A DNA stretch of 64,000 nucleotides, taken from Halobaculum saliterrae (GTDB lineage Archaea; Halobacteriota; Halobacteria; Halobacteriales; Haloferacaceae). Below the pieces are notes generated by a model. That model saw only the letters and a list, made by a program, of their open reading frames with translations, had not been told where the DNA came from and did not search any database. Within the stretch, counting starts at the first letter, position 1, and the number at the start of each line of letters is the position of its first letter. Location of the stretch: the NCBI RefSeq assembly GCF_009831625.1, contig NZ_WUUS01000006.1, positions 1 through 64,000 on the forward strand. Reading direction: 5' to 3'. A program made the position numbers and the translations under genes. Positions 1 through 64,000 of the stretch are shown here, piece by piece.

Positions 1-162
1 GACGCCGGAGACGACGCGCTCGCCGCCGCCGGCGACGCGCTGGCGACGACGCTCCGGCGCCACGCCGAGGCCGCTCGCGAGGCGACCGATCCCCGGACGG
101 CGACCGCGCACCTCGAGGCCGCCCGAGAGGCGGCCGAGGCGCTGGCGGCGCTGCGTCGCTGA
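1..162 (+). CDS. C-terminal tail of an unknown protein (5' truncated)
   Basis: An open frame runs from the first base to a TGA at 160-162 and encodes 53 residues rich in Ala, Arg and Glu, predicted to be helical. The codon pattern (G/C third positions) is that of a real haloarchaeal gene and nothing on the other strand competes. It converges on hef, with 28 bases between the two stop codons. The part that would identify the family lies outside the window, so no function is assigned. Confidence 0.6.
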   Translation, partial: DAGDDALAAAGDALATTLRRHAEAAREATDPRTATAHLEAAREAAEALAALRR

Positions 163-190
163 CGACGATCGAACTCGGGGATCGTTCAGT

Positions 191-2749
191 TCACTCGGGG
201 TAGTCGCTCCCGACGACCTCGCGGATCCGTTCGGCGGTCACCTGCCCGACTCCGGACACCTCCAGCAGGTCCTCCTCGCGGGCGCACATCACGGCCTCGA
301 CGGTGTCGAAGTGCTCCAGCAGCGCCCGCGAGGTGACGGGGCCGATGTCGGCGATCGACGAGACGACGTACTCCTGTTGTTCGGCGAGCGTCTTCGCGCC
401 CTTCTCGCCGTGTGCGGACACCTCGCGGTCGTTCTCCTCCTGCTCGCGCCGGGCGATCACCTCCAGCAGGTCCGCGGTGTCGGCCTCGTCCTCGGTCCGG
501 AGGACGCTCGCGTCGAAGTCGATCGCCAGCGACGACAGGGCGCCGCGGACCGCGTTCGGGTGGACGTTGCGCTCGCCGTAGAGGTCCTCGCCCTCGATGA
601 TCACGACGGGTCGGGCGTACGCGCGGGCGGTGTCTCTCACCTGCTCGAACATCGAACGGTCGCCGCCGACGAGCGTGTCGAGGAAGTCCGCGACAGACTT
701 GCGCTCGACGGCGACGCGGTCGGAGAGCACGTAGTCGCCGACAGCCAGCGTCTCCAGTCGGGTGGTGATCCCCTCGCGGGTGGAGAGGTCGCGCGCGATG
801 GTCGACTCGAGCTCGCGCTGGTCGACGACGATCTCGGTGCCGTCGGCGTCGGTGCCGGCGGTGGCGACGACGCCGTCGTCCGCTTCGGCGTCGTCGTCGT
901 CCTCGCCGGCGTCGTCCGCCGTCGCCTCGTCGTCGCGCTCGGTCGTGTCGCCGCCGGCGTCGGTGCCGTCGGCGGCGTCCGTCTCCGCCTCGGCGTCGTC
1001 GTCGTCCTCGGGCGGCTGGAAGTCCGTCAACCCGGGCTGGCCGTTCGCGGCCGCCGCCGCGGACGTCGAGGCGGTCGCGGAGTCGGGATCGCCGTCTCCG
1101 TCCCCGCCGGCGCCGTCGTCGCCGCTTCCGTCCTCGGCGCTTCCCTCGGCCCCGCCCTCGAACTCCTCCAACCCGGACTGGCCGTCGTCGAGTTCGTCCG
1201 TCAACTCGTCGGCGACGCCCTTCAGCTTCCGAAGCTCGTCCTCCATCTCCTGCTCGCGTCGCCGCGAGATCCAGAAGAACGCCTCGTCGCGCGTGTCGTT
1301 GGCGAGGAGGACGACCACCTCGCCCTCCGCCTGCCGGCCGGTCCGGCCCTTCCGCTGGATGGAGCGGATCGCGGTCGGGACCGGCTCGAAGAAGAGGACC
1401 AGATCGACCTCCGGCACGTCCAGCCCCTCCTCGGCGACGCTGGTGGAGACGAGCACCTCGAACTCGCCGGCGCGGAAGTCGTCGAGCGTCTCCTGCTGTT
1501 GCTTCTGGGTCATGCCGTCGGAGCCCTCCTTGTCGCCCTGCCCGACGAACCGCCGGGTGTCGAAGGAGGCCGAGAGGAACTCCGTCAGCGCCTCGGCGGT
1601 GTCCCTGGACTCGGTGAACACGATGACGCGCTCGCCGCCGCCGATGCCGAGCGTCTGCGCGAGCAGGACCCGCGTGCGCCGGAACTTCGGGTGGAGGTCG
1701 TCGAACGACTCGGCCTTGCGCATCGCCTCTCTCACCTTGGGCTCGGAGACGAGCCGCTGGCTCGCCTTCGAGGCGCCCGACGAGCGCGCGGCGTTGCGCT
1801 GGCGCTCGAAGTAGCGGCGCAGCGCCTCGACGCTCTGCGTCTCGACGAGTTCGACGGCGCGGCGGAGCTTCATCACCTCCGCGTGGACGGACATCCCGGT
1901 GTAGGCGTCGGAGTCGCCGCCGTCCATCATGCGCTGGAGCTCCCCGCGCATCCTGTTGAGGTCCTTCTGGGAGACGTCCGGCTGGGTGGTGTTCGTGACG
2001 CCCAACTCCTTCAGACTCTCCAGCCTGTCCGTGATCACCTCGTTGAGCGCGTCACGGATCTCGACGATCGGATCCGGGAGGTCGATCCGTTCCCACTGCA
2101 CGTCGGTGTCGTGGGTGTACTCGCCCACGTCGGCGTCGTCCTCGGTCATCACCTCCACCTGGTCGATGCCGAGGTTCTCACAGACGGCCGCGATCTCCTC
2201 GCGGTCGCCGCCGGGCGAGGCGGACATCCCGGTGACGAGCGGCCGCTCGGCGTCGGCGTGGTAGCGCTCGGCGATGTAGACGTACGCGTAGTCGCCGCTC
2301 GCGCGGTGACACTCGTCGAACGTCAGGTGTGTCACGTCCGAAAGCGAGATGCGGTTGCCGACGAGGTCGTTCTCGACGACCTGCGGCGTGGCGATGACGA
2401 CGCTCGCGTCCTCCCACAGCTCGGCGCGGTCGTCCGGGCGTACCTCCCCGGTGAACACGACGATCTCCTCGTCGGCGATGTCCAGCGCCTCGCGGTAGAA
2501 GTCGGCGTGCTGCTGCACCAGCGGTTTCGTCGGCGCGAGGAACAGCGCCTTCCCCCCGGTCTCGTACAGCCGGTGGGCGGTGACGAGCAGCGAGACGGTC
2601 GTCTTCCCGAGGCCGGTCGGGAGGCACACGAGCGTGTGGCCCTCGCGGGCGGTCGCCGCCAGCTCCGTCTGGTAGCGGCGGTCCTCGATGAACCCCTCGA
2701 CGAGCAGGGGATGATCGACGTACTCGGTCTCCGCGGCGGCCTCGGCCAT
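191..2749 (-). CDS. hef: Hef-type ATP-dependent helicase/nuclease (FANCM/XPF family)
   Basis: 852 residues. The N-terminal SF2 helicase has Walker A PTGLGKTT (44-51), DECH (145-148) and motif VI QRKGRTGR (465-472), with an inserted helical domain at about 230-350. An acidic, low-complexity linker (about 515-635) leads to an XPF/ERCC4 nuclease domain with GDYVLSD and the catalytic ERK triad (682-684), then a helix-hairpin-helix pair (about 795-850). The family processes stalled forks and branched DNA. Both enzyme halves look intact. The linker holds two QxxLxxF motifs (524-530 and 571-577) that resemble PCNA-binding boxes. It is transcribed alone, convergent with the gene to its left. The ATG at 2749 gives a full-length N terminus. 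Confidence 0.95.
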   Translation of the reverse strand: MAEAAAETEYVDHPLLVEGFIEDRRYQTELAATAREGHTLVCLPTGLGKTTVSLLVTAHRLYETGGKALFLAPTKPLVQQHADFYREALDIADEEIVVFTGEVRPDDRAELWEDASVVIATPQVVENDLVGNRISLSDVTHLTFDECHRASGDYAYVYIAERYHADAERPLVTGMSASPGGDREEIAAVCENLGIDQVEVMTEDDADVGEYTHDTDVQWERIDLPDPIVEIRDALNEVITDRLESLKELGVTNTTQPDVSQKDLNRMRGELQRMMDGGDSDAYTGMSVHAEVMKLRRAVELVETQSVEALRRYFERQRNAARSSGASKASQRLVSEPKVREAMRKAESFDDLHPKFRRTRVLLAQTLGIGGGERVIVFTESRDTAEALTEFLSASFDTRRFVGQGDKEGSDGMTQKQQQETLDDFRAGEFEVLVSTSVAEEGLDVPEVDLVLFFEPVPTAIRSIQRKGRTGRQAEGEVVVLLANDTRDEAFFWISRRREQEMEDELRKLKGVADELTDELDDGQSGLEEFEGGAEGSAEDGSGDDGAGGDGDGDPDSATASTSAAAAANGQPGLTDFQPPEDDDDAEAETDAADGTDAGGDTTERDDEATADDAGEDDDDAEADDGVVATAGTDADGTEIVVDQRELESTIARDLSTREGITTRLETLAVGDYVLSDRVAVERKSVADFLDTLVGGDRSMFEQVRDTARAYARPVVIIEGEDLYGERNVHPNAVRGALSSLAIDFDASVLRTEDEADTADLLEVIARREQEENDREVSAHGEKGAKTLAEQQEYVVSSIADIGPVTSRALLEHFDTVEAVMCAREEDLLEVSGVGQVTAERIREVVGSDYPE

Positions 2750-2835
2750 CGCTCACACTTGCGCCTCACGGGGGGTAAACCTTCGCGAACCGCGGCGAAA
2801 GTGAAACCGAACGGCTCCCGACCCGAACGGGCGGT

Positions 2836-2952
2836 TCAGCGCTCCTCGCGCGGCCGAAACTCGAGGCGACGCTCGTCGCACGCCGTCTCGGGCACGGACT
2901 CCTCGAGGAGCGCGGCCCACTCCGTGATGTGACAGCGCTCGGATACTGGCAT
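2836..2952 (-). CDS. small 38-residue protein, unknown function
   Basis: A short frame starting MPVSERCHITEW, charged at the C terminus. It sits alone between blh and hef. Support comes from haloarchaeal codon use and from an AT-rich TATA-like element (2975-2989, read on the minus strand) centred about 30 bases before the ATG, which fits a leaderless transcript. It has two cysteines (positions 7 and 25) but no recognisable motif. It could be a chance frame; I rate it slightly better than even. Confidence 0.5.
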   Translation of the reverse strand: MPVSERCHITEWAALLEESVPETACDERRLEFRPREER

Positions 2953-2974
2953 CGATTGAGCGATCACGGGAGTC

Positions 2975-2989
2975 CTTGATAATTGTTTC
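2975..2989 (-). promoter_or_regulatory. TATA-like element before the 38-residue gene
   Basis: Read on the minus strand this is AAACAATTATCAAGG, the only AT-rich stretch in the blh-hef spacer, centred about 30 bases before the ATG at 2952, the spacing expected of an archaeal TATA box with a leaderless start. Confidence 0.45.
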
Positions 2990-3061
2990 TCGCGTTCTCA
3001 GTCGCTCGGGCGTGGAGGTGCGCTTCTTGTTGTGGGTTCCCGAAGCGCGCTCGTTCGACGC

Positions 3062-4105
3062 TCACCAGACGCCCTGCCGCGCGTCCATCCACGTGACGAC
3101 TGCAACGTGCGGCAGTGTCAACACCGCGATGGCGACGAGGTACACCGCGAGCAGGCCCTCCGGTCCGGCCGAGGGGCGCGGCGCGAGCGCCCACACGCCG
3201 GCGACGACGAGCAGGCCGCCGAGAGTCGCGGGCGTGGCGTCCCGGGCGAACCGCCGGAGCGTCCCGGTCAGATCGCCCTCGGAGAGCGCCGTGCGCGCGT
3301 CCGGGTCGAGCAGCTCCAGTCGGGCGACGTGGCGGACCGCGTGCCAGAGACAGAAGTACAGCCCGATGGCGAGGATCGGCGGCACGAGCAGGAAGTACGC
3401 CCACAGACCCACGGTCTCGCCGGCGTCGACGAGCCACGGCCGCCGGGCGGCGTCGCCGCGGCGGACCCGGTACGCGCCCGCCGCGAGCGCGAGCAGGGTG
3501 ACGGCGCCGAACCCGACTGCGACCCCGGCGCGAACGGCGGGGCTGAACGCCGCGTCGAGGGCGGCCGCGTCGCCGGCGAACAGCCCGACGAGCGCGCCCG
3601 CGACCCGACGGTACGCCTCCGGGTGGCCGACCAGCGGAACGAGCATCGGGAGGCCGCCGCGGACGACGAGCGACAGCGCGCGTTCGGCCCGGGTGGGAAG
3701 GTGCTCGGCCGCCGCGAGCACGAGGAGCGCGTACACGTCGCCCTGCCCCCAGTGAACCCACGTGATCACGATGAACGCGACGAACGCGGAGGTCGGGGCG
3801 AGCAGCCACCAGAGGCCGTAGCCGACGCCCAGGAGCGCGTAGACCGCGACGACGGCTCCCACGGACCGCCCCAGGCCGATCCCCGTGAGGCGCGCCGGAA
3901 CGAGGTGGTCGACGGCGCCGTGCGGAAACCCGAACAGCAGCACGGACGCGAGAAACGGCGCGTACCGGACCGCGGGCGGGAGCGACGACGCGAGCAGCCC
4001 GAACGGGACCGCGAGCGCCAACCCGACCCACGGCGCGTGGACGCCCCAGCGGCGCAGGGCGGCGGCGAGCGCTGTTCCGGACCGGGAGCGATCCGACACC
4101 GACAT
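3062..4105 (-). CDS. blh: Brp/Blh-family beta-carotene 15,15'-dioxygenase
   Basis: 347 residues, strongly hydrophobic, with many predicted membrane helices. The GFPHGAVDHL motif near residue 60 and other spaced histidines are typical of Brp/Blh proteins, membrane iron enzymes that split beta-carotene into two retinals. The ATG overlaps the TGA of the upstream lycopene cyclase (4105-4107), so the two are probably translationally coupled and supply retinal to rhodopsins. No opsin gene is in the window. Family assignment is firm; substrate is inferred from family and neighbour. Confidence 0.92.
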   Translation of the reverse strand: MSVSDRSRSGTALAAALRRWGVHAPWVGLALAVPFGLLASSLPPAVRYAPFLASVLLFGFPHGAVDHLVPARLTGIGLGRSVGAVVAVYALLGVGYGLWWLLAPTSAFVAFIVITWVHWGQGDVYALLVLAAAEHLPTRAERALSLVVRGGLPMLVPLVGHPEAYRRVAGALVGLFAGDAAALDAAFSPAVRAGVAVGFGAVTLLALAAGAYRVRRGDAARRPWLVDAGETVGLWAYFLLVPPILAIGLYFCLWHAVRHVARLELLDPDARTALSEGDLTGTLRRFARDATPATLGGLLVVAGVWALAPRPSAGPEGLLAVYLVAIAVLTLPHVAVVTWMDARQGVW

Positions 4106-4971
4106 CAGTCGGCGATGGGGGTCGGATCGTCGTCAGTCGCGACGGCGTCGGCGCCGTCGTCGGTACCGAGGGCGGTTCCGGGTGTGGAGCCGGTACCGTC
4201 GTCGAGGGTCCGTGGGCGATCGCTCTCCGTGTCTCCCGCGGACTCCGAGCGGAAGCGCAACAGGGCCCACTCGAACAGCACGAGCCCGTTGACGACGAGG
4301 GCGCTGGCGACGAGGAAGAACACGGCCTCCTCGACCGGGAGCCCGAGGAGGTGGACGCCCGTCGAGGTCTCGGCGGCGACGGCCCACACGCCGTCGGCGA
4401 TCGCGACGCGGTCGACGACCCACAGGTACAGCGTCGGGACGCCGACGGCGACGGCGACCGGGCGGAGACGGCGAAGGAGGAACGCGCCGCCGACGCCCCA
4501 CTGGAGCGCCAGCACCGGACACGCCCACGCGAGGATCGCCCCGAGATAGAGGAACCGCGTCGGCCCCGCGAGCACGAGCCAGCCGCCGACGGCGGCGAGG
4601 CTCAGCCACGCGAGCGCGCCGAGCGCTCGTGGTGCGCGGGCCATGTCGCCCTCGACGGGCGTCGGGTCGAAGTCGACGCGGTAGAGCCACAAGCCGACCA
4701 GCGCGGTCTGCAGCGCGAAGAAGAGGTACTCGCCGACCGGTGCCGCCCAGACGTGTGCGAGGGTTCGGCCCTCGCCGTACGTCCACGCCCCGCGCTCGAT
4801 GAGGAGGTTGTCCCACGGCGTCGTGTACGCGAACGCCACGGTCCCCATGAGCAGCAGGCCGGCGCGCGCGGTCCGACGGCGTTCGGCCGGCAGCGCCGGC
4901 CGTCGCCACAGCAACAGCGCCAGTACCGGAAGCACGAACACCGCGTGCACGCCCAGGTACGTAAGCGTCAT
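4105..4971 (-). CDS. crtY: lycopene beta-cyclase (membrane CrtYc/CrtYd-type)
   Basis: 288 residues and about seven membrane helices, arranged as two similar halves. Each half has the cyclase-domain signature: PWDNLLIERGAW in the first and the related WVVDRVAIADGVW in the second, with conserved acidic PVGEYLFF and PVEEAVFF segments. It closes the rings of lycopene to give beta-carotene, the substrate of the overlapping blh gene. An ATG at 4971 begins MTLTYLGVH and puts the first membrane helix at the N terminus; the reading frame stays open upstream, but that part is Arg-rich and out of character. The last 40 residues are a hydrophilic Asp/Thr tail. Confidence 0.92.
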   Translation of the reverse strand: MTLTYLGVHAVFVLPVLALLLWRRPALPAERRRTARAGLLLMGTVAFAYTTPWDNLLIERGAWTYGEGRTLAHVWAAPVGEYLFFALQTALVGLWLYRVDFDPTPVEGDMARAPRALGALAWLSLAAVGGWLVLAGPTRFLYLGAILAWACPVLALQWGVGGAFLLRRLRPVAVAVGVPTLYLWVVDRVAIADGVWAVAAETSTGVHLLGLPVEEAVFFLVASALVVNGLVLFEWALLRFRSESAGDTESDRPRTLDDGTGSTPGTALGTDDGADAVATDDDPTPIAD

Positions 4972-5147
4972 CGGCGTCCACCCGCGTTGCCGCGTTCCGG
5001 ACGCTCCCGAGTCATACCCGAGCGACGGATCGGAGCGTGATAAGGCCGCGGCCGCGCGAATCACTCGTGAGAGCGCACACTCGGAGGAGCGCACCGGACG
5101 CCCCTCGTGTGTCGCCACGGGACCGAGGGGTCGCGGCCGCGATCCAG

Positions 5148-5390
5148 TCAGATCAGCTGCTCGCCGTCGTCGTCGTACAGCCGGATCGCGTCGACCGGGC
5201 AGGTGCGCGCGGCGAACTTCGCGTCCAGTTCCTCGCCGTCGGGAACCTCCAGCGAGAACACGTCCTCGTCGGTCTTCTCGGCGTCGACGAGCGTCGCCTT
5301 CCCGGCGTCCATGTCCTTCTCGAAGGCGTCCCACTCGGCCACGCACTGGAACATTCCGACGCAGGTGTCGCGGTCGTACTCGATTCGCAT
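5148..5390 (-). CDS. single-cluster ferredoxin with three cysteines
   Basis: 80 acidic residues. Cluster ligands are C10 and C16 (C-x5-C, with Met at the place of the usual middle cysteine) and C64 in TCPVDAI. This is the pattern of [3Fe-4S]-type or alternatively ligated ferredoxins in the Fer4_13 group, small soluble electron carriers. It stands alone between crtY and the divergent rpiA. Its redox partner cannot be read from the neighbourhood. Confidence 0.85.
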   Translation of the reverse strand: MRIEYDRDTCVGMFQCVAEWDAFEKDMDAGKATLVDAEKTDEDVFSLEVPDGEELDAKFAARTCPVDAIRLYDDDGEQLI

Positions 5391-5531
5391 ACCCTGTCCT
5401 CGTCGCCGGCGCTCCTAACGTCTTCGTCCTCACCCGTCCGTCACGGCCGTGCGTTCGCGGCATGCCGGGCCGGACACCCCGGCTCGGTCCGACGGGCAAG
5501 CGTTTTGCGCCCGCCCGCGGAGCACTCGACC

Positions 5532-6227
5532 ATGAAGAACACCGCGGGGACGGAGGCAGCGAAGCGGGCGGCCGGCGAGGCGGCCGCCGCCGAGGTGCGC
5601 GACGGCGACGTGGTCGGCCTCGGCACCGGCTCGACGGCGGCACACGCGATCCGAGACCTCGGGGATCGGGTCGACGACGGGCTCGACGTCGAGGGCGTCG
5701 CCACCTCCTATCAGTCGCGTGCGCTCGCCAAGGAAGTCGGGATCCCGTTGCTGTCGCTGTCGGACGTCGCCCGCGTCGACCTCGCGATCGACGGCGCCGA
5801 TCAGGTTGCCCTCGGAGCGAACGCCCTCGTGAAGGGCGGGGGTGCCGCCCACGCCCGCGAGAAGGTGGTCGCGTCCGCCGCCGACCGTTTCCTCGTCGTC
5901 GCCGACGGCTCGAAGCTCGCCGAGCCGCTCGACTATCCGGTCCCCGTCGAGGTCCTGCCGGACGCGCTCGCCCGCGTCGAGCGGGCGGTCCGCGACGCCG
6001 GCGGCGACCCGGAACTGCGGTCCGCAGAACGCAAGGACGGTCCCGTGGTCACAGACAACGGGAACCTCGTGCTCGACTGCGACTTCGGCGCCGTCGGTGA
6101 GGCCAGGTCGCTGGCGGGGACCCTGTCGGCGGCCCCGGGCGTCGTCGAACACGGCCTGTTCGTCGGAATGGCCGACGCGGTGTTCGTTGGCGACGACGAC
6201 GGCGACGCGACTCGGCGGTCGCCGTAA
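5532..6227 (+). CDS. rpiA: ribose-5-phosphate isomerase A
   Basis: 231 residues. The VGLGTGSTA loop near residue 28, DGADQV near 85 and KGGGAAHAREK near 100 are the phosphate-binding and catalytic segments of RpiA, which interconverts ribulose 5-phosphate and ribose 5-phosphate for nucleotide synthesis. Length matches the family. The ATG at 5532 directly precedes the conserved N-terminal helix. The last 12 or so residues are a short poorly conserved tail. It is monocistronic and convergent with the histone-fold gene. Confidence 0.95.
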   Translation: MKNTAGTEAAKRAAGEAAAAEVRDGDVVGLGTGSTAAHAIRDLGDRVDDGLDVEGVATSYQSRALAKEVGIPLLSLSDVARVDLAIDGADQVALGANALVKGGGAAHAREKVVASAADRFLVVADGSKLAEPLDYPVPVEVLPDALARVERAVRDAGGDPELRSAERKDGPVVTDNGNLVLDCDFGAVGEARSLAGTLSAAPGVVEHGLFVGMADAVFVGDDDGDATRRSP

Positions 6228-6355
6228 CGATGTGACTCGGCGGTCGCCGTGAACCCCCTCGCAGGTGACCGTCGATTCGGTGCCGTGGGACCGCCGAGCG
6301 CGACGGCGCCGCGGCTACGCGGTCGCTGAAAGAAGTGGAGGAAGGGTGGCCGAGT

Positions 6356-6523
6356 TTACAGGTCGCGCGGCTGGACCGTCTTCCGGTCGTTCTCCTCGGC
6401 GCGGCGGGCGGCGTCCTCGAGCAGCTCCTCGACTTCGCCGTCGAGCGCGTCGTAGAAATCGGACGCGACGTTCTTCTCCTCGAGGTACTCCTTGACGGCT
6501 GCCTTGACGATGAGGTCTGCCAT
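6356..6523 (-). CDS. DUF1931-type single histone-fold protein
   Basis: 55 residues starting MADLIVKAAVKEYL and ending KTVQPRDL. The long central helix, the flanking short helices and the R/K-T-V-x-P-x-D-L ending are the hallmarks of a histone fold, where such an ending pairs loops between subunits. The haloarchaeal DUF1931 family has this size. A perfect TATA palindrome lies 28 bases before the ATG, so the message is probably leaderless and strongly expressed. Whether it binds DNA as a dimer or has another role is not visible. Confidence 0.85.
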   Translation of the reverse strand: MADLIVKAAVKEYLEEKNVASDFYDALDGEVEELLEDAARRAEENDRKTVQPRDL

Positions 6524-6546
6524 GCAACCGGCCTTTCCCGACGCCT

Positions 6547-6556
6547 CCTTATAAGG
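6547..6556 (-). promoter_or_regulatory. TATA box of the histone-fold gene
   Basis: The palindrome CCTTATAAGG is centred 28 bases before the ATG at 6523, exactly the position expected for a leaderless transcript. Confidence 0.75.
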
Positions 6557-6620
6557 TTTCCCAAGTTAACCCGCGAGGCGGGGCCCCTCGCGGCCGTTCA
6601 CGGGGGTTTCCGACTCCGAG

Positions 6621-6628
6621 TTTATATA
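6621..6628 (+). promoter_or_regulatory. TATA box of larB
   Basis: TTTATATA, about 52 bases before the larB ATG at 6677, which predicts a transcript start near 6650 and a leader of roughly 25 bases, unlike the leaderless genes around it. Confidence 0.6.
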
Positions 6629-6676
6629 CTGTCCCCGGTCGGAGGGTTCGAGTCGCTCCGCCGCCCAGTATCGGGC

Positions 6677-7453
6677 ATGCGCGAAACGCTGGAGGCGGTC
6701 GCCGCCGGCGACCTCACACCCGCACAGGCGGAGGCGGAGCTGCGCGGCTACGCGACCACGGAGGCCGGGCGCTTCGACGCCGCCCGCGAGCACCGTCGCG
6801 GGATCCCCGAGGGGATACTCGCGGAGGGGAAGACCCCCGCGGAGGTGGCGGCGATGGCCGACGCGGCCGTCGACTCGACGGGGCGGGCACTCGTCACGCG
6901 GGCGGACGACGACACCGCCGAGCAGGTGCGGACCTACATGGAGCGGGAGCACCCCGACGCGACGGTCGAACGGGACGCCCGCGCACGCACCGTCGTCGTC
7001 CACGCCGCCGACTACGACCCGCCCGCGGTCGACGCCGACGTGGTCGTCGTCTCCGGGGGCACCGCCGACGCGCCCGCCGCCCGGGAGGCCGCCGTCGTCG
7101 CCGGCGAGGCCGGGACCCGCGTCGAGACGGTCGAGGACGTGGGCGTCGCGAACCTCACGCGCGTCCTCGACGAGATCGAGACGCTCCGGTCGGCCGACGT
7201 GCTCGTCGTCGCCGCCGGGCGGGAGGCGACGCTCCCGACGCTCGTCGCGGGACTGGTCGGCGCGCCCGTGATCGGCCTGCCCACCTCGACGGGGTACGGC
7301 GTCGGCGGCGACGGCGTCGCCGCGCTGCTCGGCCTGCTCCAGTCGTGTACCGTGCTGTCGGTGGTGAACGTCGACGCCGGCTTCGTCGCGGGAACGCAGG
7401 CCGGACTGATCGCGCTCGGCGTCGACGGTCGCCCCGACGAGCCGGATCGCTGA
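6677..7453 (+). CDS. larB: LarB-family (AIR-carboxylase-like) protein
   Basis: 258 residues. The N-terminal helical part leads to a PurE-like domain with VVVVSGGTADAP (near 120), the central VEDVGVANLTR and the C-terminal GLPTSTGYGVGG. LarB carboxylates nicotinic acid adenine dinucleotide in the first step of the nickel-pincer cofactor of lactate racemase. The other cofactor genes (larC, larE) and larA are not in the window, so it is either used with distant genes or serves a related carboxylation. The ATG at 6677 gives the family N terminus. Confidence 0.9.
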   Translation: MRETLEAVAAGDLTPAQAEAELRGYATTEAGRFDAAREHRRGIPEGILAEGKTPAEVAAMADAAVDSTGRALVTRADDDTAEQVRTYMEREHPDATVERDARARTVVVHAADYDPPAVDADVVVVSGGTADAPAAREAAVVAGEAGTRVETVEDVGVANLTRVLDEIETLRSADVLVVAAGREATLPTLVAGLVGAPVIGLPTSTGYGVGGDGVAALLGLLQSCTVLSVVNVDAGFVAGTQAGLIALGVDGRPDEPDR

Positions 7454-7506
7454 CCGGTCGATTCGACGCCGTTACACGCCGCTACCCGCGGTGTGTGCCG
7501 TGAAAG

Positions 7507-7515
7507 GGTATATGT
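7507..7515 (+). promoter_or_regulatory. TATA box before the 50-residue zinc-finger gene
   Basis: GGTATATGT in a GC-rich spacer, predicting initiation about 15-30 bases before the candidate start codons at 7552 and 7567. Confidence 0.5.
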
Positions 7516-7566
7516 GTCTTGCAGCCCTATGCGTGTTACCGGCAGCGGTGGATGCCGGACGACCAC

Positions 7567-7719
7567 ATGCCACGCTGCGACCACTGCGGGTCGCACGTAT
7601 CCGACCGCTTCGCCCGCGTGTTCGGCGACGAACGCGGGAACCTGAACGCGTGCCCGTCCTGCTCCGCGAACGCGGGCATCGCCGAAGCGGCACGAGAGCG
7701 GACCCGCGCAGACGACTGA
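7567..7719 (+). CDS. small haloarchaeal zinc-finger protein
   Basis: 50 residues, MPRCDHCGSHVSDRF..., with CDHC near the N terminus and CPSC near residue 30, a four-cysteine zinc-binding arrangement common in short haloarchaeal proteins. The ATG at 7567 is chosen because conservation-like features begin there; an in-frame ATG at 7552 would add five residues. A TATA box (7507-7515) predicts a transcript start near 7537. Partner unknown. Confidence 0.75.
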   Translation: MPRCDHCGSHVSDRFARVFGDERGNLNACPSCSANAGIAEAARERTRADD

Positions 7720-7851
7720 ACCGCGCCGCGACCACCTCGCCGCGCCGCGACGGCCACCACCCATCCGTCTCCCGTTCCCCCGCGGGACCCGGGACAGACG
7801 GCCCCGTGCAGCATCGCGTCAGTTTTTCGCCCGCGTCCCGAACCCCGTCCC

Positions 7852-8217
7852 GTGAGCGATCGCGACCCGACTGTCGACGCCGGCGGCGATGACTCCGAAC
7901 GGGGGGACTCCGACCGCGTCGACGACTCCCAGCGTGGCGACGGCCCGGACCGTGTCGACGGCGTCGCCGTCCCGGCGGCCGACCACTACGTGTACGTCCT
8001 CGAGTGTGCAGACGGGTCGCTGTACACCGGCTACACGACCGACGTGGCTCGTCGCGTCGCCGAACACGACGCCGGCGACGGTGCGAAGTACACCCGCGGG
8101 CGAACGCCCGTCGAGTTGGTCCACGTCGAGGCGTTCGACTCGAAGTCGGGGGCGATGAGCCGGGAGTACGACATCAAACAGCGATCGCGCCGAGAGAAGG
8201 AGTCGCTGGTCGACTGA
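7852..8217 (+). CDS. GIY-YIG domain protein (UPF0213-like)
   Basis: 121 residues from a GTG start. A 40-residue acidic leader precedes the GIY-YIG fold: [23 protein letters not shown] (the GIY/YIG strands and catalytic Arg) and the downstream Glu/Lys helix. Stand-alone proteins of this size belong to the UPF0213 group; the fold is that of a nuclease but the cellular role of the group is poorly known. The GTG is the only start that keeps the whole acidic leader; internal starts are absent before the domain. Confidence 0.85.
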
Positions 8218-8238
8218 CCGCGCTCGCGTCTGCCCCGG

Positions 8239-8616
8239 TTACGTCGCGCTCGCGACGACGGTCACCGTCGTCGGCCCCTCGATCTCCACGTCGACGGCTC
8301 GAAGCCCGCTCCCGTCGATCGACTCCGACCACGCCTCGCCGCCCATCGTGACCCGGACGGTGTACGTCGCGTTCGGTTCCGCGACCTCGAACTCGCCGGT
8401 GCTTCGGTCTCCCGGTTCCAGCGACTCCTCCATCGAGAGCAGGGGGTCCTCGGCACCGGCCGTCGTCACCGTCAGGCCGTACTCGCGGACGGCGTCGCTC
8501 GCGTTCGTGACCTCGACGGGGACCGAGTCGGGCTGTCCGCCGATACCGCGGCTACAGCCGGCGAGGGTCGCGACGACGGAGGCGACCGCGGCCGAGACCG
8601 CTCTCCTGCGCCACAT
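8239..8616 (-). CDS. small secreted lipoprotein, unknown function
   Basis: 125 residues. A WRRR twin-arginine-like N terminus and a hydrophobic stretch end in the lipobox LAGC (Cys21), so the mature protein is probably lipid-anchored on the outer face of the membrane. The rest is a beta-rich, acidic domain of about 100 residues that resembles an immunoglobulin-like fold. It is 41 bases downstream of the flavin reductase gene on the same strand and may be co-transcribed with it. Confidence 0.8.
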   Translation of the reverse strand: MWRRRAVSAAVASVVATLAGCSRGIGGQPDSVPVEVTNASDAVREYGLTVTTAGAEDPLLSMEESLEPGDRSTGEFEVAEPNATYTVRVTMGGEAWSESIDGSGLRAVDVEIEGPTTVTVVASAT

Positions 8617-8657
8617 GCGTCCGCCTCCACACGACGGGCGAATAAGTCGTCCGCTCC

Positions 8658-9278
8658 CTACTCGGGCACGTCGAGGAACTCGTCCGTGTGTCCCGCGTAG
8701 TGGGCGATCCGGCGGCCCAGCTTCTCGGTGCGCTCGCGTAAGCCATCGTCGACGAACTCGTAGCGCAACTCCGCCCCGGTCGCGTCCTCGGGAGGTCGCT
8801 CGTCGTCGTCCCACGGCTCGAACTTGTTCCGAGCGCCGCGGATCCCGACTTGCAGGGGCGCGACCCACCCGTGGACGCCACGGATCGTCGCGCGCATGTG
8901 TTCGAGCGTGCCGCCGTATGAGCCGCCGCCGGCGACGGTGAACAGCCCGACGACGGTGTCCTCGTACTCGTCGAAGCTGCACCAGTCGTGGAACGAGCGG
9001 AACGCCGAGGAGTACGAGTCGTGGTACACCGGCGAGCACAGCAGCACGCCGTCGGCGCGGCGCATCCGTGCGAGCAGGTCGGGCACGTCGCCGGCGTCGG
9101 CGGCGTCCACGTCCGGGTGATAGAGGGGCACGTCGAGCTCGGGGTCGCCGAGATCGATGAAGTCCGGCTCGGCGCCGTACTCGGCGGCCGCGTCGAGGGC
9201 GTACTGCAGCGTCGCCCGGCCGTAGCTCCCGTCGCGCCGCGAGCCGTTCACGGCGACGACGGTGGGCGTCTCCGACAT
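8658..9278 (-). CDS. NADPH-dependent FMN reductase family protein
   Basis: 206 residues with a flavodoxin-like fold. VAVNGSRRDGSYGR at the N terminus is the FMN phosphate loop, LLCSPVYHDSYSSAF (near 83) the flavin-contact segment, and VAGGGSYGG (near 115) the second loop. The family reduces FMN, quinones or azo compounds with NAD(P)H. Substrate cannot be told. The ATG at 9278 directly precedes the first strand. Confidence 0.9.
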   Translation of the reverse strand: MSETPTVVAVNGSRRDGSYGRATLQYALDAAAEYGAEPDFIDLGDPELDVPLYHPDVDAADAGDVPDLLARMRRADGVLLCSPVYHDSYSSAFRSFHDWCSFDEYEDTVVGLFTVAGGGSYGGTLEHMRATIRGVHGWVAPLQVGIRGARNKFEPWDDDERPPEDATGAELRYEFVDDGLRERTEKLGRRIAHYAGHTDEFLDVPE

Positions 9279-9427
9279 GCCGGGCGATTCACGGGAACGA
9301 GTGAAAACCCCGTCGGGTCGCGGCGGGAGACTGACGGGGTCGTGGCGTCGGTTCGGCGCCCGGGCGGGTCCCCCACGAGCGCCGCCGGGCACCCGGGTTT
9401 TTGCCACCCGGCGCCGACGCGTCGCGC

Positions 9428-10846
9428 ATGGACGAGATCTCGTTCGGAACCGACGGCTGGCGCGCCACCCTCGACACGTTCACCGACCGACGCGTCCGCA
9501 TCGTCGGACAGGCGGTCGCGGACACTCTCGCGGAGAGCGAGGCGGACGCCGCTGCGGCGGACGCGACGGACCGCCCCGTGCTCGTCGGCTACGACGCCCG
9601 CCCGACCTCGGAGGGGTTCGCCGAGTCGCTCGCCGAGGTGCTCGCGGGCAACGGCTTCGACGTGCTCCTCCCGGAGCGCGACTGCCCGACACCGCTGGTC
9701 GCGCACGCCATCGTCGAGCGCGACGCCGCCGGCGCGATGATGGTGACGGCCTCGCACAACCCGCCCGAGTACAACGGCGTGAAGTTCATCCCCGAGGACG
9801 GCGCGCCCGCGCTTCCCGAGGTCACCGAGCGCATCGAGGCGAACCTCCGTGAGCCCGATCTCGCGGCCGCCGGAACCCCCGACGAGGGAGCGATCGACCG
9901 CGTCGACCTCGTGACGCCCCACGCCGAACACGCCCGCGACCTCGTCGCCCGCGGGGATGGGGCGCTCGACCTCTCGGGGCTGACGGTCGCGTACGACGCG
10001 ATGCACGGCAGCGGCCGCGGCGTCACCGACGCGCTCCTCGAATCGGCGGGCGCGGCGGTCGAGCGGATCCGCTGTGAGCGCGACCCCGAGTTCGGCGGCG
10101 GGTCGCCGGAGCCGTCGGCCAAGAACTTGGAGGAACTGGCCGAGCGCGTCACCGAGGGCGGCGCGGACTTGGGGATAGCCAACGACGGGGACGCCGACCG
10201 CTTGGCGATCGTGACGCCCGAGCGCGGCCACCTCGACGAGAACCTCTTCTTCGCGGCGACGTACGACCACCTCCTCGAGGACGACTCGGGGCCCGCGATC
10301 CGCACCGTCTCGACGACGTTCCTCATCGACCGCATCGCCGAGGCGCACGGCGAGGCGGTGTACGAGACCGCGGTCGGGTTCAAGTGGGTCGCGCAGGCGA
10401 TGGGCGAGCACGACGCCCTGATGGGCGGCGAGGAGTCCGGCGGCTTCTCCGTCCGCGGGCACGTCCGCGAGAAGGACGGCGTCCTGATGGCGCTACTGGC
10501 GGCGGTCGCCGCCAGCGAGGAGTCGTACGACGACCGCGTCGACCGCCTCGAGGACGAACACGGCCGCATCGTCGCCGACAAGGTGAGCGTCGACTGCCCC
10601 GACAGCGAGAAGGAACGCGTCATCGACGACCTCGCCGATCACATCCCCGACGAGGTCGCCGGCGAATCGGTGGCCGACGTGGTGACGGTGGACGGTTTCA
10701 AGCTCCTGCTCGCGGACGGCTCGTGGCTGCTCGTCCGCCCCTCCGGGACCGAGCCGAAGATGCGCGTGTACGCCGAGTCCGGCTCCGAGGCGGACACGGC
10801 GGCCATCCTCGCGGACGGCCGTGAGCTGGTCGAGCCCCTGGTCTGA
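9428..10846 (+). CDS. phosphoglucomutase/phosphomannomutase family enzyme
   Basis: 472 residues covering all four phosphohexomutase domains: FGTDGWR near the N terminus, the phosphoserine loop TASHNPP (Ser109), the metal loop DGDAD (253-257), the sugar-binding GGEESGGF (334-341) and the phosphate-binding RPSGTEPKMRVYAE near the C terminus. It moves phosphate between C1 and C6 of a hexose or amino sugar. Members include PGM, PMM and GlmM; the sequence alone does not decide which. All catalytic residues are present. Confidence 0.93.
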   Translation: MDEISFGTDGWRATLDTFTDRRVRIVGQAVADTLAESEADAAAADATDRPVLVGYDARPTSEGFAESLAEVLAGNGFDVLLPERDCPTPLVAHAIVERDAAGAMMVTASHNPPEYNGVKFIPEDGAPALPEVTERIEANLREPDLAAAGTPDEGAIDRVDLVTPHAEHARDLVARGDGALDLSGLTVAYDAMHGSGRGVTDALLESAGAAVERIRCERDPEFGGGSPEPSAKNLEELAERVTEGGADLGIANDGDADRLAIVTPERGHLDENLFFAATYDHLLEDDSGPAIRTVSTTFLIDRIAEAHGEAVYETAVGFKWVAQAMGEHDALMGGEESGGFSVRGHVREKDGVLMALLAAVAASEESYDDRVDRLEDEHGRIVADKVSVDCPDSEKERVIDDLADHIPDEVAGESVADVVTVDGFKLLLADGSWLLVRPSGTEPKMRVYAESGSEADTAAILADGRELVEPLV

Positions 10847-10976
10847 GGCTCGGACCCCGTTCTCGCCCCGCACCGGTTCGCCGTCTCGCGCCTCGTGTCG
10901 CTCCCCGCTCCCACGTCCACGCCGATACTCCGCCGGGACCCACAGGCTTGAGTGTGCGGCCGCCGCCTCGACTGCC

Positions 10977-12371
10977 ATGTTCGACGACGAGGTCGCCGCC
11001 CGCATCCGCGACGACCGCGAGCGCGACGGCTCCCTCCTCCCCGACTACGGCCGGTACTGCTTCGCCGACGTCCCCGCGACCCTCGGCGGGGTGCTCGGCG
11101 TCGACCTTCCGGGCGACCCGCTCCCGGACGATGTCGTCGCGGACGTACCCAGCCTCGCCGGCACGTCGCCCGAGGATGACACCGACTACGACCGCGTCTG
11201 TCACGTGCTCGTCGACGGCTTCGGCTTCGAACAGTGGCGCCGCGAGGTCGCCGCCGGACGTGCGCCCGACTGGGTCGCCGACCTCGCGGAAACCGCGCGC
11301 GTGACCCCGCTCACGTCCGTCTACCCCTCGGAGACCGCGGCGGCGATCACGACCGTCCACACCGGGCTGACGCCGGCGGAACACGGCGTGATCGGGTGGG
11401 ATATGTACCTCCCCGAGGTCGACCGCGTGATCCAGACCCTGCCGTTCACGTCGAAGTCCGGCGAGCCGGCCGACGAGGCGTACGGCGTCGACGCGGCGGA
11501 CCTCTTCGCAGGCGGGTCGATATACGAGCCCATGTCGGCCGCGGGCGTCGACTCGGTCACCGTTCAGCCGATGAAGGCGGCGACGGGCGCCTACTCCGCA
11601 CACGCCCTCGCCGGCGCCGACTCACGCGGGTACGAGGACCTCGACGGCTTCCGGACGCTGTTGACCGAGGCGCTTTCCGAGTCCGACCCCGGAACCTACT
11701 GCTACGCGTACCTCTCGGACGTGGACGGCGCGGCCCACGAGGCCGGCACCGAATCCGACCACTACCGGGAGACGCTGCAAGCGGTCTCCGACGCCGTCTC
11801 GACGGCGCTGGCAGACGTTCCGGACGACGTCGCCGACTCGACGCTGTTCGTGCTCACCGCGGACCACGGCCACGTCGACACCGACCCCGAGACCAACGTC
11901 GACATCTGGGAGCACGAGTTCCTCACCGAGCGCATGCGCCGCTACGAGACCGGCGCTCCGGCCGGGTACCCGCTCACGGGGGGGAGCGAGGGAGGGGACG
12001 GCGCCGACGACGCCGGAAGCGACGAACGCACGGCGGGCGGCGTTCCGCTCCCGCCGGTCGGCGGCGCGCGCAACGTCCACCTCCACCTGCGGCCGGGGAC
12101 GACCGAGGAGGTGGTCGACTACCTCGACCGGACCTTCGAGGGACGGGCGTTCACCCGGGAGGAGGCCCTCGACCAGGGGCTGTTCGGCGACCGCGGCGCC
12201 TCCGACCGCTTCCGCCGGCGCTGCGGCGACGTGGTGTTCGTCCACCGACGGAAGGCCGTCTGGCGCGGCGACGAGCCGGGGAAGCTCGGCTACGTCGGCT
12301 GGCACGGCGGGCTGACGCCCGAAGAGATGGTGACGCCGTTCGCGGTCGCGCCGCTGTCGGACGTGATCTGA
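10977..12371 (+). CDS. alkaline-phosphatase-superfamily protein (nucleotide pyrophosphatase-like)
   Basis: 464 residues. DGFGFEQW binds the first metal, the PSETAAAITTVHTG segment supplies the nucleophilic Thr/Ser, and SDVDGAAHEAG and TADHGHVD give the later Asp/His ligands of the type I phosphodiesterase fold. There is no signal peptide, so it acts in the cytoplasm. An acidic insertion at about 335-355 is low-complexity. It follows the mutase gene by 130 bases on the same strand. Substrate unknown. Confidence 0.85.
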   Translation: MFDDEVAARIRDDRERDGSLLPDYGRYCFADVPATLGGVLGVDLPGDPLPDDVVADVPSLAGTSPEDDTDYDRVCHVLVDGFGFEQWRREVAAGRAPDWVADLAETARVTPLTSVYPSETAAAITTVHTGLTPAEHGVIGWDMYLPEVDRVIQTLPFTSKSGEPADEAYGVDAADLFAGGSIYEPMSAAGVDSVTVQPMKAATGAYSAHALAGADSRGYEDLDGFRTLLTEALSESDPGTYCYAYLSDVDGAAHEAGTESDHYRETLQAVSDAVSTALADVPDDVADSTLFVLTADHGHVDTDPETNVDIWEHEFLTERMRRYETGAPAGYPLTGGSEGGDGADDAGSDERTAGGVPLPPVGGARNVHLHLRPGTTEEVVDYLDRTFEGRAFTREEALDQGLFGDRGASDRFRRRCGDVVFVHRRKAVWRGDEPGKLGYVGWHGGLTPEEMVTPFAVAPLSDVI

Positions 12372-12400
12372 TCAGGGCTGACCTGGGCTGACCGCGGCGG

Positions 12401-12883
12401 TCACCGCGTCACGTCCGCGTCCGCCGGGAGCGTTCCGAACAGACGGTCGTCGCGTTCCTCCACCTCGAACCCGAGCGCCTCGTAGAACAGTCTCACTTGG
12501 GCCCGGAACGTCGCAGTCAGCGGCGCATCGGTCCGTTCGGCCGCCGCCGCGACGAGCGCGGTGCCGACGCCGTCGGCCCGCCGGTGCTTACGCACCGCGA
12601 CGGCGTCGACATGGCCGCCGTCGAGCACGAGCGCACCGACCACGTCGGTCGATTCGGTTCCGATCTCCTTCGCCACTGCGACCAGCACGTCGCCGCCGCC
12701 GACGCGCTCCGGGAGGTTCGCCGGAACGGTCAACATCGCCGCGTCGAGGAGGTGCCTGACGGCGTCCGTCTCGTCGTCGCGGGCGGTCCGGATCGACACG
12801 TCGGCATCCGAGACGGTGCCGGCGTCGGGGGCGGTGTCGCCGTCCGCGCCTCGCTTCGATTCGCCGTCGTCGCCGCCGGTCAT
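12401..12883 (-). CDS. GNAT-family N-acetyltransferase
   Basis: 160 residues. After an acidic 25-residue leader comes the GNAT fold: VSIRTARDDETDAVRHLL (first strand and helix), VDAVAVRKHRRADGVGTAL with the acetyl-CoA loop (R-x2-G-x-G/A type), and FYEALGFEVEER near the C terminus. The ATG overlaps the TGA of samp2 (12880-12883), so the two are probably co-translated. The acceptor is unknown: protein N terminus, lysine or small molecule. Confidence 0.85.
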   Translation of the reverse strand: MTGGDDGESKRGADGDTAPDAGTVSDADVSIRTARDDETDAVRHLLDAAMLTVPANLPERVGGGDVLVAVAKEIGTESTDVVGALVLDGGHVDAVAVRKHRRADGVGTALVAAAAERTDAPLTATFRAQVRLFYEALGFEVEERDDRLFGTLPADADVTR

Positions 12884-13080
12884 CCGCCCTTGATCAGCCT
12901 GAGCACCTTGACCTCGCTCGACTCGACGGGGGCGTCCTCCGGGACGGGGCTCCCGTCCACGAGCACCGTCACCTCGTGGGGAGAGTAGCCGGTCGCCCGG
13001 CACACGTCGGCATAGGTCGCGTCGTCGTCGAGCGAGAGGGTCTCGGTGCCCTCGCCGACGACCTCGCAGGTCACGTCCAT
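12880..13080 (-). CDS. samp2: ubiquitin-like small archaeal modifier protein SAMP2
   Basis: 66 residues with a beta-grasp pattern, [16 protein letters not shown] in the middle and the diagnostic tail [10 protein letters not shown]. The C-terminal Gly-Gly is adenylated by the E1-like UbaA and then joined to lysines of target proteins or used as a sulfur carrier for tRNA thiolation. Length and ending match Haloferax SAMP2. It overlaps the acetyltransferase gene downstream and is divergent from rfcS. The ATG at 13080 gives the exact family length. Confidence 0.95.
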
Positions 13081-13204
13081 GCCCGCAGTCGCCGCCGCGC
13101 GGCTTTCAGCGTTGCCGTCGCGTGTGGACGGGGAGTCCGGTCGTGGACTCCCGTCCGATCGTGGGCCTCCATCCAGTCGTGGATCGCCGGGTCGATATCT
13201 CGGG

Positions 13205-13214
13205 GCGTTTATCC
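13205..13214 (+). promoter_or_regulatory. TATA box of rfcS
   Basis: GCGTTTATCC, centred 28 bases before the ATG at 13238, within the 157-base spacer shared with the divergent samp2. Confidence 0.65.
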
Positions 13215-13237
13215 CCCCGGGCCGCCGACCACCGTCC

Positions 13238-14227
13238 ATGAGCGAGGCCGACGACGGCGAGGCCGCCGAGTCCTCCCCCGGGCGGGAGGTCTGGATCGAG
13301 AAGTACCGCCCGCAGACGCTGGAGGACGTGTACGGACACGAGCAGATCGTCTCCCGGCTCCGCAGCTACATCGAGCAGGACGACCTGCCGCACCTCCTCT
13401 TTGCAGGACCGGCAGGTGTGGGAAAAACCACCTCGGCGGTCGCCATCGCCAAGACGATCTACGGCGACGACTGGCGGACGAACTTCCTCGAGCTCAACGC
13501 TTCCGACCAGCGCGGCATCGACGTGGTTCGCGACCGGATCAAGAACTTCGCGCGCTCGTCGTTCGGCGGCCACGACTACCGGATCATCTTCCTCGACGAG
13601 GCCGACTCGCTGACCGACGACGCGCAGTCGGCGCTGCGGCGGACCATGGAGCAGTTCTCCGACAACACGCGGTTCATCCTCTCGTGTAACTACTCCTCGA
13701 AGATCATCGACCCGATCCAGTCGCGGTGTGCGGTGTTCCGCTTCTCGCCGCTCTCCGACGAGGCCGTCGAGGCGCAGGTCCGCGACATCGCCGCCGATCA
13801 GGACATCGAGATCACCGACGACGGGCTCGACGCGCTTGTGTACGCCGCCAACGGCGACATGCGCCGCGCGATCAACTCCCTGCAGGCGGCCGCGACCACG
13901 GGCGAGATCGTCGACGAGCAGGCGGTCTACGAGATCACCGCGACCGCCCGTCCGGAGGAGATCGAGGCGATGGTCGAGGACGCGCTCGCGGGCGACTTCT
14001 CGAAGTCGCGGGCGACGCTCGACACGCTGCTCACCGAGACGGGGATGGCCGGCGGCGACATCATCGACCAGCTCCACCGGTCGGTGTGGGAGTTCGGCCT
14101 CTCGGACCCGGAGGCGGTGCGGCTGATGGAGCGCATCGGCGACGCCGACTTCCGCATCACCGAGGGCGCCAACGAACAGGTGCAGCTGGAGGCGCTGTTG
14201 GCGTCGCTTGCGCTGGCGAACGAGTAG
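13238..14227 (+). CDS. rfcS: replication factor C small subunit (clamp loader)
   Basis: 329 residues. An AAA+ ATPase with [13 protein letters not shown], Walker [10 protein letters not shown] (57-65), Walker B FLDEAD (118-123), the arginine finger in SRC (near 165) and the C-terminal collar domain. With the large subunit it opens PCNA and loads it on primed DNA. A short acidic leader (1-17) precedes the conserved start. No intein is present. The leaderless TATA spacing supports the ATG at 13238. Confidence 0.96.
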
Positions 14228-14299
14228 GCGACGAGATAGCAGGCGGCGAGCGACCGTTCACGTTCGTGTCGTGGTCGAGTCCGCCCGCGAGCGGCGACC

Positions 14300-15265
14300 T
14301 CACACCTCCGGCTCGATGTAGACGATCCCGACGCGGTCGTCCATCTCGCGGAGGGTCGCCTCGATCTGCGTGATGTCCGCGTCCACGTCGCGGGTGGCCG
14401 CGTCGCCCTCGAAGCTCACGTCGGCGGTGACGAGCACCTCGCCCGGGCCGACGAACACCGTCCGGAACCCGTCGATGTGGACGACGCCGTCGTGGTCGGC
14501 GATCGCCGCCTCGAGGTCGGCCTCCACGTCCGCCGCCAGCGACTCGCCGAGGATGAGCCGCTTGTTCTCCCACGCCAGCGCGACCGCGAAGAACATCAGG
14601 AGCGCGCCGATGACGACCGAGGCGATCGCGTCGAAGATCGGCATCTCCAGGAACCGCGCGAGCGAGATGCCTACGAGCGCGATGACGGCGCCGGCCAGCG
14701 CGATGGCGTCCTCGGTGAACGCGGTGAGCGTGGTCACGTCGCTGGTCTTCGAGAACGCCTCGCGGAGCCCGGCCCAGCCGTAGGTGTCGATCTGTCGGTT
14801 CAGCTCCGCCCGCGCCTTCGCGAACGCGTAGATCTCGAACAGGATGGCGCCGAGGAGGACGACGACGTTGATCCAGAACGGATCGACCGGCACCAGCTCG
14901 GTGAAGTTGATCCCCGCGAGCACTACGTCCGCCCGTTCGCCGCCGTGGGCGGGGTGCATGATCGCCTCGTACCCGTGGTTCAGCGACTCCCAGCCGGCGA
15001 TACCGAACAGGAGCACGGAGACGAGGAACGCGTAGAAGAACTGCGCCTTGCCGTAGCCGAACGGGTGCGCCCGGTTCGCCTCCCGGTTCGAGTAGCGGAT
15101 GCCGATGAGGAGGAACACCTGGTTTCCGGTGTCGGATATCGAGTGGTACGTCTCCGAGAGCATCGACGGCGACCCGGTGAGCAGGAAGCCGAAGAACTTC
15201 AGCACCGCGATGGCGCCGTTGGCGATCAGCGCGGCGATGACGACGGACCTGCTTCCTCCAGCCAT
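14300..15265 (-). CDS. cation diffusion facilitator (CDF) family transporter
   Basis: 321 residues with about six membrane helices and a cytoplasmic C-terminal domain of about 85 residues. The first helices carry GSPSMLSETYHSISDTGNQ, where the paired acidic and His residues bind the metal, and NREANRAHPFGYGKAQ follows the loop between helices. Family members export Zn, Mn, Fe or Co in exchange for protons. The acidic residues at the transport site are present; which metal is moved cannot be told. Confidence 0.92.
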   Translation of the reverse strand: MAGGSRSVVIAALIANGAIAVLKFFGFLLTGSPSMLSETYHSISDTGNQVFLLIGIRYSNREANRAHPFGYGKAQFFYAFLVSVLLFGIAGWESLNHGYEAIMHPAHGGERADVVLAGINFTELVPVDPFWINVVVLLGAILFEIYAFAKARAELNRQIDTYGWAGLREAFSKTSDVTTLTAFTEDAIALAGAVIALVGISLARFLEMPIFDAIASVVIGALLMFFAVALAWENKRLILGESLAADVEADLEAAIADHDGVVHIDGFRTVFVGPGEVLVTADVSFEGDAATRDVDADITQIEATLREMDDRVGIVYIEPEV

Positions 15266-15445
15266 TGTCTACCGGTCTCGGCCGACGGTAATCAACCCCA
15301 TGGAGCACGACGGACCGGTCGTCCTGAGCCGGGCGTCGTCGCCCCGTCGACATCGTCGTCGTCATCGACGCCTCGACGGGCGGCGTGGACGCCGCCGACT
15401 TCGAACTCCCGAACCGTTAGTAGCGACCGTCACGACCCAGTCGGT

Positions 15446-15964
15446 ATGCTCGTGATCCTCTCCGACACGCACGCCACCGACGGCCACCGCCTCCGGGGAC
15501 GGACCCTCGACGCGGTCCGGGAGGCGGACGCCGTGATCCACGCCGGCGACTTCTACCGCGAGGCGGTGCTCGACGACCTCCAGCGCGAGGCGTCGACGCT
15601 GTACGGCGTCACCGGCAACAACGACGACGCCGCGCTGCGCGAGCGACTGCCCCGCGACCGCGTCGTCGGCTACGAGGGCGCGACCGTCGCGGTTCGGCAC
15701 CGGTCGCGAAGCGGCGCGACAGGCCTCGTCATGTTCGGCCGCGAGCGCGACGCGGACCTCGTCGTCTTCGGCCACAGCCACCGTCCCGAGTTCGACGACT
15801 CCGGGGACGTGCCGCTGCTCAATCCGGGGAGCTACGCCCAGCCGAGGGGAAACCGGCCGGCACACGGCGAGGTAACCCGAACCGACGAGGGGCTCGCCGG
15901 GGAGCTCGTGACCCCCGACGGCGAGGCGTTCGAGCGGTTCTCCGTCCCGGTACGGTCGCCGTGA
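15446..15964 (+). CDS. YfcE/MJ0936-type metallophosphodiesterase
   Basis: 172 residues with all metal-binding blocks of the calcineurin-like fold: SDTHATDG (N terminus), HAGDF, TGNNDD and VFGHSHRP, then LLNPGSYAQPRG. The usual second-last block (TxGH-type) is weak: the segment at about 80-95 reads VAVRHRSRSGA, so one His ligand may have shifted. Family members split phosphodiesters in vitro. It is divergent from the CDF gene. Confidence 0.9.
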   Translation: MLVILSDTHATDGHRLRGRTLDAVREADAVIHAGDFYREAVLDDLQREASTLYGVTGNNDDAALRERLPRDRVVGYEGATVAVRHRSRSGATGLVMFGRERDADLVVFGHSHRPEFDDSGDVPLLNPGSYAQPRGNRPAHGEVTRTDEGLAGELVTPDGEAFERFSVPVRSP

Positions 15965-16414
15965 GATCGCCCGGATCGGGTGCTAGAGCCGCGTACGGTG
16001 GCCGAGAGGGTCGTCGAGAACACGGCGAGGAACACGATCGACCCGTCTCCCTCGTTCGGGTCGCGTCGACGGCGCGGATCGCGTCGACGACGGTGCGGTC
16101 GCGTCAACGGGGACCGGGTTCCCGGGCCGCCGGCCGCCCGCGCACCCGGTCGGGGGTGTCGGGGAGACGGTGGCAGGTCGTGGCTCGGGCGCGGCGGTTG
16201 GAGGGCCGACGGGGAACCGCGAACGGAGGGCCGGCGCGCCACCGGGAACCGTACCGGATCGTACCGGCGCTCGTGTCAAGTACTTTCTCTATGGTCAAAC
16301 GCCGTTTTTAGTCACCGCGGTGGCGGCGCGGACGGGCGAGCGGCCGGACGAATGAACGGACGAACGGAGGACAGGTGAGCGGAGGACGGGTGACAGGCGG
16401 ACGGACGCGACGGG
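15965..16414. other. 450-base stretch without a convincing gene
   Basis: Between the convergent phosphodiesterase and HTH-regulator genes. All frames here have poor codon use for this genome (Arg/Pro-rich). The only distinctive part is an AT-rich island at about 16276-16315 with a run of five T. I see no tRNA fold and no start codon with a TATA box at the right distance. It may hold terminators for both genes or a non-coding RNA. Confidence 0.5.
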
Positions 16415-17287
16415 TCACGTGCCGCCGCGACGGCGGGCGGCCACCGCGACGACCGCGAGCGCGAGCAGCCCGCCGCACAGGAACAGGAACCCCGGCGAGG
16501 CGGCGAGCTGGTCGACCAGCGTCGGGCCGGCGTCGCCGGCGACGGCGTACGTCGTGTCGCGTGCCAGCTCGGTCGCGGTCGATTCGGGCGCCGGCGTCGC
16601 CGTCGGCGCGGGGGTCGATGTCTCCGCGGCGGTCTCGGTCGCCTCCTGGATCCCCATCCCGCCGTCGTCGGCGGCCTCGGTCGGCGTCGGCGTCGCCGCG
16701 TCGTCGGCGGCTGCCTCGGTGGCCGTCGCGTTCGTCGACTCGACGCTCACGTCGGTGCTATCGCCGCCGGACCCCCCGTCGGCGCCGTCCGCGCCGCCGG
16801 CCGAGCCGAACCCGACGGTGGGCGCGAACGGGCCGTCGAGGACGGTCTCGACGACGACGGCGCCGAGGCCGACGGCGCCGATCCCGCCGAGCAGGCGGCT
16901 GAGCGTCGCGCGGATGCCGGACGCCTCGGACTCGGGACCGGCGACGAGCACGAGCGGCCCGTCGGCGGGGGCGTACACGTCCATCTCGCGGCCCTTCTGG
17001 GAGTAGGCGGTGTCGACCACCTCGACGACGCCCGCATCGCGCAGGCGCTTCAGGTGGTACTGGGTGTTCTGCAGCGACGTGTCGACGCGGTCGGAGACGT
17101 CGCTTGCGGGGCCGGGGCTGTCGTGGAGGGCGGAGAGGATCGCGCGGGCGGTGTCCGAGGAGAGCGCCGCGAGGACGTCGTCGGCGTCGTCGCCGTCGAC
17201 GCCGATCACTCGCGGGTCGCGGTCGTCGTCGTCGCCGCGGGACCACGGCCCGCCGATCCCCGGGATGGAGGAGGGCATGTCGGCCAT
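16415..17287 (-). CDS. membrane-anchored winged-helix transcription regulator (ArsR-like)
   Basis: 290 residues. An N-terminal HTH domain (about 30-105: LSSDTARAILSALHD, SLQNTQYHLKRLRDAGVVE) is followed by a hydrophobic segment near 145-165, a long Thr/Ala/Asp linker and a C-terminal membrane helix (about 265-285) ending in Arg residues. This layout, DNA-binding domain at one end and membrane anchor at the other, recurs in haloarchaea. It lies 92 bases downstream of the surface protein gene on the same strand and may respond to an envelope signal. The ATG at 17278 is an alternative start. Confidence 0.8.
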   Translation of the reverse strand: MADMPSSIPGIGGPWSRGDDDDRDPRVIGVDGDDADDVLAALSSDTARAILSALHDSPGPASDVSDRVDTSLQNTQYHLKRLRDAGVVEVVDTAYSQKGREMDVYAPADGPLVLVAGPESEASGIRATLSRLLGGIGAVGLGAVVVETVLDGPFAPTVGFGSAGGADGADGGSGGDSTDVSVESTNATATEAAADDAATPTPTEAADDGGMGIQEATETAAETSTPAPTATPAPESTATELARDTTYAVAGDAGPTLVDQLAASPGFLFLCGGLLALAVVAVAARRRGGT

Positions 17288-17379
17288 TCGTCGTTCCTCT
17301 TTCGCGGTGGTGTTGGTAAGCTTTCCGTGCGCTCGCGGCGGTCGCGGAACCGAGCGATCTCGTTGCCTCGAACGGCCCG

Positions 17380-18417
17380 TCACTCCCGGCGTCGACGTCC
17401 GAACGCGACGGCGACCGCCGCGACAGTCGCGGTTGCGACGACCGCCGTCGCGACTCCGAAGCCGTCGCCCGTCGCGGTCGTCCCCGCGGCGTCGGCGGTT
17501 CCGGATCGATCGGACGCCGTGACCGTCGCCGTCGATGGCTCGCGTTCGGTCGCGTTCGTCGCGTCCGCGCCTTCGGTCCGCGGCGGCGCGGTCGTCGGAC
17601 CCGGCGTCTCGGCCGGCCGCACCTCGACGGTCTCGTTCTCGATCGCGACCGGGTGGGTCGCACTGGCGGCCCGAAGCCCCACCGAGTACGCCCCCGGCGA
17701 GGGGGTCGCCGGGGTCGCCACGACGACCGTCGTGTCGACCTCCTCGCCGGGCGCCACCGACGACCACTCGATCGTCCGGTTCGCCGGGTGGAACCGACCG
17801 TCGCCACGTACGGCCGCGATCGACCACCGCTCGGGCAGCGACGTGACGCGGACGGAGAGCGTTCGGACCGCCGTCTCGTCGTTGTTGACGAGACTGAGGT
17901 ACAGGTCCCCGCGTCGCTCGCCGTGACCGATCGCGCCGAGGTGCGCGAAGACGGTCCGTGGCCGCCGCTCGTGCGGACGAAGCGCGAGCGTCGCGTTCTC
18001 GTGGCCGAGGATCCGAAGCTCGCTGACCCCCCGGTCGCTCACCGCGACAGCGGCGTCGGCGCGATCCCAGTCGACGGTCGCCGCGAACCCGCCGTCGTCG
18101 CCGACCCGGGCCACGGTCACGTTCGGCGGATCGGCGGCCGCAAGCGCGCGGAGCTCGTCGGTCGACAGCTCACGCAAGGTTCCGGACTCGCCGACGATCA
18201 CCGCCGCGTCGGCGGCCGGTTCCCCGTCGACGCCGGTGACCGTCCCCTCGATCCGGACATCGTCGCCCGGGCCGGGATCGTCCGTCGCGGCCGGCGCTAT
18301 CGGCGCCGCCGGCGGTGTCGTCGCTGTCGTCGCGGCCGCCACCCCGGCAACCGTCCAGAGCACGCACAGCAGACACGCCGCGTAGGTGAACGCGGAACGA
18401 CGTGACGCCCGTGGCAT
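17380..18417 (-). CDS. predicted surface-anchored protein with degenerate PGF-CTERM tail
   Basis: 345 residues. A signal peptide (about 1-28) precedes a Thr/Pro/Ala stretch, then a carboxypeptidase-regulatory-like beta domain (VRIEGTVTGVDGEPAADAAVIV) and a second beta domain (about 200-260, with NVxG/NEW-type repeats absent). A Thr-rich linker leads to GDGFGV plus a hydrophobic helix and RRRR. The tail resembles the PGF-CTERM sorting signal cut by archaeosortase ArtA, but reads DGF where PGF is usual. Several N-x-T/S sites suit glycosylation. Start chosen at MPRASRRS; upstream in-frame sequence lacks signal-peptide character. Confidence 0.75.
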   Translation of the reverse strand: MPRASRRSAFTYAACLLCVLWTVAGVAAATTATTPPAAPIAPAATDDPGPGDDVRIEGTVTGVDGEPAADAAVIVGESGTLRELSTDELRALAAADPPNVTVARVGDDGGFAATVDWDRADAAVAVSDRGVSELRILGHENATLALRPHERRPRTVFAHLGAIGHGERRGDLYLSLVNNDETAVRTLSVRVTSLPERWSIAAVRGDGRFHPANRTIEWSSVAPGEEVDTTVVVATPATPSPGAYSVGLRAASATHPVAIENETVEVRPAETPGPTTAPPRTEGADATNATEREPSTATVTASDRSGTADAAGTTATGDGFGVATAVVATATVAAVAVAFGRRRRE

Positions 18418-18607
18418 GGCTCCGGCTTCGAACGCGACCGGCAAGTGCCTCGTGGAGGGACAAATCGGCGTCGTAGCCATCGGTACCGACCCGACGGCGT
18501 TCGCTCGTCTCCCGCTCCGCTCTCGTCCGGGTCGGCCCGATCACATCACTCATCGTCGATCCGAAAGATCCCGACACCCCTTTGTCGACGTGTCACCGAG
18601 TGTTCGT

Positions 18608-19771
18608 ATGCTCGATTACGTCGGTCTGGAGGCGGACCTCTCGGCGGAGGAGAAACTGATCCGGGACACGGCCCGGGAGTTCGTCGCCGAGGAGGTCGAC
18701 CCCGACATCGCCGACCACTACGAGGCCGGGACCTTCCCCACGGAACTCATCCCCGAGATGGGGGAGCTGGGATTCTACGCGCCGAACCTCGAGGGATACG
18801 GCTCCCCGAACGTCTCCGAGCGCGCGTACGGGCTGTTGATGCAGGAACTGGAGGCGTGTGACTCCGGCCTGCGTTCGATGGCCAGCGTGCAGGGAGCGCT
18901 CGTGATGTATCCGATCCACGCGTTCGGCAGCGAGGCCCAGAAGGAGGAGTGGCTCCCGGCCCTCGGGCAGGGTGAGGCCGTCGGCTGCTTCGGGCTGACC
19001 GAGCCGGAGCACGGCTCGAACCCGTCGGGGATGGAGACGCGCGCCGAGCGCGACGCCGACGGGTTCGTCCTGAACGGCGAGAAGACGTGGATCACCAACT
19101 CCCCCATCGCCGACGTGGCGGTGGTGTGGGCGAAGCTCACCTCGGAGGAGGGGTCGCCCGTCCGTGGCTTCCTCGTCGAGACCGACCGCGACGGGGTCGA
19201 GACGCCGAAGATCGACGAGAAGCTCTCGATGCGCGCCTCCGTCACCGGCGGCATCGTCCTCGACGACGTGCGCGTCCCCGAGGAGAACGTCCTGCCGGAG
19301 GTCGAGGGGATGAAGGGGCCGCTGTCGTGTCTCACGCAGGCCCGGTTCGGCATCGCCTGGGGCGCCGTCGGCGCCGCCCGCGACTGTTTCGAGACGGCTC
19401 GCGAGTACCAGACCGGCCGCGAGCAGTTCGGGGGCCCCATCGCCCGCTTCCAGATCCAACAGGAGAAACTCGCGGAGATGGCGACGCAGATCACCCTCGC
19501 CCAACTGCTCGCGTATCGCCTCGCGGACCTGAAGGAGCGCGGCGACCTGCGGCCCCAGCAGGTGTCGATGGCCAAGCGCAACAACGTCCGGATGGCCCGC
19601 GACCAGGCGCGCGTCGCCCGCGAGATGCTCGGCGGCAACGGGATCACGACGGACTACTCGCCGATGCGGCACATGAGCAACCTGGAGACGGTGTACACCT
19701 ACGAGGGAACGCACGACATCCACTCGCTCATCCTCGGGGAGGACCTGACCGGGCTGTCGGCCTTCTCGTAA
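18608..19771 (+). CDS. acyl-CoA dehydrogenase, glutaryl-CoA dehydrogenase-like
   Basis: 387 residues. FGLTEPEHGSNPSGM and KTWITNSPIADV line the FAD pocket, DSGLRSMASVQGALVM carries the Arg that binds the distal carboxylate in glutaryl-CoA dehydrogenases, and the catalytic base is Glu366 in TYEGTHDIH. These features are shared with the glutaryl-CoA enzymes (dehydrogenation with decarboxylation to crotonyl-CoA) rather than short-chain enzymes. Electrons would pass to ETF. The substrate is inferred from motifs only. Confidence 0.9.
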   Translation: MLDYVGLEADLSAEEKLIRDTAREFVAEEVDPDIADHYEAGTFPTELIPEMGELGFYAPNLEGYGSPNVSERAYGLLMQELEACDSGLRSMASVQGALVMYPIHAFGSEAQKEEWLPALGQGEAVGCFGLTEPEHGSNPSGMETRAERDADGFVLNGEKTWITNSPIADVAVVWAKLTSEEGSPVRGFLVETDRDGVETPKIDEKLSMRASVTGGIVLDDVRVPEENVLPEVEGMKGPLSCLTQARFGIAWGAVGAARDCFETAREYQTGREQFGGPIARFQIQQEKLAEMATQITLAQLLAYRLADLKERGDLRPQQVSMAKRNNVRMARDQARVAREMLGGNGITTDYSPMRHMSNLETVYTYEGTHDIHSLILGEDLTGLSAFS

Positions 19772-19831
19772 TGCGATAGCGGGCGAGTTACGTCGTCAGC
19801 CCGGCCAGCGACCGGCTGTCGGCCTTCTCGT
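19752..19831 (+). repeat. 18-base direct repeat copying the acyl-CoA dehydrogenase 3' end
   Basis: GGCTGTCGGCCTTCTCGT occurs at 19752-19769 (last codons of the gene) and again at 19814-19831 in the spacer, each preceded by GACCG. The offset is 62 bases. Confidence 0.8.
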
Positions 19832-19934
19832 CGCGAGGCGACGCGTCGAGGGGGACCAATCCCGCGCCCGTCGTGGTGGCGGTGTGCGAACGATGACCAT
19901 AGCTAAGTAGGTGGACTCTGAGGCGCCAACCGAG

Positions 19935-20240
19935 ATGGTCGAACCGGTCGAGGGCGGGTGGCGGACGCTCGCGTTCCCCCGCGAGGAGGCGTGGGTGGTC
20001 CACGCCGCGCTCCTCGACCGGGTCCAGCGGGCGGTCGAGGCGGACGGCACCGCCGAGGGATACCCGGAACTCGACGCGCTGACGGCGATCGAGGACGGAC
20101 GCGAGCGGTTCGACGCCGAGGAGGTCGCGGTCGTCCGGGGAGCGCTCGAGGCGTACCTCCGGCGTGCGCCCCCGAGAGACTTGGCCCCCGGTCGGGCGGC
20201 GCTGCGGCGGACCCGTACTCCCGAGATTCCGGAGCCCTGA
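19935..20240 (+). CDS. haloarchaeal protein of unknown function
   Basis: 101 residues, acidic and helical, with REEAWVVHAALLDRVQRAV in the first half and EEVAVVRGALEAYLRR in the second. The pattern is common in short haloarchaeal orphans and has no catalytic motif. The ATG at 19935 is preferred; an in-frame GTG at 19911 would add eight residues. It is convergent with the DCC-family gene, with four bases between the stop codons. Confidence 0.7.
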   Translation: MVEPVEGGWRTLAFPREEAWVVHAALLDRVQRAVEADGTAEGYPELDALTAIEDGRERFDAEEVAVVRGALEAYLRRAPPRDLAPGRAALRRTRTPEIPEP

Positions 20241-20244
20241 GGCG

Positions 20245-20628
20245 CTACGTCGAGCCGCTCTCGTTCGACAGCGAGTCGCGCCGCGCGAACTTCCCCCACA
20301 GTGCCCGCCGGTCGGCGGCCCACCGATACATCGTCTCGCGAGCCTCCGGGTACTTCGGAAGCCCCTTCGCCGCCGCGGTGAGCCACCAGCCGGTCGCGCC
20401 GGTGCGCTTCGCGACCTGTTCGAGCGCCTCGCCGCAGGAGTACACCGCGGCGTCGGTGACGAGGTGCATACACTCCTCGTAGTCGTCGGGAAGGCGCGCG
20501 CGGAGATCGTCGTGGTCGGCCAACTCCGAGAAGCCGACGGCATCGAACTCGCCAAGCTCCAGCGCGTGTGAGACGCAGAAGGTGCAGAACCCGCAGTCGT
20601 CGTCGTACACGAGGCGAGGGACCGACAT
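20245..20628 (-). CDS. DCC-family thiol-disulfide oxidoreductase-like protein (DUF393)
   Basis: 127 residues. YDDDCGFCTFC at the N terminus is the defining DCC motif of this thioredoxin-like family, with an aspartate-rich lead and a CxxC pair. The later GWWLTAAAKGLPKYPEARETMYRW segment is typical too. Redox partner unknown. An in-frame ATG at 20655 would add nine residues; the shorter start is chosen because the motif normally lies within a dozen residues of the N terminus. Confidence 0.85.
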   Translation of the reverse strand: MSVPRLVYDDDCGFCTFCVSHALELGEFDAVGFSELADHDDLRARLPDDYEECMHLVTDAAVYSCGEALEQVAKRTGATGWWLTAAAKGLPKYPEARETMYRWAADRRALWGKFARRDSLSNESGST

Positions 20629-20686
20629 ACCCGGATCTACGGGCTCGACGGACATGTGGCTTCGGGCGGGCCGACCCTCACGTCCG

Positions 20687-21175
20687 CTATTCCTCCTCGC
20701 CCTCCCAGTAGTCGACGGCGTCGCCGCGGCGGAAGTACGCGTCCACGTCGCGCTCGTCCCCGTCGCCCGGCGGCGCGCCCGCCATCGCGCCCACCTTGTC
20801 GGAGTCCGGGTACACGAGCACCTCCGGCTCGCGCATCGTCGAGACCGCGAGGTATCGGAGGGCACCCTCGGAGTCGTTGACGACGCGGTGGGCGCCGTCC
20901 TCACCGGGCGGGAGCGAGACGTAGTCGCCCGCGCGCAGCGGGCTCGTCCCGTCGGCGTGGCGCAGGGTCCCCTCCCCCGACAGGACGTAGATCGCCTCCG
21001 CGTTGCCCGCGTGGTAGTGATACGGCCACGCGCGCTTGCCCGCCGGGAGTTCGTAGAGGCTACAGCCCAGATCCTCGCCGTCGGCGGCCGCGGCCAGCCG
21101 CTTTCGCCGCCAGCCGACCGACTCGCCGCGGTCGGTCCCCTCCCAGTCGAGTTCGTCGGCGTTGACGCGATTCAC
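20687..21175 (-). CDS. cupin-domain protein
   Basis: 162 residues. The cupin core carries YHYHAGNAEAIYVLSGEGT (two metal His and a Glu) and the second motif PPGEDGAHRVVN. Small one-domain cupins with this layout bind a metal and a small ligand; the function is open. The GTG at 21175 is chosen because the frame upstream to 21310 would run over the promoter of the divergent ferredoxin gene and lacks domain character. It lies 58 bases upstream of the DCC gene on the same strand. Confidence 0.8.
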   Translation of the reverse strand: MNRVNADELDWEGTDRGESVGWRRKRLAAAADGEDLGCSLYELPAGKRAWPYHYHAGNAEAIYVLSGEGTLRHADGTSPLRAGDYVSLPPGEDGAHRVVNDSEGALRYLAVSTMREPEVLVYPDSDKVGAMAGAPPGDGDERDVDAYFRRGDAVDYWEGEEE

Positions 21176-21306
21176 GCGGGGACGTCGCTCGGGTCGACCG
21201 TAATCGTATCGCCCGTCGCGCACGCGTTCGCCGTCGCCCGTCGCGACCGTGTCCGCGACGTTCCCGCGGTCCCCGGATGCCGGCGTTTTTGTACGTGTCG
21301 CGGTAA

Positions 21307-21636
<330 letters not shown>

Positions 21637-21670
21637 GCCCGTCACGTCGGCGTTCGGATCGTTCTATCGA

Positions 21671-22045
21671 CTACTCCTCCAAGTCCTCCAGCGCGACCCG
21701 CTCGGTCACGTCATCGTAGCTCCCATCGGAGGAGACGATCCGGTCGCCGTCGGCAGCAATGAGATGGAGCGCGTCGAACGGCGTCAGCCCGTCCTCCTCA
21801 ACGGCGTTGGCGGCGGCGAGAACGGGATCGGTATCACCCCGAACCTCGACGAGTGCGGCCGCGTTCGCGACGACGCGCTCGACGTTCCGTTCCTCCCGGT
21901 ATGCAACGAGCATCAGTTCGACTAACGTGTGTGTCGATGTCCAGAGCTCCTCGCCGTGTTCTCGGTAGTACTCCTCAGCGGCAGCCGAGAGCCAGTCGTC
22001 CTCCTTGATCAGCGCGAGCAGGAAATCCGTCTCGACGTAGCTCAC
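21671..22045 (-). CDS. PIN-domain toxin (VapC-like)
   Basis: 124 residues with the PIN acidic set: Asp7 (ETDFLLALI), Glu43 (TLVELMLV), Asp91 (PFDALHLIAA) and Asp107. Toxins of this fold are Mg-dependent ribonucleases that cut tRNA or rRNA. The ATG overlaps the stop codon of the AbrB-type antitoxin gene by four bases. The pair is less GC-extreme than its neighbours. Confidence 0.9.
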   Translation of the reverse strand: MSYVETDFLLALIKEDDWLSAAAEEYYREHGEELWTSTHTLVELMLVAYREERNVERVVANAAALVEVRGDTDPVLAAANAVEEDGLTPFDALHLIAADGDRIVSSDGSYDDVTERVALEDLEE

Positions 22046-22266
22046 CGACCGGCCTCCTCGATCGCTTCTTCCTCGGCGGCTGCGGCGAGCTCCTCCGCCG
22101 TCCCCTCGACGTTCCGGAATTCCTCACGGAGTGCCGCGAGCGGATCGTCCGCGACCGGGATCAGGAGAAGCCGACCCTCACGCTCCACCAACTCGAATCG
22201 GTCGCCGAACTCCTCACGGAGCGATTTCGGGAGGTAAATCCGTCCGTCAGCGGCATCAACGCGCAT
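22042..22266 (-). CDS. AbrB/MazE-fold antitoxin
   Basis: 74 residues. The N-terminal swapped-hairpin DNA-binding fold is visible in VDAADGRIYLPKSLREEFG and FELVEREGRLLLIPV; the C-terminal half is an Ala/Glu-rich helix that would block the toxin. It is the first gene of a two-gene unit with the PIN toxin (ATGA overlap at 22042-22045). It probably represses its own promoter, as is usual for such antitoxins. Confidence 0.88.
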   Translation of the reverse strand: MRVDAADGRIYLPKSLREEFGDRFELVEREGRLLLIPVADDPLAALREEFRNVEGTAEELAAAAEEEAIEEAGR

Positions 22267-22343
22267 AACACGGATACGACTTCCACGAACTTGGTTCTTT
22301 GCCGTAATCAGCAGATCGTGGAGCGAACTTGCTTTTTATCCCG

Positions 22344-24467
22344 TCAGTCGGCCGCCGCCGACGACGTGTCCCCGTCGGCGTCCGCCGGCGCGTCGACGGC
22401 GACGCCCTCCTTCGCCGCCAGCGCCTCACACAGCAGTTCCGCGATGTCGACGATCTCGATGTCGTCCTCGAAGTTCCCGGTCTTGCGGCCGTCCTCGTAC
22501 ATCGTCCCGCACATCGGACAGGCGACGACGAACTTCTCGACGGCGTCGCCGGCGTCGGTGTCCTCCAGCGCCTCGCGCAGGCGCTCCTCGCTGGGCTTGG
22601 ACTCCTCGTCGTGGTCCATCCAGAGGCCGCCGCCGCCGCCCCCGCAGCAGAACGAGTCCGAGCGGTTGCGCGGCATCTCGTGGAGGTCGACCCCCGTCGC
22701 GCGGATCAGGTCCCGCGGCGCCTCGTACACGTCGTTCATCCGGCCGAGGTGACACGGGTCGTGGTACGTCGCCGTGTAGTCCAGCTCCGTGCCGTCCAGC
22801 CCGAGGCGACCCCGATCGACGAGGGTCTCGACGACCTCCGTATAGTGGAAGACGGGGTCGTCGAACTCGCTGACCTCGGGGTACTCGTTGCGGAAGGTGT
22901 TCATCGAGTGTGGGTCGGTGGTGACGACCTTCTCGAAGGTCGCCGATTCGAACGCCTCGGTGTTGTCCTCGACGAGCATCTCGAAGAGGCCCTCCTCGCC
23001 GACGCGGCGCACGTCGTTGCCGTCGTGCTGCTCGTCCTCGTAGAGGATGCCGTAGGAGACGTTCGCGCGCTCGAACAGCGTCGCCAGCGACCGGGCGACG
23101 CGCTGGTTGCGTTCGTCGTAGCTGGGGTACTCGCCGACGTACCAGAGGAACTCCACGTCCTCCTCGCGGGCGTCGGGCACCTCGAAGTCGAGGTCGTCCG
23201 CCCAGTCGGGCCGCTTGCGGGCGGGGTCGCCGAACGTGTTGCCGTTCTGGAACACGTTCATCATCGCGTCCTGCACCATCTCGTCCATCTGGCCCGTCTC
23301 GGTGAGTCGACGGTTCATCTGCGTGAACTCCGAGACGTGCTCGATGTCGACGGGACAGGCGTCCATGCAGGCCATACAGGACATGCACGACTCCATCGAC
23401 TCGGCGGCGATGACGGAGTCGCCGCCGTCCGCGACGATCTCGACCTCCTCGGTCTCGCCGGCGTCGAGGGACTCGCGGTAGCGCTTGAGGTCGAGGATCA
23501 CGTCGCGCGGGTCCAGGTTCCGGCCGGAGGCCTTCGCCGGACACACCGAGGAGCAGCGGCCGCACTTCGTGCAGGCGTCGTGATCGAGGATGTGGCGCCA
23601 CGAGAAGTCGTCGATGGAGCCGTAGCCGATCTCGTCGGGACCGGCGTCCTCGGGAACGCCCGGAAGCCTTACCCCGGCCTTCTCGTCGCGGGTGACGACG
23701 TTCGCGAACGAGGAGATCATGTGGAACGGCTTGGCGTACGGGATCAGCGCGATGAACGCGAACGCCAGCAGCGCGTGGCTCCACCACGTCCAGTGGTACA
23801 GCGTCTCGGCCATCCCGACGGTGACGCCCGCCTCGGCGAACAGGCCCGCGAGGAAGAAGCCGACGAACGACACCTGCTCGTATGCGGCGAACTCGGCGGA
23901 GCCGACGATGCGGAACGCCTCCAGCACGTAGCCGCCGACGCCCAGCGCCAACAGCGTCCAGACGAACGCGTCGTCCTCCAACGAGGTGTGCTTGCCCCAG
24001 AGGCGACCGTCGCGTTCGGTGTAGCGTCGGTAGATGGCCATACCGACGCCGACGACGAACAGCAGCCCCATCGCGTCCATCACGAACGAGTACGAGAGGT
24101 AGAAGTCGCCGACGAAGAACGACTCGCCGGTGACGGGTCGCCAGAAGTCGAGGTCGATGCCGAGGATGGTCGTCCCGATGAGGAGCGTGAGAAAGCCCCA
24201 CAAGATGAACGCGTGCATCACGCCCGCGTACAGGTCGCGGTCGAACTGGTTGCGGTTCGACGCCACGATCCGGGCCGCCCGCAGTACCCGTCCCGGGAGG
24301 TCGTCGAGGCGGTCGAACCAGTCGTCCTCACCGGCGGCGTAGCGCGCGAACCGCGCGTACGTGCCGTAGAGGAACACCCCGATCGCGACCGCCGCGAGGT
24401 AGTAGAACGCGGCCTTCCCGACGGGACCGATCGTCCAGAAGGTCTCGCGCGTCACGTCGGCTTGCAT
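22344..24467 (-). CDS. membrane Fe-S oxidoreductase with NarI-like and HdrD-like parts
   Basis: 707 residues. The first 250 hold about six membrane helices in a heme-binding NarI/HdrE-like arrangement (conserved His at about 85, 225 and 231). Next are two 4Fe-4S motifs (CTKCGRCSSVCP at 299-310; CMSCMACMDACP at 361-372), then two CCG domains: VACPMC and DSFCCGGGG types near the C terminus. The layout matches single-chain HdrDE-related proteins that move electrons between a membrane quinone pool and a soluble donor, possibly ETF or ferredoxin. The ATG at 24467 has a TATA box 28 bases before it. Confidence 0.85.
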   Translation of the reverse strand: MQADVTRETFWTIGPVGKAAFYYLAAVAIGVFLYGTYARFARYAAGEDDWFDRLDDLPGRVLRAARIVASNRNQFDRDLYAGVMHAFILWGFLTLLIGTTILGIDLDFWRPVTGESFFVGDFYLSYSFVMDAMGLLFVVGVGMAIYRRYTERDGRLWGKHTSLEDDAFVWTLLALGVGGYVLEAFRIVGSAEFAAYEQVSFVGFFLAGLFAEAGVTVGMAETLYHWTWWSHALLAFAFIALIPYAKPFHMISSFANVVTRDEKAGVRLPGVPEDAGPDEIGYGSIDDFSWRHILDHDACTKCGRCSSVCPAKASGRNLDPRDVILDLKRYRESLDAGETEEVEIVADGGDSVIAAESMESCMSCMACMDACPVDIEHVSEFTQMNRRLTETGQMDEMVQDAMMNVFQNGNTFGDPARKRPDWADDLDFEVPDAREEDVEFLWYVGEYPSYDERNQRVARSLATLFERANVSYGILYEDEQHDGNDVRRVGEEGLFEMLVEDNTEAFESATFEKVVTTDPHSMNTFRNEYPEVSEFDDPVFHYTEVVETLVDRGRLGLDGTELDYTATYHDPCHLGRMNDVYEAPRDLIRATGVDLHEMPRNRSDSFCCGGGGGGLWMDHDEESKPSEERLREALEDTDAGDAVEKFVVACPMCGTMYEDGRKTGNFEDDIEIVDIAELLCEALAAKEGVAVDAPADADGDTSSAAAD

Positions 24468-24491
24468 GTCGATAGCCCGTCGCCGCCTCCG

Positions 24492-24497
24492 ATTAAA
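24492..24497 (-). promoter_or_regulatory. TATA box of the HdrD-like gene
   Basis: TTTAAT on the minus strand, centred 28 bases before the ATG at 24467, matching a leaderless start. Confidence 0.6.
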
Positions 24498-24668
24498 TCT
24501 TCTCACACCGACGTCCATGACGGTCCACGACGACTGTCAGCACCCGCCCCTGATACCGTCCGCACCTGCCCGCTCCGGGCGTCGAGCCTCCTCCGCTCCC
24601 GTCAGCACGGTTGCGCGGGCCGTCGCCGGCAACACCCTTTTGTCCGACGACGGTCATCGTTTCAGTCT

Positions 24669-25265
24669 ATGGACGAGAAGACGGAGGAACTCCGCGAAAT
24701 CTTCCTCGACACGACGGGCGGCGACACCGTCACCGAGCGTCAGGAGGAGGGGCACGGCTCGCTCGCGGACGAGAGCGACGCCGCCGAGCGGCTCGCCGAC
24801 CTCGTCGCGCGGATGCGCGAGCGCTTCGAGTTCGACTCCGACCGCTCCGACGAGGACCTCGTCCGGGTCGTCCGGCTGTACTTCCGGGGCGCCGACGACG
24901 CCGCCATCGCCGCCGACCTCGACGTCGACGAGGGGACGGTCTTCGACGCGCGGATGGACCTCCATCTCGTCCGCGACGGCGACCGCGAGGCGCCGTTCGA
25001 CCTCTCGCGGCTCCGCTCGATGCACGTCGATGACGTGCCGATGGCCGATCGGGCCGCCGAGCTCGGCGTCGACGAGACGACCGTCGAGCACTACTCGACG
25101 GTCGTCGCCACGAACCTGGAGTCGACCCGGGCGAACGACCGCTTCCGCGACGAGTTCGCCGACCTGCTGGCGGAGCAGGACCTCAAGGGCGGCCACACCG
25201 AGGACGCCCGCGAGGACGGGCTCAGGGAGGCGGCCGAAGACATCGAGACGAACGTTTCCTTCTGA
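24669..25265 (+). CDS. cmi4: Cmi4-like regulator (conditioned medium-induced protein 4 family)
   Basis: 198 acidic residues. The N terminus MDEKTEELREIFLD and the middle RADDAAIAADLDVDEGTVFDARMDLHL match the haloarchaeal family named after its induction by spent medium. The middle and later segments (VPMADRAAELGVDETTVEHY) look like two HTH-type modules, so it may bind DNA. Name rests on recall of the family and is less sure than the HTH assignment. Confidence 0.7.
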   Translation: MDEKTEELREIFLDTTGGDTVTERQEEGHGSLADESDAAERLADLVARMRERFEFDSDRSDEDLVRVVRLYFRGADDAAIAADLDVDEGTVFDARMDLHLVRDGDREAPFDLSRLRSMHVDDVPMADRAAELGVDETTVEHYSTVVATNLESTRANDRFRDEFADLLAEQDLKGGHTEDAREDGLREAAEDIETNVSF

Positions 25266-25273
25266 GGAACCTC

Positions 25274-25332
25274 TTTTCGCCTCGGGTTTCCTCGGCCGCC
25301 TTCGGCGGCCTGCGGGAACCGCTCGGCGAAAA
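25274..25332. repeat. 59-base imperfect palindrome with cUUCGg core
   Basis: The outer arms TTTTCGCC (25274-25281) and GGCGAAAA (25325-25332) pair exactly; the core GGCCGCC-TTC-GGCGGCC (25294-25310) forms a stem capped by a stable cUUCGg tetraloop. It follows the cmi4 stop by nine bases. It may act as a terminator or processing site. Confidence 0.7.
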
Positions 25333-25509
25333 CCCGTTCATGCCAAACGGCCGCTCGCTCGCCAGCCTATCGGCTGGCTCGCTCGCGGTAGGATCGCAGG
25401 TGACTCCGCGACGGCACCGTGACTGCACTGCCTCCGCACTGCCTCCGCATTCCACTTGTTCTCTTTCCCACGGCGAACGTTCAAATACGAACACGGAACC
25501 ACCACTCAC

Positions 25510-26223
25510 GTGTCCCGGGACAAGGTGTCGTTCACGGACCTCGCGACGGCGACGTACTGCCCGCGCCAACTGTACTACGACCGGCGCGAGGACGACCGCG
25601 AGCCGCCGCCGGAGGCGACCGCCCGGATCGACCTCGCCTTTCGCTATCCCGAGTTGCGGGACCTGGACGACGCGGCCCTGGCGGCCGAACCGATCGATCG
25701 CCCGCCCGAGGAGTACCGCGCGGCGCTCGCTCGGCTGGCCGACCGAGCGGACTGGGAGTCGCTGTCGGATCCGACCGACACGCATGTCCTCCTCGACGGG
25801 AAGGACGCCCGCGGCGTCGCGCACAAGGTGATCGGCGAGACCGGCGCGGACGCACCGCGCGACGACGACGAGAACCCGACCGGCGATCCCCCGGTTCCGG
25901 TGATCGTCTCGCCGGGTGACCCGCCCGAGCGGGGAGTGTGGGAACCGCAGTCGGTGAAGGCGGTCGCGGCGATGCACGCGCTCTCGTGGCAGGAGGGGCG
26001 ACGGATCCGGCGGGCGATCGTCGAGTACCCGACCCACGGCGTCGTCAGGGACGTGTCGCTGTCCGTGCGCCGCTCCGGGACGTACCGACGGGTGCTCCGG
26101 TCGGTTCGGGAGCTGGACGGTCCCCCGGCGAGGCTATCGAGCAGCGCGAAGTGTCGCGACTGCCGTCATCGGTCGAACTGTGGGGTGAAAACACGGAGTC
26201 TCCGGAGCCTGATCGGGCTGTAG
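25510..26223 (+). CDS. solo Cas4-like protein (Fe-S cysteines kept, nuclease core degenerate)
   Basis: 237 residues from a GTG start. SFTDLATATYCPRQLYY is the Cas4 N-terminal signature with the first cluster cysteine (Cys17); Cys215, Cys218 and Cys224 complete the set. Between them the PD-(D/E)xK core expected of Cas4 is not visible: where an EVK strand is expected the sequence reads VPVIVSPGDP. There is no CRISPR array or other cas gene nearby. It probably keeps the fold for another role in DNA or RNA binding. The GTG gives the family N terminus; an upstream frame to 25456 lacks similarity. Confidence 0.75.
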   Translation: MSRDKVSFTDLATATYCPRQLYYDRREDDREPPPEATARIDLAFRYPELRDLDDAALAAEPIDRPPEEYRAALARLADRADWESLSDPTDTHVLLDGKDARGVAHKVIGETGADAPRDDDENPTGDPPVPVIVSPGDPPERGVWEPQSVKAVAAMHALSWQEGRRIRRAIVEYPTHGVVRDVSLSVRRSGTYRRVLRSVRELDGPPARLSSSAKCRDCRHRSNCGVKTRSLRSLIGL

Positions 26224-26248
26224 CTCCGGAGCGAGCGCCCCGCCCGAC

Positions 26249-26890
26249 TCAGGGCTCGCTCGCCAGCCACTCGCGGATCTCGTCGACCAGCGGACCCGCC
26301 CGGTGGATGACCCCGCGGTCGGGATCGACGACGGTGCTCTCGCCGCCCGCCGTCTCGCCGCCGTCGAGCACGACCGAACAGCCGTCGCGGATCCGGGAAT
26401 CGAGCTCGGCGACCCGGCGGACGCTCCCGGCGCCCGAGCGGTTCGCGCTCGTCGCGGTGATCGGTCCGGCCACATCCGCGAGGGCGCGTGCGGTCCCGTG
26501 GTCCGGCACGCGGATCCCGACCCGCGGCTCGCCGTCGGTGAGTTCCGCCGCCAGCGTGTCGCCGCGGTCGACGACGACGGTCACGGGACCGGGAAGGAAC
26601 CCCCGCGTGAACCGGGCGGCGCGGTCGCTCGCGGGAACCAGCGACAGCGCCGCGTCGACGCTCCCGAACCCGACCGACAGCGGCTTGTCCCGCGGGCGAT
26701 CCTTCAGCGCGAACACGCGCTCGACGGCGGCCGGGTCCGTCGCGTCGGCGCCGAGGCCGTACACGGTCTCCGTCGGATAGACGACGGACTCGCCCGAACG
26801 GATCGCCTCGGCGGCGTGCTCGATGTCGTCGTCCGTCAGCTCGTGGTCCGACTCGCGATCCGGCTCGTGATTCGGTCCGTCGGCGTTCAT
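26249..26890 (-). CDS. tsaC: threonylcarbamoyl-AMP synthase (Sua5/YrdC/TsaC)
   Basis: 213 residues. VVYPTETVYGLGADA near residue 36 and FALKDRPRDKPLSV near 60 form the nucleotide site, and TSANRSGAGSV (near 150) is the family signature. It makes threonylcarbamoyl-AMP for the t6A base of ANN-reading tRNAs. An acidic leader of about 20 residues precedes the fold. It is the last gene of an operon with the redoxin (7 bases upstream). Confidence 0.93.
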   Translation of the reverse strand: MNADGPNHEPDRESDHELTDDDIEHAAEAIRSGESVVYPTETVYGLGADATDPAAVERVFALKDRPRDKPLSVGFGSVDAALSLVPASDRAARFTRGFLPGPVTVVVDRGDTLAAELTDGEPRVGIRVPDHGTARALADVAGPITATSANRSGAGSVRRVAELDSRIRDGCSVVLDGGETAGGESTVVDPDRGVIHRAGPLVDEIREWLASEP

Positions 26891-26897
26891 TGGAGCC

Positions 26898-27410
26898 TTA
26901 CAGGCGCTCGATCTGCGCTTCGACCTCGTCGTAGTCCGGGAACTCCGGCCACTCGGCGGCGACCCACGCGTACTCGACCGTGTGGTCCTCGTCGAGGAGG
27001 AACACCGCGGGACGGTGCTCGCGGATCCCCGTCATCCCGTCGAGGTCGTGGATCGCGCCGTACTGTTCGGCGACCTCGGCTGAGGGGTCGGAGAACAGTT
27101 CGTAGTCCATCTCGCGCTCCTCGATGAACGTCTTGTGCTCGTACGGAGTGGAGACGGAGACGCCGACGACGGTCACGTCGTCGGTGTCGCCGTGGCCCCA
27201 CCCGCGGTCGCGGATCTCGTTCCAGACGTACGTGGCGGGGAACGCGCCGTCCATCGGGAAGAACACGAGCGCGATCGGCCCGTCGAGGTCCGACAGGGCA
27301 GTGTCGCTCCAGTACTCGTCGCCGACGAGCGGGCGGGTGAAGTCGGGCGCGTCCTCGCCGACGGCGACGTGATCCGCCTCGGGGAGCTCGACGACGTCGA
27401 AGTCGACCAT
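26898..27410 (-). CDS. cysteine-free redoxin (AhpC/TSA-fold protein)
   Basis: 170 residues with the thioredoxin-like peroxiredoxin layout: GEDAPDFTRPL, LVFFPMDGAFPATYVWNEI, VVGVSVSTPYEHKTF, FSDPSAEVAEQYGA and PAVFLLDEDHTVEYAW. There is no cysteine anywhere in the protein; the peroxidatic position, normally C after P-x3-T-x2, holds other residues. It therefore cannot act as an ordinary peroxidase. It abuts the glutaredoxin-like gene with no spacer, so the two probably work together. Confidence 0.82.
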   Translation of the reverse strand: MVDFDVVELPEADHVAVGEDAPDFTRPLVGDEYWSDTALSDLDGPIALVFFPMDGAFPATYVWNEIRDRGWGHGDTDDVTVVGVSVSTPYEHKTFIEEREMDYELFSDPSAEVAEQYGAIHDLDGMTGIREHRPAVFLLDEDHTVEYAWVAAEWPEFPDYDEVEAQIERL

Positions 27411-27680
27411 TCAGGCACCTCCCGCAGCGGCGTCGCCGTAGGTGTTGTCGAGGTACTCCACGATGTTGCCGGACTCCGACATCGTCACGCCGGTGTTCTC
27501 GTCGCGGATCGCGGGCACCGAACGCTTGCCGGTGAGCCGTGCGACCGCGTTCCGGTCCGAGTGCATCGGCTCGACGAACCGCGACTCGTACTCCAGCCCG
27601 TGCTCCTTGAGCTTTCGAACGACGCGCTCGCAGTAGGGACACGCCTGAAGCCGATACAGCGTGATCTCGGGTGTTGTCAT
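27411..27680 (-). CDS. glutaredoxin / GST N-terminal domain protein
   Basis: 89 residues with a single thioredoxin-like fold. The CPYC active site is at Cys14-Cys17, cis-proline in RSVPAI and the glutathione-site-like ESGNIVEYLDNTY. Haloarchaea use gamma-glutamylcysteine instead of glutathione, a likely co-substrate. It is the first gene of the redoxin/TsaC operon; its stop codon and the next ATG are adjacent. Confidence 0.88.
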   Translation of the reverse strand: MTTPEITLYRLQACPYCERVVRKLKEHGLEYESRFVEPMHSDRNAVARLTGKRSVPAIRDENTGVTMSESGNIVEYLDNTYGDAAAGGA

Positions 27681-27866
27681 GGATACGACTACGACGGCGA
27701 GTTTGGTAACGTCTTCGCCCGCGGCACTCCCGTCGTCCGTGCCGCCGTGGCCGCTCGCGGCGCCCTGACACTCGCGTGGGGCGGACAGGGTCGAGCCGAG
27801 AGCGGACGCCGCCGCGCCGCCCGAGGACAACGCTTAATTCGGGGGACCGTCAAGCCGTCGTATCGC

Positions 27867-29252
27867 ATGGGTTTGTCGCCGGTATCCGCTCCAGTAGTCA
27901 CGCCCGCGCAGTTCGGCGGGCTCGCGAACGCCGTGCCGATCAACGACGCCACGATCACCGTCGGTGGCGTCCTCGCGATAGTCGTGCTCATCGGCCTGTC
28001 GGCGTTCTTCTCCTCCTCGGAGATCGCGATGTTCTCGCTGGCGAGTCACCGGGTCGAACAGCTCGTCGAGGACGGTCGCATCGGCGCGGAGGTCGTCAAG
28101 GAGCTGAAGTCCGACCCCCACCGCCTGCTGGTGACGATCCTCGTCGGCAACAACATCGTCAACATCGCGATGTCCTCCATCGCGACGGGCCTGTTCGCCA
28201 TCTACATGAGCCAGGGGCAGGCGGTCGTCGCGGCGACGTTCGGGATCACCGCGCTCGTGCTCCTGTTCGGCGAGTCGGCGCCCAAGAGCTACGCGGTCGA
28301 GAACACCGAGTCGTGGGCGCTGCGGATCGCCAAGCCGCTGAAGCTCTCCGAGTACGTCCTCTTCCCGCTCATCGTCGTCTTCGACTACCTCACCCGTGTC
28401 GTCAACAAGGTGACCGGCGGTCGGTCGGCCATCGAGACCTCGTACGTCACCCGCGACGAGATCCAGAACATGATCCAGACCGGGGAACGCGAGGGCGTCA
28501 TCGAGGAGGAGGAGCGGGAGATGCTCGACCGCATCTTCCGGTTCAACCAGACGATCGCGAAGGAGGTGATGACGCCGCGGCTCGACGTGAACGCGGTGCC
28601 GAAGGACGCCTCCATCGACGAGGCGATCGAGACGTGCGTGCAGGCCGACCACGAGCGCGTCCCGGTGTACGAGGGCAACCTGGACAACATCATCGGCGTC
28701 GTGAACATCCGCGACCTCGTCCGCGCTCGCTACTACGGCGAGGGGGACAACGACCTCGCGAGCGTCGTGCAGCCGACGCTGCACGTCCCCGAGTCGAAGA
28801 ACGCCGACGAGCTGCTCGAGGAGATGCAGGACACTCGGATGCAGATGGTCGTCGTCATCGACGAGTTCGGCACCACCGAGGGGATCCTCACCCTGGAGGA
28901 CATGGTCGAGGAGATCGTCGGCGAGATCCTCGAGGGCGACGAGGAGGAGCCGTTCGAGTTCGTCGACGACGACACCGTCCTCGTGCGCGGCGAGGTGAAC
29001 ATCGACGAGGTGAACGAGGTGCTCGAGATCGACCTGCCGGAGGGACAGGAGTTCGAGACGCTCGCGGGCTTCGTGTTCAACCGCGCCGGTCGGCTCGTCG
29101 AGGAGGGTGAGGAGATCGACTACGAGGGCGTGAAGATCCGCATCGAGGAGGTCGACAACACCCGGATCATGCGGGCCCGCGTCACCGTCACCGAGGAGTA
29201 CTTCGCGACGGACGACGAGGAGGCCGAGGTCGGCGCCGAGGCGGAGAACTGA
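27867..29252 (+). CDS. CNNM/CorC-type membrane protein with CBS pair
   Basis: 461 residues. The N-terminal DUF21 domain has about four membrane helices (SAFFSSSEIAMFSLASHR is its signature). Then come two CBS domains (about 220-340: VMTPRLDVNAVPKD, VVIDEFGTTEGILTLEDMVEEIVGEI) and a CorC/HlyC C-terminal domain (about 355-435). Homologues export or sense Mg and bind ATP-Mg at the CBS pair. A TATA-like GCTTAATTC lies about 33 bases before the ATG. Confidence 0.93.
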   Translation: MGLSPVSAPVVTPAQFGGLANAVPINDATITVGGVLAIVVLIGLSAFFSSSEIAMFSLASHRVEQLVEDGRIGAEVVKELKSDPHRLLVTILVGNNIVNIAMSSIATGLFAIYMSQGQAVVAATFGITALVLLFGESAPKSYAVENTESWALRIAKPLKLSEYVLFPLIVVFDYLTRVVNKVTGGRSAIETSYVTRDEIQNMIQTGEREGVIEEEEREMLDRIFRFNQTIAKEVMTPRLDVNAVPKDASIDEAIETCVQADHERVPVYEGNLDNIIGVVNIRDLVRARYYGEGDNDLASVVQPTLHVPESKNADELLEEMQDTRMQMVVVIDEFGTTEGILTLEDMVEEIVGEILEGDEEEPFEFVDDDTVLVRGEVNIDEVNEVLEIDLPEGQEFETLAGFVFNRAGRLVEEGEEIDYEGVKIRIEEVDNTRIMRARVTVTEEYFATDDEEAEVGAEAEN

Positions 29253-29316
29253 GTCGCGTCCGTCTCGGGTGATGGGGGGCGGAAGCGCTTTTGTCCCGGT
29301 CGGACCATTCGACGGT

Positions 29317-30186
29317 ATGCGCGTTCGGTTCCTCGGTACCGGCGGGAGCCAGCCGATCCCGCTGCCGACCTGCGACTGTCGGCTGTGTCGGGAGGCGAGG
29401 CGGACGGGGCCGCCGGTGGCCCGCCGAGGCTCCGAGCTGTTCCTCCCCGGGATCGCCGGGCTGGTCGACGCCTCCGAGTTCGCGCCGAGAACGCTGTCCG
29501 AGTCGGGAATCCGATCGCTGGAGTACTGTTTCCTGACCCACTGGCACGCCGACCACGCGGGCGGACTCCGCGTGCTCGGGATGCGGCCGGCCGATCCCGG
29601 ACCCGGGGAGACGGTCTCCGAGGCGAAGGCGCGGACCGCGCCGACGCTCGTCACCACCCGCCCGGTGTACGAGCGCGCCCGCGAGAGCGTCGGGGTCGTC
29701 GGCCACTACGTCGATACGGGGGTTGTGGACCTCCACCTGCTCGACGGGGACGAGGCGGGCCCGCTCCGGACCGACGGGTGGCGGGTCGACGCGCTTCCGT
29801 ACCCGCTGGAGCCGGGATCGGGGATCGAGGACGCGACCGGGTTCCTGTTCGACGACGGCGACGCGACGCTCGCGGTCGTCGCCGACGACGCCCGTGGCCT
29901 CCCGGCGGCGTCACTCCCCGCGGATCTCGACGCGGTCGTGTTCGAGTCGGGGTATCTCACCCGGACTCCGGACGGGGACCGACACCGCGATCCCACGCCC
30001 GGTGAGGGTGACCTCTCGCATCCGGAGATCCTCGACAGAGTTCGTCGGGTCGACCCGGACGCGGCGTTCCTCAGCCACATCGGCCACCACTACGGGTGGA
30101 GTCACGCCCAACTGACCGAACTGGCCGGCGGCGCCGACTACGAGGACGTGACGTTCGCACACGACGGACTCGTGGTCGATGTATAG
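29317..30186 (+). CDS. MBL-fold metallo-hydrolase (PhnP-like)
   Basis: 289 residues. MRVRFLGTGGSQPIPLPTC with the CDC..C cysteines at the start, then THWHADHAGG (metal motif) and SHIGHHYGWSH at the end follow the PhnP/RNase Z branch, which splits cyclic phosphodiesters. The VADDARGL and ESGYL segments are further ligands. It follows the CNNM gene with 64 bases between. Substrate unknown. Confidence 0.87.
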   Translation: MRVRFLGTGGSQPIPLPTCDCRLCREARRTGPPVARRGSELFLPGIAGLVDASEFAPRTLSESGIRSLEYCFLTHWHADHAGGLRVLGMRPADPGPGETVSEAKARTAPTLVTTRPVYERARESVGVVGHYVDTGVVDLHLLDGDEAGPLRTDGWRVDALPYPLEPGSGIEDATGFLFDDGDATLAVVADDARGLPAASLPADLDAVVFESGYLTRTPDGDRHRDPTPGEGDLSHPEILDRVRRVDPDAAFLSHIGHHYGWSHAQLTELAGGADYEDVTFAHDGLVVDV

Positions 30187-30197
30187 CCTCGCCCGAC

Positions 30198-31403
30198 TCA
30201 AATCACCGCGTCGACGGCGGTGAACGCGCCGTAGCCGATCCCGAGTGCCAGCGCCAGCGACCCGATCCACGCCAGCACGGTGTACGCCATCTTCCGTGTG
30301 CTCACGCCGGCGCCGCCGGCCGCGTACCCGGACCCGATGATCGCGGAGACGATGATCTCGTTGAACGAGACCGGGATCCCGAACGCGACCGCGGTCTGTG
30401 CGATCGCGAAACTGGGAATGAGCGCGGCGATGGAGCGCCGCGGCCCCAGCGAGGAGTAGTCCTGCGCGAGCGCCTTGATCATCCGCGGGGCGCCCGTCCA
30501 CGAGCCAGCGAGCAGACCGATCCCGCCGCCGATGAGTACGGCGATCAGCGGGATCTGTACGGCCGACCCCTCGCCGCCGATCAGCGGTACGAGCGGGCCG
30601 ATCGCGAGCCCGACCTGCGAGCCGCCGGCGGAGAAGGCGACGAGCCCCCCGAGCACGAGCAGGAACCGACGCTGTCCGCGGGCCTCGTCGAGCGTCATGT
30701 CGCGAAACAGCGCGAGCGCGACGAGGATCGCGAACGCCACCGTGACGGCGACCCAGCCGAGGTCGACGCCGCCGACGCCGACGGCCGGAAGCGCGTCGGC
30801 GACGGCGCCCGCGAGCGAGCGCTGAACGCCCGGCGGGCCGAGCACGGTGAAGCCGATGTTGGCGACGAGGGCGGCGACGAGGCCCGCGAGCGTCGGTACG
30901 GCGATCCGCTCGGGAACGCGGTCCGCGCGCAGAAGTCGCGCCGTGGCGTAGGCGATGCCGCCGCCGACGAACGGGGTCGCGACCCACAGCGCCACGATCT
31001 CGCGGTACTTCCCCCACGCGGGGTCGCCCCCGAGCGCGAGGCCGACGCCGACGACGGCGCCGGTGACGGTGAACGCGGTGGCGATCGGGTAGCCGGCGAA
31101 CACGCCGATCGCGACGAGCACGGCGGCGGTGAGCAGCCCGACGATCGCCGCGGCGGCGGTGATCGACACCCCCGCGACGAGGTCGTTCCCGACCGCCTCG
31201 GTGACGTTCGCGCCCTGCAGCACGGCCCCGAGGAACCCGAGCACGCCGACGATCAGGCCCGCGCGCATCACCGAGATGGCGTTGGCGCCGACCGCGGGGG
31301 CGAACGGCGTCGATCCCGACGATCCGGCGCCGATGGCCCACGCCATGAACAGCGAGGCGAGGGCGGCGACGAGGAGCGTAGCGAGGGTGCCGGCTGCGAC
31401 CAT
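30198..31403 (-). CDS. pit: PiT-family inorganic phosphate transporter
   Basis: 401 residues, about ten membrane helices, two related halves. GANAISVMRAGLIVGV and the GSVSFNEIIVSAIIGSGYA-type repeat of the second half are PiT signatures with the Asn/Asp at the phosphate site. It would take up phosphate with sodium or protons; sodium is likely in a halophile. It is the last gene of a minus-strand run starting with the amidotransferase. Confidence 0.93.
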   Translation of the reverse strand: MVAAGTLATLLVAALASLFMAWAIGAGSSGSTPFAPAVGANAISVMRAGLIVGVLGFLGAVLQGANVTEAVGNDLVAGVSITAAAAIVGLLTAAVLVAIGVFAGYPIATAFTVTGAVVGVGLALGGDPAWGKYREIVALWVATPFVGGGIAYATARLLRADRVPERIAVPTLAGLVAALVANIGFTVLGPPGVQRSLAGAVADALPAVGVGGVDLGWVAVTVAFAILVALALFRDMTLDEARGQRRFLLVLGGLVAFSAGGSQVGLAIGPLVPLIGGEGSAVQIPLIAVLIGGGIGLLAGSWTGAPRMIKALAQDYSSLGPRRSIAALIPSFAIAQTAVAFGIPVSFNEIIVSAIIGSGYAAGGAGVSTRKMAYTVLAWIGSLALALGIGYGAFTAVDAVI

Positions 31404-31483
31404 ACCCGGGCGTCAGGCCCCGCGGGTAAGTCGTTGTTGGGTCCGGCGTCGGGCGGCGGCACCCCGAGCCGCCGCGGACGCGT

Positions 31484-31639
31484 TCACTGTCGCCCCTGAT
31501 CGTAGCCCTCGGCGACGTTGACGACGATCCGGCGGATGAACAGGTACGCGCCGAACACCAGCGCGAGCAGCACCACGAGGATGATCGTCAGCCCCGGGTT
31601 CGCGGCGACGGCGTCGATCAGCGTGTCGACAACTGCCAT
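31484..31639 (-). CDS. small single-span membrane protein
   Basis: 51 residues: a short N terminus, one hydrophobic helix (about 14-34, with LTIILVVLLALVFGAYLF) and a charged, basic-then-acidic C terminus. Small proteins of this form are common before transporter genes in haloarchaea, and this one is 80 bases upstream of the phosphate transporter. An ATG at 31666 would add nine residues. Function unknown. Confidence 0.7.
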   Translation of the reverse strand: MAVVDTLIDAVAANPGLTIILVVLLALVFGAYLFIRRIVVNVAEGYDQGRQ

Positions 31640-31702
31640 ACCCGCGGATGCGACGGTGCGAGCCATAGGGGTTTCGACAGCGTGACCGCGACCGACGGGG
31701 GC

Positions 31703-32416
31703 TCACGCCTCGACGCCGTCGCCCGACGCCGCATCGCGGACGCGGCGGCAGTGCGCGGTGAAGTTGTCGAACAGCGTCTTCGACTGGCAGGCGGCCTCGT
31801 AGCGCTCGGGAGTGATCTCGGAGAGCACCTCGTCGACCCGGTCGTCGCCGATGCGGTCGCGTTTCCCCTCGCTCACCGTCTGGGCGGTCTCGATGTCGTA
31901 CTCGGGGTGGAACTGTACGCCCCAACAGTTGCCCTTGCGGAACGCGTGCACGCCGAACTCGTTCTCCGCGAGCAGCTCCGCGCCCGGCGGGAGCTCGACG
32001 ACCGTGTCTCCGTGGGTGGTGAAGACGGTGAACTCGCGGTCGATGCCGTCGAACAGTTCGTCGTCGCCGTGGTGGGTGACCTCGTTGTAGCCGATCTCGA
32101 AGTCGTCCATCCCGCCGACGCGGCCGCCGAGCGCCTCGGCGAGCACCTGATGGCCGTAGCAGACGCCGAGGATGGGCAGGCCGTGCTCGGCCGCCTCGGC
32201 GGTCCACTCGACCAGCGGCGGGATCCACTCCTCGTCCCAGTACACGGAGGAGCGCGAGCCGGTGATCACCACGCCGTCGAAGTCGAAGTCGTCGGGGAGC
32301 TGCTGTGCGTTCGCGTCGAACTCGACGAGGTCGGCGTCGAGCTCCCGCCGGAAGTTACGGGCGGTGTTCGCGCCGTCGTGGGCGGCGTTGAGAAGAGCCA
32401 ACCGAAGGCCTGTCAT
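31703..32416 (-). CDS. class I glutamine amidotransferase-like protein
   Basis: 237 residues. The complete Cys-His-Glu triad is present: Cys86 in LGVCYGHQ, His170 and Glu172 in QFHPEYD. The ITGSRSSVY and TVFTTHGDTV segments are typical of stand-alone GuaA-like amidotransferases (GATase1_GMPS-type), which use glutamine ammonia for an unknown acceptor. No synthetase partner is next to it. The ATG at 32416 starts directly before the first strand. Confidence 0.88.
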   Translation of the reverse strand: MTGLRLALLNAAHDGANTARNFRRELDADLVEFDANAQQLPDDFDFDGVVITGSRSSVYWDEEWIPPLVEWTAEAAEHGLPILGVCYGHQVLAEALGGRVGGMDDFEIGYNEVTHHGDDELFDGIDREFTVFTTHGDTVVELPPGAELLAENEFGVHAFRKGNCWGVQFHPEYDIETAQTVSEGKRDRIGDDRVDEVLSEITPERYEAACQSKTLFDNFTAHCRRVRDAASGDGVEA

Positions 32417-32533
32417 TGAACGTGCTGAGGCGCTCTCGTTAAAATGGTTTGTGTCATCGCCGAGTTCCTCCGGGGTTCGGGACCGGGGAGGCGTGGACGC
32501 GGTGGAGTGCGGGGGTGCGACGCGGCCGACGAG

Positions 32534-33322
32534 TCACTCCTCGCCCTCGAGGAACGCCAGAACGCGATCGTTCACCTCCCGGCTCGCCTCCACGTTGGCG
32601 AGATGGCCCGCGCCGTCGACCTCGACGAACTCCCCGCGCGGCAACCCCTCGGCGAGCTCCTCCCCCTTCGTCGGCGGACACACCGCGTCCTCGCTCCCGT
32701 GGAGCACGAGCGCCTCGTTGGACACCTCGTACAGTCGGTCGGCGACGTCGAACTCGCGAACGGCCGCCCGCGCGGCCTCCCAGGCGTCGCGGTCTGCGTC
32801 CTCGGCGGCGCGCCACTCGACGATCCGCGAGACGACGGACGGCTGGAAGTCGAGGAACTCGTCGGTCACGGCCGCCCGCAGCGACGACTCCAACGCCGCC
32901 GGGTCGGCGGGATCCGCCCACAGGGAGTCCGGATCGATCCCGGAGCCGTAGGCGGCGGTGCCGACGAGCGCGAGCTTCCGAACGCGTCGGGAGTGCAGCG
33001 CCGCGTGCAGCGCGACCATCCCGCCGAGGCCGACGCCGACGACGTGGGCCGCGCGGATCCCCGCGTCGGCGAGTACGGCGTCCAGGTCCGCGGCGAGGTG
33101 ACCGACCGCGTACGGTCCCGGCGGCGCGTCGGAGTCGCCGGTGCCGCGGGTCGCGGGGACGACCGCCCGGTACGGGCCGGCGACGGCGGCGTGCTGCCAG
33201 CCCCACTGCCACGGTCCGTAGCCGATCTCGCCGCAGAACGCGACGGCGTCGACGTCGCGGTCGCCGCCCTCGCCGTCGACTTCGTAGTACAGGTCAACGT
33301 CTCCGTTCGCTGCGTGAGGCAC
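32534..33322 (-). CDS. alpha/beta-hydrolase-fold protein lacking the catalytic serine
   Basis: 262 residues from a GTG start. The fold is clear: an oxyanion segment AVAFCGEIGYG, VVPATRGTGDSD, the nucleophile elbow, HGSEDAVCP (Asp) and GAGHLANVEA (His). At the elbow the usual G-x-S-x-G reads VGVGLGGM, so Gly98 stands in for Ser. The Asp and His remain. It may be a non-enzymatic binding protein or use another nucleophile. A GTG seven codons upstream is an alternative start. Confidence 0.85.
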   Translation of the reverse strand: MPHAANGDVDLYYEVDGEGGDRDVDAVAFCGEIGYGPWQWGWQHAAVAGPYRAVVPATRGTGDSDAPPGPYAVGHLAADLDAVLADAGIRAAHVVGVGLGGMVALHAALHSRRVRKLALVGTAAYGSGIDPDSLWADPADPAALESSLRAAVTDEFLDFQPSVVSRIVEWRAAEDADRDAWEAARAAVREFDVADRLYEVSNEALVLHGSEDAVCPPTKGEELAEGLPRGEFVEVDGAGHLANVEASREVNDRVLAFLEGEE

Positions 33323-33466
33323 TGGTCGGTTGTTCGCGACCACGGGCCGTGAATCCCTCGGACGTCCCCTCGACCGTCGGGGAGACGGGATCGGCGGCCG
33401 TCCAGCGGGTCGCGCTCGCCTTCCCCGACCGCTCCCTATTTCTCTCGTCGGGCGGACGGTTCGCGT

Positions 33467-34492
33467 ATGATCGACTTCCGGTCGGACACGGTGACCCGCC
33501 CCAGCGACGAGATGCGCGACGCCGCCCGCGACGCCGCCGTCGGCGACGACGTGTACGCCGACGACCCGACGGTCAACGAGTTGGAGGCCCGCGCGGCAGA
33601 CCTCGCCGGCTTCGAGGACGCGCTGTACGTCCCCTCGGGAACGATGGGCAACCAGATCGCGATCCGCACGCACACCGACCGCGGGCAGGAACTGCTGTGT
33701 GACGAACAGGCGCACGTGTACAAGTGGGAGCTGGGCGGCATCCCGCAGCTCTCGCAGGTACAGCCGCGGATCCTCGACTGCGGCGACCGCTGTGTTCCGA
33801 CGCCCGAGCAGGTTCGCGAGGGCTACGTCGAGGAGGATCTCCACCGCCCCGGCACGGGCCTGCTGTGTCTGGAGAACACGCACAACTCCCGCGGCGGCGT
33901 CGCCGTCCCCAAAGCCGACATCGACGAGGCGGCCGCCGCCGCCCACGAACTGGACGTTCCGGTCCACCTCGACGGCGCGCGCTTCCTCAACGCCTGCGTC
34001 GCGCTCGACACCGACCCCGCGGCGATGACCGAGCACGTGGACTCGGTCATGTTCTGCCTCTCGAAGGGGCTGGGCGCGCCCGTCGGGTCGGTGCTCGCGG
34101 GGAGCGAGGAGTTCATCGAGCGCGCCCGCCGAACCCGGAAGCTGTTCGGCGGCGCCATGCGGCAGGCGGGGATGATCGCCGCGCCCGGCCTGCGCGCGCT
34201 GGAGAACGTCGACCGGCTCGCGGAGGACCACGCCAACGCCGCCCGCCTCGCGGCGGGGCTGAACGACATCGAGGGGCTGTCCGCGCCCGAGCCGGACACC
34301 AACATCGTGATGGTGGACAGCGAGGCCGCCGGGCTGACGGGCGAGGAACTCTCGGCCGCCTGCAAGGAGCGCGACGTGAAGTTCCACGCCTTCGGCGAGT
34401 ACACCTGCCGGCTGTGTACCCACCTCGACGTGGACGAGGGCGACGTGGCGGAGGGGCTCGACCGAATCGAGTCGGTCGTCGCCGAGGCCTGA
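33467..34492 (+). CDS. ltaE: L-threonine aldolase family PLP enzyme
   Basis: 341 residues, fold type I. DFRSDTVTRPSDEM at the N terminus, DDVYADDPTVNELEARAADLAG, the Asp/His in HLDGARFLNACV and the PLP lysine Lys200 in SKGLGAPVGSVLAG define the family. It splits threonine or allo-threonine to glycine and acetaldehyde. All pocket residues are present. It is divergent from the alpha/beta hydrolase. Confidence 0.93.
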   Translation: MIDFRSDTVTRPSDEMRDAARDAAVGDDVYADDPTVNELEARAADLAGFEDALYVPSGTMGNQIAIRTHTDRGQELLCDEQAHVYKWELGGIPQLSQVQPRILDCGDRCVPTPEQVREGYVEEDLHRPGTGLLCLENTHNSRGGVAVPKADIDEAAAAAHELDVPVHLDGARFLNACVALDTDPAAMTEHVDSVMFCLSKGLGAPVGSVLAGSEEFIERARRTRKLFGGAMRQAGMIAAPGLRALENVDRLAEDHANAARLAAGLNDIEGLSAPEPDTNIVMVDSEAAGLTGEELSAACKERDVKFHAFGEYTCRLCTHLDVDEGDVAEGLDRIESVVAEA

Positions 34493-34581
34493 AGGGGTCG
34501 ACCGCGGAGAACGAGGTCGACGGCAGACGGGATCGGGGCGAAATCGGCCGACCGCCGACGAACCGGTTCGTTGGCTGACCG

Positions 34582-34587
34582 TTTTAT
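34582..34587 (+). promoter_or_regulatory. TATA box of tspO
   Basis: TTTTAT centred about 28 bases before the ATG at 34613, the spacing of a leaderless gene. Confidence 0.6.
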
Positions 34588-34612
34588 GCCGCCGGACGAC
34601 GGACGGAGGTGC

Positions 34613-35146
34613 ATGGCCGACACCTCGACGACCCGCGGCTCCGGCGGCTCCGGCGGTCCGATCTCTGGGCTCGACGAGCGCCTCGACGGGTTCCTCGGGC
34701 TCGTCGCGCTGGTTCTCGCGGTCAATGTCGCCGGCGCGGTTCCGGCCGTCGTCGGCGGCCCGGACTCGGCGTGGTTCGCGGCGCTGACCAAGCCCGCGAT
34801 ATACCCGCCGTCGTGGCTGTTCGGCGTCGTGTGGACGGGGCTGTTCACGCTCTCGGCCGTCGCTGTGTGGCTCCTCGTCCGCGCGGAGCCGTCGCGAGCG
34901 CGCCGGCTCGCGCTCGGCGCGTTCGTCCTCCAGTTCGCGGTCAACGTCGCGTGGACGCCGACGTTCTTCGCGTTTCAACGGATCGCGGCGGCGCTGGCGA
35001 TCGTCGTCGTCCTCGCGGTCCTGCTCGCCGGCACGGTCGTCGCGTTCGCCCGCGTCGACCGCCGCGCGGCGGCGCTCCTGCTCCCGTACCTCGCCTGGGT
35101 CTGCTTCGCCGCGGTGTTGAACTACCGCTTCATCGCGTTGAACTGA
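34613..35146 (+). CDS. tspO: TspO/MBR (tryptophan-rich sensory) family membrane protein
   Basis: 177 residues and five membrane helices after a Gly/Ser-rich leader. KPAIYPPSWLFGVVWTGLF and FVLQFAVNVAWTPTFFAF are the family motifs, with the second Trp/Asn pair at the ligand pocket. TspO binds porphyrins and is linked to light and oxygen responses in bacteria. The TATA spacing supports the ATG at 34613. Confidence 0.9.
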   Translation: MADTSTTRGSGGSGGPISGLDERLDGFLGLVALVLAVNVAGAVPAVVGGPDSAWFAALTKPAIYPPSWLFGVVWTGLFTLSAVAVWLLVRAEPSRARRLALGAFVLQFAVNVAWTPTFFAFQRIAAALAIVVVLAVLLAGTVVAFARVDRRAAALLLPYLAWVCFAAVLNYRFIALN

Positions 35147-35236
35147 GCCGCGGGCGCCGTCGGATGGCCGAGCAACTGCGGTCGAGCGCTCCGTCCCCGT
35201 CGCGACACTCGCTCCGGTCGGGGGACCGACCGAGGG

Positions 35237-38011
35237 CTATCCGTCGCCGGTGACGAACTCGAACCGTGCACCCCCGTCCTCGCCGGTCGTCGCCGTCACC
35301 GACCAGCCGTGGGCCTCGGCGATACGGCGAACGATCGCGAGCCCGAACCCGGTGCCGTCATCGATGGTGGAGACGCCGACCTCGAACACCTCCTCGCGGC
35401 TGTCGGCCGGGATCCCCGGCCCGTCGTCGGCGACGGCGAACCCCGTCGGCGTCGCCTCCACGCGGACGGCCGGCGCGTCCCCGCCGTGCTCGATGCTGTT
35501 GCGGAACAGGTTCTCGAACAGTTCACGGAGGCGGTCCCCGTCGGCCTCGACGGCGAGGTCGTCGTCGACCGCGAGCGTCGCGTCGCCGGTCTCGACGATC
35601 CCCCACGCCGCGCGGGCGACGACCGACACGTCCACCGACTCGGTGTCGCCGACGACGCGTCCCTCGCGGGCCAGCCTGAGCAGGTCGTCGACCAGCGCGC
35701 GCATCCGCTCGACGGCGTCGGAGACGGTGTCGAGGTGCTCGAGCTCGCCCGTCTCCCGGACGAGTTCGAGGTACCCCTCGGCGACGGACAGCGGGTTGCG
35801 GAGGTCGTGTGAGACGACGCTGGCGAACTCGTCGAGCCGCTCGTTCTGCCGGCGGAGCGCCCGCTCCCGCTCCTTTCGCTCGGTGATGTCGGAGTAGATG
35901 GCGTACCCGCCGACGTTCTCGCTGCCCAACTCCAGCGGAACGACGTACATCAGGAAGTCGCGCAGGCCGTCCGCGGTCGCGCGGCGACACTCGCTCCGGA
36001 GGCTCTCCCCCGCGTGGAGCCGTTCGTTGAACTCGGCCGCCCGAATCTCCGCCTCCTCCCCCTCGGGAACGATGAAATCGTCGATGGACTCGCCGACGAC
36101 CTCGTCCCCGTAGCCGAACGTGTCGGCGAACGCGGAGTTGATCTCCCGAACGACCGGCTCGCCGTCCACCAACTCGAACGACAGGGCCGCGTCGGGGATG
36201 TTCTCGAACAGCGCCGACAGCCGGTCGTGCTCGGCGCGGAGGTCGGCCTGCGCCCGAACCCGCTGCAGCGACACCGCCACGTGTGACATCAACAGCTCCG
36301 CGTGGTTGAGGTCGTCACGGGTGAACGAGTCGGGGACGGTTGCGACGGCCTGAAACACGCCGAGATCGCCGATCGGCACCGACAGCCCGGATCGGTACTC
36401 CGATCGCGCCGGGGCCGCGTCGTCGTCGTCCGCCACGTCGCTCACGAGCACCGACTCGCCGGTCTGGAACGTCCGACCGGCGATCCCCTCGTCGAGCTCC
36501 ATCGGCCGGGAGCCGTCGTGTGGGCTGCCCGTGGAGTCGGCCTTGGGCACGAGCTTGTCTCCCTCCCTGAGCGTGATCGTCGACTTGTCGAACTCGAGCA
36601 CCTCCTCGGAGGCGCGGATCGCGCGCTCGATCAGGGTCCGCTCGTCGTCGGCGGCCGCGAGGTCGGCGGTCGCCTCGTGAAGCTGTTCGGTCACGCGCCG
36701 TGCGTTCCGGAGCGCCCGCTCCGATCGGATCCGTTCGCGCGTCGCCGTCGCGTACGACGTGAGCAGCTCCGCGAACTCCAGGTCGCCGTCGTCGAACGCG
36801 CCAACGTGCTCGGTGACGGCCTGAAACACGGCGTCGGCGGCGAACGGGACCGAGATGAGCCCACGCGCCGTCCCGTCGTGCGACTCCGCGAACTCGTGGT
36901 CGGAGACGTCGTCGAAGACGAACGATCGGTCCTCGACGTGGCTCACCTCCATGGCGCCGAAGCCGCGCGAGAGCTCCTTCGGGAGGCTGTCGTCGGTCGT
37001 TGCGCGTATCGTGAACCGTTCGCTGTCGGCCGTGTACACGCACGACCGATCGAACGCGAGCACTCGTTCGGCGATCTCGACGACCAGCTCGTACAGCTCG
37101 TCCTCGCTGTCGGCGTCGACGAGCCGGGGCGCCGCCTCGTGAAGCTCCGTCATCACCCGTTCGCGGCGCATCAGGTTCGCCTGGGCTCGCAGGCGCTCGT
37201 ACGCCTGCCCGACGTGCGTCGCCAACAGCTCCGCCAGCTCGCGATCGGTTTCGTCGAACGCGTACGGGGTCCGCGAGATCGCCTGAAAGACGGCGTCGCT
37301 GCCGAACGGGACGGATATCCCCGACCCGGTGGCGTCGGGGTCGTAGATGTCCCGCGTCGAGATGTCGTCGACGTGTACGGTCTCGCCGCGCGTGAACGCA
37401 CGCCCGCCGACCGACTCCTCGACGTCGACACGCGTCCGGAGCCAGTCGGCGTTCTCCGAGCGGGCGCGGACGACCATCTCGCCGTCCTCGTGGACGGCGA
37501 TCGCGCAGTGGTCGAACTCGAGCACGCGTCGCGCCACCTCGATCGTCCGGTCGAACAGCTCCGAGACGCCCTCGGCGGCCGCGATGTCGGCGGTTCCGGC
37601 GTGCAACTCGGTCATCCGCCGGCGCGCCGCCCGAAGCTGTCGACGCGTCTCGCCGGTGCGTGCGCGGTCGATCTCCACGGCGAGCCGATCGGCGTCGGCC
37701 GCCCGCGAGACGTGGCCGTCGACGTACTGCAGGTCCGGATCCGGCGCGCGCTCCGCGTACGCGACGACCGACGCCCTCGTCGTCGACAGCACCTCCGCTA
37801 CCTCCGCCGACGGGGGGAGGTCGCCGACCAACACGACCGCGTCCGGCGGTCGGTCATCGTCGAGCCGTTCGACGAGCCCGGCGGCGTCGACGGCCTCGAC
37901 GCCGCCGTCGAACGCGCGACCGAGCGAATCGAGCAGTCCGTCGGGAACCGTCGCGTCGGTCGCCGTCACGACGACGACGGCGATCGACGGCTCCGCGACA
38001 GGATCCGCCAT
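35237..38011 (-). CDS. cytoplasmic sensor histidine kinase with three GAF domains and a PAS
   Basis: 924 residues, no membrane helix. An N-terminal region (1-130) looks receiver-like but lacks a clear phospho-Asp set. Three similar GAF domains follow (about 150-290, 305-440, 455-595), then a PAS (about 605-720), the HisKA helix with phospho-His735 in [10 protein letters not shown], and an ATPase with [12 protein letters not shown] and DDGPGIPAD. The output target is not nearby. The ATG at 38011 is chosen since it begins MADPVAEPS; nine further residues up to 38038 are possible. Confidence 0.92.
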
Positions 38012-38115
38012 TGGTACTCGATGTTGTCCCTTCCTCACATAACAGTAACGGGGTCGAGACCGGCGGCGAGCGCGGCCCGGAACCCTTTTGCGCGGCGACG
38101 GGGCACAACGTGGTA

Positions 38116-40884
38116 ATGAGCGACCTTACCGCGGAGTATCGCCTCGACTACTTCGAGGAGGAGGGGTTCTCCCGACGGGAGTGCTCCTCCTGCGGGGACC
38201 ACTTCTGGACCCGCGACGACGAGCGGGAGCTGTGCGGCGAGCCGCCCTGCGAGGACTACTCGTTCATCGGCGACCCCGGCTTCGACGAGGCGTACACCCT
38301 CGAGGAGATGCGCGAGGCGTTCCTCTCGTACTTCGAGGACCACGACCACGAACGCATCGAGCCGTACCCCGTGGCGGCGAACCGCTGGCGCGACGACGTA
38401 CTGTTAACGCAGGCGTCCATCTACGACTTCCAGCCGCTCGTCACCTCCGGGGAGACGCCGCCGCCGGCGAACCCGCTCACGGTCAGTCAGCCGTGTATCC
38501 GGATGCAGGACATCGACAACGTGGGCAAGACCGGCCGCCACACGATGGCCTTCGAGATGATGGCCCACCACGCGTTCAACGCGAAGGAGGAGGTCGGCGA
38601 CGAGTACGCCTACTCCGGGGAGGTGTACTGGAAGGACGAGACCGTCCGCCTGTGTGACGGGCTGTTCGAGGAGATGGGGGCGGACCTCTCGGAGATCACC
38701 TACATCGAGGACCCGTGGGTCGGCGGCGGCAACGCCGGGCCCGCCATCGAGGTCATCTACAAGGGGGCCGAGCTGGCGACGCTCGTCTTCATGTCGCTGG
38801 AGCAGGACCCCGACGGCGACTACGAGCTGAAGGACGGCAACACCTACTCCGAGATGGACACGTACATCGTGGACACGGGGTACGGACTGGAGCGGTGGAC
38901 CTGGATGAGCCAGGGGACGCCGACCGTCTACGAGGCCATCTACCCGGACACGATCGAGTTCCTGAAGGACAACGCCGGGATCGACCTCACGGACGAGGAG
39001 GAGGAGCTGGTCCGCCGAGCCTCGACGCTGGCGGGCCACCTCGACATCGACGAGGCGGAGGACGTCGAGGCCGCCCGCGACAACATCGCGGACAAGCTCG
39101 GCGTCGACGCCGCCGAGCTGACCGCGCTGCTGGAGCCGCTCGAGGACATCTACGCCATCGCGGACCACTGCCGGACGCTCGCGTACATGTTCGGCGACGA
39201 GATCGTTCCCTCGAACGTCGGGACGGGCTACCTCGCACGGATGGTGCTCCGGCGGACGAAGCGCCTCGTCGACGAGGTCGGCGTCGACGCCCCCCTCGAC
39301 GAGCTGGTGGACATGCAGGCCGACCGCCTCGGCTACGAGAACCGCGACACGATCCGCGACATGGTGCGCACCGAGGTCGAGAAGTACCGCGAGACGCTCG
39401 AACGGGGCGGCCGCAAGGTCGAGTCGCTGGCCGACGAGTACGCCGGCACCGGCGAGCCGATCCCGGTCGAGGAACTGATCGAGCTGTACGACTCCCACGG
39501 CATCCAGCCGGACATGGTCGAGGAGATCGCCGCCGAGCGGGGCGCGACCGTCGAGGTGCCCGACGACTTCTACGGGCTCGTCGCCTCCCGACACGACTCG
39601 GCACAGGCGTTCGACCGCGAGGAGTCGGGCGACGAGCGGATCGACGACCTCCCGACGACGGAGCGGCTCTACTACGACGACCAGGAACGGACGGAGTTCG
39701 AGGCCGTCGTGCTGGACGTGTTCGAGCGCGAGGACGGCTACGACGTGGTGCTCGATCAGACGATGTTCTACCCCGAGGGCGGCGGCCAACCCGCCGACCG
39801 CGGAACGCTCTCGACGGACGACGCCACCGTCGAGGTCGAGGACGTCCAGCTCCGCGGCGACGTGGTGCTCCACCGCACCGACGACGACCCCGGGAAGGGC
39901 GAGTTCGTGACCGGACAGGTCGACGGCGAGCGTCGCCGGCGGCTGATGCGGCACCACACCGCGACCCACATCGTCGGCTACGCCGCGCGGCAGGTGCTCG
40001 GCGATCACGTCCGGCAGGCGGGCGCACAGAAGGGGCTCCAGTCGTCCCGCCTCGACGTGGCCCACTACGACCGCGTCACCCGCGAGCAGGTGAAGGCGAT
40101 CGAGCAGGTCGCCAACGAACTCGTGCGCCGAAACGTCCCGGTGAAACAGGAGTGGCCCGACCGCCACGAGGCCGAGTCCGAGCACGGCTTCGACCTCTAT
40201 CAGGGGGGGATCCCCCCGGGCGAGCAGATCCGGCTGATCCGGGTCGGTGACGACGTGCAGGCGTGCGGCGGCACCCACGTCGCCCGGACGGGCGACATCG
40301 GCGCGATCAAACTGTTGAAAACCGAGCCCGTGCAGGACGGCGTCGAGCGCCTCGTGTTCGCCGCCGGCGAGGCCGCCCTCGATGCGACCCACCGCATCGA
40401 GGACGCGCTGTACGACGCCGCCGACGTGCTCAGCGTCGATCCTCAGGAGGTGCCCGAGACCGCCGAGCGCTTCTTCACCGAGTGGAAGCAGCGCGGCAAG
40501 ACGATCGACCGCCTGAAGGAGGAGCTCGCGGAGCTTCGCGCCGCCGCGGGCGGCGAGGAGGTCGCGGTCGGCGACGCCGTCGCGGTCGTCCAGCGGATGG
40601 ACGCCGACAGCGACGAGCTCCGGGCGACGGCCAACGCCCACGTCGAGGACGGCCGGATCGCCGTGCTCGGTTCCGGCGACGGCGGCGCCGCGACGTTCGT
40701 CGTCGGCGTCCCCGACGACGTCGGCGTGAACGCCGGCGAGGTCGTCGGCGAACTCGCGGGCCGCGTCGGCGGGGGCGGCGGCGGTCCGCCGGACTTCGCG
40801 CAGGGGGGCGGCCCAGACGTGGACGCGCTCGACGACGCGCTCGACGACGCGGCGGACGTACTCCGGCAGAAGCTGGAGGCCTGA
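38116..40884 (+). CDS. alaS: alanyl-tRNA synthetase
   Basis: 922 residues, the archaeal type. An N-terminal zinc-ribbon-like [13 protein letters not shown], then the class II core ([28 protein letters not shown]), the C-terminal tRNA-binding part, and the editing domain with HHTATH (His614, His618) and CGGTH (Cys717, His721) that clears mischarged Ser/Gly. A Gly-rich stretch ([15 protein letters not shown]) precedes the terminal helix. All active parts are present. Confidence 0.97.
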
Positions 40885-40894
40885 CCCGTCCCCG

Positions 40895-41182
40895 ATGTCG
40901 CTGATCGACGCGCTCCCGTACCCAATGGGCGCCGCGGCGGTGCGGAGCCTCACCGACTCCGACCGGATCGTCGAGGCGCACCACGAGGTGATCGCACAGC
41001 GCTCCGGGACCGAGGTCGTGCCGGCGCTGTTGATCACGACCGAGACGAGGTCCTTCGCCGTCGTCGAGGACCCCGAGGCCGAGCGCTACCGCGTGCTGGC
41101 GTCGGGCGATCGCGACGACCGCGAGGCGGTGTACGCCGAGCTCCGCGAGTGGGCGACCGAGCAGGGGTACGGCGGCCCCTGA
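40895..41182 (+). CDS. haloarchaeal protein of unknown function after alaS
   Basis: 95 residues, alpha/beta. LPYPMGAAAVRSLTDSDRIVEAHHEVIA and VPALLITTETRSFAVVEDPEAE are the longest ordered parts. It lies ten bases after alaS and 46 before the MazG-like gene, so it is probably in that operon. No known motif. Confidence 0.72.
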   Translation: MSLIDALPYPMGAAAVRSLTDSDRIVEAHHEVIAQRSGTEVVPALLITTETRSFAVVEDPEAERYRVLASGDRDDREAVYAELREWATEQGYGGP

Positions 41183-41228
41183 CTCCCGACCGAACCGACT
41201 TTCTCTCCGCGGCCGGTCCGGTTCGAGC

Positions 41229-41588
41229 GTGCCCGACGAACACGACGACGCGGAGCCGGTTCGCGAGTACGACAAGCTCGTCCGCGACGAGGTCCCCGAC
41301 GTGATCCGCGCGGCCGACGAGACGCCGGTAACCCGGTCGGTTTCGGGTGCGGAACTGGACCGCTATCTGCTCAACAAACTCGTCGAGGAGGCCGTGGAGG
41401 CCCGCGACGCGGCCGACGACCCCGTGGAGTCCGTCGACGCGGAACTCGCGGACCTCGCGGCGGCGTTGGACGCGGCCATCGACCGCCGCGGTCGCGAACG
41501 GATAGCACGGTTGCGACGAGAGAAGGCGGCCGAACGGGGAGCGTTCGCCGACGGGATCGTGCTGGAACGGGTCGAGCCCGCCGAGTGA
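41229..41588 (+). CDS. MazG/PRA-PH-like nucleotide pyrophosphohydrolase
   Basis: 119 residues from a GTG. EYDKLVRDEVPDVI at the start, then LVEEAVEARDAA and AELADLAAALDAAI, which carry the E-x3-E and E-x3-D metal pairs of the all-alpha NTP pyrophosphohydrolases. Such proteins clean non-standard or unused dNTPs; the substrate is not known. It is small, one domain, 46 bases after the previous gene. Confidence 0.82.
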   Translation: MPDEHDDAEPVREYDKLVRDEVPDVIRAADETPVTRSVSGAELDRYLLNKLVEEAVEARDAADDPVESVDAELADLAAALDAAIDRRGRERIARLRREKAAERGAFADGIVLERVEPAE

Positions 41589-41663
41589 GGTGACCGCGGC
41601 GGGGCTCGCGGTCGATCCGTCGGCGACCGAAACCCCTACTCGGCCGGACGGCAAGCGCGTGAC

Positions 41664-42752
41664 ATGGACCCGCGAATCCGCGAACACGCCGAGACCATCG
41701 TCGACCACTCCATCGAGCTCGAGGAGGGCGACGACCTCGTCATCCAGCTCCCCGCCGAGGCCGAGGACCTGGCGGTCGCCCTCCACGAGTACGCCGGCGA
41801 CATCGGCGCGAACCCCGTCTACCTGAACAACTCCCAGCGCGCCACCCGTGCGTACCTCCGTGCCCGCGAGGACGACTTCGAGCTGCCCGACCACGAGCTC
41901 GCGCTGTACGAGGCGGCCGACGCGTTCGTCATCGCCCGCAGCGGCGGCAACGTCTCGGAGAAGGCCGACATCGACCCGGAGACGACCGCCGACTACAACC
42001 GCGCGCGCCGGCCCGTCCAGCGGGAGCGGCTCTCGAAGACGTGGTGTCTCACCCAGTTCCCGACGAGCGGGCACGCCCAGCTGGCGGGCATGAGCACCGA
42101 GGAGTACGAGAACTTCGTGTACGACGCGGTGAGCCTCGACTGGGAGGCGCAGGCGGAGTTCCAGCAACAGATGGTCGAGCTGATCGACGACGCCGAGGAG
42201 GTCCGCATCAGGTCCGGCGAGGAGACGGACCTCACGATGTCGGTCGCGGGTAACACCGCCCTCAACGACGACGGGCGGGCGAACCTCCCGGGCGGCGAGG
42301 TGTTCACCGCGCCCGTGAAGGACAGCGTGAACGGCGAGGTGTACTTCGACCTGCCGCTGTACCGCCAGGGCCGCGAGATCGAGGGCGTCCGGCTCACCTT
42401 CGAGGACGGTCGCGTCGAGGAGTTCTCCGCCGAGCGCAACGAGTCGGTGCTCGCGGGCGTGTTCAACACAGACGAGAACGCCCGCTACCTCGGCGAGCTC
42501 GGGATCGGGATGAACCGCGCCATCGACCGGTTCACGTACAACATGCTGTTCGACGAGAAGATGGGCGACACCGTCCACATGGCCGTCGGTTCGGCGTACC
42601 CCGAGACGGTCGGTGAGGGCAACGAGGTCAACGAGTCCGCCGAGCACGTCGACATGATCGTCGACATGAGCGAGGACTCCGTGATCGAACTCGACGGCGA
42701 GGTCGTCCAGCGGGACGGGACGTTCACGTTCGAGGATCGCGAGGACGAGTAA
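41664..42752 (+). CDS. M29-like (thermophilic) aminopeptidase
   Basis: 362 residues. The metal-binding and substrate segments include EETDLTMSVAGN, NLPGGEVFTAPVKDSVNG (Glu), FSAERNESVLAGVF and LGELGIGMNRAIDRF and VHMAVGSAYPETVG, all typical of the M29 clan. It releases N-terminal residues from peptides, using two divalent metals. The last codons GAGGACGAGTAA lie inside the 46-base repeat that recurs 112 bases downstream. Confidence 0.9.
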   Translation: MDPRIREHAETIVDHSIELEEGDDLVIQLPAEAEDLAVALHEYAGDIGANPVYLNNSQRATRAYLRAREDDFELPDHELALYEAADAFVIARSGGNVSEKADIDPETTADYNRARRPVQRERLSKTWCLTQFPTSGHAQLAGMSTEEYENFVYDAVSLDWEAQAEFQQQMVELIDDAEEVRIRSGEETDLTMSVAGNTALNDDGRANLPGGEVFTAPVKDSVNGEVYFDLPLYRQGREIEGVRLTFEDGRVEEFSAERNESVLAGVFNTDENARYLGELGIGMNRAIDRFTYNMLFDEKMGDTVHMAVGSAYPETVGEGNEVNESAEHVDMIVDMSEDSVIELDGEVVQRDGTFTFEDREDE

Positions 42753-42899
42753 GCGAGCGTAGCGTGCGCACGAGTCCTCGGAAGGACGGCGGCGAGGTGA
42801 ACGCGGTCGAACGAAGTGAGTCCGCGTTGCCCGAGCCGCCCAAGAAGAGTGCAAGGACGAGTAAGCGAGCGTAGCGTGCGCACGAGTCCTCGGAAGGAC
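42742..42899 (+). repeat. 46-base perfect direct repeat (two copies)
   Basis: Copies at 42742-42787 and 42854-42899 are identical over 46 bases; six or seven more bases match with one change. The first copy includes the last codons and stop of the aminopeptidase gene. Each copy contains the 10-base palindrome CGTGCGCACG and inverted GAGGAC/GTCCTC ends. Between the copies is a further hairpin at 42800-42828. Confidence 0.9.
42800..42828. repeat. hairpin with CGAACGAAGTGAG core
   Basis: Arms AACGCGG (42800-42806) and CCGCGTT (42822-42828) pair perfectly around a 15-base loop. The loop carries CGAACGAAGTGAG, a sequence type often seen in haloarchaeal spacers. The 365-base spacer (42753-43117) holds this, the repeat copies, an AT-rich part at 43048-43066 and a TATA box at 43087-43095, but no other gene I can support. 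Confidence 0.6.
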
Positions 42900-43086
42900 A
42901 GCGGCGCGCTTCCGACCGCTCCAGCCGAGGCGACGGGGGTCCGCTCCGGAGCCGTCAGTGCGTCCGTATAGCACGTACCGCGTCCGCGGTCGGCGACGCC
43001 GTTCGCGGTACTGCGGACCGACGGAGCCGACAACCTTCACGGAAGTGCATGTACTAATATATTTCTCTCTGTACGCCGGTACCGGG

Positions 43087-43095
43087 ATTTATGAG
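43087..43095 (+). promoter_or_regulatory. TATA box of the 50-residue zinc-finger gene
   Basis: ATTTATGAG centred 27 bases before the GTG at 43118, supporting that start as a leaderless one. Confidence 0.65.
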
Positions 43096-43117
43096 TGTGT
43101 GACCATGTCACTCGGGT

Positions 43118-43270
43118 GTGCCCAAGGTGAACTGTCCCGACTGCGGCCGTCAGATCGGAATGCACGAACTCGAGGCGAAGACGACGGCGCAGTCCGGCGG
43201 CTTCTCGACCCGGTACCGCTGTCCGTTCTGTCAGACGGACATGGAAGACGTGACCGAGCTCATGGCCTGA
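43118..43270 (+). CDS. small two-knuckle zinc-finger protein
   Basis: 50 residues from a GTG. CPDCGRQIG near the N terminus and CPFCQTDM near residue 33 form a four-cysteine zinc site; a charged segment lies between them. A TATA box 27 bases upstream of the GTG supports a leaderless transcript. An ATG at 43105 is in another frame. It sits between the aminopeptidase and the convergent lrp, near glnA. Role unknown. Confidence 0.8.
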   Translation: MPKVNCPDCGRQIGMHELEAKTTAQSGGFSTRYRCPFCQTDMEDVTELMA

Positions 43271-43327
43271 ACCCGGCGTTCGGCTATCGACCGTTCTCAC
43301 CGTTCGCGGCCCGCCGCGGACGACAGT

Positions 43328-43786
43328 TCACTCCTCGACGTCGAGGTCGAACTGCGCGTTCTCCACGACCGTGTTGAGCACGACCGAGGTGTTCGTCTCG
43401 CGGATGTCCTGATCGGCGAGCAGACCCTTGATCCCCTCGTTCATCTCGTCGGTGTCGTGGAACTTGCCGATCGCGATGACGTCGTAGTCGCCGGTGACCT
43501 CGTAGACGGACACCATCTGCTTCTGGTCGCGCAGACGATCGACGATCTCCGGCAGCGCGCTCCCCTCGACCTTCAACTGAACGATCGCCGTCACGTCGTA
43601 GCCGAGTCGGCCGTAGTTCACCCGCGGTGTGTACCCCTCGATCACGCCCTCGTCCTCGAGGTCACGAAGGTGATTCGAGACGGTCGTCACCGACACGTCG
43701 AGGTCCTCCCCCAGCGAGCGGAGGCTGGCGCGACCGTTCCCGAGGAGCGCGTTGACGAGCTTGGCATCGAGGTTTTCGTACGTCAT
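43328..43786 (-). CDS. lrp: Lrp/AsnC-family transcription regulator
   Basis: 152 residues. The winged-helix N terminus ([48 protein letters not shown]) is followed by the RAM domain that binds an amino acid ([18 protein letters not shown], with the pairing strands). Divergently placed from glnA with 125 bases between start codons, the arrangement reported in other haloarchaea, where this regulator controls glutamine synthetase. It probably also controls itself. The TATA spacing shows a leaderless start. Confidence 0.93.
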
Positions 43787-43810
43787 TACAATCGACCACG
43801 GGTGCCACCC

Positions 43811-43820
43811 TTTAGAATTT
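43811..43820 (-). promoter_or_regulatory. TATA element of lrp
   Basis: AAATTCTAAA on the minus strand, about 29 bases before the ATG at 43786. Confidence 0.6.
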
Positions 43821-43874
43821 GACGGATGTCCACTACGAGCGAAGGGAAGGGGAAATTGCATGGACCGTCAACTC

Positions 43875-43882
43875 CTATATAC
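43875..43882 (+). promoter_or_regulatory. TATA box of glnA
   Basis: CTATATAC, about 33 bases before the ATG at 43912, predicting a leader of only a few bases. It lies in the lrp-glnA spacer, where binding sites for Lrp would be expected. Confidence 0.7.
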
Positions 43883-43911
43883 CGGGAGTGTATGGAGTCA
43901 AACGTCACAAC

Positions 43912-45291
43912 ATGACGGACGGAAACACCAAGGCTGACGGCGGGCTCAGCGCCGTCGAGCAGGACGTTATCGACGAGATCGACGAGAAGGGGATCGACTT
44001 CCTCCGCCTCCAGTTCACGGACATCCTGGGGACGGTGAAGAACGTCTCCGTCCCGGCGACGCAGGCCGAGAAGGCGTTCACCGAGGGAATCTACTTCGAC
44101 GGCTCCTCGATCAACGGGTTCGTCCGGATCCAGGAGTCCGACATGCGCCTCAAGCCCGACCCCGAGACGTTCGCGGTGCTCCCGTGGCGGACCCGCGCGG
44201 ACGACCAGGGCGGGGCCGCCCGCCTCATCTGCGACGTGATCGACACCTCGACCGGCGAGCCGTTCGAGGGCGACCCCCGGCGCGTACTCAAGAACGCGCT
44301 CGACCGCGCCGAGGAGATGGGATACGAGGTCAACGCCGCGCCCGAGCCGGAGTTCTTCCTCTTCGAGGAGGACGAGGACGGTCGGGCGACGACCGAGACG
44401 GGTGATCACGGCGGCTACTTCGACCTCGCGCCGAAGGACCTCGCGAGCGACGTGCGCCGCGACATCATCTACGGGCTCGAGGACATGGGCTTCGAGATCG
44501 AGGCGTCCCACCACGAGGTCGCGCAGGGCCAACACGAGATCAACTTCGAGTACGACGACGCCCTCTCGACGGCCGACAACGTCGCGACGTTCCGCACGGT
44601 GGTCCGGGCGATCGCGGCCCAGCACGACCTCCACGCGACGTTCATGCCCAAGCCCATCCCGCGGATCAACGGCTCGGGGATGCACACGCACATCTCGCTG
44701 TTCACCGAGGACGGCGAGAACGCCTTCCACGACGAGGACGACGAGTTCGACCTCTCGGAGACGGCCAAGCAGTTCACAGCCGGGATCCTCGACCACGCCG
44801 AGGCGCTCGCGGCCGTGACGAATCCGACGGTGAACTCCTACAAACGGCTCGTCCCCGGCTACGAGGCGCCAGTGTACGTCGCGTGGTCCGACCGCAACCG
44901 CTCGGCGCTCATCCGCAAGCCGGCCGCACGCGTGCCGGCTGCCTCCCGTATCGAGGCGCGCTTCCCCGACCCCTCGTGTAACCCGTACCTCGCGTTCGCG
45001 GCGCTCATCCACGCCGGCCTCGACGGCATCGAGCGCGGGCTCGACTGCGACGACCCGGTCCGCGAGAACATCTACGAGTTCGACGAGCAGAAGCGCGAGG
45101 AGTACGGCATCACCACGCTCCCCTCGAACCTCGGCGAGGCGCTCGACGCCCTCGAAGAGGACGAGGTCGTGCAGGACGCGCTCGGCGACCACGTCGGCGA
45201 GAAGTTCGTCGAGGCGAAGTCCGCCGAGTACGACGACTACCGGGTCGACGTCTCCGACTGGGAGCTGGACCGCTACCTCGAGACGTTCTGA
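43912..45291 (+). CDS. glnA: glutamine synthetase (GSI-type)
   Basis: 459 residues. [17 protein letters not shown] is the N-terminal beta-grasp contribution to the active site; [47 protein letters not shown] and [11 protein letters not shown] cover the metal, glutamate and ATP sites. It makes glutamine from glutamate and ammonia. No adenylylation Tyr loop of the beta type (NLYDLP) is visible, so control is likely by Lrp and feedback. It is monocistronic, convergent with the PAP2 gene. Confidence 0.96.
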
Positions 45292-45315
45292 GGTCATCCG
45301 ACCCCCGCCGCCCGT

Positions 45316-45327
45316 CCCCCCCCCCCC
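45316..45327. repeat. poly-C tract (12 bases)
   Basis: A run of twelve C in the spacer between the convergent glnA and PAP2 genes. Such tracts vary in length by slippage and are also a common place for assembly errors. Confidence 0.8.
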
Positions 45328-45362
45328 TCTCGCTCAACGCTCGAATCGCTCGATTCGGTCGG

Positions 45363-46406
45363 TCACTCCGACCGATCCGTTCGGCCCGTTTCTCCCCCGT
45401 CGCCGTCGGGTTCCGCCTCGCTGATGAGGTCCTCGATGGACTCCGCGCTCGCCTCGTCGTCTCGCATCGCCCGAACGCGCCCGACGACCGTCGGCCAGGC
45501 GACGACGAGCGCGACGCCCGCGAACGACAGGGGGACGGCCGCCAGCAGGCGGAACGGGGTCGTGTCCGGAACGACGCCGAACACGTACGGGAGCCCGATC
45601 GAGGCGACGGCGTAGGCGGAGCCGAACACGACGGCGATGAGCACGAGGCCCACGACCGCAGCGAGGGGGCCGACGGCCGTCGTGTCCGTCCCGCGAACCC
45701 GCCAGACCGCGTACCCGCCGAGCCCGCCGCCGAGGACGATGCCGGCCTCGAGCACCTCGCCGCCGTGCCCGCCGACCGCGGCGACGACCAGCGCCACCGC
45801 GCCGAGCCCGGCCGACAGGAAGAACGCCCGGTCGGGGTTCGGACGGAACCCCCTCCGGGCGACCCGCTGGAACAGCCACAGCCCCGCGAGCCCGACGGCG
45901 ATGCCGACGACGACGTCCGCGAGGTAGTGGACGCCGAGCGCGACCCGGGTGAGCGCCACGACGCCGATCAGCAGCGCGGCGACGCGTCGGCGGTTCCGAC
46001 GGGTTCCCACGTCGAGGAACGTCGCGAGCGCGCCGTACACCATCGTCGCGCCGATCGCGTGCCCGGAGGGGAAGCCGAACCCGTCGCCGGTGGCGGTGTT
46101 GACGTAAACGCCGTGAAGCAGCTCAGGGAGCCACAGCGGGGCGGTCGCCTCGCCGGCGCCGGGCGGCCGCGGCAACGCGAAGAGGCTCTTGAGGCCGACG
46201 GTCACCGCGAGCGCGCCGAGGCCGACGGCGACGACGGTCGCGCCGACGCGGCGGGGGTTGGCGGCCAGCCGGTCGTCGCCGATCCAGTACAACAGCGCGA
46301 GGCCGAGATAGAGGAACCACGCGTCGCCCAGTTGGGTGAGGAGGGCGGCGACGGCGACCACCCAGTCGGGCAGCGCGGCCGCGCCGGCGGTGATCGTGCG
46401 GAACAT
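45363..46406 (-). CDS. PAP2-superfamily membrane phosphatase
   Basis: 347 residues, about eight membrane helices. All three phosphatase motifs are present: K-x6-RP (KSLFALPRP), PSGH (FPSGHAIG) and R-x5-H (TRVALGVHYLAD). The family acts on phosphatidic acid, prenyl or dolichyl pyrophosphates at the outer membrane face. It is last in a five-gene minus-strand run behind trm1, with nine bases after the small membrane-protein gene. The C-terminal 30 residues are acidic. Confidence 0.9.
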   Translation of the reverse strand: MFRTITAGAAALPDWVVAVAALLTQLGDAWFLYLGLALLYWIGDDRLAANPRRVGATVVAVGLGALAVTVGLKSLFALPRPPGAGEATAPLWLPELLHGVYVNTATGDGFGFPSGHAIGATMVYGALATFLDVGTRRNRRRVAALLIGVVALTRVALGVHYLADVVVGIAVGLAGLWLFQRVARRGFRPNPDRAFFLSAGLGAVALVVAAVGGHGGEVLEAGIVLGGGLGGYAVWRVRGTDTTAVGPLAAVVGLVLIAVVFGSAYAVASIGLPYVFGVVPDTTPFRLLAAVPLSFAGVALVVAWPTVVGRVRAMRDDEASAESIEDLISEAEPDGDGGETGRTDRSE

Positions 46407-46415
46407 CCGCCCGCC

Positions 46416-46835
46416 TCACCGCCGGTCCCGGACGACGTCGAGCGCGCGTCCGGGCACCTCCACGAGGTTCAACCCGACGCCGACGAGGAGGAACAGCGTG
46501 TACAGCCCCAGCGTCGAGAGGAACACCACGAGCATCGCGGCGATCGCGACCCACTCCCGGAGGAAGTAGAACGCGCCCAGCGTCATCACGGTGCCGTACA
46601 GCAGCACCAGGTACGGTCCCCATCCCCGGGCGTGGCCCCGGCGCATCCGTCGGCGGACGTACCGCTTCAGTTCGGCCTCCAACGCCGGCTTCTCCACGGT
46701 CCGGTCGTCGATCGCGTCGAGGTCCGCGCGGAGCTCGGCGACGCGTTCGTCCAACTCCCCGATGTCCGGCGCCGGACGACCCTCGTCCTCCTCGCCGTCC
46801 GCCGCCGTCTCGGGGCTCGCGGTCTCGCCGCTCAT
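46416..46835 (-). CDS. two-span membrane protein with coiled-coil-like N terminus
   Basis: 139 residues. An acidic lead is followed by a helical part (ELDERVAELRADLDAIDD, EAELKRYVRRRMRRG) and two or three close membrane helices (YLVLLYGTVMTLGAFYFL, AAMLVVFLSTLGLYTLFLLVG). Its ATG overlaps the end of the BrkB gene by four bases. Function unknown; by position it is probably part of the same envelope unit as the PAP2 protein. Confidence 0.78.
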   Translation of the reverse strand: MSGETASPETAADGEEDEGRPAPDIGELDERVAELRADLDAIDDRTVEKPALEAELKRYVRRRMRRGHARGWGPYLVLLYGTVMTLGAFYFLREWVAIAAMLVVFLSTLGLYTLFLLVGVGLNLVEVPGRALDVVRDRR

Positions 46836-47749
46836 TCGTCACCTCGCACGCGTGTCCGTCCCTTTATCTTGCCGGTCTGTCCCGTCGACGCCGGGTCCTC
46901 GCCGCCACTCCTCCGGCTCCCCCAGCCGCCGTCCCGGAGCACGACGTTGACGACGGCGCCGACCAGCACCAGCGTCGCGCCGAAGTAGAGGAACGTCACG
47001 AACAGCAGTACGCCGCCGAGGACGCCGTACACTGCCCCCTCGTCGCCGCCGCCGCCGGCGCTGAACTCGACGTACGCCTGAAACACCACCCGGAGAACGG
47101 TCCAGCCGACGCCCGCGAAGACGGCGCCCGGGAGTACGTCGCGGACGGTCACCTCCGAGTCGGGAAAGTTGTAGTACATCGGGAGGAACGCGGCCGTGAG
47201 GAGCGCCGGCAGCGCGAGGACGCTCGCGACGACGGTCACGGCGCCGACGTCGACGATCGCCACGACCGCCCCGAGCAGGACCATCGCGCCGATGCTCCCG
47301 CCGACGCTCGCGGCGACCACCAGCGAGTCGCGGAGCTGGTCCACGAGTCCGACCGCGCCCTCGATCCCGTACACCTGGGAGAAGGCGATGTCGAGGCCGC
47401 GAAGCACCTTCAACGCGCCCCACAGCGTCAGCGGGAGGCTGATGAGCGTCACCGACCCCTGTCCGGGACCGTTGACGAGCGCTGCCACGAGCAGTTCCTG
47501 CCCGGTGGCGGTGAGGAACTCCCCGCTCGCGTCGACGACCGCGGAGGCGAGCTGCTGTCCGCCCACCGTCACCGCGACGACCAGCGCCAGGACGGCCGCC
47601 GGCAACAGCGAGACGAACGCGTAGTACGCCACGCTCGCCGCGAGGAAGGTGACGTTCCCGTCGCTCGTCCGCGCGGCGACCTCGCGGACGAACGACGCCG
47701 CTCGCCGGAGCGACCCCGTCGCTCCCGCCGGTTCTGATTCTGCCTGCAC
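46832..47749 (-). CDS. YihY/BrkB-family membrane protein (first paralogue)
   Basis: 305 residues from a GTG, with about six membrane helices. Family features include SVAYYAFVSLLPAAVLAL, TLWGALKVLRGLDIAFSQVYGIE, YNFPDSEVTVRDVLPGAVFAGVGW and the closing YGVLGGVLLFVTFLYFGA. Proteins of this family are named after RNase BN but are not nucleases; their role in the envelope is unclear. The stop overlaps the next gene. Confidence 0.88.
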   Translation of the reverse strand: MQAESEPAGATGSLRRAASFVREVAARTSDGNVTFLAASVAYYAFVSLLPAAVLALVVAVTVGGQQLASAVVDASGEFLTATGQELLVAALVNGPGQGSVTLISLPLTLWGALKVLRGLDIAFSQVYGIEGAVGLVDQLRDSLVVAASVGGSIGAMVLLGAVVAIVDVGAVTVVASVLALPALLTAAFLPMYYNFPDSEVTVRDVLPGAVFAGVGWTVLRVVFQAYVEFSAGGGGDEGAVYGVLGGVLLFVTFLYFGATLVLVGAVVNVVLRDGGWGSRRSGGEDPASTGQTGKIKGRTRVRGDE

Positions 47750-47871
47750 GCCAGGGTGTTCACACGACCGAGAGAAAAACGCATGGTTCGTGTCGGGACG
47801 GTGAGAACTGAGTGATCGGTGCCCCGCGACTCCCCCACCCGGACGGGAGGCCCGTTGGAGCGATCGTCGGA

Positions 47872-48699
47872 TCAGGCGTGTCCGGCGATCACCGCGTTCG
47901 TCGCCGCTCCGACGAGCACGAGCAGGTTCGCCGCGTAGAACCACGCGACGAGCACGACGAGCCCACCGATGACGCCGTAGATCCCGACGCCGCTGCCGGC
48001 GGCGGCGTACGCGCCGAGTACGGCGCCCGTGACCGTCCACCCCACCGCGGCGACGAGCGTCCCCGGGATCACCTCCGTGCGCGACACCGGGGTCGCCGGG
48101 AGCGAGTAGAACAGCGGGAACAGCGCCACCGTCGACAGCAGCAACACCGCGACGGGGACGCCCCCGCGGGCGATCGACTCGTTGGTGTACAGCGACAGGG
48201 CTCCCGCCGCGATCAGCACCGCGAGGACGCCCAGCCCGCCGACGCCGATCGCGAACGCCGTGTCGTGGACGCGCGACCGCACGCCCCGCTTCTCGACCCC
48301 GTAGACGGCGGCGAACGCGCGATCGAACCCCCGAAACAGCTGCACGACCGAGAAGGCGGCCAACGTTCCCGCGACGACGACGATCCCGCGTCGCTCCGTC
48401 ACGTCGGCGAGCGAGGCGCGGAGGAATGCTCGCCCCCGGGGCGTCAGCAGCTCTCCCCCCGCGGTGACGGCTCCGGGGGCGACCACCCCTTCCCCGGCCC
48501 GGGTGAGGAACGCGACGATCAGCACCCCGACCGGGAGGGTCGCGACGCCGCTGTAGTACGCGAGGCTCCCCGCCACGAACGTGGCGTCCGCGGCGCGGAG
48601 GGCACGGACGACGGCGCCCGCGACCGCTATCGGACCGTCGCCGTCGACCTGTGATCCTCCGTCGCCGGCCGGCCCGGAGCCACGGGCGTCGTTCGACAT
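47872..48699 (-). CDS. YihY/BrkB-family membrane protein (second paralogue)
   Basis: 275 residues. The same architecture as the neighbouring paralogue is seen in SLAYYSGVATLPVGVLIV, FSVVQLFRGFDRAFAAVYGVE, YSLPATPVSRTEVIPGTLVAAVGW and YGVIGGLVVLVAWFYAAN. Sequence identity between the two looks low, so the duplication is old. The ATG at 48699 is used; one nine codons upstream at 48726 is possible. Sits 67 bases after trm1. Confidence 0.86.
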   Translation of the reverse strand: MSNDARGSGPAGDGGSQVDGDGPIAVAGAVVRALRAADATFVAGSLAYYSGVATLPVGVLIVAFLTRAGEGVVAPGAVTAGGELLTPRGRAFLRASLADVTERRGIVVVAGTLAAFSVVQLFRGFDRAFAAVYGVEKRGVRSRVHDTAFAIGVGGLGVLAVLIAAGALSLYTNESIARGGVPVAVLLLSTVALFPLFYSLPATPVSRTEVIPGTLVAAVGWTVTGAVLGAYAAAGSGVGIYGVIGGLVVLVAWFYAANLLVLVGAATNAVIAGHA

Positions 48700-48766
48700 G
48701 TCGGCGGCGTTGTCGACCGAGGTCAAAGAGGGCGGCGACCGGGACCGGAGCGGTCGTTCGGCCGCC

Positions 48767-49882
48767 TCACGCGAGACCGGCGGTCGCCTCGCGCATCTCG
48801 GCGACCGTCGCGTCGGTCTTGAACGCGGTCCCCGAGTAGTGGGCGTGGGAGGCGTCGAAGCCGGCCTCGCGCAGGGCGTCGACGAACACGTCCATGCCGA
48901 CCGCGGGACGGCTCCACTGTTTGCACAGGCGGTGCTGGTCGTAGTGGGTCGGCGTGTCCAACTCGTCGGCGACGGTGTCGAGCAACGTCCGCGCGCGCTT
49001 CGCCTCGCCCATGTCGTCGGTCACCTCGCCGGCGACCCGCCCGGCGAACTCGGCGTCGGCGACCGCTCCCAGCCAGATCGGTCCGGCGGTGAGGACCCGG
49101 TTCGATCCGCAGTACGGGCACGACTCGGGCGCGTCGGGGAGCCGACCGAACTCGTGGTCGCGTTCGAGGCAGTCCTCGCAGTGGTGGACGAACCCCAGCG
49201 AGTCGAGGGTCGCCGTCGCCTCGGTGGCGTTGGCCTCCAGTTCGAGGTAGGTCCGGGCGTAGTGCCGGGAGACGTGCGAACAGATGGGAACGGCGGCCTT
49301 GTCCCGGCTGGCGGCCCGACGCACGAGCGCGCCGATCAGCACGCGAAGTCCCATTTCGGGGTGGTACTCGGTGTTTCGAGGGAGCGTGTCGTACCGGCGG
49401 ACGCCCGACTCGAAGTGGGCGCCACACAGCGGCGCGGTGTCGGTCGCGGTGACACACAGGAGGTTTCGCGTGCCCGCGACCGCGGCGTCGGCGAACGGCA
49501 TCGGCGAGCCGTACGGGTCGACGTCGACCACGTCGAAGAACCCCTCGTGCAGCAGCGCGTTGGCGTCGCGCTGGACCGCCTCGCCGTCGTAGGGCGCGAG
49601 GTTTCGTCCCGCGAGCGCGACGGCGTCGTCGTCCACGTCGGCGGCGGTCACGTCCCATCCCTCGGCGGCCGCGCGGGTGGCACGGACGCCGGAGGCAGCC
49701 ATCGCGTCGAGGTACGTCTCCGCGCGCGGTTCGCGGTCGGCGTAGGCCCGGAGCGTCGCGACCGTGATATCGCGGTTCAACTCCATCTCGGGGTTGTAGA
49801 ACACCTCGTCGGCGCGGCCCTCGCTCGCGCCGTCGCGCGCGCCCTCGACCTCGACGGTGACGCCGCCCTCCGTGACCTCCAT
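48767..49882 (-). CDS. trm1: tRNA (guanine26-N2) dimethyltransferase Trm1
   Basis: 371 residues. [12 protein letters not shown] near the N terminus, [14 protein letters not shown] (SAM and catalytic loop), [15 protein letters not shown] and the cysteines CxxC of CEDCLERD and CPYC of the zinc-binding part identify Trm1. It adds two methyl groups to G26 of many tRNAs. Length fits the archaeal form. Its ATG at 49882 follows a GTG-started gene on the opposite strand. Confidence 0.95.
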
Positions 49883-50016
49883 CGTTGCCGGACGTGCGCC
49901 GCCCCCGGGGTTAACTGGCGCGGAATCGACGCGCGCCCACGAGTCGACGGCGATCCCGTTCGCCGGCCCCCGGCGGGACCGAAGCGTTTTGCCGGGGCCA
50001 CGCCAACCGGCGCCAC

Positions 50017-50532
50017 GTGACCCGAGGCGACGGCGACCCGGACGCGACACCCGAGGCCGCCGCCACCGGCGAGGGACCCGACTCAACCGACGGGGACCCT
50101 GCCGCCGCCGCCGACCCCGCCGCAACCGACGAGGAGGAACCGACCGCGGCGGACGCGGCCGACCTCGAACCGGGCGCGCTCGCCGATCTCGCGGCGGAGG
50201 ACTGGCGCGCGGCGCTCGCGGCTGCCGGCGAGCTTCGACCGCCCGTCGTCGCCGAGATCATCACCCTCCACGGCGACCGCGGTCGCCGGGCGATCGAGGC
50301 CGTCGGGGAGGGACGGGTGAAGCGGTACCGCGACTTCACCGTCGTCGTCGGCTATCGGGACGAGCACGTCGTCGAGGACGGCGGCTGTGACTGCCGGGAC
50401 GCCACCTACAACCTCGACACCTCCGACCCGAGCGAGCGCTGCTGGCACGCGCTCGCCGTCGACGTCGCCGAGCGCGTCGACCGCGTCGACCACCACGACA
50501 TGTGGTACTCCGAGGTCGCCGAGTTCCTCTGA
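50017..50532 (+). CDS. SWIM zinc-finger-like protein
   Basis: 171 residues from a GTG. An acidic, Ala/Asp-rich leader (1-50) precedes a helical part (about 55-95), then [23 protein letters not shown] and the SWIM pattern CxC-x15-CxH (Cys124, Cys126, Cys142, His144). SWIM domains bind DNA or proteins and occur alone in haloarchaea. Divergent from trm1. No transposase or other domain is attached. Confidence 0.82.
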
Positions 50533-50590
50533 CCGAGCCGCCGCATAGCGACACGGTCGCACCCACGCCCGGACGACGCCGAGCGCTTGG

Positions 50591-51343
50591 TCACTCGAAC
50601 GACGCCGTCTCGACCGTGAGTCCGTAGTACAGCGCCGGCGCGAGCGCCAGCGCCACCGCCGAGAGGACCGCCGCCGGGGACACCGACCCGGCGAACAGCG
50701 CCGCGAACAGGACGGCGACGCCGAGGACGGCGCCGGCGGCGACGGCGCCGAGCCTGGCGGTCGGCGTCGCGGCGAACCCGGCGGCTCGGGCGGCGATCGC
50801 GCCCGTGATCCACAGCACCAGTGCCGCCGCCGCGCCGAACGGCGTCCCGAGGAGGAGTCCGGCCAGCAGCAGCGCCACGCCGCCTCCCGCGCCGGCGAGC
50901 AGGAGCGCCCGACCGTCCGGTAGCGTGCGGACCGGCGCGTACGTGACGGCGTATATCCACGCCGGCGCGGCGACGAGCAGTCCCATGAGGGCGCCGCGCA
51001 GCGTCGCGGCGGCGGTTCCGCCGGTCGCCGCCGCGTCGGCGACGAGCACGGCACCCACCAGTGTGCCGGCGACCGCCACGGCCCGCGGCGGCAACACGGC
51101 GGTCGGATCGTCGTCGTGGTAGATCGCGTACACCGAGAACGGGTACAGAAGGGCAACTCCGGTGAGAAGCGACCGGGACAGGTCGCCCGTCGCCCACAGC
51201 GCGAACGCGCCGATGGGCACGGCGAGGAGCACCCCGGTCAACAGCGCGAGTTCTGGAGCGCGGCGGTTCACGGTCGCGGTACGGGCGGAGCGAGCAAAAG
51301 CTCCCCGTCGCCGTCTTTCGGCTGGATCGCTGTCCGTCCGCAT
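50591..51343 (-). CDS. multi-span membrane protein, unknown function
   Basis: 250 residues with about eight hydrophobic segments and few charges after the Arg-rich N terminus. WATGDLSRSLLTGVALLYPFSVYAIYHDDD is the most distinctive part. No transporter or enzyme motif. It is convergent with the SWIM gene and divergent from the TRAM gene. An ATG at 51343 begins MRTDSD. Confidence 0.72.
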   Translation of the reverse strand: MRTDSDPAERRRRGAFARSARTATVNRRAPELALLTGVLLAVPIGAFALWATGDLSRSLLTGVALLYPFSVYAIYHDDDPTAVLPPRAVAVAGTLVGAVLVADAAATGGTAAATLRGALMGLLVAAPAWIYAVTYAPVRTLPDGRALLLAGAGGGVALLLAGLLLGTPFGAAAALVLWITGAIAARAAGFAATPTARLGAVAAGAVLGVAVLFAALFAGSVSPAAVLSAVALALAPALYYGLTVETASFE

Positions 51344-51407
51344 CCCTCGCGTCCGATCGACTCGACCAGACGGAAGCGTTTAGACCGTGCCGGAGGTATC
51401 ACTCCGC

Positions 51408-51863
51408 ATGGCGGACTGTCCACTTGCGGATGACTGCCCCCGGTTCTCCGAGCGGATCCAGGGGATGGGCTGTCAGCACTACGGCGACCGCGGCGGCGCC
51501 GAGTGGTGCAACGAGTACGACATGCCGATCTCGGATCTGAAGCAGCAGCCGGTCAAACCCGGCGAGGAAGTCGTCGTCGAGGTCGACGACATCCACGAGA
51601 GCGGCGCGGGCGTCGGTCGCACCGACGACGGCTTCATCGTCATGGTCGACGGCCTGCTCCCGCCCGCTCGGGCGGTCGTCCGCATCGATCGGGTGAAGCA
51701 CAACCACGCGAAGGCGAAACACGTCGTCGAGCGACTCCCCGACGAGCCGGAGGAGGGCGACGGGGGCGTCGAGGGCGAGGGGGAGAACCCGGAGATCGAC
51801 GAGGAGACCGAGGCCAAGCGGGGCGAACGGCTCGGATCGCGCGACAACTTCTGGGGATCGTAG
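51408..51863 (+). CDS. TRAM-domain protein with N-terminal cysteine cluster
   Basis: 151 residues. Four cysteines (4, 10, 22, 34) at the N terminus could bind a metal; the TRAM domain (about 48-112) has GEEVVVEVDDIHESGAGVGRTDDGF and RAVVRIDRV. An acidic tail follows. TRAM proteins bind RNA and act as chaperones in archaea. It is 75 bases upstream of the Tfx-type gene on the same strand. Confidence 0.87.
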   Translation: MADCPLADDCPRFSERIQGMGCQHYGDRGGAEWCNEYDMPISDLKQQPVKPGEEVVVEVDDIHESGAGVGRTDDGFIVMVDGLLPPARAVVRIDRVKHNHAKAKHVVERLPDEPEEGDGGVEGEGENPEIDEETEAKRGERLGSRDNFWGS

Positions 51864-51938
51864 CGCCGACCCGCCCCGGAAGTCGCGGCTGGACAGTCCG
51901 TACTATCCTTTTTGTGTACCGGGGTTCGATCGACTCTC

Positions 51939-52433
51939 ATGACCACTGAGGGGAGCGTCGACGCGGTCGACGTCGCCGAACTGCTCGACCGCGCCGGCTT
52001 CGACGCCGACCGCAGCGTCCTCACCCGTCGACAGGCGGAGGTGCTCGCGCTGCGCGAGCGCGACGTCAGGCAGGCCGACATCGCCGACCTGCTCGGGACC
52101 TCCCGCGCGAACGTGTCGAGCGTCGAGTCGTCCGCCCGCGACAACGTCGAGAAGGCGCGCGAGACGGTCGCGTTCGCGGAGGCGCTGTCCGCGCCCGTCC
52201 GGATCGAGATCGCCGCCGGAACCGACCTCTACGACGTGCCCGACCGCGTGTACGACGCCTGCGACGAGGCCGACGTGAAGGTCAACCACACCGCGCCGGA
52301 CCTGATGAAGCTCGTGAGCGACGACGCCGGCGACGCGGTTCAGGGTCGGGAGGTCGTCGACCCGATCCTCGTCGGTATCACCGGCGCCGGAACCGTCCGG
52401 GTCCGACGCTCGGAGCAGCCGAACGCCGACTGA
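51939..52433 (+). CDS. Tfx-family DNA-binding regulator
   Basis: 164 residues. The N-terminal HTH reads LTRRQAEVLALRERD and QADIADLLGTSRANVSSVESSARDN, the Tfx signature; the rest is a small alpha/beta domain with VNHTAPDLMKLVSDDAGDAV. The Methanothermobacter founder controls a molybdenum enzyme operon. The ATG at 51939 gives the family start; an upstream ATG nine codons away is out of character. Confidence 0.85.
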   Translation: MTTEGSVDAVDVAELLDRAGFDADRSVLTRRQAEVLALRERDVRQADIADLLGTSRANVSSVESSARDNVEKARETVAFAEALSAPVRIEIAAGTDLYDVPDRVYDACDEADVKVNHTAPDLMKLVSDDAGDAVQGREVVDPILVGITGAGTVRVRRSEQPNAD

Positions 52434-52444
52434 CCGCACGTCCT

Positions 52445-52464
52445 GCCGCCTCTGGCGGCTTTTT
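52445..52464 (+). terminator. hairpin with T tract after the Tfx gene
   Basis: GCCGCC-TCT-GGCGGC (52445-52459) followed by five T (52460-52464), about a dozen bases after the stop of the Tfx gene. T-rich ends are the archaeal termination signal; the added stem is more bacterial-like. Confidence 0.6.
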
Positions 52465-52489
52465 GTGCCGGACGGCCGCAACCGCAGGT

Positions 52490-53272
52490 ATGGATCTCCG
52501 ACTCGACGGAAACGCGGCGCTGGTGACGGCCAGCTCGAGCGGCCTCGGCTTCGCCTCGGCGGCGTCGCTGGCGGCCGAGGGCGCCAACGTGGTGATCTGC
52601 GGTCGAACGCCCGAACGCCTCGAGGAGGCCGAGGCGGCGCTGGCGGACGAGCCCGGCGACGTGCTCGCGGTCGAGGCCGACGTGACCGACCGCGACGACG
52701 TGGCCGCGCTCGTGGAGGCGACCGTCGACGAGTTCGGCGGCCTCGACCACGTCGTCACGAGCGCGGGCGGCGTCCCGCCGGGTACCTTCGACGGGACGTC
52801 CGACGACCAGTGGCGCGGCGCCTTCGACACGCTCGTCATGAGCGCCGTCTGGACGCTCCGGGAGGCGCGCCCGCACCTGACCGACAGCGACGCGGGGACG
52901 GTCACGTGCATCACCTCGACCTCGGTTCGGGAGGCCATCGACGGGCTCGTGCTCTCGAACGCCGTCCGCCGGACGGTGATCGGCCTCGTCAAGACCGTCT
53001 CGCGGGAGTGGGCGCCCGACGTGCGCGCGAACGCGGTGCTCCCGGGCGCACACGAGACGACCCGCATCGAGGAACTCGTCGAGGACGCGCTCGACCGCGG
53101 CGAGTACGACAGCTACGAGGAGGGCGTCGCCGACTGGGCAAGCGACATCCCGCTTGACCGCATCGGCGACCCGCGCGAGCTGGGCGACGTGGTCGCGTTC
53201 CTCTCCTCGGAGCGCGCGTCGTTCGTCAACGGCGCGGCGCTGCCCGTCGACGGTGGGCGCCTGCGGTCCTAA
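52490..53272 (+). CDS. short-chain dehydrogenase/reductase lacking the canonical Tyr/Lys
   Basis: 260 residues, a Rossmann fold with VTASSSGLGFASA (the nucleotide loop, with Ala for the usual Gly) and VTSAGG (NAG-type). The Ser of the active site may be S143 or S145, but the Y-x3-K motif is replaced: the helix reads LSNAVRRTVIGLVK with Ser and Arg at those places. The C-terminal LERIGDPxELGDVVAFLSSE-like part is normal. This class of SDR with SN..R is seen in other proteins too, so it may be a distinct subfamily rather than a broken gene. Confidence 0.87.
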   Translation: MDLRLDGNAALVTASSSGLGFASAASLAAEGANVVICGRTPERLEEAEAALADEPGDVLAVEADVTDRDDVAALVEATVDEFGGLDHVVTSAGGVPPGTFDGTSDDQWRGAFDTLVMSAVWTLREARPHLTDSDAGTVTCITSTSVREAIDGLVLSNAVRRTVIGLVKTVSREWAPDVRANAVLPGAHETTRIEELVEDALDRGEYDSYEEGVADWASDIPLDRIGDPRELGDVVAFLSSERASFVNGAALPVDGGRLRS

Positions 53273-53302
53273 CCCGTCACGGCCGGGGATCGGAGGATCG
53301 AG

Positions 53303-54352
53303 TCAGAACCGCCCGTTCTCCTTCAGCCGGTCGACCGCGTCGCGGACACGCTGTGCCTGTTCCTTCGGGACGACGAGCACGCGGTCGTCGTAGGCGACGA
53401 CGCACAACCCCTCCACGCCGACCAGCGAGACGTGCGTGTCGTCCGCCGCGACGACGTTGTCCGCGGCGTCGACCGCGAGCGCCTCGGCACCGCCCCCGAC
53501 GACGTTGCCGTCGTCGTCCGCGTCGAGCACGCGGTCGAGCGCGTCCCACGCCCCGAGGTCGTCCCACGCGAAATCCGCGGGGACGACGGCGGCGCCCTCG
53601 GCGCGCTCCATCACCGCGTAGTCGATGCTGACCGGGTCGACCGCCGCGAAGCCGGCCTCGGGATCCGGGTCGTCGCCGTCGAGCGCGTCCGCAAGCGGCC
53701 CGAGCGGCGTGTCGCGGGCCTCCCGGAACAGCGCCGCGGGCGTCCACGCGAAGATGCCGGCGTTCCAGTAGTAGCCCGCCTCGACGTACTCAGCGGCGTT
53801 GTCGGCCCCGGGCTTCTCGTGGAAGGCGGCGAGGTCGCGGTAGTCGACCGCGGAGCCGTCGCCGCTGTGCCCCTCGCCGGGTTCGATGTAGCCGTACCCC
53901 GTTGCGGGCCGGGTCGGCTTGACGCCGAAGGCGACCAGCCGGTCGGTGTCGGCGGCGACGCGCGCCCCCCGCGCCATCGTCGCCTCGAAGGCGTCGCCGT
54001 CGGGCACGTGGTGGTCGGCGGGGAGGACGACCACCACCGGGTCGCCGTCGACGGCCTCGCGTGCGCGGTGGGTCGCGTACAGTATCGCCGGCCCGGTGTC
54101 CTTGCCCGCCGGCTCGACGACGACCTCGGCGTTCGGGGCGTGTTCGGGCACCTCGTCGGCGAACTCGGGGCGCGTGGCGACCAGCGTCGCGTCCGCGAAG
54201 CCCGTTCGTTCGGCGGTTCTCGCGAGGAGGCTCCGGTCGTCGTCGGGGTCGCCCAGCGCGAGGAACTGCTTCGGGCGGTCGCTTCTGGAGGCGGGGTACA
54301 GCCGCGAACCGGTGCCGCCGGCGAGGATCACGGCGACGACGGGTCGATCCAT
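53303..54352 (-). CDS. mannose-1-phosphate guanylyltransferase
   Basis: 349 residues. LAGGTGSRLYPASRSDRPKQF is the nucleotide signature, FGVKPTRPATGYGYIE the second and AAFHEKPG, YYWNAGIFAW and FAWDDLGAWDAL complete the pattern. It makes GDP-mannose from mannose 1-phosphate and GTP, for surface glycans. The phosphomannose isomerase part of bifunctional forms is absent. Downstream of the 99-residue gene by 31 bases on the same strand. Confidence 0.93.
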   Translation of the reverse strand: MDRPVVAVILAGGTGSRLYPASRSDRPKQFLALGDPDDDRSLLARTAERTGFADATLVATRPEFADEVPEHAPNAEVVVEPAGKDTGPAILYATHRAREAVDGDPVVVVLPADHHVPDGDAFEATMARGARVAADTDRLVAFGVKPTRPATGYGYIEPGEGHSGDGSAVDYRDLAAFHEKPGADNAAEYVEAGYYWNAGIFAWTPAALFREARDTPLGPLADALDGDDPDPEAGFAAVDPVSIDYAVMERAEGAAVVPADFAWDDLGAWDALDRVLDADDDGNVVGGGAEALAVDAADNVVAADDTHVSLVGVEGLCVVAYDDRVLVVPKEQAQRVRDAVDRLKENGRF

Positions 54353-54383
54353 GTCGACCCGCTCGTGCGCGGCGGGCAAAACG

Positions 54384-54683
54384 TTACCAGGTCTGTATGC
54401 GTCCCTCCCGCACGTCCTCGGCGCACCCCTCACAGTCCGGGTGCCCCGACTCGAAACACGCCGGCTCCCCGTCGGCGTTCACGGCGACGCGGCGCTTCTC
54501 GGCGTGGCGGCGACAGACGATGCGGGCGCGGTCCTCGTCGTCCGTCGGGAGGTCGAAGTCGCCGGCGTGGTTCTCGCCCCACTCGCGACCCTCGCGGTAG
54601 GCACGCTTGCTGCGCGCGTACTCGCGGCCGGCCTTGCGTGCCTGCTGTTCGAGCACACGCCGGAGCCTGTCGCCCAGTCCCAT
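54384..54683 (-). CDS. small cysteine-containing haloarchaeal protein
   Basis: 99 residues. A basic helical start (LGDRLRRVLEQQARKAGREYARSKRA) is followed by an acidic part and four cysteines: one in IVCRRH, one in PACFESG and two in DCEGC. A zinc site is likely. The ATG at 54683 begins MGLGDRL. No function is known. Confidence 0.75.
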   Translation of the reverse strand: MGLGDRLRRVLEQQARKAGREYARSKRAYREGREWGENHAGDFDLPTDDEDRARIVCRRHAEKRRVAVNADGEPACFESGHPDCEGCAEDVREGRIQTW

Positions 54684-54859
54684 GTTCCCGTGTGGGCGCG
54701 CCCCGACTATCAGTCCGTTGCCCGCGCGCGAACGGTCGCGGCGACGGGTCACCGCCCTCCCGGATCTCCACTTTCACCCCGGTCACGGAATACTAAATAG
54801 GATCGCGAACCAACCGTCGTACGCCTCCCACTGAACACATACCCGGAGGCGAGAGAACC

Positions 54860-55798
54860 ATGGCAGACCTGCAAACCCACGCGGAAGAGATACACGAGCA
54901 GTTTTCAGACCACTTGGACCTCACCGTCGAGGAGATCGAGGAGCGCCTCGCCTCGCTGGTGAACGAGTACAGCGTCCCCGTCGACGAGGCGCGCCGGAGC
55001 GTCGTCAACTCCTACCTCGACGAGGCGGGGCTGGAGCGCGACGAGATCGGCTCCGGCGGGAGCCAACAGGCGCTCGTCGGCGACATCGACGAGGACGAAC
55101 AGTGGGTCGACCTTCGCGTGACGGTGGCCGACCTGTGGGACCCCAACCACGACTCCATCGCGCAGGTGGGCCTGCTCGGCGACGAGTCCGGCACGATCAA
55201 GTTCGTCTCCTTCTCCACGAGCGAGCTGGAGGAGCTCGAGGAGGGCCAGAGCTACGCGCTCTCGAACGTCGTCACCGACGAGTACCAGGGCAACTACTCG
55301 GTGAAGCTCAATCGGACGACCACGATCTCCGAACTCGACGAGGAGATCGAGGTCGGCGACGACAGCGACGAGGTCGAGGGCGCGCTGGTGGACATCCAGT
55401 CGGGCTCGGGCCTCATCAAGCGCTGTCCCGAGGACGACTGCACGCGCGTGCTCCAGAACGGGCGCTGCAGCGAGCACGGCCAGGTCGACGGCGAGTTCGA
55501 CCTCCGCATCAAGGCGGTGCTCGACGACGGCGACGCCGTCCAGGAGGTCATCTTCAACGAGGAGGCGACCGCCGAGCTGACCGGCATCGGCCTCGACGAG
55601 GCCAAGGAGATGGCCCAGGACGCCCTGGACACGACCGTCGTGGGCGAGGAGATGGCCGACATGATCGTCGGCCGCTACTACCGCGTTCGCGGCCCGACGC
55701 TGGGCCGGTACGTGCTCGCCGACGAGTTCGAGGAACTGTCCGGCGCCGACGACACCGTCGACGCCGAGTCGCTGCTGATCCGCGCGAGGTCCCTGTAA
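54860..55798 (+). CDS. rpa3: replication protein A, RPA3-type (single-stranded DNA-binding)
   Basis: 312 residues. An N-terminal helical dimerisation part (1-60) leads to an OB fold (about 75-165), then a zinc finger with CPEDDC, C and H (about 195-215) and a second OB-like part. Haloferax RPA3 has this length and order. It coats single-stranded DNA in replication and repair. Its stop TAA overlaps the ATG of the partner gene (TAATG). Confidence 0.93.
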   Translation: MADLQTHAEEIHEQFSDHLDLTVEEIEERLASLVNEYSVPVDEARRSVVNSYLDEAGLERDEIGSGGSQQALVGDIDEDEQWVDLRVTVADLWDPNHDSIAQVGLLGDESGTIKFVSFSTSELEELEEGQSYALSNVVTDEYQGNYSVKLNRTTTISELDEEIEVGDDSDEVEGALVDIQSGSGLIKRCPEDDCTRVLQNGRCSEHGQVDGEFDLRIKAVLDDGDAVQEVIFNEEATAELTGIGLDEAKEMAQDALDTTVVGEEMADMIVGRYYRVRGPTLGRYVLADEFEELSGADDTVDAESLLIRARSL

Positions 55799-56397
55799 TG
55801 AGCCAGTCCGTTCCATCCCGAGAGGTCGCACGCCGCGTGTTCGCGGCCGAGTACAACGACGCCAGCTACACGTTCAAGGAGTCCGACGACGAGCGGGCCC
55901 CCCTGTACCTGCTGCTCCCCACGGGCGAGCGCGCCAACCGCGTGTTCATCGTCGGCACCCTCACCGAGAAGGAGGACGTCGGCGAGGACAGCGAGTACTG
56001 GCGCGGCCGGATCGTCGACCCGACGGGGACGTTCTTCACCTACGCCGGGCAGTACCAGCCCGAGGCCGCGAGCGCCCTCCGGGAGCTGGAGCCGCCCGCG
56101 TACGTCGCCGTCGTCGGCAAGCCCCGAACCTACGAGACGGACGACGGCAGCGTGAACGTCTCCGTGCGTCCCGAGTCCATCACGACCGTCGACGCCGCCA
56201 CGCGCGACCGTTGGGTCGCCGAGACCGCCGCGCGGACGCTCGACCGCATCGAGGCGTTCGACGACGAGGGCAACGAGTACGCGCGGATGGCCCGCGAGCA
56301 GTACGACCTGCCCGTCGAGGAGTACCGCGACGCCGCCGTCGCGGCGCTGCAGTCGCTCGACGACGCCGACGAACTCGAGGACGAGGCGCCCGCGTAG
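55798..56397 (+). CDS. rpap3: RPA-associated protein (RPAP3-like)
   Basis: 199 residues with an OB fold (about 15-135): REVARRVFAAEYNDASYTFKE, NRVFIVGTLTEKEDV, DPTGTFFTYAGQY and AYVAVVGKPRTYE. The C-terminal helices are acidic. It forms a complex with the RPA encoded by the overlapping gene; the one-base overlap gives tight coupling. The C-terminal tail ends in EDEAPA. Confidence 0.92.
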   Translation: MSQSVPSREVARRVFAAEYNDASYTFKESDDERAPLYLLLPTGERANRVFIVGTLTEKEDVGEDSEYWRGRIVDPTGTFFTYAGQYQPEAASALRELEPPAYVAVVGKPRTYETDDGSVNVSVRPESITTVDAATRDRWVAETAARTLDRIEAFDDEGNEYARMAREQYDLPVEEYRDAAVAALQSLDDADELEDEAPA

Positions 56398-56494
56398 GTC
56401 GGCGGCCGACCTCCCGTTTTCACACTCCATCCCCGAGAGCGCCGTGTGAGCGTCTGACGAACGGTTAAGTGACAGGCCGAACGAGCATCCGGCA

Positions 56495-56917
56495 ATGGGG
56501 AGCAAGAACAAGACGGTCTCGTTCCGCGTCAACGAGGACGCCTTCGAGGCGCTGCGCGAGATCGCCGACGAGCGCGACCTCTCGCTGTCGGCGGTGTTCC
56601 GCGACTACGTGGACACCCTCGTCGCCCACGACGGGCAGGTGGAGGTCGTCCCGGAGAACCGCGTCGAGGAGACCGACGCCGACGGCGAGTCGTTCCCGCC
56701 GACCGTCGAGGTGCCCAAGAGCTTCGTCCGCGAGCACGAGCGGCTCGAACTGGAGGCCGAGCACCTCCGCGAGCAGCTGGACGAGTACAAGGCGTTCGTC
56801 ACGTACCTGCAGGACAGACTCGAGGAGGCCGACGACGGCGAGGAGGTCGTGTTCCTCGAGGAGCTCGACGACGACCGCGACCGCGAGCGCGACGACGAAC
56901 CGTATCAACTCGGGTAG
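56495..56917 (+). CDS. ribbon-helix-helix protein with coiled coil
   Basis: 140 residues. KTVSFRVNEDAFEALREIADERDLSLSAVFRDYV (about 6-42) is a clear RHH DNA-binding fold. A linker leads to a coiled-coil (about 75-112: RLELEAEHLREQLDEYKAFVTYLQDRL) and a Glu/Asp tail. It may dimerise through both ends and bind operator DNA. It is 97 bases after the RPA partner gene and may be in the same transcript. Confidence 0.82.
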   Translation: MGSKNKTVSFRVNEDAFEALREIADERDLSLSAVFRDYVDTLVAHDGQVEVVPENRVEETDADGESFPPTVEVPKSFVREHERLELEAEHLREQLDEYKAFVTYLQDRLEEADDGEEVVFLEELDDDRDRERDDEPYQLG

Positions 56918-56947
56918 GCTCGCGTCCGTCGACCGGTCGACGAACCT

Positions 56948-57208
56948 CTAGTCGACCGGTCGGACCGTCACCTCGGGTGTTCGACCCCCGACAACGGTCA
57001 CGAGGTACCCGCCGAACCGAACCGTCACCTCCACGTCCGGCGACCCGCTTCGGACGACGCCATCGAGCGCTTCCGGGTCGACGGCGTCGTGGAGGCGATC
57101 CTCGAGGGCGGCCGGCGACACCCCCTCGGCGGCCGCGACGTGCTCGACGACGAGTTCGCTCGGACGACGCTCGGCTGCCGCCCTCCGTCTCGTTTCCTGC
57201 TTCGACAT
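56948..57208 (-). CDS. stand-alone HalOD1 output-domain protein
   Basis: 86 residues. VVEHVAAAEGVSPAALEDRLHDAVDPEALD and VEVTVRFGGYLVTVVGG are the halobacterial output domain type 1 features. It usually is attached to receiver or sensor domains; here it is alone. The ATG at 57208 is preferred to an upstream in-frame start at 57241. Partner unknown. Confidence 0.83.
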   Translation of the reverse strand: MSKQETRRRAAAERRPSELVVEHVAAAEGVSPAALEDRLHDAVDPEALDGVVRSGSPDVEVTVRFGGYLVTVVGGRTPEVTVRPVD

Positions 57209-57310
57209 GGCTACGACTTCCCCGTGAGGAACGGTAAACACCGAGCGTTACGAACGCGGTTTCATCCGTATTAAGCCCGCAGTCCGGCGTCGGAGGGAGC
57301 TAGCCGGTGC

Positions 57311-57766
57311 CTACCGCGCCAACTCGTTTCGCGCCTCGTGCGCCCTCTCGCGGGCCTCCTCGTCGCCCTCGACGGCCGCGAGCGACTCCGTCGCCTCCAG
57401 CGTGCGCACGGCCGAGTCGAGAAACGAGAGCACGTCGCCCGGATAGGCGTACAGCATGTAGTCGTCGCCCATCACGTCGACGATGGCGTCCGGACCGAGC
57501 CCCTGCGCGCGCAGCTCCAGCAGGTAGCGAACGAACTTCCGCTCGGGGTGTCCGCAGTACGGCGCGTCGTCGCAGGCGCAATCGAGGAAGTCCTCGGCGA
57601 ACTCCAGCACCCGGTCGCGGGTGGTCTCGTCGAGCTCGGCGAGGCCGTCGCCCGAGAACACCAGGTCCAGCGTCGCCCCCGAGAACGCGCCCTTCGGGAT
57701 GTTCGCGTCGAGCTGTGAGGCGATCTGCCGGTGGTTCTTCAGGTAGATCTTGTCCGTGATGGCCAC
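57311..57766 (-). CDS. conserved haloarchaeal protein with cysteine cluster
   Basis: 151 residues, helical. Cys residues occur as DCACDD and YCGHPERKF (about 62-72), which may bind metal; LKNHRQIASQLDANIPKGAFSGATLD and DAIVDVMGDDYMLYAYPGDVLSFLD are other ordered parts. I recognise this as a widespread haloarchaeal family but cannot name its function. Confidence 0.78.
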   Translation of the reverse strand: MAITDKIYLKNHRQIASQLDANIPKGAFSGATLDLVFSGDGLAELDETTRDRVLEFAEDFLDCACDDAPYCGHPERKFVRYLLELRAQGLGPDAIVDVMGDDYMLYAYPGDVLSFLDSAVRTLEATESLAAVEGDEEARERAHEARNELAR

Positions 57767-57808
57767 TGCTGGGTGACGATAGCGGATCCGACGAGAAAAG
57801 CGCGACGG

Positions 57809-58990
57809 TCAGACGCCGTCCCGATCGTCGACGGGGGGACCGATCGCGTCGTCGCCGCGGTCGCGACCGTCGCCGGCGGCTGTCGACCCCGGCCCGCTTC
57901 CGGTCGTCGCGTCCGCCCCCGGTTCCGTCTCCGCCGCCGGGAGCGACACGACCACCGCGGTCCCGCGCGGGTCGCGGTCCTCGACGCGCACGTCGCCGCC
58001 GAGGCCGTCGACGACGGTGTTCACGACGTGGAGCCCCTTCGCGGTTCCCACCGCGTGATCGAACAGTCCCGTCCGCGTCTCCGGGTCGATACCCGGCCCG
58101 TCGTCCAGCACACGCACCCGGACGCGATCGCCGTCCCGTTCGCCCTCGACGCGGACGGTCGCCTCGCCGTCGTGGTGTTCGATCGCGTTCTCGATCAGGT
58201 TGTCGAGGACGAGCCGGAACGACTCGTTCACGGGCGCGGCGAGATCACTCGGTAGCTCGCTCGAGACCGTCGCGGACGGGTACGCGGCTCGGGCCGACGC
58301 GACCGCCTCGTCGACGAGCGGCGCGAGCGGGATCGGATCGGGATCGATCTCCCCGGAGACGGTCTCGCCGACCGTCCGAGCCAGCTCGGTCCGCTCGACG
58401 ACCCGCTGTGCGCGGTCGCGGACGACCGACGCCGCGTCCCGTCCGTCGGTCGCCGCCTCCCCGCCGTCGAGGTCCTCCGCGTAGCCGGCGATGATCGCGG
58501 CGTCGTTTCGGACGTCGTGTCTGAGCATCCCGTTGACGAACGCCAGCGAGTCGCGTTTGCGGGCGGCCGACCGGGCGTACGAGCGGCTTCGAGCGCGGTA
58601 CTCGCCGGCGAGTGCGCCGGTGAGGAACCCGGCTCCGAGGGACGTGAACAGGACGAACACCGGCTCCGGGACCGCGCGTCCCTCCACCGTGCGGATCCCG
58701 ATCGTGAGCGCCACCGCCGCGAGGAACGCGACCGCGGTTCCGGCGCCGAACGCGGCGACGGTCCGGTTGTGTTCGCGCCCCCGGTCCGACCGCGCCATTC
58801 CGATCCCCGCGGCGGCGACGACGACGGCCAATCCCCCGTCGAGCAGGAACGCCGCCGTCGGCGCGATCACCTGACCGACGGCGGCCGGTTCGCGGACGAC
58901 GTGGTGGTACGCCGTCGCGGCGGTCAGAACCGAACCGAGAAGGACCACACCCGCGGAGAACGCATCCCACCGGTACTGGTGTTCGGCCAT
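57809..58990 (-). CDS. membrane sensor histidine kinase
   Basis: 393 residues. Four or five membrane helices (about 11-30, 40-64, 80-100, 110-130) lead to HisKA with phospho-His158 in MLRHDVRND and an ATPase with DNLIENAIEHHDGEA, DDGPGIDPE and the closing GTAKGLHVVNTVVDGLGG. There is no PAS or extracellular domain, so the membrane part itself is the sensor. It ends in a 60-residue acidic tail. The ATG at 58990 begins MAEHQYRW. Confidence 0.9.
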   Translation of the reverse strand: MAEHQYRWDAFSAGVVLLGSVLTAATAYHHVVREPAAVGQVIAPTAAFLLDGGLAVVVAAAGIGMARSDRGREHNRTVAAFGAGTAVAFLAAVALTIGIRTVEGRAVPEPVFVLFTSLGAGFLTGALAGEYRARSRSYARSAARKRDSLAFVNGMLRHDVRNDAAIIAGYAEDLDGGEAATDGRDAASVVRDRAQRVVERTELARTVGETVSGEIDPDPIPLAPLVDEAVASARAAYPSATVSSELPSDLAAPVNESFRLVLDNLIENAIEHHDGEATVRVEGERDGDRVRVRVLDDGPGIDPETRTGLFDHAVGTAKGLHVVNTVVDGLGGDVRVEDRDPRGTAVVVSLPAAETEPGADATTGSGPGSTAAGDGRDRGDDAIGPPVDDRDGV

Positions 58991-59120
58991 CGTCTCTCGT
59001 TCTCGCCCGCCGCGGATAAATCCGGACGCACCGGGGACGGTCATCCGTCGGCTCCGCAGGGGGGACCCGTCCGTCCGCCCGCCGTCGCCGATCGCGCGTG
59101 GGGACCCGGCCGATTCGTAA

Positions 59121-59130
59121 CGTATTTGAA
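59121..59130 (+). promoter_or_regulatory. TATA-like box of tRNA-His
   Basis: CGTATTTGAA, about 31 bases before the first base of the tRNA gene. Confidence 0.5.
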
Positions 59131-59156
59131 TCGGACCGGGCAACCTACGGGTGCGT

Positions 59157-59230
59157 GTCCGGGTTGGGGTAGTGGACTATCCTTCAGCCTTGTGGAGGCT
59201 GAGACGCGGGTTCAATTCTCGCACCTGGAC
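59157..59230 (+). tRNA. tRNA-His (anticodon GUG)
   Basis: The cloverleaf folds well: 7-bp acceptor (59158-59164 with 59223-59229), anticodon stem CAGCC/GGCTG around the loop TTGTGGA (anticodon GTG), and T arm GCGGG/CTCGC with TTCAATT. Base 59157 is G and pairs with C at 59230, the G-1:C73 pair that marks tRNA-His. CCA is not encoded. The D arm has a mismatch at its inner end (T13, T22). No intron. Confidence 0.95.
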
Positions 59231-59336
59231 CTCTCCGACTGAACGGGCGCGACCGGCCGAGCCGCGACGCTCGGCGGTCGTACCGACGGTTCGTCGAACC
59301 GGTATTCTTTGGTGGTTCCCCTCCGTGGCACCGCCG

Positions 59337-60113
59337 ATGGACTCCCATCGAGCGACGGAACCCCTTCGTGTCCTCCACGCCGAGGACGACGACGCGCTGG
59401 CGGAGGTCGTCGCGCTCGTCCTCGAGCGGGAGGCGTGGGTTGGCTCCGTCACCCGGGTTTCGAGCGCGGAGGCGGCGCTGGCGGCGCTCGAGGGAGGGTC
59501 GTACGACTGCCTCCTCAGCGACCTGGAGATGCCCGGACTGTCGGGACTGGACCTCTACGAGCGGGTCCGCGAGTCGTTCCCGTCGCTCCCGTTCGTCCTG
59601 TTCACGGGGCGTCCGTGGGCCGCAGAACGGCCCGACGCGCCGCCGGCGTACGCGAAGGGCGGCGCCGACGCGCTCGAGTCGCTCGCGCGCGGGCTGTACC
59701 GGCTGTGCGTCGCCGCCGACGTCGGGATCGGGTCCCCGACCGTCGACGGTCCGTCGGCGCCCGCACGCCCGGACGCGATGTTCTACCGATGTCGGCGGGC
59801 GCCCGGATGGCCCGCCGAGGTCGTCGGTCCGGGGGCGACCGTGTTGCTCGGCTACGATCCCGGGGCGTTCGAGCGCGGGGACGTCGTCTACACCGACGAC
59901 GTGGTTCACCCGGCCGACCGACAGTGGACGCACGACGCGATGGAGGCGTCGCTGTCGGCCGACGACCCGTTCGAGTTCACCTATCGCGTCCGGCGGGCCG
60001 ACGGCCGGGTCGTACGGGTGTGGGAGCGGGGTCGGGGCGTCGCCGGCGACGGCGGTGACGACGGGGCCGCGTTCGTCGAGGGGTTCGTGCTGCCGCTCCT
60101 CGACGGCGAGTGA
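59337..60113 (+). CDS. response regulator with PAS-type output (REC-PAS)
   Basis: 258 residues. The receiver (1-120) has Asp17/Asp18, phospho-Asp62 in LLSDLEMPG, Thr90 in LFTG and Lys107 in YAKGG. A PAS-like domain follows (about 145-255): ATVLLGYDPGAFERGDVVYTDDVVHPADR and FEFTYRVRRADGRVVRVWER. There is no DNA-binding or enzymatic output domain. Two genes away from the membrane kinase, with the tRNA between. The ATG at 59337 is preferred; other starts lie in the tRNA. Confidence 0.87.
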   Translation: MDSHRATEPLRVLHAEDDDALAEVVALVLEREAWVGSVTRVSSAEAALAALEGGSYDCLLSDLEMPGLSGLDLYERVRESFPSLPFVLFTGRPWAAERPDAPPAYAKGGADALESLARGLYRLCVAADVGIGSPTVDGPSAPARPDAMFYRCRRAPGWPAEVVGPGATVLLGYDPGAFERGDVVYTDDVVHPADRQWTHDAMEASLSADDPFEFTYRVRRADGRVVRVWERGRGVAGDGGDDGAAFVEGFVLPLLDGE

Positions 60114-60173
60114 GAGGGGCGACGACCCATGACCGGCGGGTGTCGCGGTCGGATTCGGCGCCGCTCCGGGTCG

Positions 60174-61361
60174 TCACAGACCGCGGCCGCCCACGTCCGG
60201 CAGCGGGCCGGTCCCGGCGCCGATGCCGAGCGACTCCCGGCCGCCCTGCTGGATCACGTTGAACGCCGTCATCAGGTCGGTCCTCGAGATGAGACCCACC
60301 AACTCGCCGTCGGCGTCGACGACGACGAGGCGGCCGACGCCGCGCCGCTGCATCGTCTCCAGCGCCGTCACCGCGTCCGCGCCGGCGGTAACGCTGGGGA
60401 TGTCCGCCTCCATCACGTCCTGCACCGTGTAGGCGTCGCGCTCGACCTCGCGGACGCCCTGTGCGTCCGCCAGCGTCACCATCCCCACGAGGGAGCCGCT
60501 CTTTACGACGGGGTAGCCCGTGTGGCGCTCGCGGAACATCCGCTCCATCAGCTTCGCGACGCTGTCCCCGGGGTGGACGACACTCAGTTGCTCGCGCCCC
60601 GTCATGATGTCGTCGACGATGACGCCCTCGAAGGCGGCGCGCATCGTGGTCTGCTGTGCCTCGCTGGAGGCGGCGATGTAGATGAAGAAGGCGAGGCCAA
60701 CGGTGAGCCAGTTGCCCCCGAACAGGCCGACCAGGCCCAACAGGAACGCGAACACCTTCCCGACCTCGGCGGCGATCTGGGTGGCGCGAGCGTGGGGGCG
60801 GTTCCGAGCCAGCAGCGCACGGAGCACCCGTCCCCCGTCCATCGGGAAGCCGGGCAGCATGTTGAACGCCGCGAGCACGAGGTTCATCAGCGCGAGATAG
60901 CCGACGACGAACGCGACCGACGGTGGGAGGCTGACGGCCACGAGCACGGCGTAGGCGACGACGCCGAGCGCGACGGAGACGACCGGACCCATGATCGCGA
61001 CGGTGAACTCCTGTTTCCAGTCCTCGGGCATCTCCTCGAAGGAGGCCACGCCGCCGAACAGCCACAGCGTGATCGACTCGATCTCGTAGCCGTAGTGCAT
61101 CGCGGTCAGCGAGTGGCCGAACTCGTGAAACAGGACGGAAACGAACAGTCCGACGGCCGCGGCGGTACCGAGCACCCACGGGAGACTCCCGCCGGTGATC
61201 GCGGCCGCGGGGATGGCGACGCCGAACGTGTCGCCGACGATCCCGGCGAACTCCCCGACCTGGCTCCCGATGAGATACGCGAACAGCGGGAGGATCAGCA
61301 GAAACGTCCAGTTCAACTGTATCGGGATCCCGGCGACCCGCCCGATACGGATTCCTCGCAT
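60174..61361 (-). CDS. site-2-type membrane zinc protease (M50) with two CBS domains
   Basis: 395 residues. Six or so membrane helices carry HEFGH (79-83) and the third ligand in NMLPGFPMDGGR (Asp175). Two CBS domains (about 250-370) follow: VDDIMTGREQLSVVHPGDS and VQDVMEADIPSVTAGADAV. The CBS pair may sense a nucleotide to gate the protease. The C terminus is Gly-rich. A TATA box 27 bases before the ATG supports the start. Confidence 0.92.
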   Translation of the reverse strand: MRGIRIGRVAGIPIQLNWTFLLILPLFAYLIGSQVGEFAGIVGDTFGVAIPAAAITGGSLPWVLGTAAAVGLFVSVLFHEFGHSLTAMHYGYEIESITLWLFGGVASFEEMPEDWKQEFTVAIMGPVVSVALGVVAYAVLVAVSLPPSVAFVVGYLALMNLVLAAFNMLPGFPMDGGRVLRALLARNRPHARATQIAAEVGKVFAFLLGLVGLFGGNWLTVGLAFFIYIAASSEAQQTTMRAAFEGVIVDDIMTGREQLSVVHPGDSVAKLMERMFRERHTGYPVVKSGSLVGMVTLADAQGVREVERDAYTVQDVMEADIPSVTAGADAVTALETMQRRGVGRLVVVDADGELVGLISRTDLMTAFNVIQQGGRESLGIGAGTGPLPDVGGRGL

Positions 61362-61383
61362 ACCCCGGGGTTGTCCCTCGTCG

Positions 61384-61391
61384 GGTATAAA
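61384..61391 (-). promoter_or_regulatory. TATA box of the site-2-type protease gene
   Basis: GTTTATAC on the minus strand, centred 27 bases before the ATG at 61361. It lies back to back with the box for the cupin gene, only about 20 bases away. Confidence 0.7.
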
Positions 61392-61404
61392 CCCGCCCGC
61401 CGAC

Positions 61405-61411
61405 GTTTATG
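61405..61411 (+). promoter_or_regulatory. TATA box of the cupin gene
   Basis: GTTTATG, centred 27 bases before the ATG at 61435, giving a leaderless start. Confidence 0.65.
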
Positions 61412-61434
61412 CCCCGTCGCGCGAAAGCGGAGGT

Positions 61435-61839
61435 ATGAGCGAGACCGACGCGACGGCGGACGAACCGACGACGACCCCCGTGGTGAAGCGCGGCGCCGAC
61501 CTCGAACCGAGCGAGGTCGACGCCGGCGAGGGGATGTCGAAGGGCGTGCTCCTCGACGACTCGGACGGTGCGCCCCACTTCGCGATGCGCCGCTTCGAGC
61601 TCGCGCCCGGCGCGCACGTCCCGAACCACACCAACGAGGTCGAACACGAGCAGTACGTGCTCGCGGGCGAGTACACCGTGGGGCTCGACGGGGAGGAGTA
61701 CACGGTGGCCGAGGGCGACGCGCTGCTCATCCCCGCGGGCGTCCCGCACTGGTACCGCAACGACGGCGACGAGCCGGGGGCGTTCATCTGTGTGGTCCCC
61801 CACGGCGACGACACGATCCGCGTGCTCGACGAGGAGTAG
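61435..61839 (+). CDS. cupin-domain protein (second in the window)
   Basis: 134 residues. The cupin motif 1 is present as HTNEVEHEQYVLAGEYTVGL (His, His, Glu spacing) and motif 2 as IPAGVPHWYRN. An acidic leader (1-35) and FAMRRFELAPGAH precede it. The metal ligands are complete. It is divergent from the protease gene, 73 bases between the start codons. Ligand unknown. Confidence 0.87.
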   Translation: MSETDATADEPTTTPVVKRGADLEPSEVDAGEGMSKGVLLDDSDGAPHFAMRRFELAPGAHVPNHTNEVEHEQYVLAGEYTVGLDGEEYTVAEGDALLIPAGVPHWYRNDGDEPGAFICVVPHGDDTIRVLDEE

Positions 61840-61980
61840 GCCGGTTCCGCGTCCGCCGGATCCTTCGCCGAGACGACGGTCGCTCGGCGACAGCCCCGAC
61901 GGTTCAGGCTGGACTCCCGCACACACGGAAGCCGAATCCCTGAAATACCGCATCCGCCTAGCACGGACCAAGCGATCACC

Positions 61981-64000
61981 GTGTCCGAGCAACTCCCACA
62001 GGTCGAGACCCTGTTCCTCCACGCGCGCGACGACGCCGACGAGTTCACCGTCGTCGTCGAGCGCGACGGCTCGCGCGTCCTCCAGGGCGTCCTCGAACTC
62101 AAGGAGGCCGACGCCGGCCCGCGCCCGCGACGCTTCCGGGTGAAACAGAAGGGCGGCGAGGAGCCGCGCCAGCCCGACCAGTTCGTCGAGCTGGCGCGCA
62201 ACGCGCGCCGGATCCGCATCTCCGAGCAGACGGGGGCGGGCGCCCGCGACCGACTCGTCGAGATGCTCGACGCCTACCAACTCGACGCCAAGCAGGTGCG
62301 CACCTGCCGCTACTGCGCGAACGCCGGACGCTACTCCCCGGTCACCTCCGACACCGCGGTGAAGGCCGACCGCGACTGGATCTGTCAGGACTGCGCGAAG
62401 CGCGAGCTCGAGCGCGAGCTCTCCTACAAGGGGCAGTTCACCGGCAACGCGCAGGACCGTCTCGAGGACCTCCTGTTCGAGGTGCAGGACCTGGAGCGCA
62501 TCACGAACCTCCTGCAGGGGAACCTCGACCCCGACCTCACGAAGTTCGACACCATCTCGGCGACGACCGACGAGATCGACCCCGTCCGCACGGACTCGCT
62601 GAACCTCCACCCCGCGCTCCAGGAGCGCGTCGAGGGGCGGTTCGAGGAGCTGCTGCCCGTGCAGAGCCTCTCGGCCGAGAACGGCCTGTTCGAGGGCGAC
62701 GACCAGCTCGTGGTGAGCGCGACGGCGACCGGGAAGACGCTCGTCGGGGAGCTCGCGGGCGTGAACAACGCGCTCAACGGGAAGGGGAAGCTGCTGTTCC
62801 TCGTCCCGCTGGTCGCGCTCGCAAACCAGAAGCACGAGGACTTCGAGGAACGGTACGGCGACGTGCTCGACGTGACCATCCGGGTGGGCGCCTCCCGGAT
62901 CAACGACGACGGCAACCGCTTCGATCCGAACGCGGACGTGATCGTCGGCACCTACGAGGGGATCGACCACGCGCTGCGCACGGGCAAGGACATGGGCGAC
63001 ATCGGCACCGTCGTCATCGACGAGGTCCACACCCTGAAGGAGGCGGGCCGCGGTCACCGCCTCGACGGGATGATCTCGCGGCTCAAGCACTACTCCGAGA
63101 ACCGGAACTCCTCGGCACAGTGGGTGTACCTCTCGGCGACCGTCGGCAACCCCGAGTTCCTGGCCGAGCGGCTGGGTGCGACCCTCATCGAGTTCGAGGA
63201 GCGTCCGGTCCCCATCGAGCGTCACGTCACCTTCGCCGACGAGCGCGAGAAGGTCGAGATCGAGAAGAAGCTCGTCAAACGCGAGTTCGACACGAAGTCC
63301 TCGAAGGGGTACCGCGGGCAGACGATCGTCTTCACCAACTCCCGCCGGCGCTGCCACGAGATCTCCCGGAAGCTGGAGTACGACTCCGCGCCGTACCACG
63401 CGGGCCTCGACTACAAGCGCCGCAAGACCGTCGAGCGGAAGTTCGGCGATCAGGAGCTGGCGGCGGTCGTCACCACCGCCGCGCTGGCCGCCGGCGTCGA
63501 CTTCCCCGCCTCGCAGGTGATCTTCGACACGCTCGCGATGGGGATCGAGTGGCTGTCCGTGCAGGAGTTCGAGCAGATGCTCGGCCGCGCGGGCCGGCCC
63601 GACTACCACGATCAGGGGAAGGTGTACGTGCTCGTCGAGCCGGACGCCAGCTACCACTCCTCGATGGAGGGCACCGAGGACGAGACCGCGTTCAAGCTGC
63701 TGAAGGGGGAGATGGAGGACGTGACGACGGTGTACGACACCGCCTCCGCCGCCGAGGAGACCCTCGCGAACGTCGTCGTCGCGGGGAAGCAGGCCAAGCG
63801 GTTGAACGACCGGATGATCGGCGAGGTCCCCACGACCCACGCGATCGGCAAGCTGCTGGAGTGGGAGTTCATCGACGGGCTGTCGCCGACCCCGCTGGGC
63901 CGGGCGGTCACCGAGCACTTCCTCGCCCCGGACGACGCGTTCCGGATCCTCGACGGGATCCGGAAGGACCACCACCCCTACGAGATCGTCGCGGACATGG
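61981..64000 (+). CDS. DEAD/DEVH-box SF2 helicase with zinc-ribbon N terminus (3' truncated)
   Basis: 673 codons are present from a GTG at 61981; the frame is still open at the window end. The first 230 residues are a haloarchaeal N-terminal part with four cysteines (109, 112, 135, 138) that could bind zinc. The helicase core follows: ATATGKT (247-253), DEVH (347-350), FTNSRRRCHE and the motif VI LGRAGRPD. The arrangement is Ski2/Hel308-like and so suggests a 3'-5' DNA or RNA helicase. The missing C terminus prevents a firm name. Confidence 0.88.
   Translation, partial: MSEQLPQVETLFLHARDDADEFTVVVERDGSRVLQGVLELKEADAGPRPRRFRVKQKGGEEPRQPDQFVELARNARRIRISEQTGAGARDRLVEMLDAYQLDAKQVRTCRYCANAGRYSPVTSDTAVKADRDWICQDCAKRELERELSYKGQFTGNAQDRLEDLLFEVQDLERITNLLQGNLDPDLTKFDTISATTDEIDPVRTDSLNLHPALQERVEGRFEELLPVQSLSAENGLFEGDDQLVVSATATGKTLVGELAGVNNALNGKGKLLFLVPLVALANQKHEDFEERYGDVLDVTIRVGASRINDDGNRFDPNADVIVGTYEGIDHALRTGKDMGDIGTVVIDEVHTLKEAGRGHRLDGMISRLKHYSENRNSSAQWVYLSATVGNPEFLAERLGATLIEFEERPVPIERHVTFADEREKVEIEKKLVKREFDTKSSKGYRGQTIVFTNSRRRCHEISRKLEYDSAPYHAGLDYKRRKTVERKFGDQELAAVVTTAALAAGVDFPASQVIFDTLAMGIEWLSVQEFEQMLGRAGRPDYHDQGKVYVLVEPDASYHSSMEGTEDETAFKLLKGEMEDVTTVYDTASAAEETLANVVVAGKQAKRLNDRMIGEVPTTHAIGKLLEWEFIDGLSPTPLGRAVTEHFLAPDDAFRILDGIRKDHHPYEIVADM

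Follow-up and report, generated by a model that had tools for sequence, protein, structure and literature searches.

SAMP2, a GNAT acetyltransferase and an optional redoxin as a linked and sometimes fused gene module of haloarchaea

The gene for the ubiquitin-like modifier SAMP2 and a GNAT acetyltransferase gene, which overlap by four bases in the DNA analyzed here, belong to a three-part haloarchaeal module, SAMP2 - AhpC/TSA-type redoxin - GNAT, and all three pairwise fusions of its members occur in nature (SAMP2=GNAT, SAMP2=redoxin, and redoxin=GNAT). Our preferred reading, to which we give a probability of about one in two, is that SAMP2 and the GNAT serve one haloarchaeal pathway with the redoxin as an optional member, that the GNAT works beside SAMP2, and that the fused forms are precursors cut after the diglycine (GG) by a JAMM protease. 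The window, that is, the whole stretch analyzed, comprises 64,000 nucleotides of Halobaculum saliterrae (contig NZ_WUUS01000006.1, positions 1 to 64,000). Neither the redoxin nor the fusions occur in the window, which is why the original prediction, made from it, did not include them. The relevant features of the window are the following:

12880..13080, minus strand: SAMP2 gene, 66 aa, ending ...VLRLIKGG, with stop codon TGA at 12882-12880
12401..12883, minus strand: GNAT acetyltransferase gene, 160 aa, assigned by Pfam match and fold model
12880..12883, minus strand: four-base overlap ATGA, made up of the SAMP2 stop and the GNAT start
12883..12891, minus strand: Lys-Gly-Gly codons of the SAMP2 C-terminus, from the translated frame and GG conservation
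12563..12580, minus strand: acetyl-CoA pyrophosphate loop of the GNAT, residues 102-107 (RADGVG), from conservation in 135 linked GNATs
13238..14227, plus strand: replication factor C small subunit gene, a divergent neighbor that marks the boundary and lies outside the module

The identity of the modifier is secure by profile search, with matches to PF21965 (E 2.2e-30, 105.3 bits, cut-off 27) and NF041919 (112.6 bits, cut-off 70). Using phmmer, it also matches the solved H. volcanii SAMP2 (2l32 and 4hrs) at E about 1e-23 (1.5e-23 for 2l32), and its C-terminal diglycine is present (...LIKGG, then the stop). The GNAT passes the Pfam cut-offs for PF13508 (30.2 bits, cut-off 27) and PF13673 (26.7 bits, cut-off 23.6). 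A ThiF-family E1 is encoded in the window's own genome (271 bits to PF00899). Since the two genes are flanked by a divergent gene on one side and, on the GNAT side, by a convergent gene ending at 12371, they probably form a two-gene unit, from which SAMP2 and the GNAT would be co-translated.

The plus-strand gene that starts at about 13238 is presumably RfcS, a name given by motif. In two genomes of the window's genus (loci L006 and L010), the replication factor C gene beside SAMP2 appears to be interrupted after the P-loop (GVGKC-TTGETP...) by an intein-like stretch; the window's own copy is without it.

As the original prediction had it, SAMP2 and the GNAT share the bases ATGA at 12880-12883 of the minus strand. 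As to whether this overlap is kept across haloarchaea, it is kept within the window's genus, where the -4 overlap is present in 11 of 11 genomes (the window's own included), and falls short of being universal: in the wider genome set, an exact -4 gap occurs in 34 of 96 adjacent pairs (<250 bp apart), the gap lengths depending on the start codon picked by the script. ATGA overlaps are frequent in haloarchaeal operons, so the overlap alone is weak evidence, and we have set it aside as evidence by itself. The strong part of the case for SAMP2 and GNAT is conservation together with the fusions, not the overlap. In one genome of the window's genus (G008; L023/L030, G008:C1:2116505-2116701), the match to SAMP2 falls into two reading frames and contains a TGA, a frameshift or sequencing error.

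SAMP2 was found in 290 of the 292 genomes of the class, and a GNAT of the SAMP2-linked kind likewise in 290 of 292, a count in which paralogues are possibly included. SAMP2 placements were listed for 294 genomes, and 160 loci from 78 genera were read as sequence. Because one to three genomes were read per genus, genus counts are uneven; loci at contig ends without the full 3.3 kb downstream were retained. A GNAT was called linked if it scored at least 80 bits and lay downstream of SAMP2, on the same strand and within 3.3 kb.

Adjacency in other genera had been named beforehand as the point on which the proposed pairing should be judged, and it holds: the GNAT is linked downstream of SAMP2 in 135 of the 160 genomes (78 genera). 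These 135 loci comprise 99 without an intervening redoxin, 22 in which the GNAT lies behind a redoxin gene, and 14 fused forms. One further genome has a redoxin alone nearby, and in 24/160 SAMP2 stands without either partner inside 3.3 kb, so the link is not obligatory. Of 7128 pairs of linked genomes from different families, 1031 share homology in the upstream flank and 1899 in the flank past the GNAT; the SAMP2-GNAT pair is thus retained while the surrounding genes shuffle. In 48 of the 135 linked loci, a replication factor C gene is found no more than 700 bp upstream of SAMP2. At four loci of named organisms (L299, L306, L325, and L345), 0.9-3.3 kb separate SAMP2 from the GNAT with no redoxin match between them.

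Several genomes depart from this arrangement. A good GNAT match is absent in G020, G025, G027, and G294 (best 31-44 bits), and in the last three of these (families f9 and f11) the SAMP2-like proteins end in SGG, not KGG. Three genomes of genus g5, each in few contigs (G014, G320, and G323), gave no SAMP2 match, and their genus mates have SAMP2. All three retain E1, JAMM, and redoxin; a GNAT-family match at 1e-6 is absent in G320 and weak in G014 and G323 (69 and 74 bits). Given those weak matches, co-loss of SAMP2 and GNAT was rejected as proof of a link and is suggestive at most. A search of 246 genomes of the phylum (43 in the class, 203 outside) found no module outside the class; 29 of the outside genomes gave matches, all to the Ubl part except in G570, which has a weak match to the GNAT part (8.6e-6). 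Going by these searches, we take the SAMP2-redoxin-GNAT module to be confined to the class Halobacteria.

The third partner, found between SAMP2 and the GNAT in many genomes, encodes a redoxin of the AhpC/TSA family that carries an RDxxCxxC motif. All three of the redoxins tested match PF00578 (55.6-75.1 bits, cut-off 26). The first cysteine of the CxxC is present in 38 of 43 and the second in 42 of 43; as one or the other is replaced in some (the first in 5/43, the second in 1/43), the redoxin of the module may not be a classical peroxidase. A true redoxin is absent from the window's own genome (best match 51.6 bits) and from many further genomes. It is retained in the three genomes of g5 that gave no SAMP2 match, and therefore has a role of its own; in six genomes where SAMP2 sits elsewhere, redoxin and GNAT are still side by side. 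Among Urm1-type modifiers, yeast Urm1 is conjugated to the peroxiredoxin Ahp1. One paper reports the same for an archaeal Urm1 in yeast (PMC12645042), and another names two peroxiredoxins as preferred Urm1 targets in Saccharolobus (PMC12625751).

The original prediction had tied the GNAT to SAMP2 by inference from the overlap; natural SAMP2=GNAT fusions now take the functional link well beyond that. SAMP2 and GNAT share a single stop-free frame in all eight genomes of genus g28, which matches Haloplanus; the fusion protein of G098 (g28) is identical, letter for letter, to a protein of Haloplanus ruber. Isolated cases, one uncultured genome each, are the metagenome-assembled G029 and the uncultured A07HR67. 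SAMP2=redoxin was found in 8 of the 160 genomes (four genera, two families) and also in seven named Halorussus loci, in each case with the GNAT further downstream. In genus g39, three of six genomes were read as sequence; the SAMP2 frame of another member, G282, is short (84 aa), so it is probably unfused. In genus g3, 3/3 genomes have the redoxin=GNAT form, immediately preceded by SAMP2. Mapped onto the tree of GNATs, SAMP2=GNAT requires three changes and SAMP2=redoxin four, and the starred branches force at least two changes for each; these are minimal counts, because 39 of the 76 inner branches are open.

The junctions of these fusions deserve a closer look. GG is present at every SAMP2 fusion junction, and KGG in all fusions of g28 and Halorussus. 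The linkers that follow differ in sequence and range from a few to about 50 residues in length, most of them beginning with A, S, or G directly after GG. Modeling of the Haloplanus fusion gave two confident domains (mean pLDDT 92.8), with residues 67-69 (GG+1) as the one segment below a pLDDT of 50, so that the junction is predicted to be disordered exactly at GG. The order of Ubl-GG and then, in the same frame, another folded domain is found in other genomes; in the window, the genes are separate. Each fused genome examined has one SAMP2 match, and all 17 fused genomes examined encode a ThiF-type E1 and at least two Prok-JAB (JAMM-type) proteins. E1 and JAMM are also required for SAMP1 and SAMP3, so their presence in fused genomes gives weak support. 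Published work reports that an archaeal JAMM cleaves linear SAMP precursors (PMC6043591) and that archaeal JAMM proteases cleave SAMP conjugates (PMC5587910). The best reading of the fused forms is that they are precursors that would be cut after GG by such a protease. In some SAMP2s, the frame runs on for 1-17 residues past GG (L014 in G019, L016 in G017, and genomes of g5, g21, and g29), and these proteins would therefore be precursors requiring C-terminal processing; the tails of 1-11 residues seen in some unfused SAMP2s suggest a need for the same kind of cut.

What the GNAT acts on is harder to read from its structure. Its model has a pLDDT of 82 and a pTM of 0.66, and can be superposed on solved GNATs along some 120 residues. 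The acetyl-CoA loop (R/Q-x-x-G-x-G/A) reads RADGVG, and over the 135 linked GNATs its R102 is conserved in 97%, G105 in 98%, and G107 in 100%. Within the same set, Tyr134 is conserved, as are Arg32 (90%) and Arg147 (95%); at residue 93, a position where a catalytic acid might be expected, 31% have E and 28% have D. The best VIA-align match of the model is ArgA with bound glutamate (5yge, Z 15.6 over 123 residues, 2.3 A), and EctA-type and NAGS enzymes are also among the fold matches listed. Ard1, Naa10, and RimI structures are among the closest as well (Z 13.8-14.9, with Ard1 at 14.9). ArgA, Ard1, and diaminobutyrate acetyltransferase lie within about 1.2 Z of each other; protein and amino-acid acetyltransferases score alike, and the comparison separates no GNAT subfamily. 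The absence of a family from the fold-match list is uninformative.

GG is present in every SAMP2 of the 160-genome set, and KGG is found in 132/160, including 110 of the 135 GNAT-linked proteins. SAMP2 is lysine-free in 15 of the 160 genomes; all 15 belong to the 135 linked cases, none to the 25 unlinked, and the SAMP2 of G029 is lysine-free although fused to its own GNAT. Acetylation of SAMP2's lysines, a version of one of the targets first proposed, therefore does not hold as a general role, and we have rejected it as such. Similarly, 77 of 129 GNATs are themselves lysine-free, so the GNAT is not in general a lysine-sampylated target. Of the 78 sampylation sites mapped in H. volcanii, 24 are acetylated as well (PMC10294847); from these shared sites, protein targets common to both modifications are the simplest idea for the GNAT. 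The same paper reports that its acetylome data set contained no SAMP, which speaks against the preferred reading. The candidate targets for the GNAT are thus shared proteins, another enzyme of the pathway, an alpha-amine, or a small molecule.

According to our preferred reading, the GNAT would be a dedicated acetyltransferase beside SAMP2, a Urm1-like protein modifier and sulfur carrier. It would most likely acetylate lysines of the proteins that SAMP2 marks under oxidative stress, or another enzyme of the pathway, and most likely not SAMP2 itself. In the fused lineages, the JAMM protease would cut the Ubl-GG-enzyme precursor after GG, releasing SAMP2 and its partner, be it acetyltransferase or peroxiredoxin, in equal numbers. 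A bolder version is that this is an undescribed module in which SAMP2 is produced, in several lineages, exclusively as a JAMM-cut Ubl-GG-enzyme precursor, the Urm1-peroxiredoxin connection known from yeast being hard-wired in archaeal genomes and acetylation serving as a counter-mark; we put it forward tentatively, with the odds somewhat against it.

Other explanations should be weighed against this. The GNAT could act on a small molecule, such as an amino-acid alpha-amine or a thiol or sulfur acceptor tied to sulfur carriage by SAMP2, with the redoxin handling a persulfide or disulfide and protein acetylation not involved. The glutamate-bound ArgA as best fold match, the EctA-type and NAGS enzymes beside it, and the conserved Arg32 and Arg147, which would suit an acidic substrate, all lean this way; in addition, SAMP2 is required for tRNA thiolation, and bacterial sulfur-carrier clusters that include JAMM proteases and activated acceptors are known. 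However, N-terminal acetyltransferases of archaea and humans reach scores no more than 1 Z away (Ard1 14.9), no gene of sulfur metabolism stood out in the loci as read, and we consider a small-molecule role rather unlikely. The same N-terminal enzymes invite the thought that the GNAT is an alpha-amine acetyltransferase that caps new or nascent protein N-termini, for example, those exposed by cleavage after GG. The A, S, or G that mostly follows GG in the fusions would fit, and so would the 15 lysine-free proteins, as no SAMP2 lysine is needed; but unfused species, which need no such cleavage, keep the GNAT, and fold resemblance alone gives no function, which makes this capping role unlikely in our view, a step below the small-molecule one. 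Were the GNAT instead to control chain formation by acetylating SAMP2's own lysines, gene adjacency and the frequent KGG of linked SAMP2s would be expected; that lysines are missing in 15/135 linked versus 0/25 unlinked proteins, and from the fused SAMP2 of G029, makes this very unlikely.

Two further explanations concern the link and not the substrate. The fusions may stay uncut, SAMP2 having become a tethering or targeting domain whose free function was lost or taken over by SAMP1 or SAMP3. The single SAMP2 match per fused genome and the wide range of linker lengths are what one would then see; on the other hand, a tether would not need the GG kept in all fusions, or the KGG in all those of g28 and Halorussus, and E1 and JAMM are retained in 17/17 fused genomes, so we regard uncut fusions as rather improbable, much like the small-molecule role. 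Finally, the operon could be conserved and incidental, with no functional link at all. The genes lie apart in 24/160 genomes, and within one genus the flanks of the pair are conserved too; yet across families these flanks shuffle far more than the pair does, and the parts are fused in three ways, with more than one change on the tree for two of those, which would be odd company for an accident. To this last explanation we give the least credence of all.

Returning to the preferred reading of one shared pathway, its interest comes from SAMP2 being a model for the origin of ubiquitin-type tagging from sulfur carriers; protein conjugation by H. volcanii SAMP2 is known from published papers. An acetyltransferase dedicated to SAMP2, together with a partner akin to peroxiredoxins, both indicated by natural fusions and so by more than one overlap, would add two candidate parts to the SAMP2 pathway, would give a genetic reason for the sites common to archaeal sampylation and lysine acetylation, and would link the yeast Urm1-peroxiredoxin partnership to archaea. 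Whether the module acts in one pathway is testable in H. volcanii, for which the tools exist.

The plain SAMP2-GNAT adjacency is already known. It was published for Halobacteria in 2010 by Makarova and Koonin (Table 1, arCOG00535-arCOG04721; PMC2948915), with the GNAT beside SAMP2 as arCOG04721, and our loci show the same neighborhood. It differs in that its accessible text and tables mention neither a SAMP2 fusion nor a redoxin for Halobacteria; MoaD-MoaE, Ubl-Cgi121, and Jab-E1 are the fusions listed, and OsmC-type peroxiredoxins are placed next to Ubl genes in Thermococcales. In the open-licence PMC literature, we found no follow-up of arCOG04721, no SAMP2=GNAT or SAMP2=redoxin fusion, and no haloarchaeal redoxin neighbor, so the three-part module and its fusions are what we have not found in print. 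Among haloarchaeal members of the GNAT superfamily, HvPat1, HvPat2, and Elp3 of H. volcanii (HVO_1756, HVO_1821, and HVO_2888; PMC12607858) are encoded at loci other than samp2 (HVO_0202), and are set apart from the present GNAT by locus only.

As a modifier, the protein described here resembles others of the SAMP2/Urm1 type in its SAMP2 Pfam and NCBIfam matches, its GG end, and the E1 and JAMM genes of its genome; it differs in that its gene adjoins or is fused with that of a GNAT, an AhpC/TSA redoxin, or both, and in the short tails that some members carry after GG. Precursors of ubiquitin and a ribosomal protein exist. The haloarchaeal fusions share with them, and with the archaeal SAMP/Ub precursors described in PMC6043591, the order of Ubl-GG and then an in-frame protein or tail; they differ in that the partner is an acetyltransferase or a redoxin and that cleavage here is a prediction. 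Like the urmylation of Ahp1 by Urm1 in yeast, the module couples a Urm1-like protein to one of the peroxiredoxin superfamily, whereas the haloarchaeal coupling is known from genes alone, as neighbors or fusions, and brings in the GNAT as well.

Follow-up and report, generated by a model that had tools for sequence, protein, structure and literature searches.

We know of no settled function for Cas4 outside CRISPR. Hudaiberdiev et al. (2017) reported that the catalytic motifs are conserved and inferred that all Cas4 proteins are active nucleases (PMC5704561). Alanine mutants of the Asp, Glu, Gln and Tyr residues of Pcal_0546 and of the Asp, Glu, Lys and Tyr residues of SSO1391 are almost inactive (PMC4176176), and the D99A mutant of Sso0001 is inactive (PMC3466216). 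The Cas4 proteins characterised so far hold a 4Fe-4S or a 2Fe-2S cluster (PMC4176176), and zinc occupies the same kind of site in a related nuclease family (PMC3466216). The nucleocapsid protein TP1 of TTV1 is an inactivated Cas4 that has lost the Glu of motif III and now binds DNA (PMC4625639). Cdc45, an essential structural subunit, is an inactivated RecJ (PMC7776575).

The protein described here is encoded in the window, that is, the whole 64,000-nucleotide stretch of Halobaculum saliterrae DNA that was analysed. It shares with solo-Cas4 (DUF83, PF01930/COG1468/TIGR00372; SSO0001, Pcal_0546) the fold, the cysteine layout, a location outside CRISPR and vertical inheritance. Unlike solo-Cas4, it belongs to a clade in which the catalytic Glu is missing throughout and which has a P-x-x-G-V-W loop and a conserved C-terminal tail, its haloarchaeal members being without the entire D-ExK-QhxxY set. 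The CAS-Cas4 proteins of the same archaeal phylum (L190-L219) and the type I-C Cas4 proteins (L220-L223) are homologous in fold and cysteine pattern, but they keep D...E(V/I/Y)K and either end soon past the fourth cysteine or carry an unrelated extension there. The "iron-staple" domains of Dna2 and AddB-AdnAB, the next-best structural matches, have a four-Cys staple around a RecB-like core; they are helicase-linked and catalytically active, whereas the window protein stands alone. TP1 is viral, split and has lost its cluster, whereas the window family keeps the cluster site and is a cellular core gene. RecC contains a dead RecB-like domain with an architectural role and, like Cdc45, offers the analogy of a nuclease fold that lost catalysis and kept its architecture, although the fold of Cdc45 is unrelated to that of the window protein. 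In the open-access literature, no paper on a Glu-less Cas4 family or on a link between Cas4 and Sua5 was found.

Reading frame, cysteine site and fold

The gene, its upstream element and the codons of the four cysteines are the following.

25480-25488, + strand: TATA-like box TTCAAATAC, about 25 nt 5' of the start codon
25510-26223, + strand: open frame of 237 aa with a GTG start, encoding the Cas4-fold protein without catalytic site
25558-25560, + strand: codon of Cys17, predicted cluster ligand 1, in YCPR (C in 104/104)
26152-26154, + strand: codon of Cys215, predicted cluster ligand 2 (C in 104/104)
26161-26163, + strand: codon of Cys218, predicted cluster ligand 3 (C in 104/104)
26179-26181, + strand: codon of Cys224, predicted cluster ligand 4 (C in 104/104)

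The position of the TATA-like box supports the GTG start, and it suggests that the gene may have its own promoter and a leaderless or nearly leaderless transcript, with a short or absent leader. A similar AT-rich element, read by eye, lies at a comparable upstream distance in most of 80 haloarchaeal loci. The nearest relative, that of Halobaculum gomorrense, is 88% identical. A further match in the host genome (C7, E 7e-4) covers a fragment of 58 residues that contains a stop; we took it as chance and not as a second copy.

An earlier note, made from the letters of the sequence, had placed four cluster cysteines at 17, 215, 218 and 224. These positions are exact, the residues lying in YCPRQLYY and in C-x2-C-x5-C, which is the Cas4 arrangement of one N-terminal and three C-terminal cysteines. 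All four are invariant in the site table of 104 aligned proteins, made up of 82 haloarchaeal, 4 deep-branching Halobacteriales and 18 methanogen sequences. An Fe-S cluster is predicted from these ligand residues, and we assume it to be of the 4Fe-4S type. Such a cluster could serve a redox or oxygen sensor, the Cas4 fold then being a protein-interaction platform that binds no nucleic acid. Invariant cysteines would suit this role, as would the peroxiredoxin and glutaredoxin genes that most haloarchaeal loci have at a distance of two to three genes downstream. However, the cysteines are equally invariant in ordinary Cas4, whose cluster is structural, and the redox genes, which are separated from the Cas4-like gene by sua5 and lie on the other strand, do not occur in the methanogen loci; we consider a sensor unlikely.

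The window protein was modelled with AlphaFold2 from an input alignment of 67 named haloarchaeal sequences (pLDDT 91.2, pTM 0.87). DSSP assigns H105 to strand 100-108 and I132 to strand 129-133, which are the expected core strands of PD-(D/E)XK. The top Foldseek match was the type I-C Cas4 8d3l (probability 1.00, E 4e-6, TM 0.58/0.62), followed by Dna2 (5ean), Cas4/Cas1, AdnAB, Pcal_0546 and SSO0001 (entries 4r5q and 4ic1 among them), and the Cas4-like fold proposed in the earlier note is thereby borne out. The protein itself stays below the profile thresholds, with 15.7 bits against a cut-off of 22.7 for PF01930 and 25.2 against 65 (E 1.2e-5) for TIGR00372, and the whole 3.78-Mb host genome gave no match to PF01930; 17 of the 18 methanogen relatives match it.

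Former catalytic residues and the Glu-less clade

Since the haloarchaeal protein is too diverged for Cas4 profile cut-offs, the register of the catalytic sites was set through its methanogen relatives. A search of PDB sequences with the haloarchaeal profile gave no match, and the profile of the 18 methanogen proteins was needed; it matched Cas4 8d3l (E 1.1e-7) and the Cas4-Cas1 fusion 7mi4 (E 2e-7). In the 8d3l alignment, the Glu of VEYK stands opposite the hydrophobic residue of the methanogen sIIK. The haloarchaeal and methanogen profiles in turn aligned over their full length with hhalign (probability 99.9, E 3e-34), with P130..G136-x-P-P-x-x-G-V-W in register. The two alignments therefore place the Glu site at I132 and the Lys site at S134.

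25822-25824, + strand: His105, at the catalytic Asp site (motif II); H in 72/82 haloarchaeal, D in 4/4 deep-branching and 14/18 methanogen proteins
25903-25905, + strand: Ile132, at the catalytic Glu site (motif III); hydrophobic in 104/104, never E
25909-25911, + strand: Ser134, at the catalytic Lys site; S in 68/82 haloarchaeal, K in 4/4 deep-branching, K/R in 14/18 methanogen proteins
25921-25941, + strand: loop P138-P139-x-x-G142-V143-W144 after the former ExK strand, a family hallmark (P139 and G142 in 104/104, W144 in 98/104)
26191-26220, + strand: C-terminal tail TRSLRSLIGL (3.21 bits against a mean of 2.85; model confidence lowest there, 55-65)

No D...EVK block had been visible from the letters, and RecB/PD-(D/E)XK motifs II and III and QhxxY are indeed absent from the window protein: D is replaced by H105, E by I132, K by S134 and QhxxY by K150/A154. 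The VPVIVSPGDP string that had been seen in place of the block spans residues 129-138, which cover the strand bearing ExK in Cas4 and the positions that follow it directly. Only I, L, V, M, F or Y occurs at the Glu site, and chance is excluded because Glu is found there in none of the 104 relatives while all of them keep the four cysteines. Metal-dependent nuclease activity of the window protein is predicted to be absent.

It is improbable that the protein is still a nuclease by means of a relocated acidic site that reaches the metal site in three dimensions, as in some PD-(D/E)XK families. Active-site migration does occur in this superfamily, which counts for such a site, and E172, the only haloarchaea-invariant acid near this region of the fold, is conserved in 86/86 haloarchaeal and deep-branching proteins; it is E in 12/18 methanogen proteins, and no acid is invariant across the clade. 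The acids from which the earlier note thought an intact site might be built, E111 and E139, correspond to E110 and E140 when residues are counted from 1, and their conservation speaks against such a site: E110 lies in the least conserved linker segment (0.98 bits against a mean of 2.85), and E140 is variable (E in 55/82 haloarchaeal and 8/18 methanogen proteins). Moreover, haloarchaea have also lost the Asp, Lys, Gln and Tyr, and those methanogen proteins in which Asp and Lys are kept and the Glu site holds Ile are equivalent to the Glu-to-Ala mutants of Cas4, in which hardly any activity is left (PMC4176176).

In a maximum-likelihood tree of 74 proteins (50 Glu-less, 15 CAS-Cas4, 4 I-C Cas4 and 5 short membrane-anchored Cas4-like), all 50 Glu-less proteins fall on one side of a branch, the support of which is modest (62/89). 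Core haloarchaea group with the deep Halobacteriales at 100/99, and both join sua5-linked methanogen proteins at 82/88, a value that is not conclusive. Among the CAS-Cas4, I-C Cas4 and membrane-anchored proteins of the same phylum, D...ExK is intact in all sequences read. Two traits that do not depend on the tree, the P-x-x-G-[VI]-[WY] loop and the C-terminal tail, are common to the Glu-less proteins and absent from the others. The window protein fits the Glu-less clade by its hydrophobic Glu site, its P-x-x-G-[VI]-[WY] loop and its S/T-L/F-x-S-x-F/L-F/L tail. The short Cas4-like methanogen proteins (L224, L228, L230, L231, L233) have an apparent N-terminal membrane anchor and an intact ExK, and are without the N-terminal cluster cysteine.

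The tail takes the form TRSLRSLLGL in haloarchaea, R-R/K-L-S-D-[LI]-[LF] in sua5-linked methanogens and S/T-L/F-x-S-K/R-F/L-F/L (the SLxSKFF form), at the very C-terminus, in most methanogen members; CAS-Cas4 proteins terminate just past Cys4 and do not have it. Being as well conserved as the core yet modelled with low confidence, the tail shows the pattern that would be expected of a docking motif. A PIP-box was considered and rejected: the Leu is one residue off the QxxLxxFF register, and the in-register residue is often Ala.

We conclude that the window protein is encoded by a core haloarchaeal gene and represents a late, extreme form within an old Glu-less clade to which methanogen proteins also belong. 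The loss would be ancient and stepwise, because methanogen relatives without the Glu mostly keep the Asp and often the Lys/Arg; the Glu would have been lost first, before haloarchaea, and the Asp and Lys later, within Halobacteriales, a direction read from the distribution of residues and unrooted. As judged from these sequences, the clade is an exception to the published statement that all Cas4 proteins keep the catalytic motifs. Either it fell below the thresholds of Hudaiberdiev et al., which is likely for haloarchaea, or the loss of the Glu in methanogen members was not noted.

Gene neighbourhood, distribution and selection

24672-25265 (start approximate), + strand: small HTH-like protein, upstream neighbour, no Pfam match
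26249-26890, - strand: sua5/YrdC, L-threonylcarbamoyladenylate synthase, convergent neighbour (PF01300 2.6e-46, TIGR00057 8.6e-44)

A convergent sua5 gene lies downstream within 1 kb in 54 of 80 named haloarchaeal loci and in all 5 deep-branch loci, and a same-strand small HTH-like gene lies within 1.2 kb upstream in 48/80; one or the other adjoins in 74/80. The small HTH-like neighbour, which we take to be CmI4-like, has the feel of a sigma-70 region 4-like HTH and in deep branches adjoins sua5. Behind sua5 come peroxiredoxin and glutaredoxin genes (26898-27710, - strand, in the window), an order kept in most haloarchaeal loci. In four methanogen loci from three families, the cas4-like gene is convergent and comes after a DUF5612/ACT gene, sua5 and an unnamed gene, in this order; another methanogen family has sua5 on the same strand, about 3 kb upstream. 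Several methanogen families encode an archaeal protein of about 310 aa in the interval from sua5 to the Cas4-like gene (L102:4042-4971, L094:3560-4507); this protein has no Pfam or NCBIfam match. As haloarchaea and some methanogens have the sua5 order in common, the neighbourhood looks older than haloarchaea. The sua5 gene of H. volcanii, HVO_0253, proved essential (PMC3017900); the ortholog of the Cas4-like gene is expected to adjoin it.

This arrangement could mean that the protein is a partner of Sua5 in t6A tRNA modification or acts in another tRNA or RNA step, to which we give a low probability. Sua5 adjoins in haloarchaea, deep Halobacteriales and Methanomicrobiales-like genomes, and the sua5-linked members cluster in the tree (82/88), but shared ancestry suffices for such synteny without a common function. 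The genes are convergent and not co-transcribed, most other methanogens have different neighbours, and Halorubrum and others keep the protein without sua5 in the neighbourhood. Because the genes are convergent and separable, we read the adjacency as inherited synteny and not as a pathway.

The gene is present in 121 of 122 high-quality Halobacteriales genomes, nearly always in one copy, and in 52/53 of the family, whereas cas1 is present in 43 of the same 122; the gene is thus conserved in CRISPR-free haloarchaea, as the earlier note had proposed to check. Its observation that no array or cas1 is near also holds on a larger scale. No cas1 occurs in the whole 3.78-Mb host genome, and no CRISPR array or CRISPR-like repeats within 10 kb, where two weak two-copy repeats were found, the larger in a CxxC-rich (ferredoxin-like) stretch. 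Membership of a CRISPR adaptation module (CAS-Cas4) is ruled out by the lack of a genomic cas1 and of an array within 10 kb. That the protein is an accessory of adaptation in those genomes that do bear CRISPR is very improbable: it is homologous to Cas4, and a passage of PMC12538437 cites work in which solo-Cas4 aids adaptation in Pyrococcus furiosus, but the gene is kept in genomes without cas1, the host genome included. A mobile or viral origin (MGE-Cas4) was rejected as well, since a pattern search of IMG/VR viral contigs found no relatives and the chromosomal neighbourhood is stable. Among the complete genomes of the family, G005 alone is without the gene, although its sister species have it; G005 carries two cas1 and two canonical cas4 genes.

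The gene is under purifying selection. Within the genus and neighbouring genera its dN/dS is 0.20-0.26, compared with 0.16-0.29 for sua5 and 0.22-0.32 for the peroxiredoxin neighbour, and 30 residues are invariant across 67 species. An in-frame stop occurs in about five of roughly 200 genomes; the gene may therefore be dispensable, or the stops may be assembly errors. In Halalkalicoccus paucihalophilus (L138:6001-6645) a TGA stands precisely at the Cys218 codon, and in Halorussus salinisoli (L169:6001-6651) a stop comes right after CPRKLYY; apart from these stops, which are likely to be sequencing errors or single mutations, both genes are intact. A pseudogene on its way out, to which the stops in these few genomes might point, is already contradicted by a dN/dS of about 0.2, the 121/122 genomes and the 30 invariant residues, and can hardly be entertained.

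A possible role in holding nucleic acids

It is highly probable that a catalytically dead Cas4 fold is combined here with a selected core gene. The protein probably holds or guides nucleic acids instead of cutting them, and it could well be a non-cleaving, Fe-S-stapled nucleic-acid-binding adaptor with a partner-docking tail. The cluster would staple the fold, as in Cas4 and AddB. The P-x-x-G-V-W loop, together with the invariant Y173 and R180, would give the old active-site cleft a new lining, and nucleic acid, possibly a single strand or an end, would be bound there and left uncut. The C-terminal tail, conserved but predicted to be flexible, would dock a partner enzyme or complex, so that the protein would act as a holder or adaptor, like Cdc45 and RecC in their complexes.

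Several observations favour nucleic-acid binding. Over 80 haloarchaeal orthologs the net charge comes to +1.6 per 100 aa, whereas five neighbouring families in these salt-adapted genomes range from -2 to -18; a positive value is out of the ordinary for an acidic halophile and characteristic of proteins that bind nucleic acids. The ancestry of the fold, the retained staple and a cleft that was relined instead of decayed argue in the same direction, and a partner is likely because of the conserved tail. Against the adaptor, the net charge of the window protein itself is -0.8 per 100 aa, the neighbours (sua5, the small HTH-like protein, peroxiredoxin and glutaredoxin) name no DNA-processing partner, and in-frame stops occur in the few genomes mentioned above. 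More tentatively, we propose that an ancient, vertically inherited pseudonuclease family spans Halobacteriota and provides a conserved structural subunit of a putative complex that processes nucleic acids; the subunit would combine an Fe-S staple with a relined cleft and a docking tail, and its logic would resemble that of Cdc45 or RecC.

A near-universal haloarchaeal clade without catalysis separates the "binding/architecture" part of solo-Cas4 from its "cutting" part, and this split can be tested in Haloferax volcanii, a genetic model. The clade also calls for caution in profile-based annotation, as TIGR00372 names some apparently dead proteins Cas4 nucleases. Among the Glu-less methanogen members, L100 (4947-5732), L098 and L091 match this "cas4 equivalog" profile; L100 scores over the cut-off (73 against 65 bits), so that public annotation will label such proteins CRISPR-associated Cas4.
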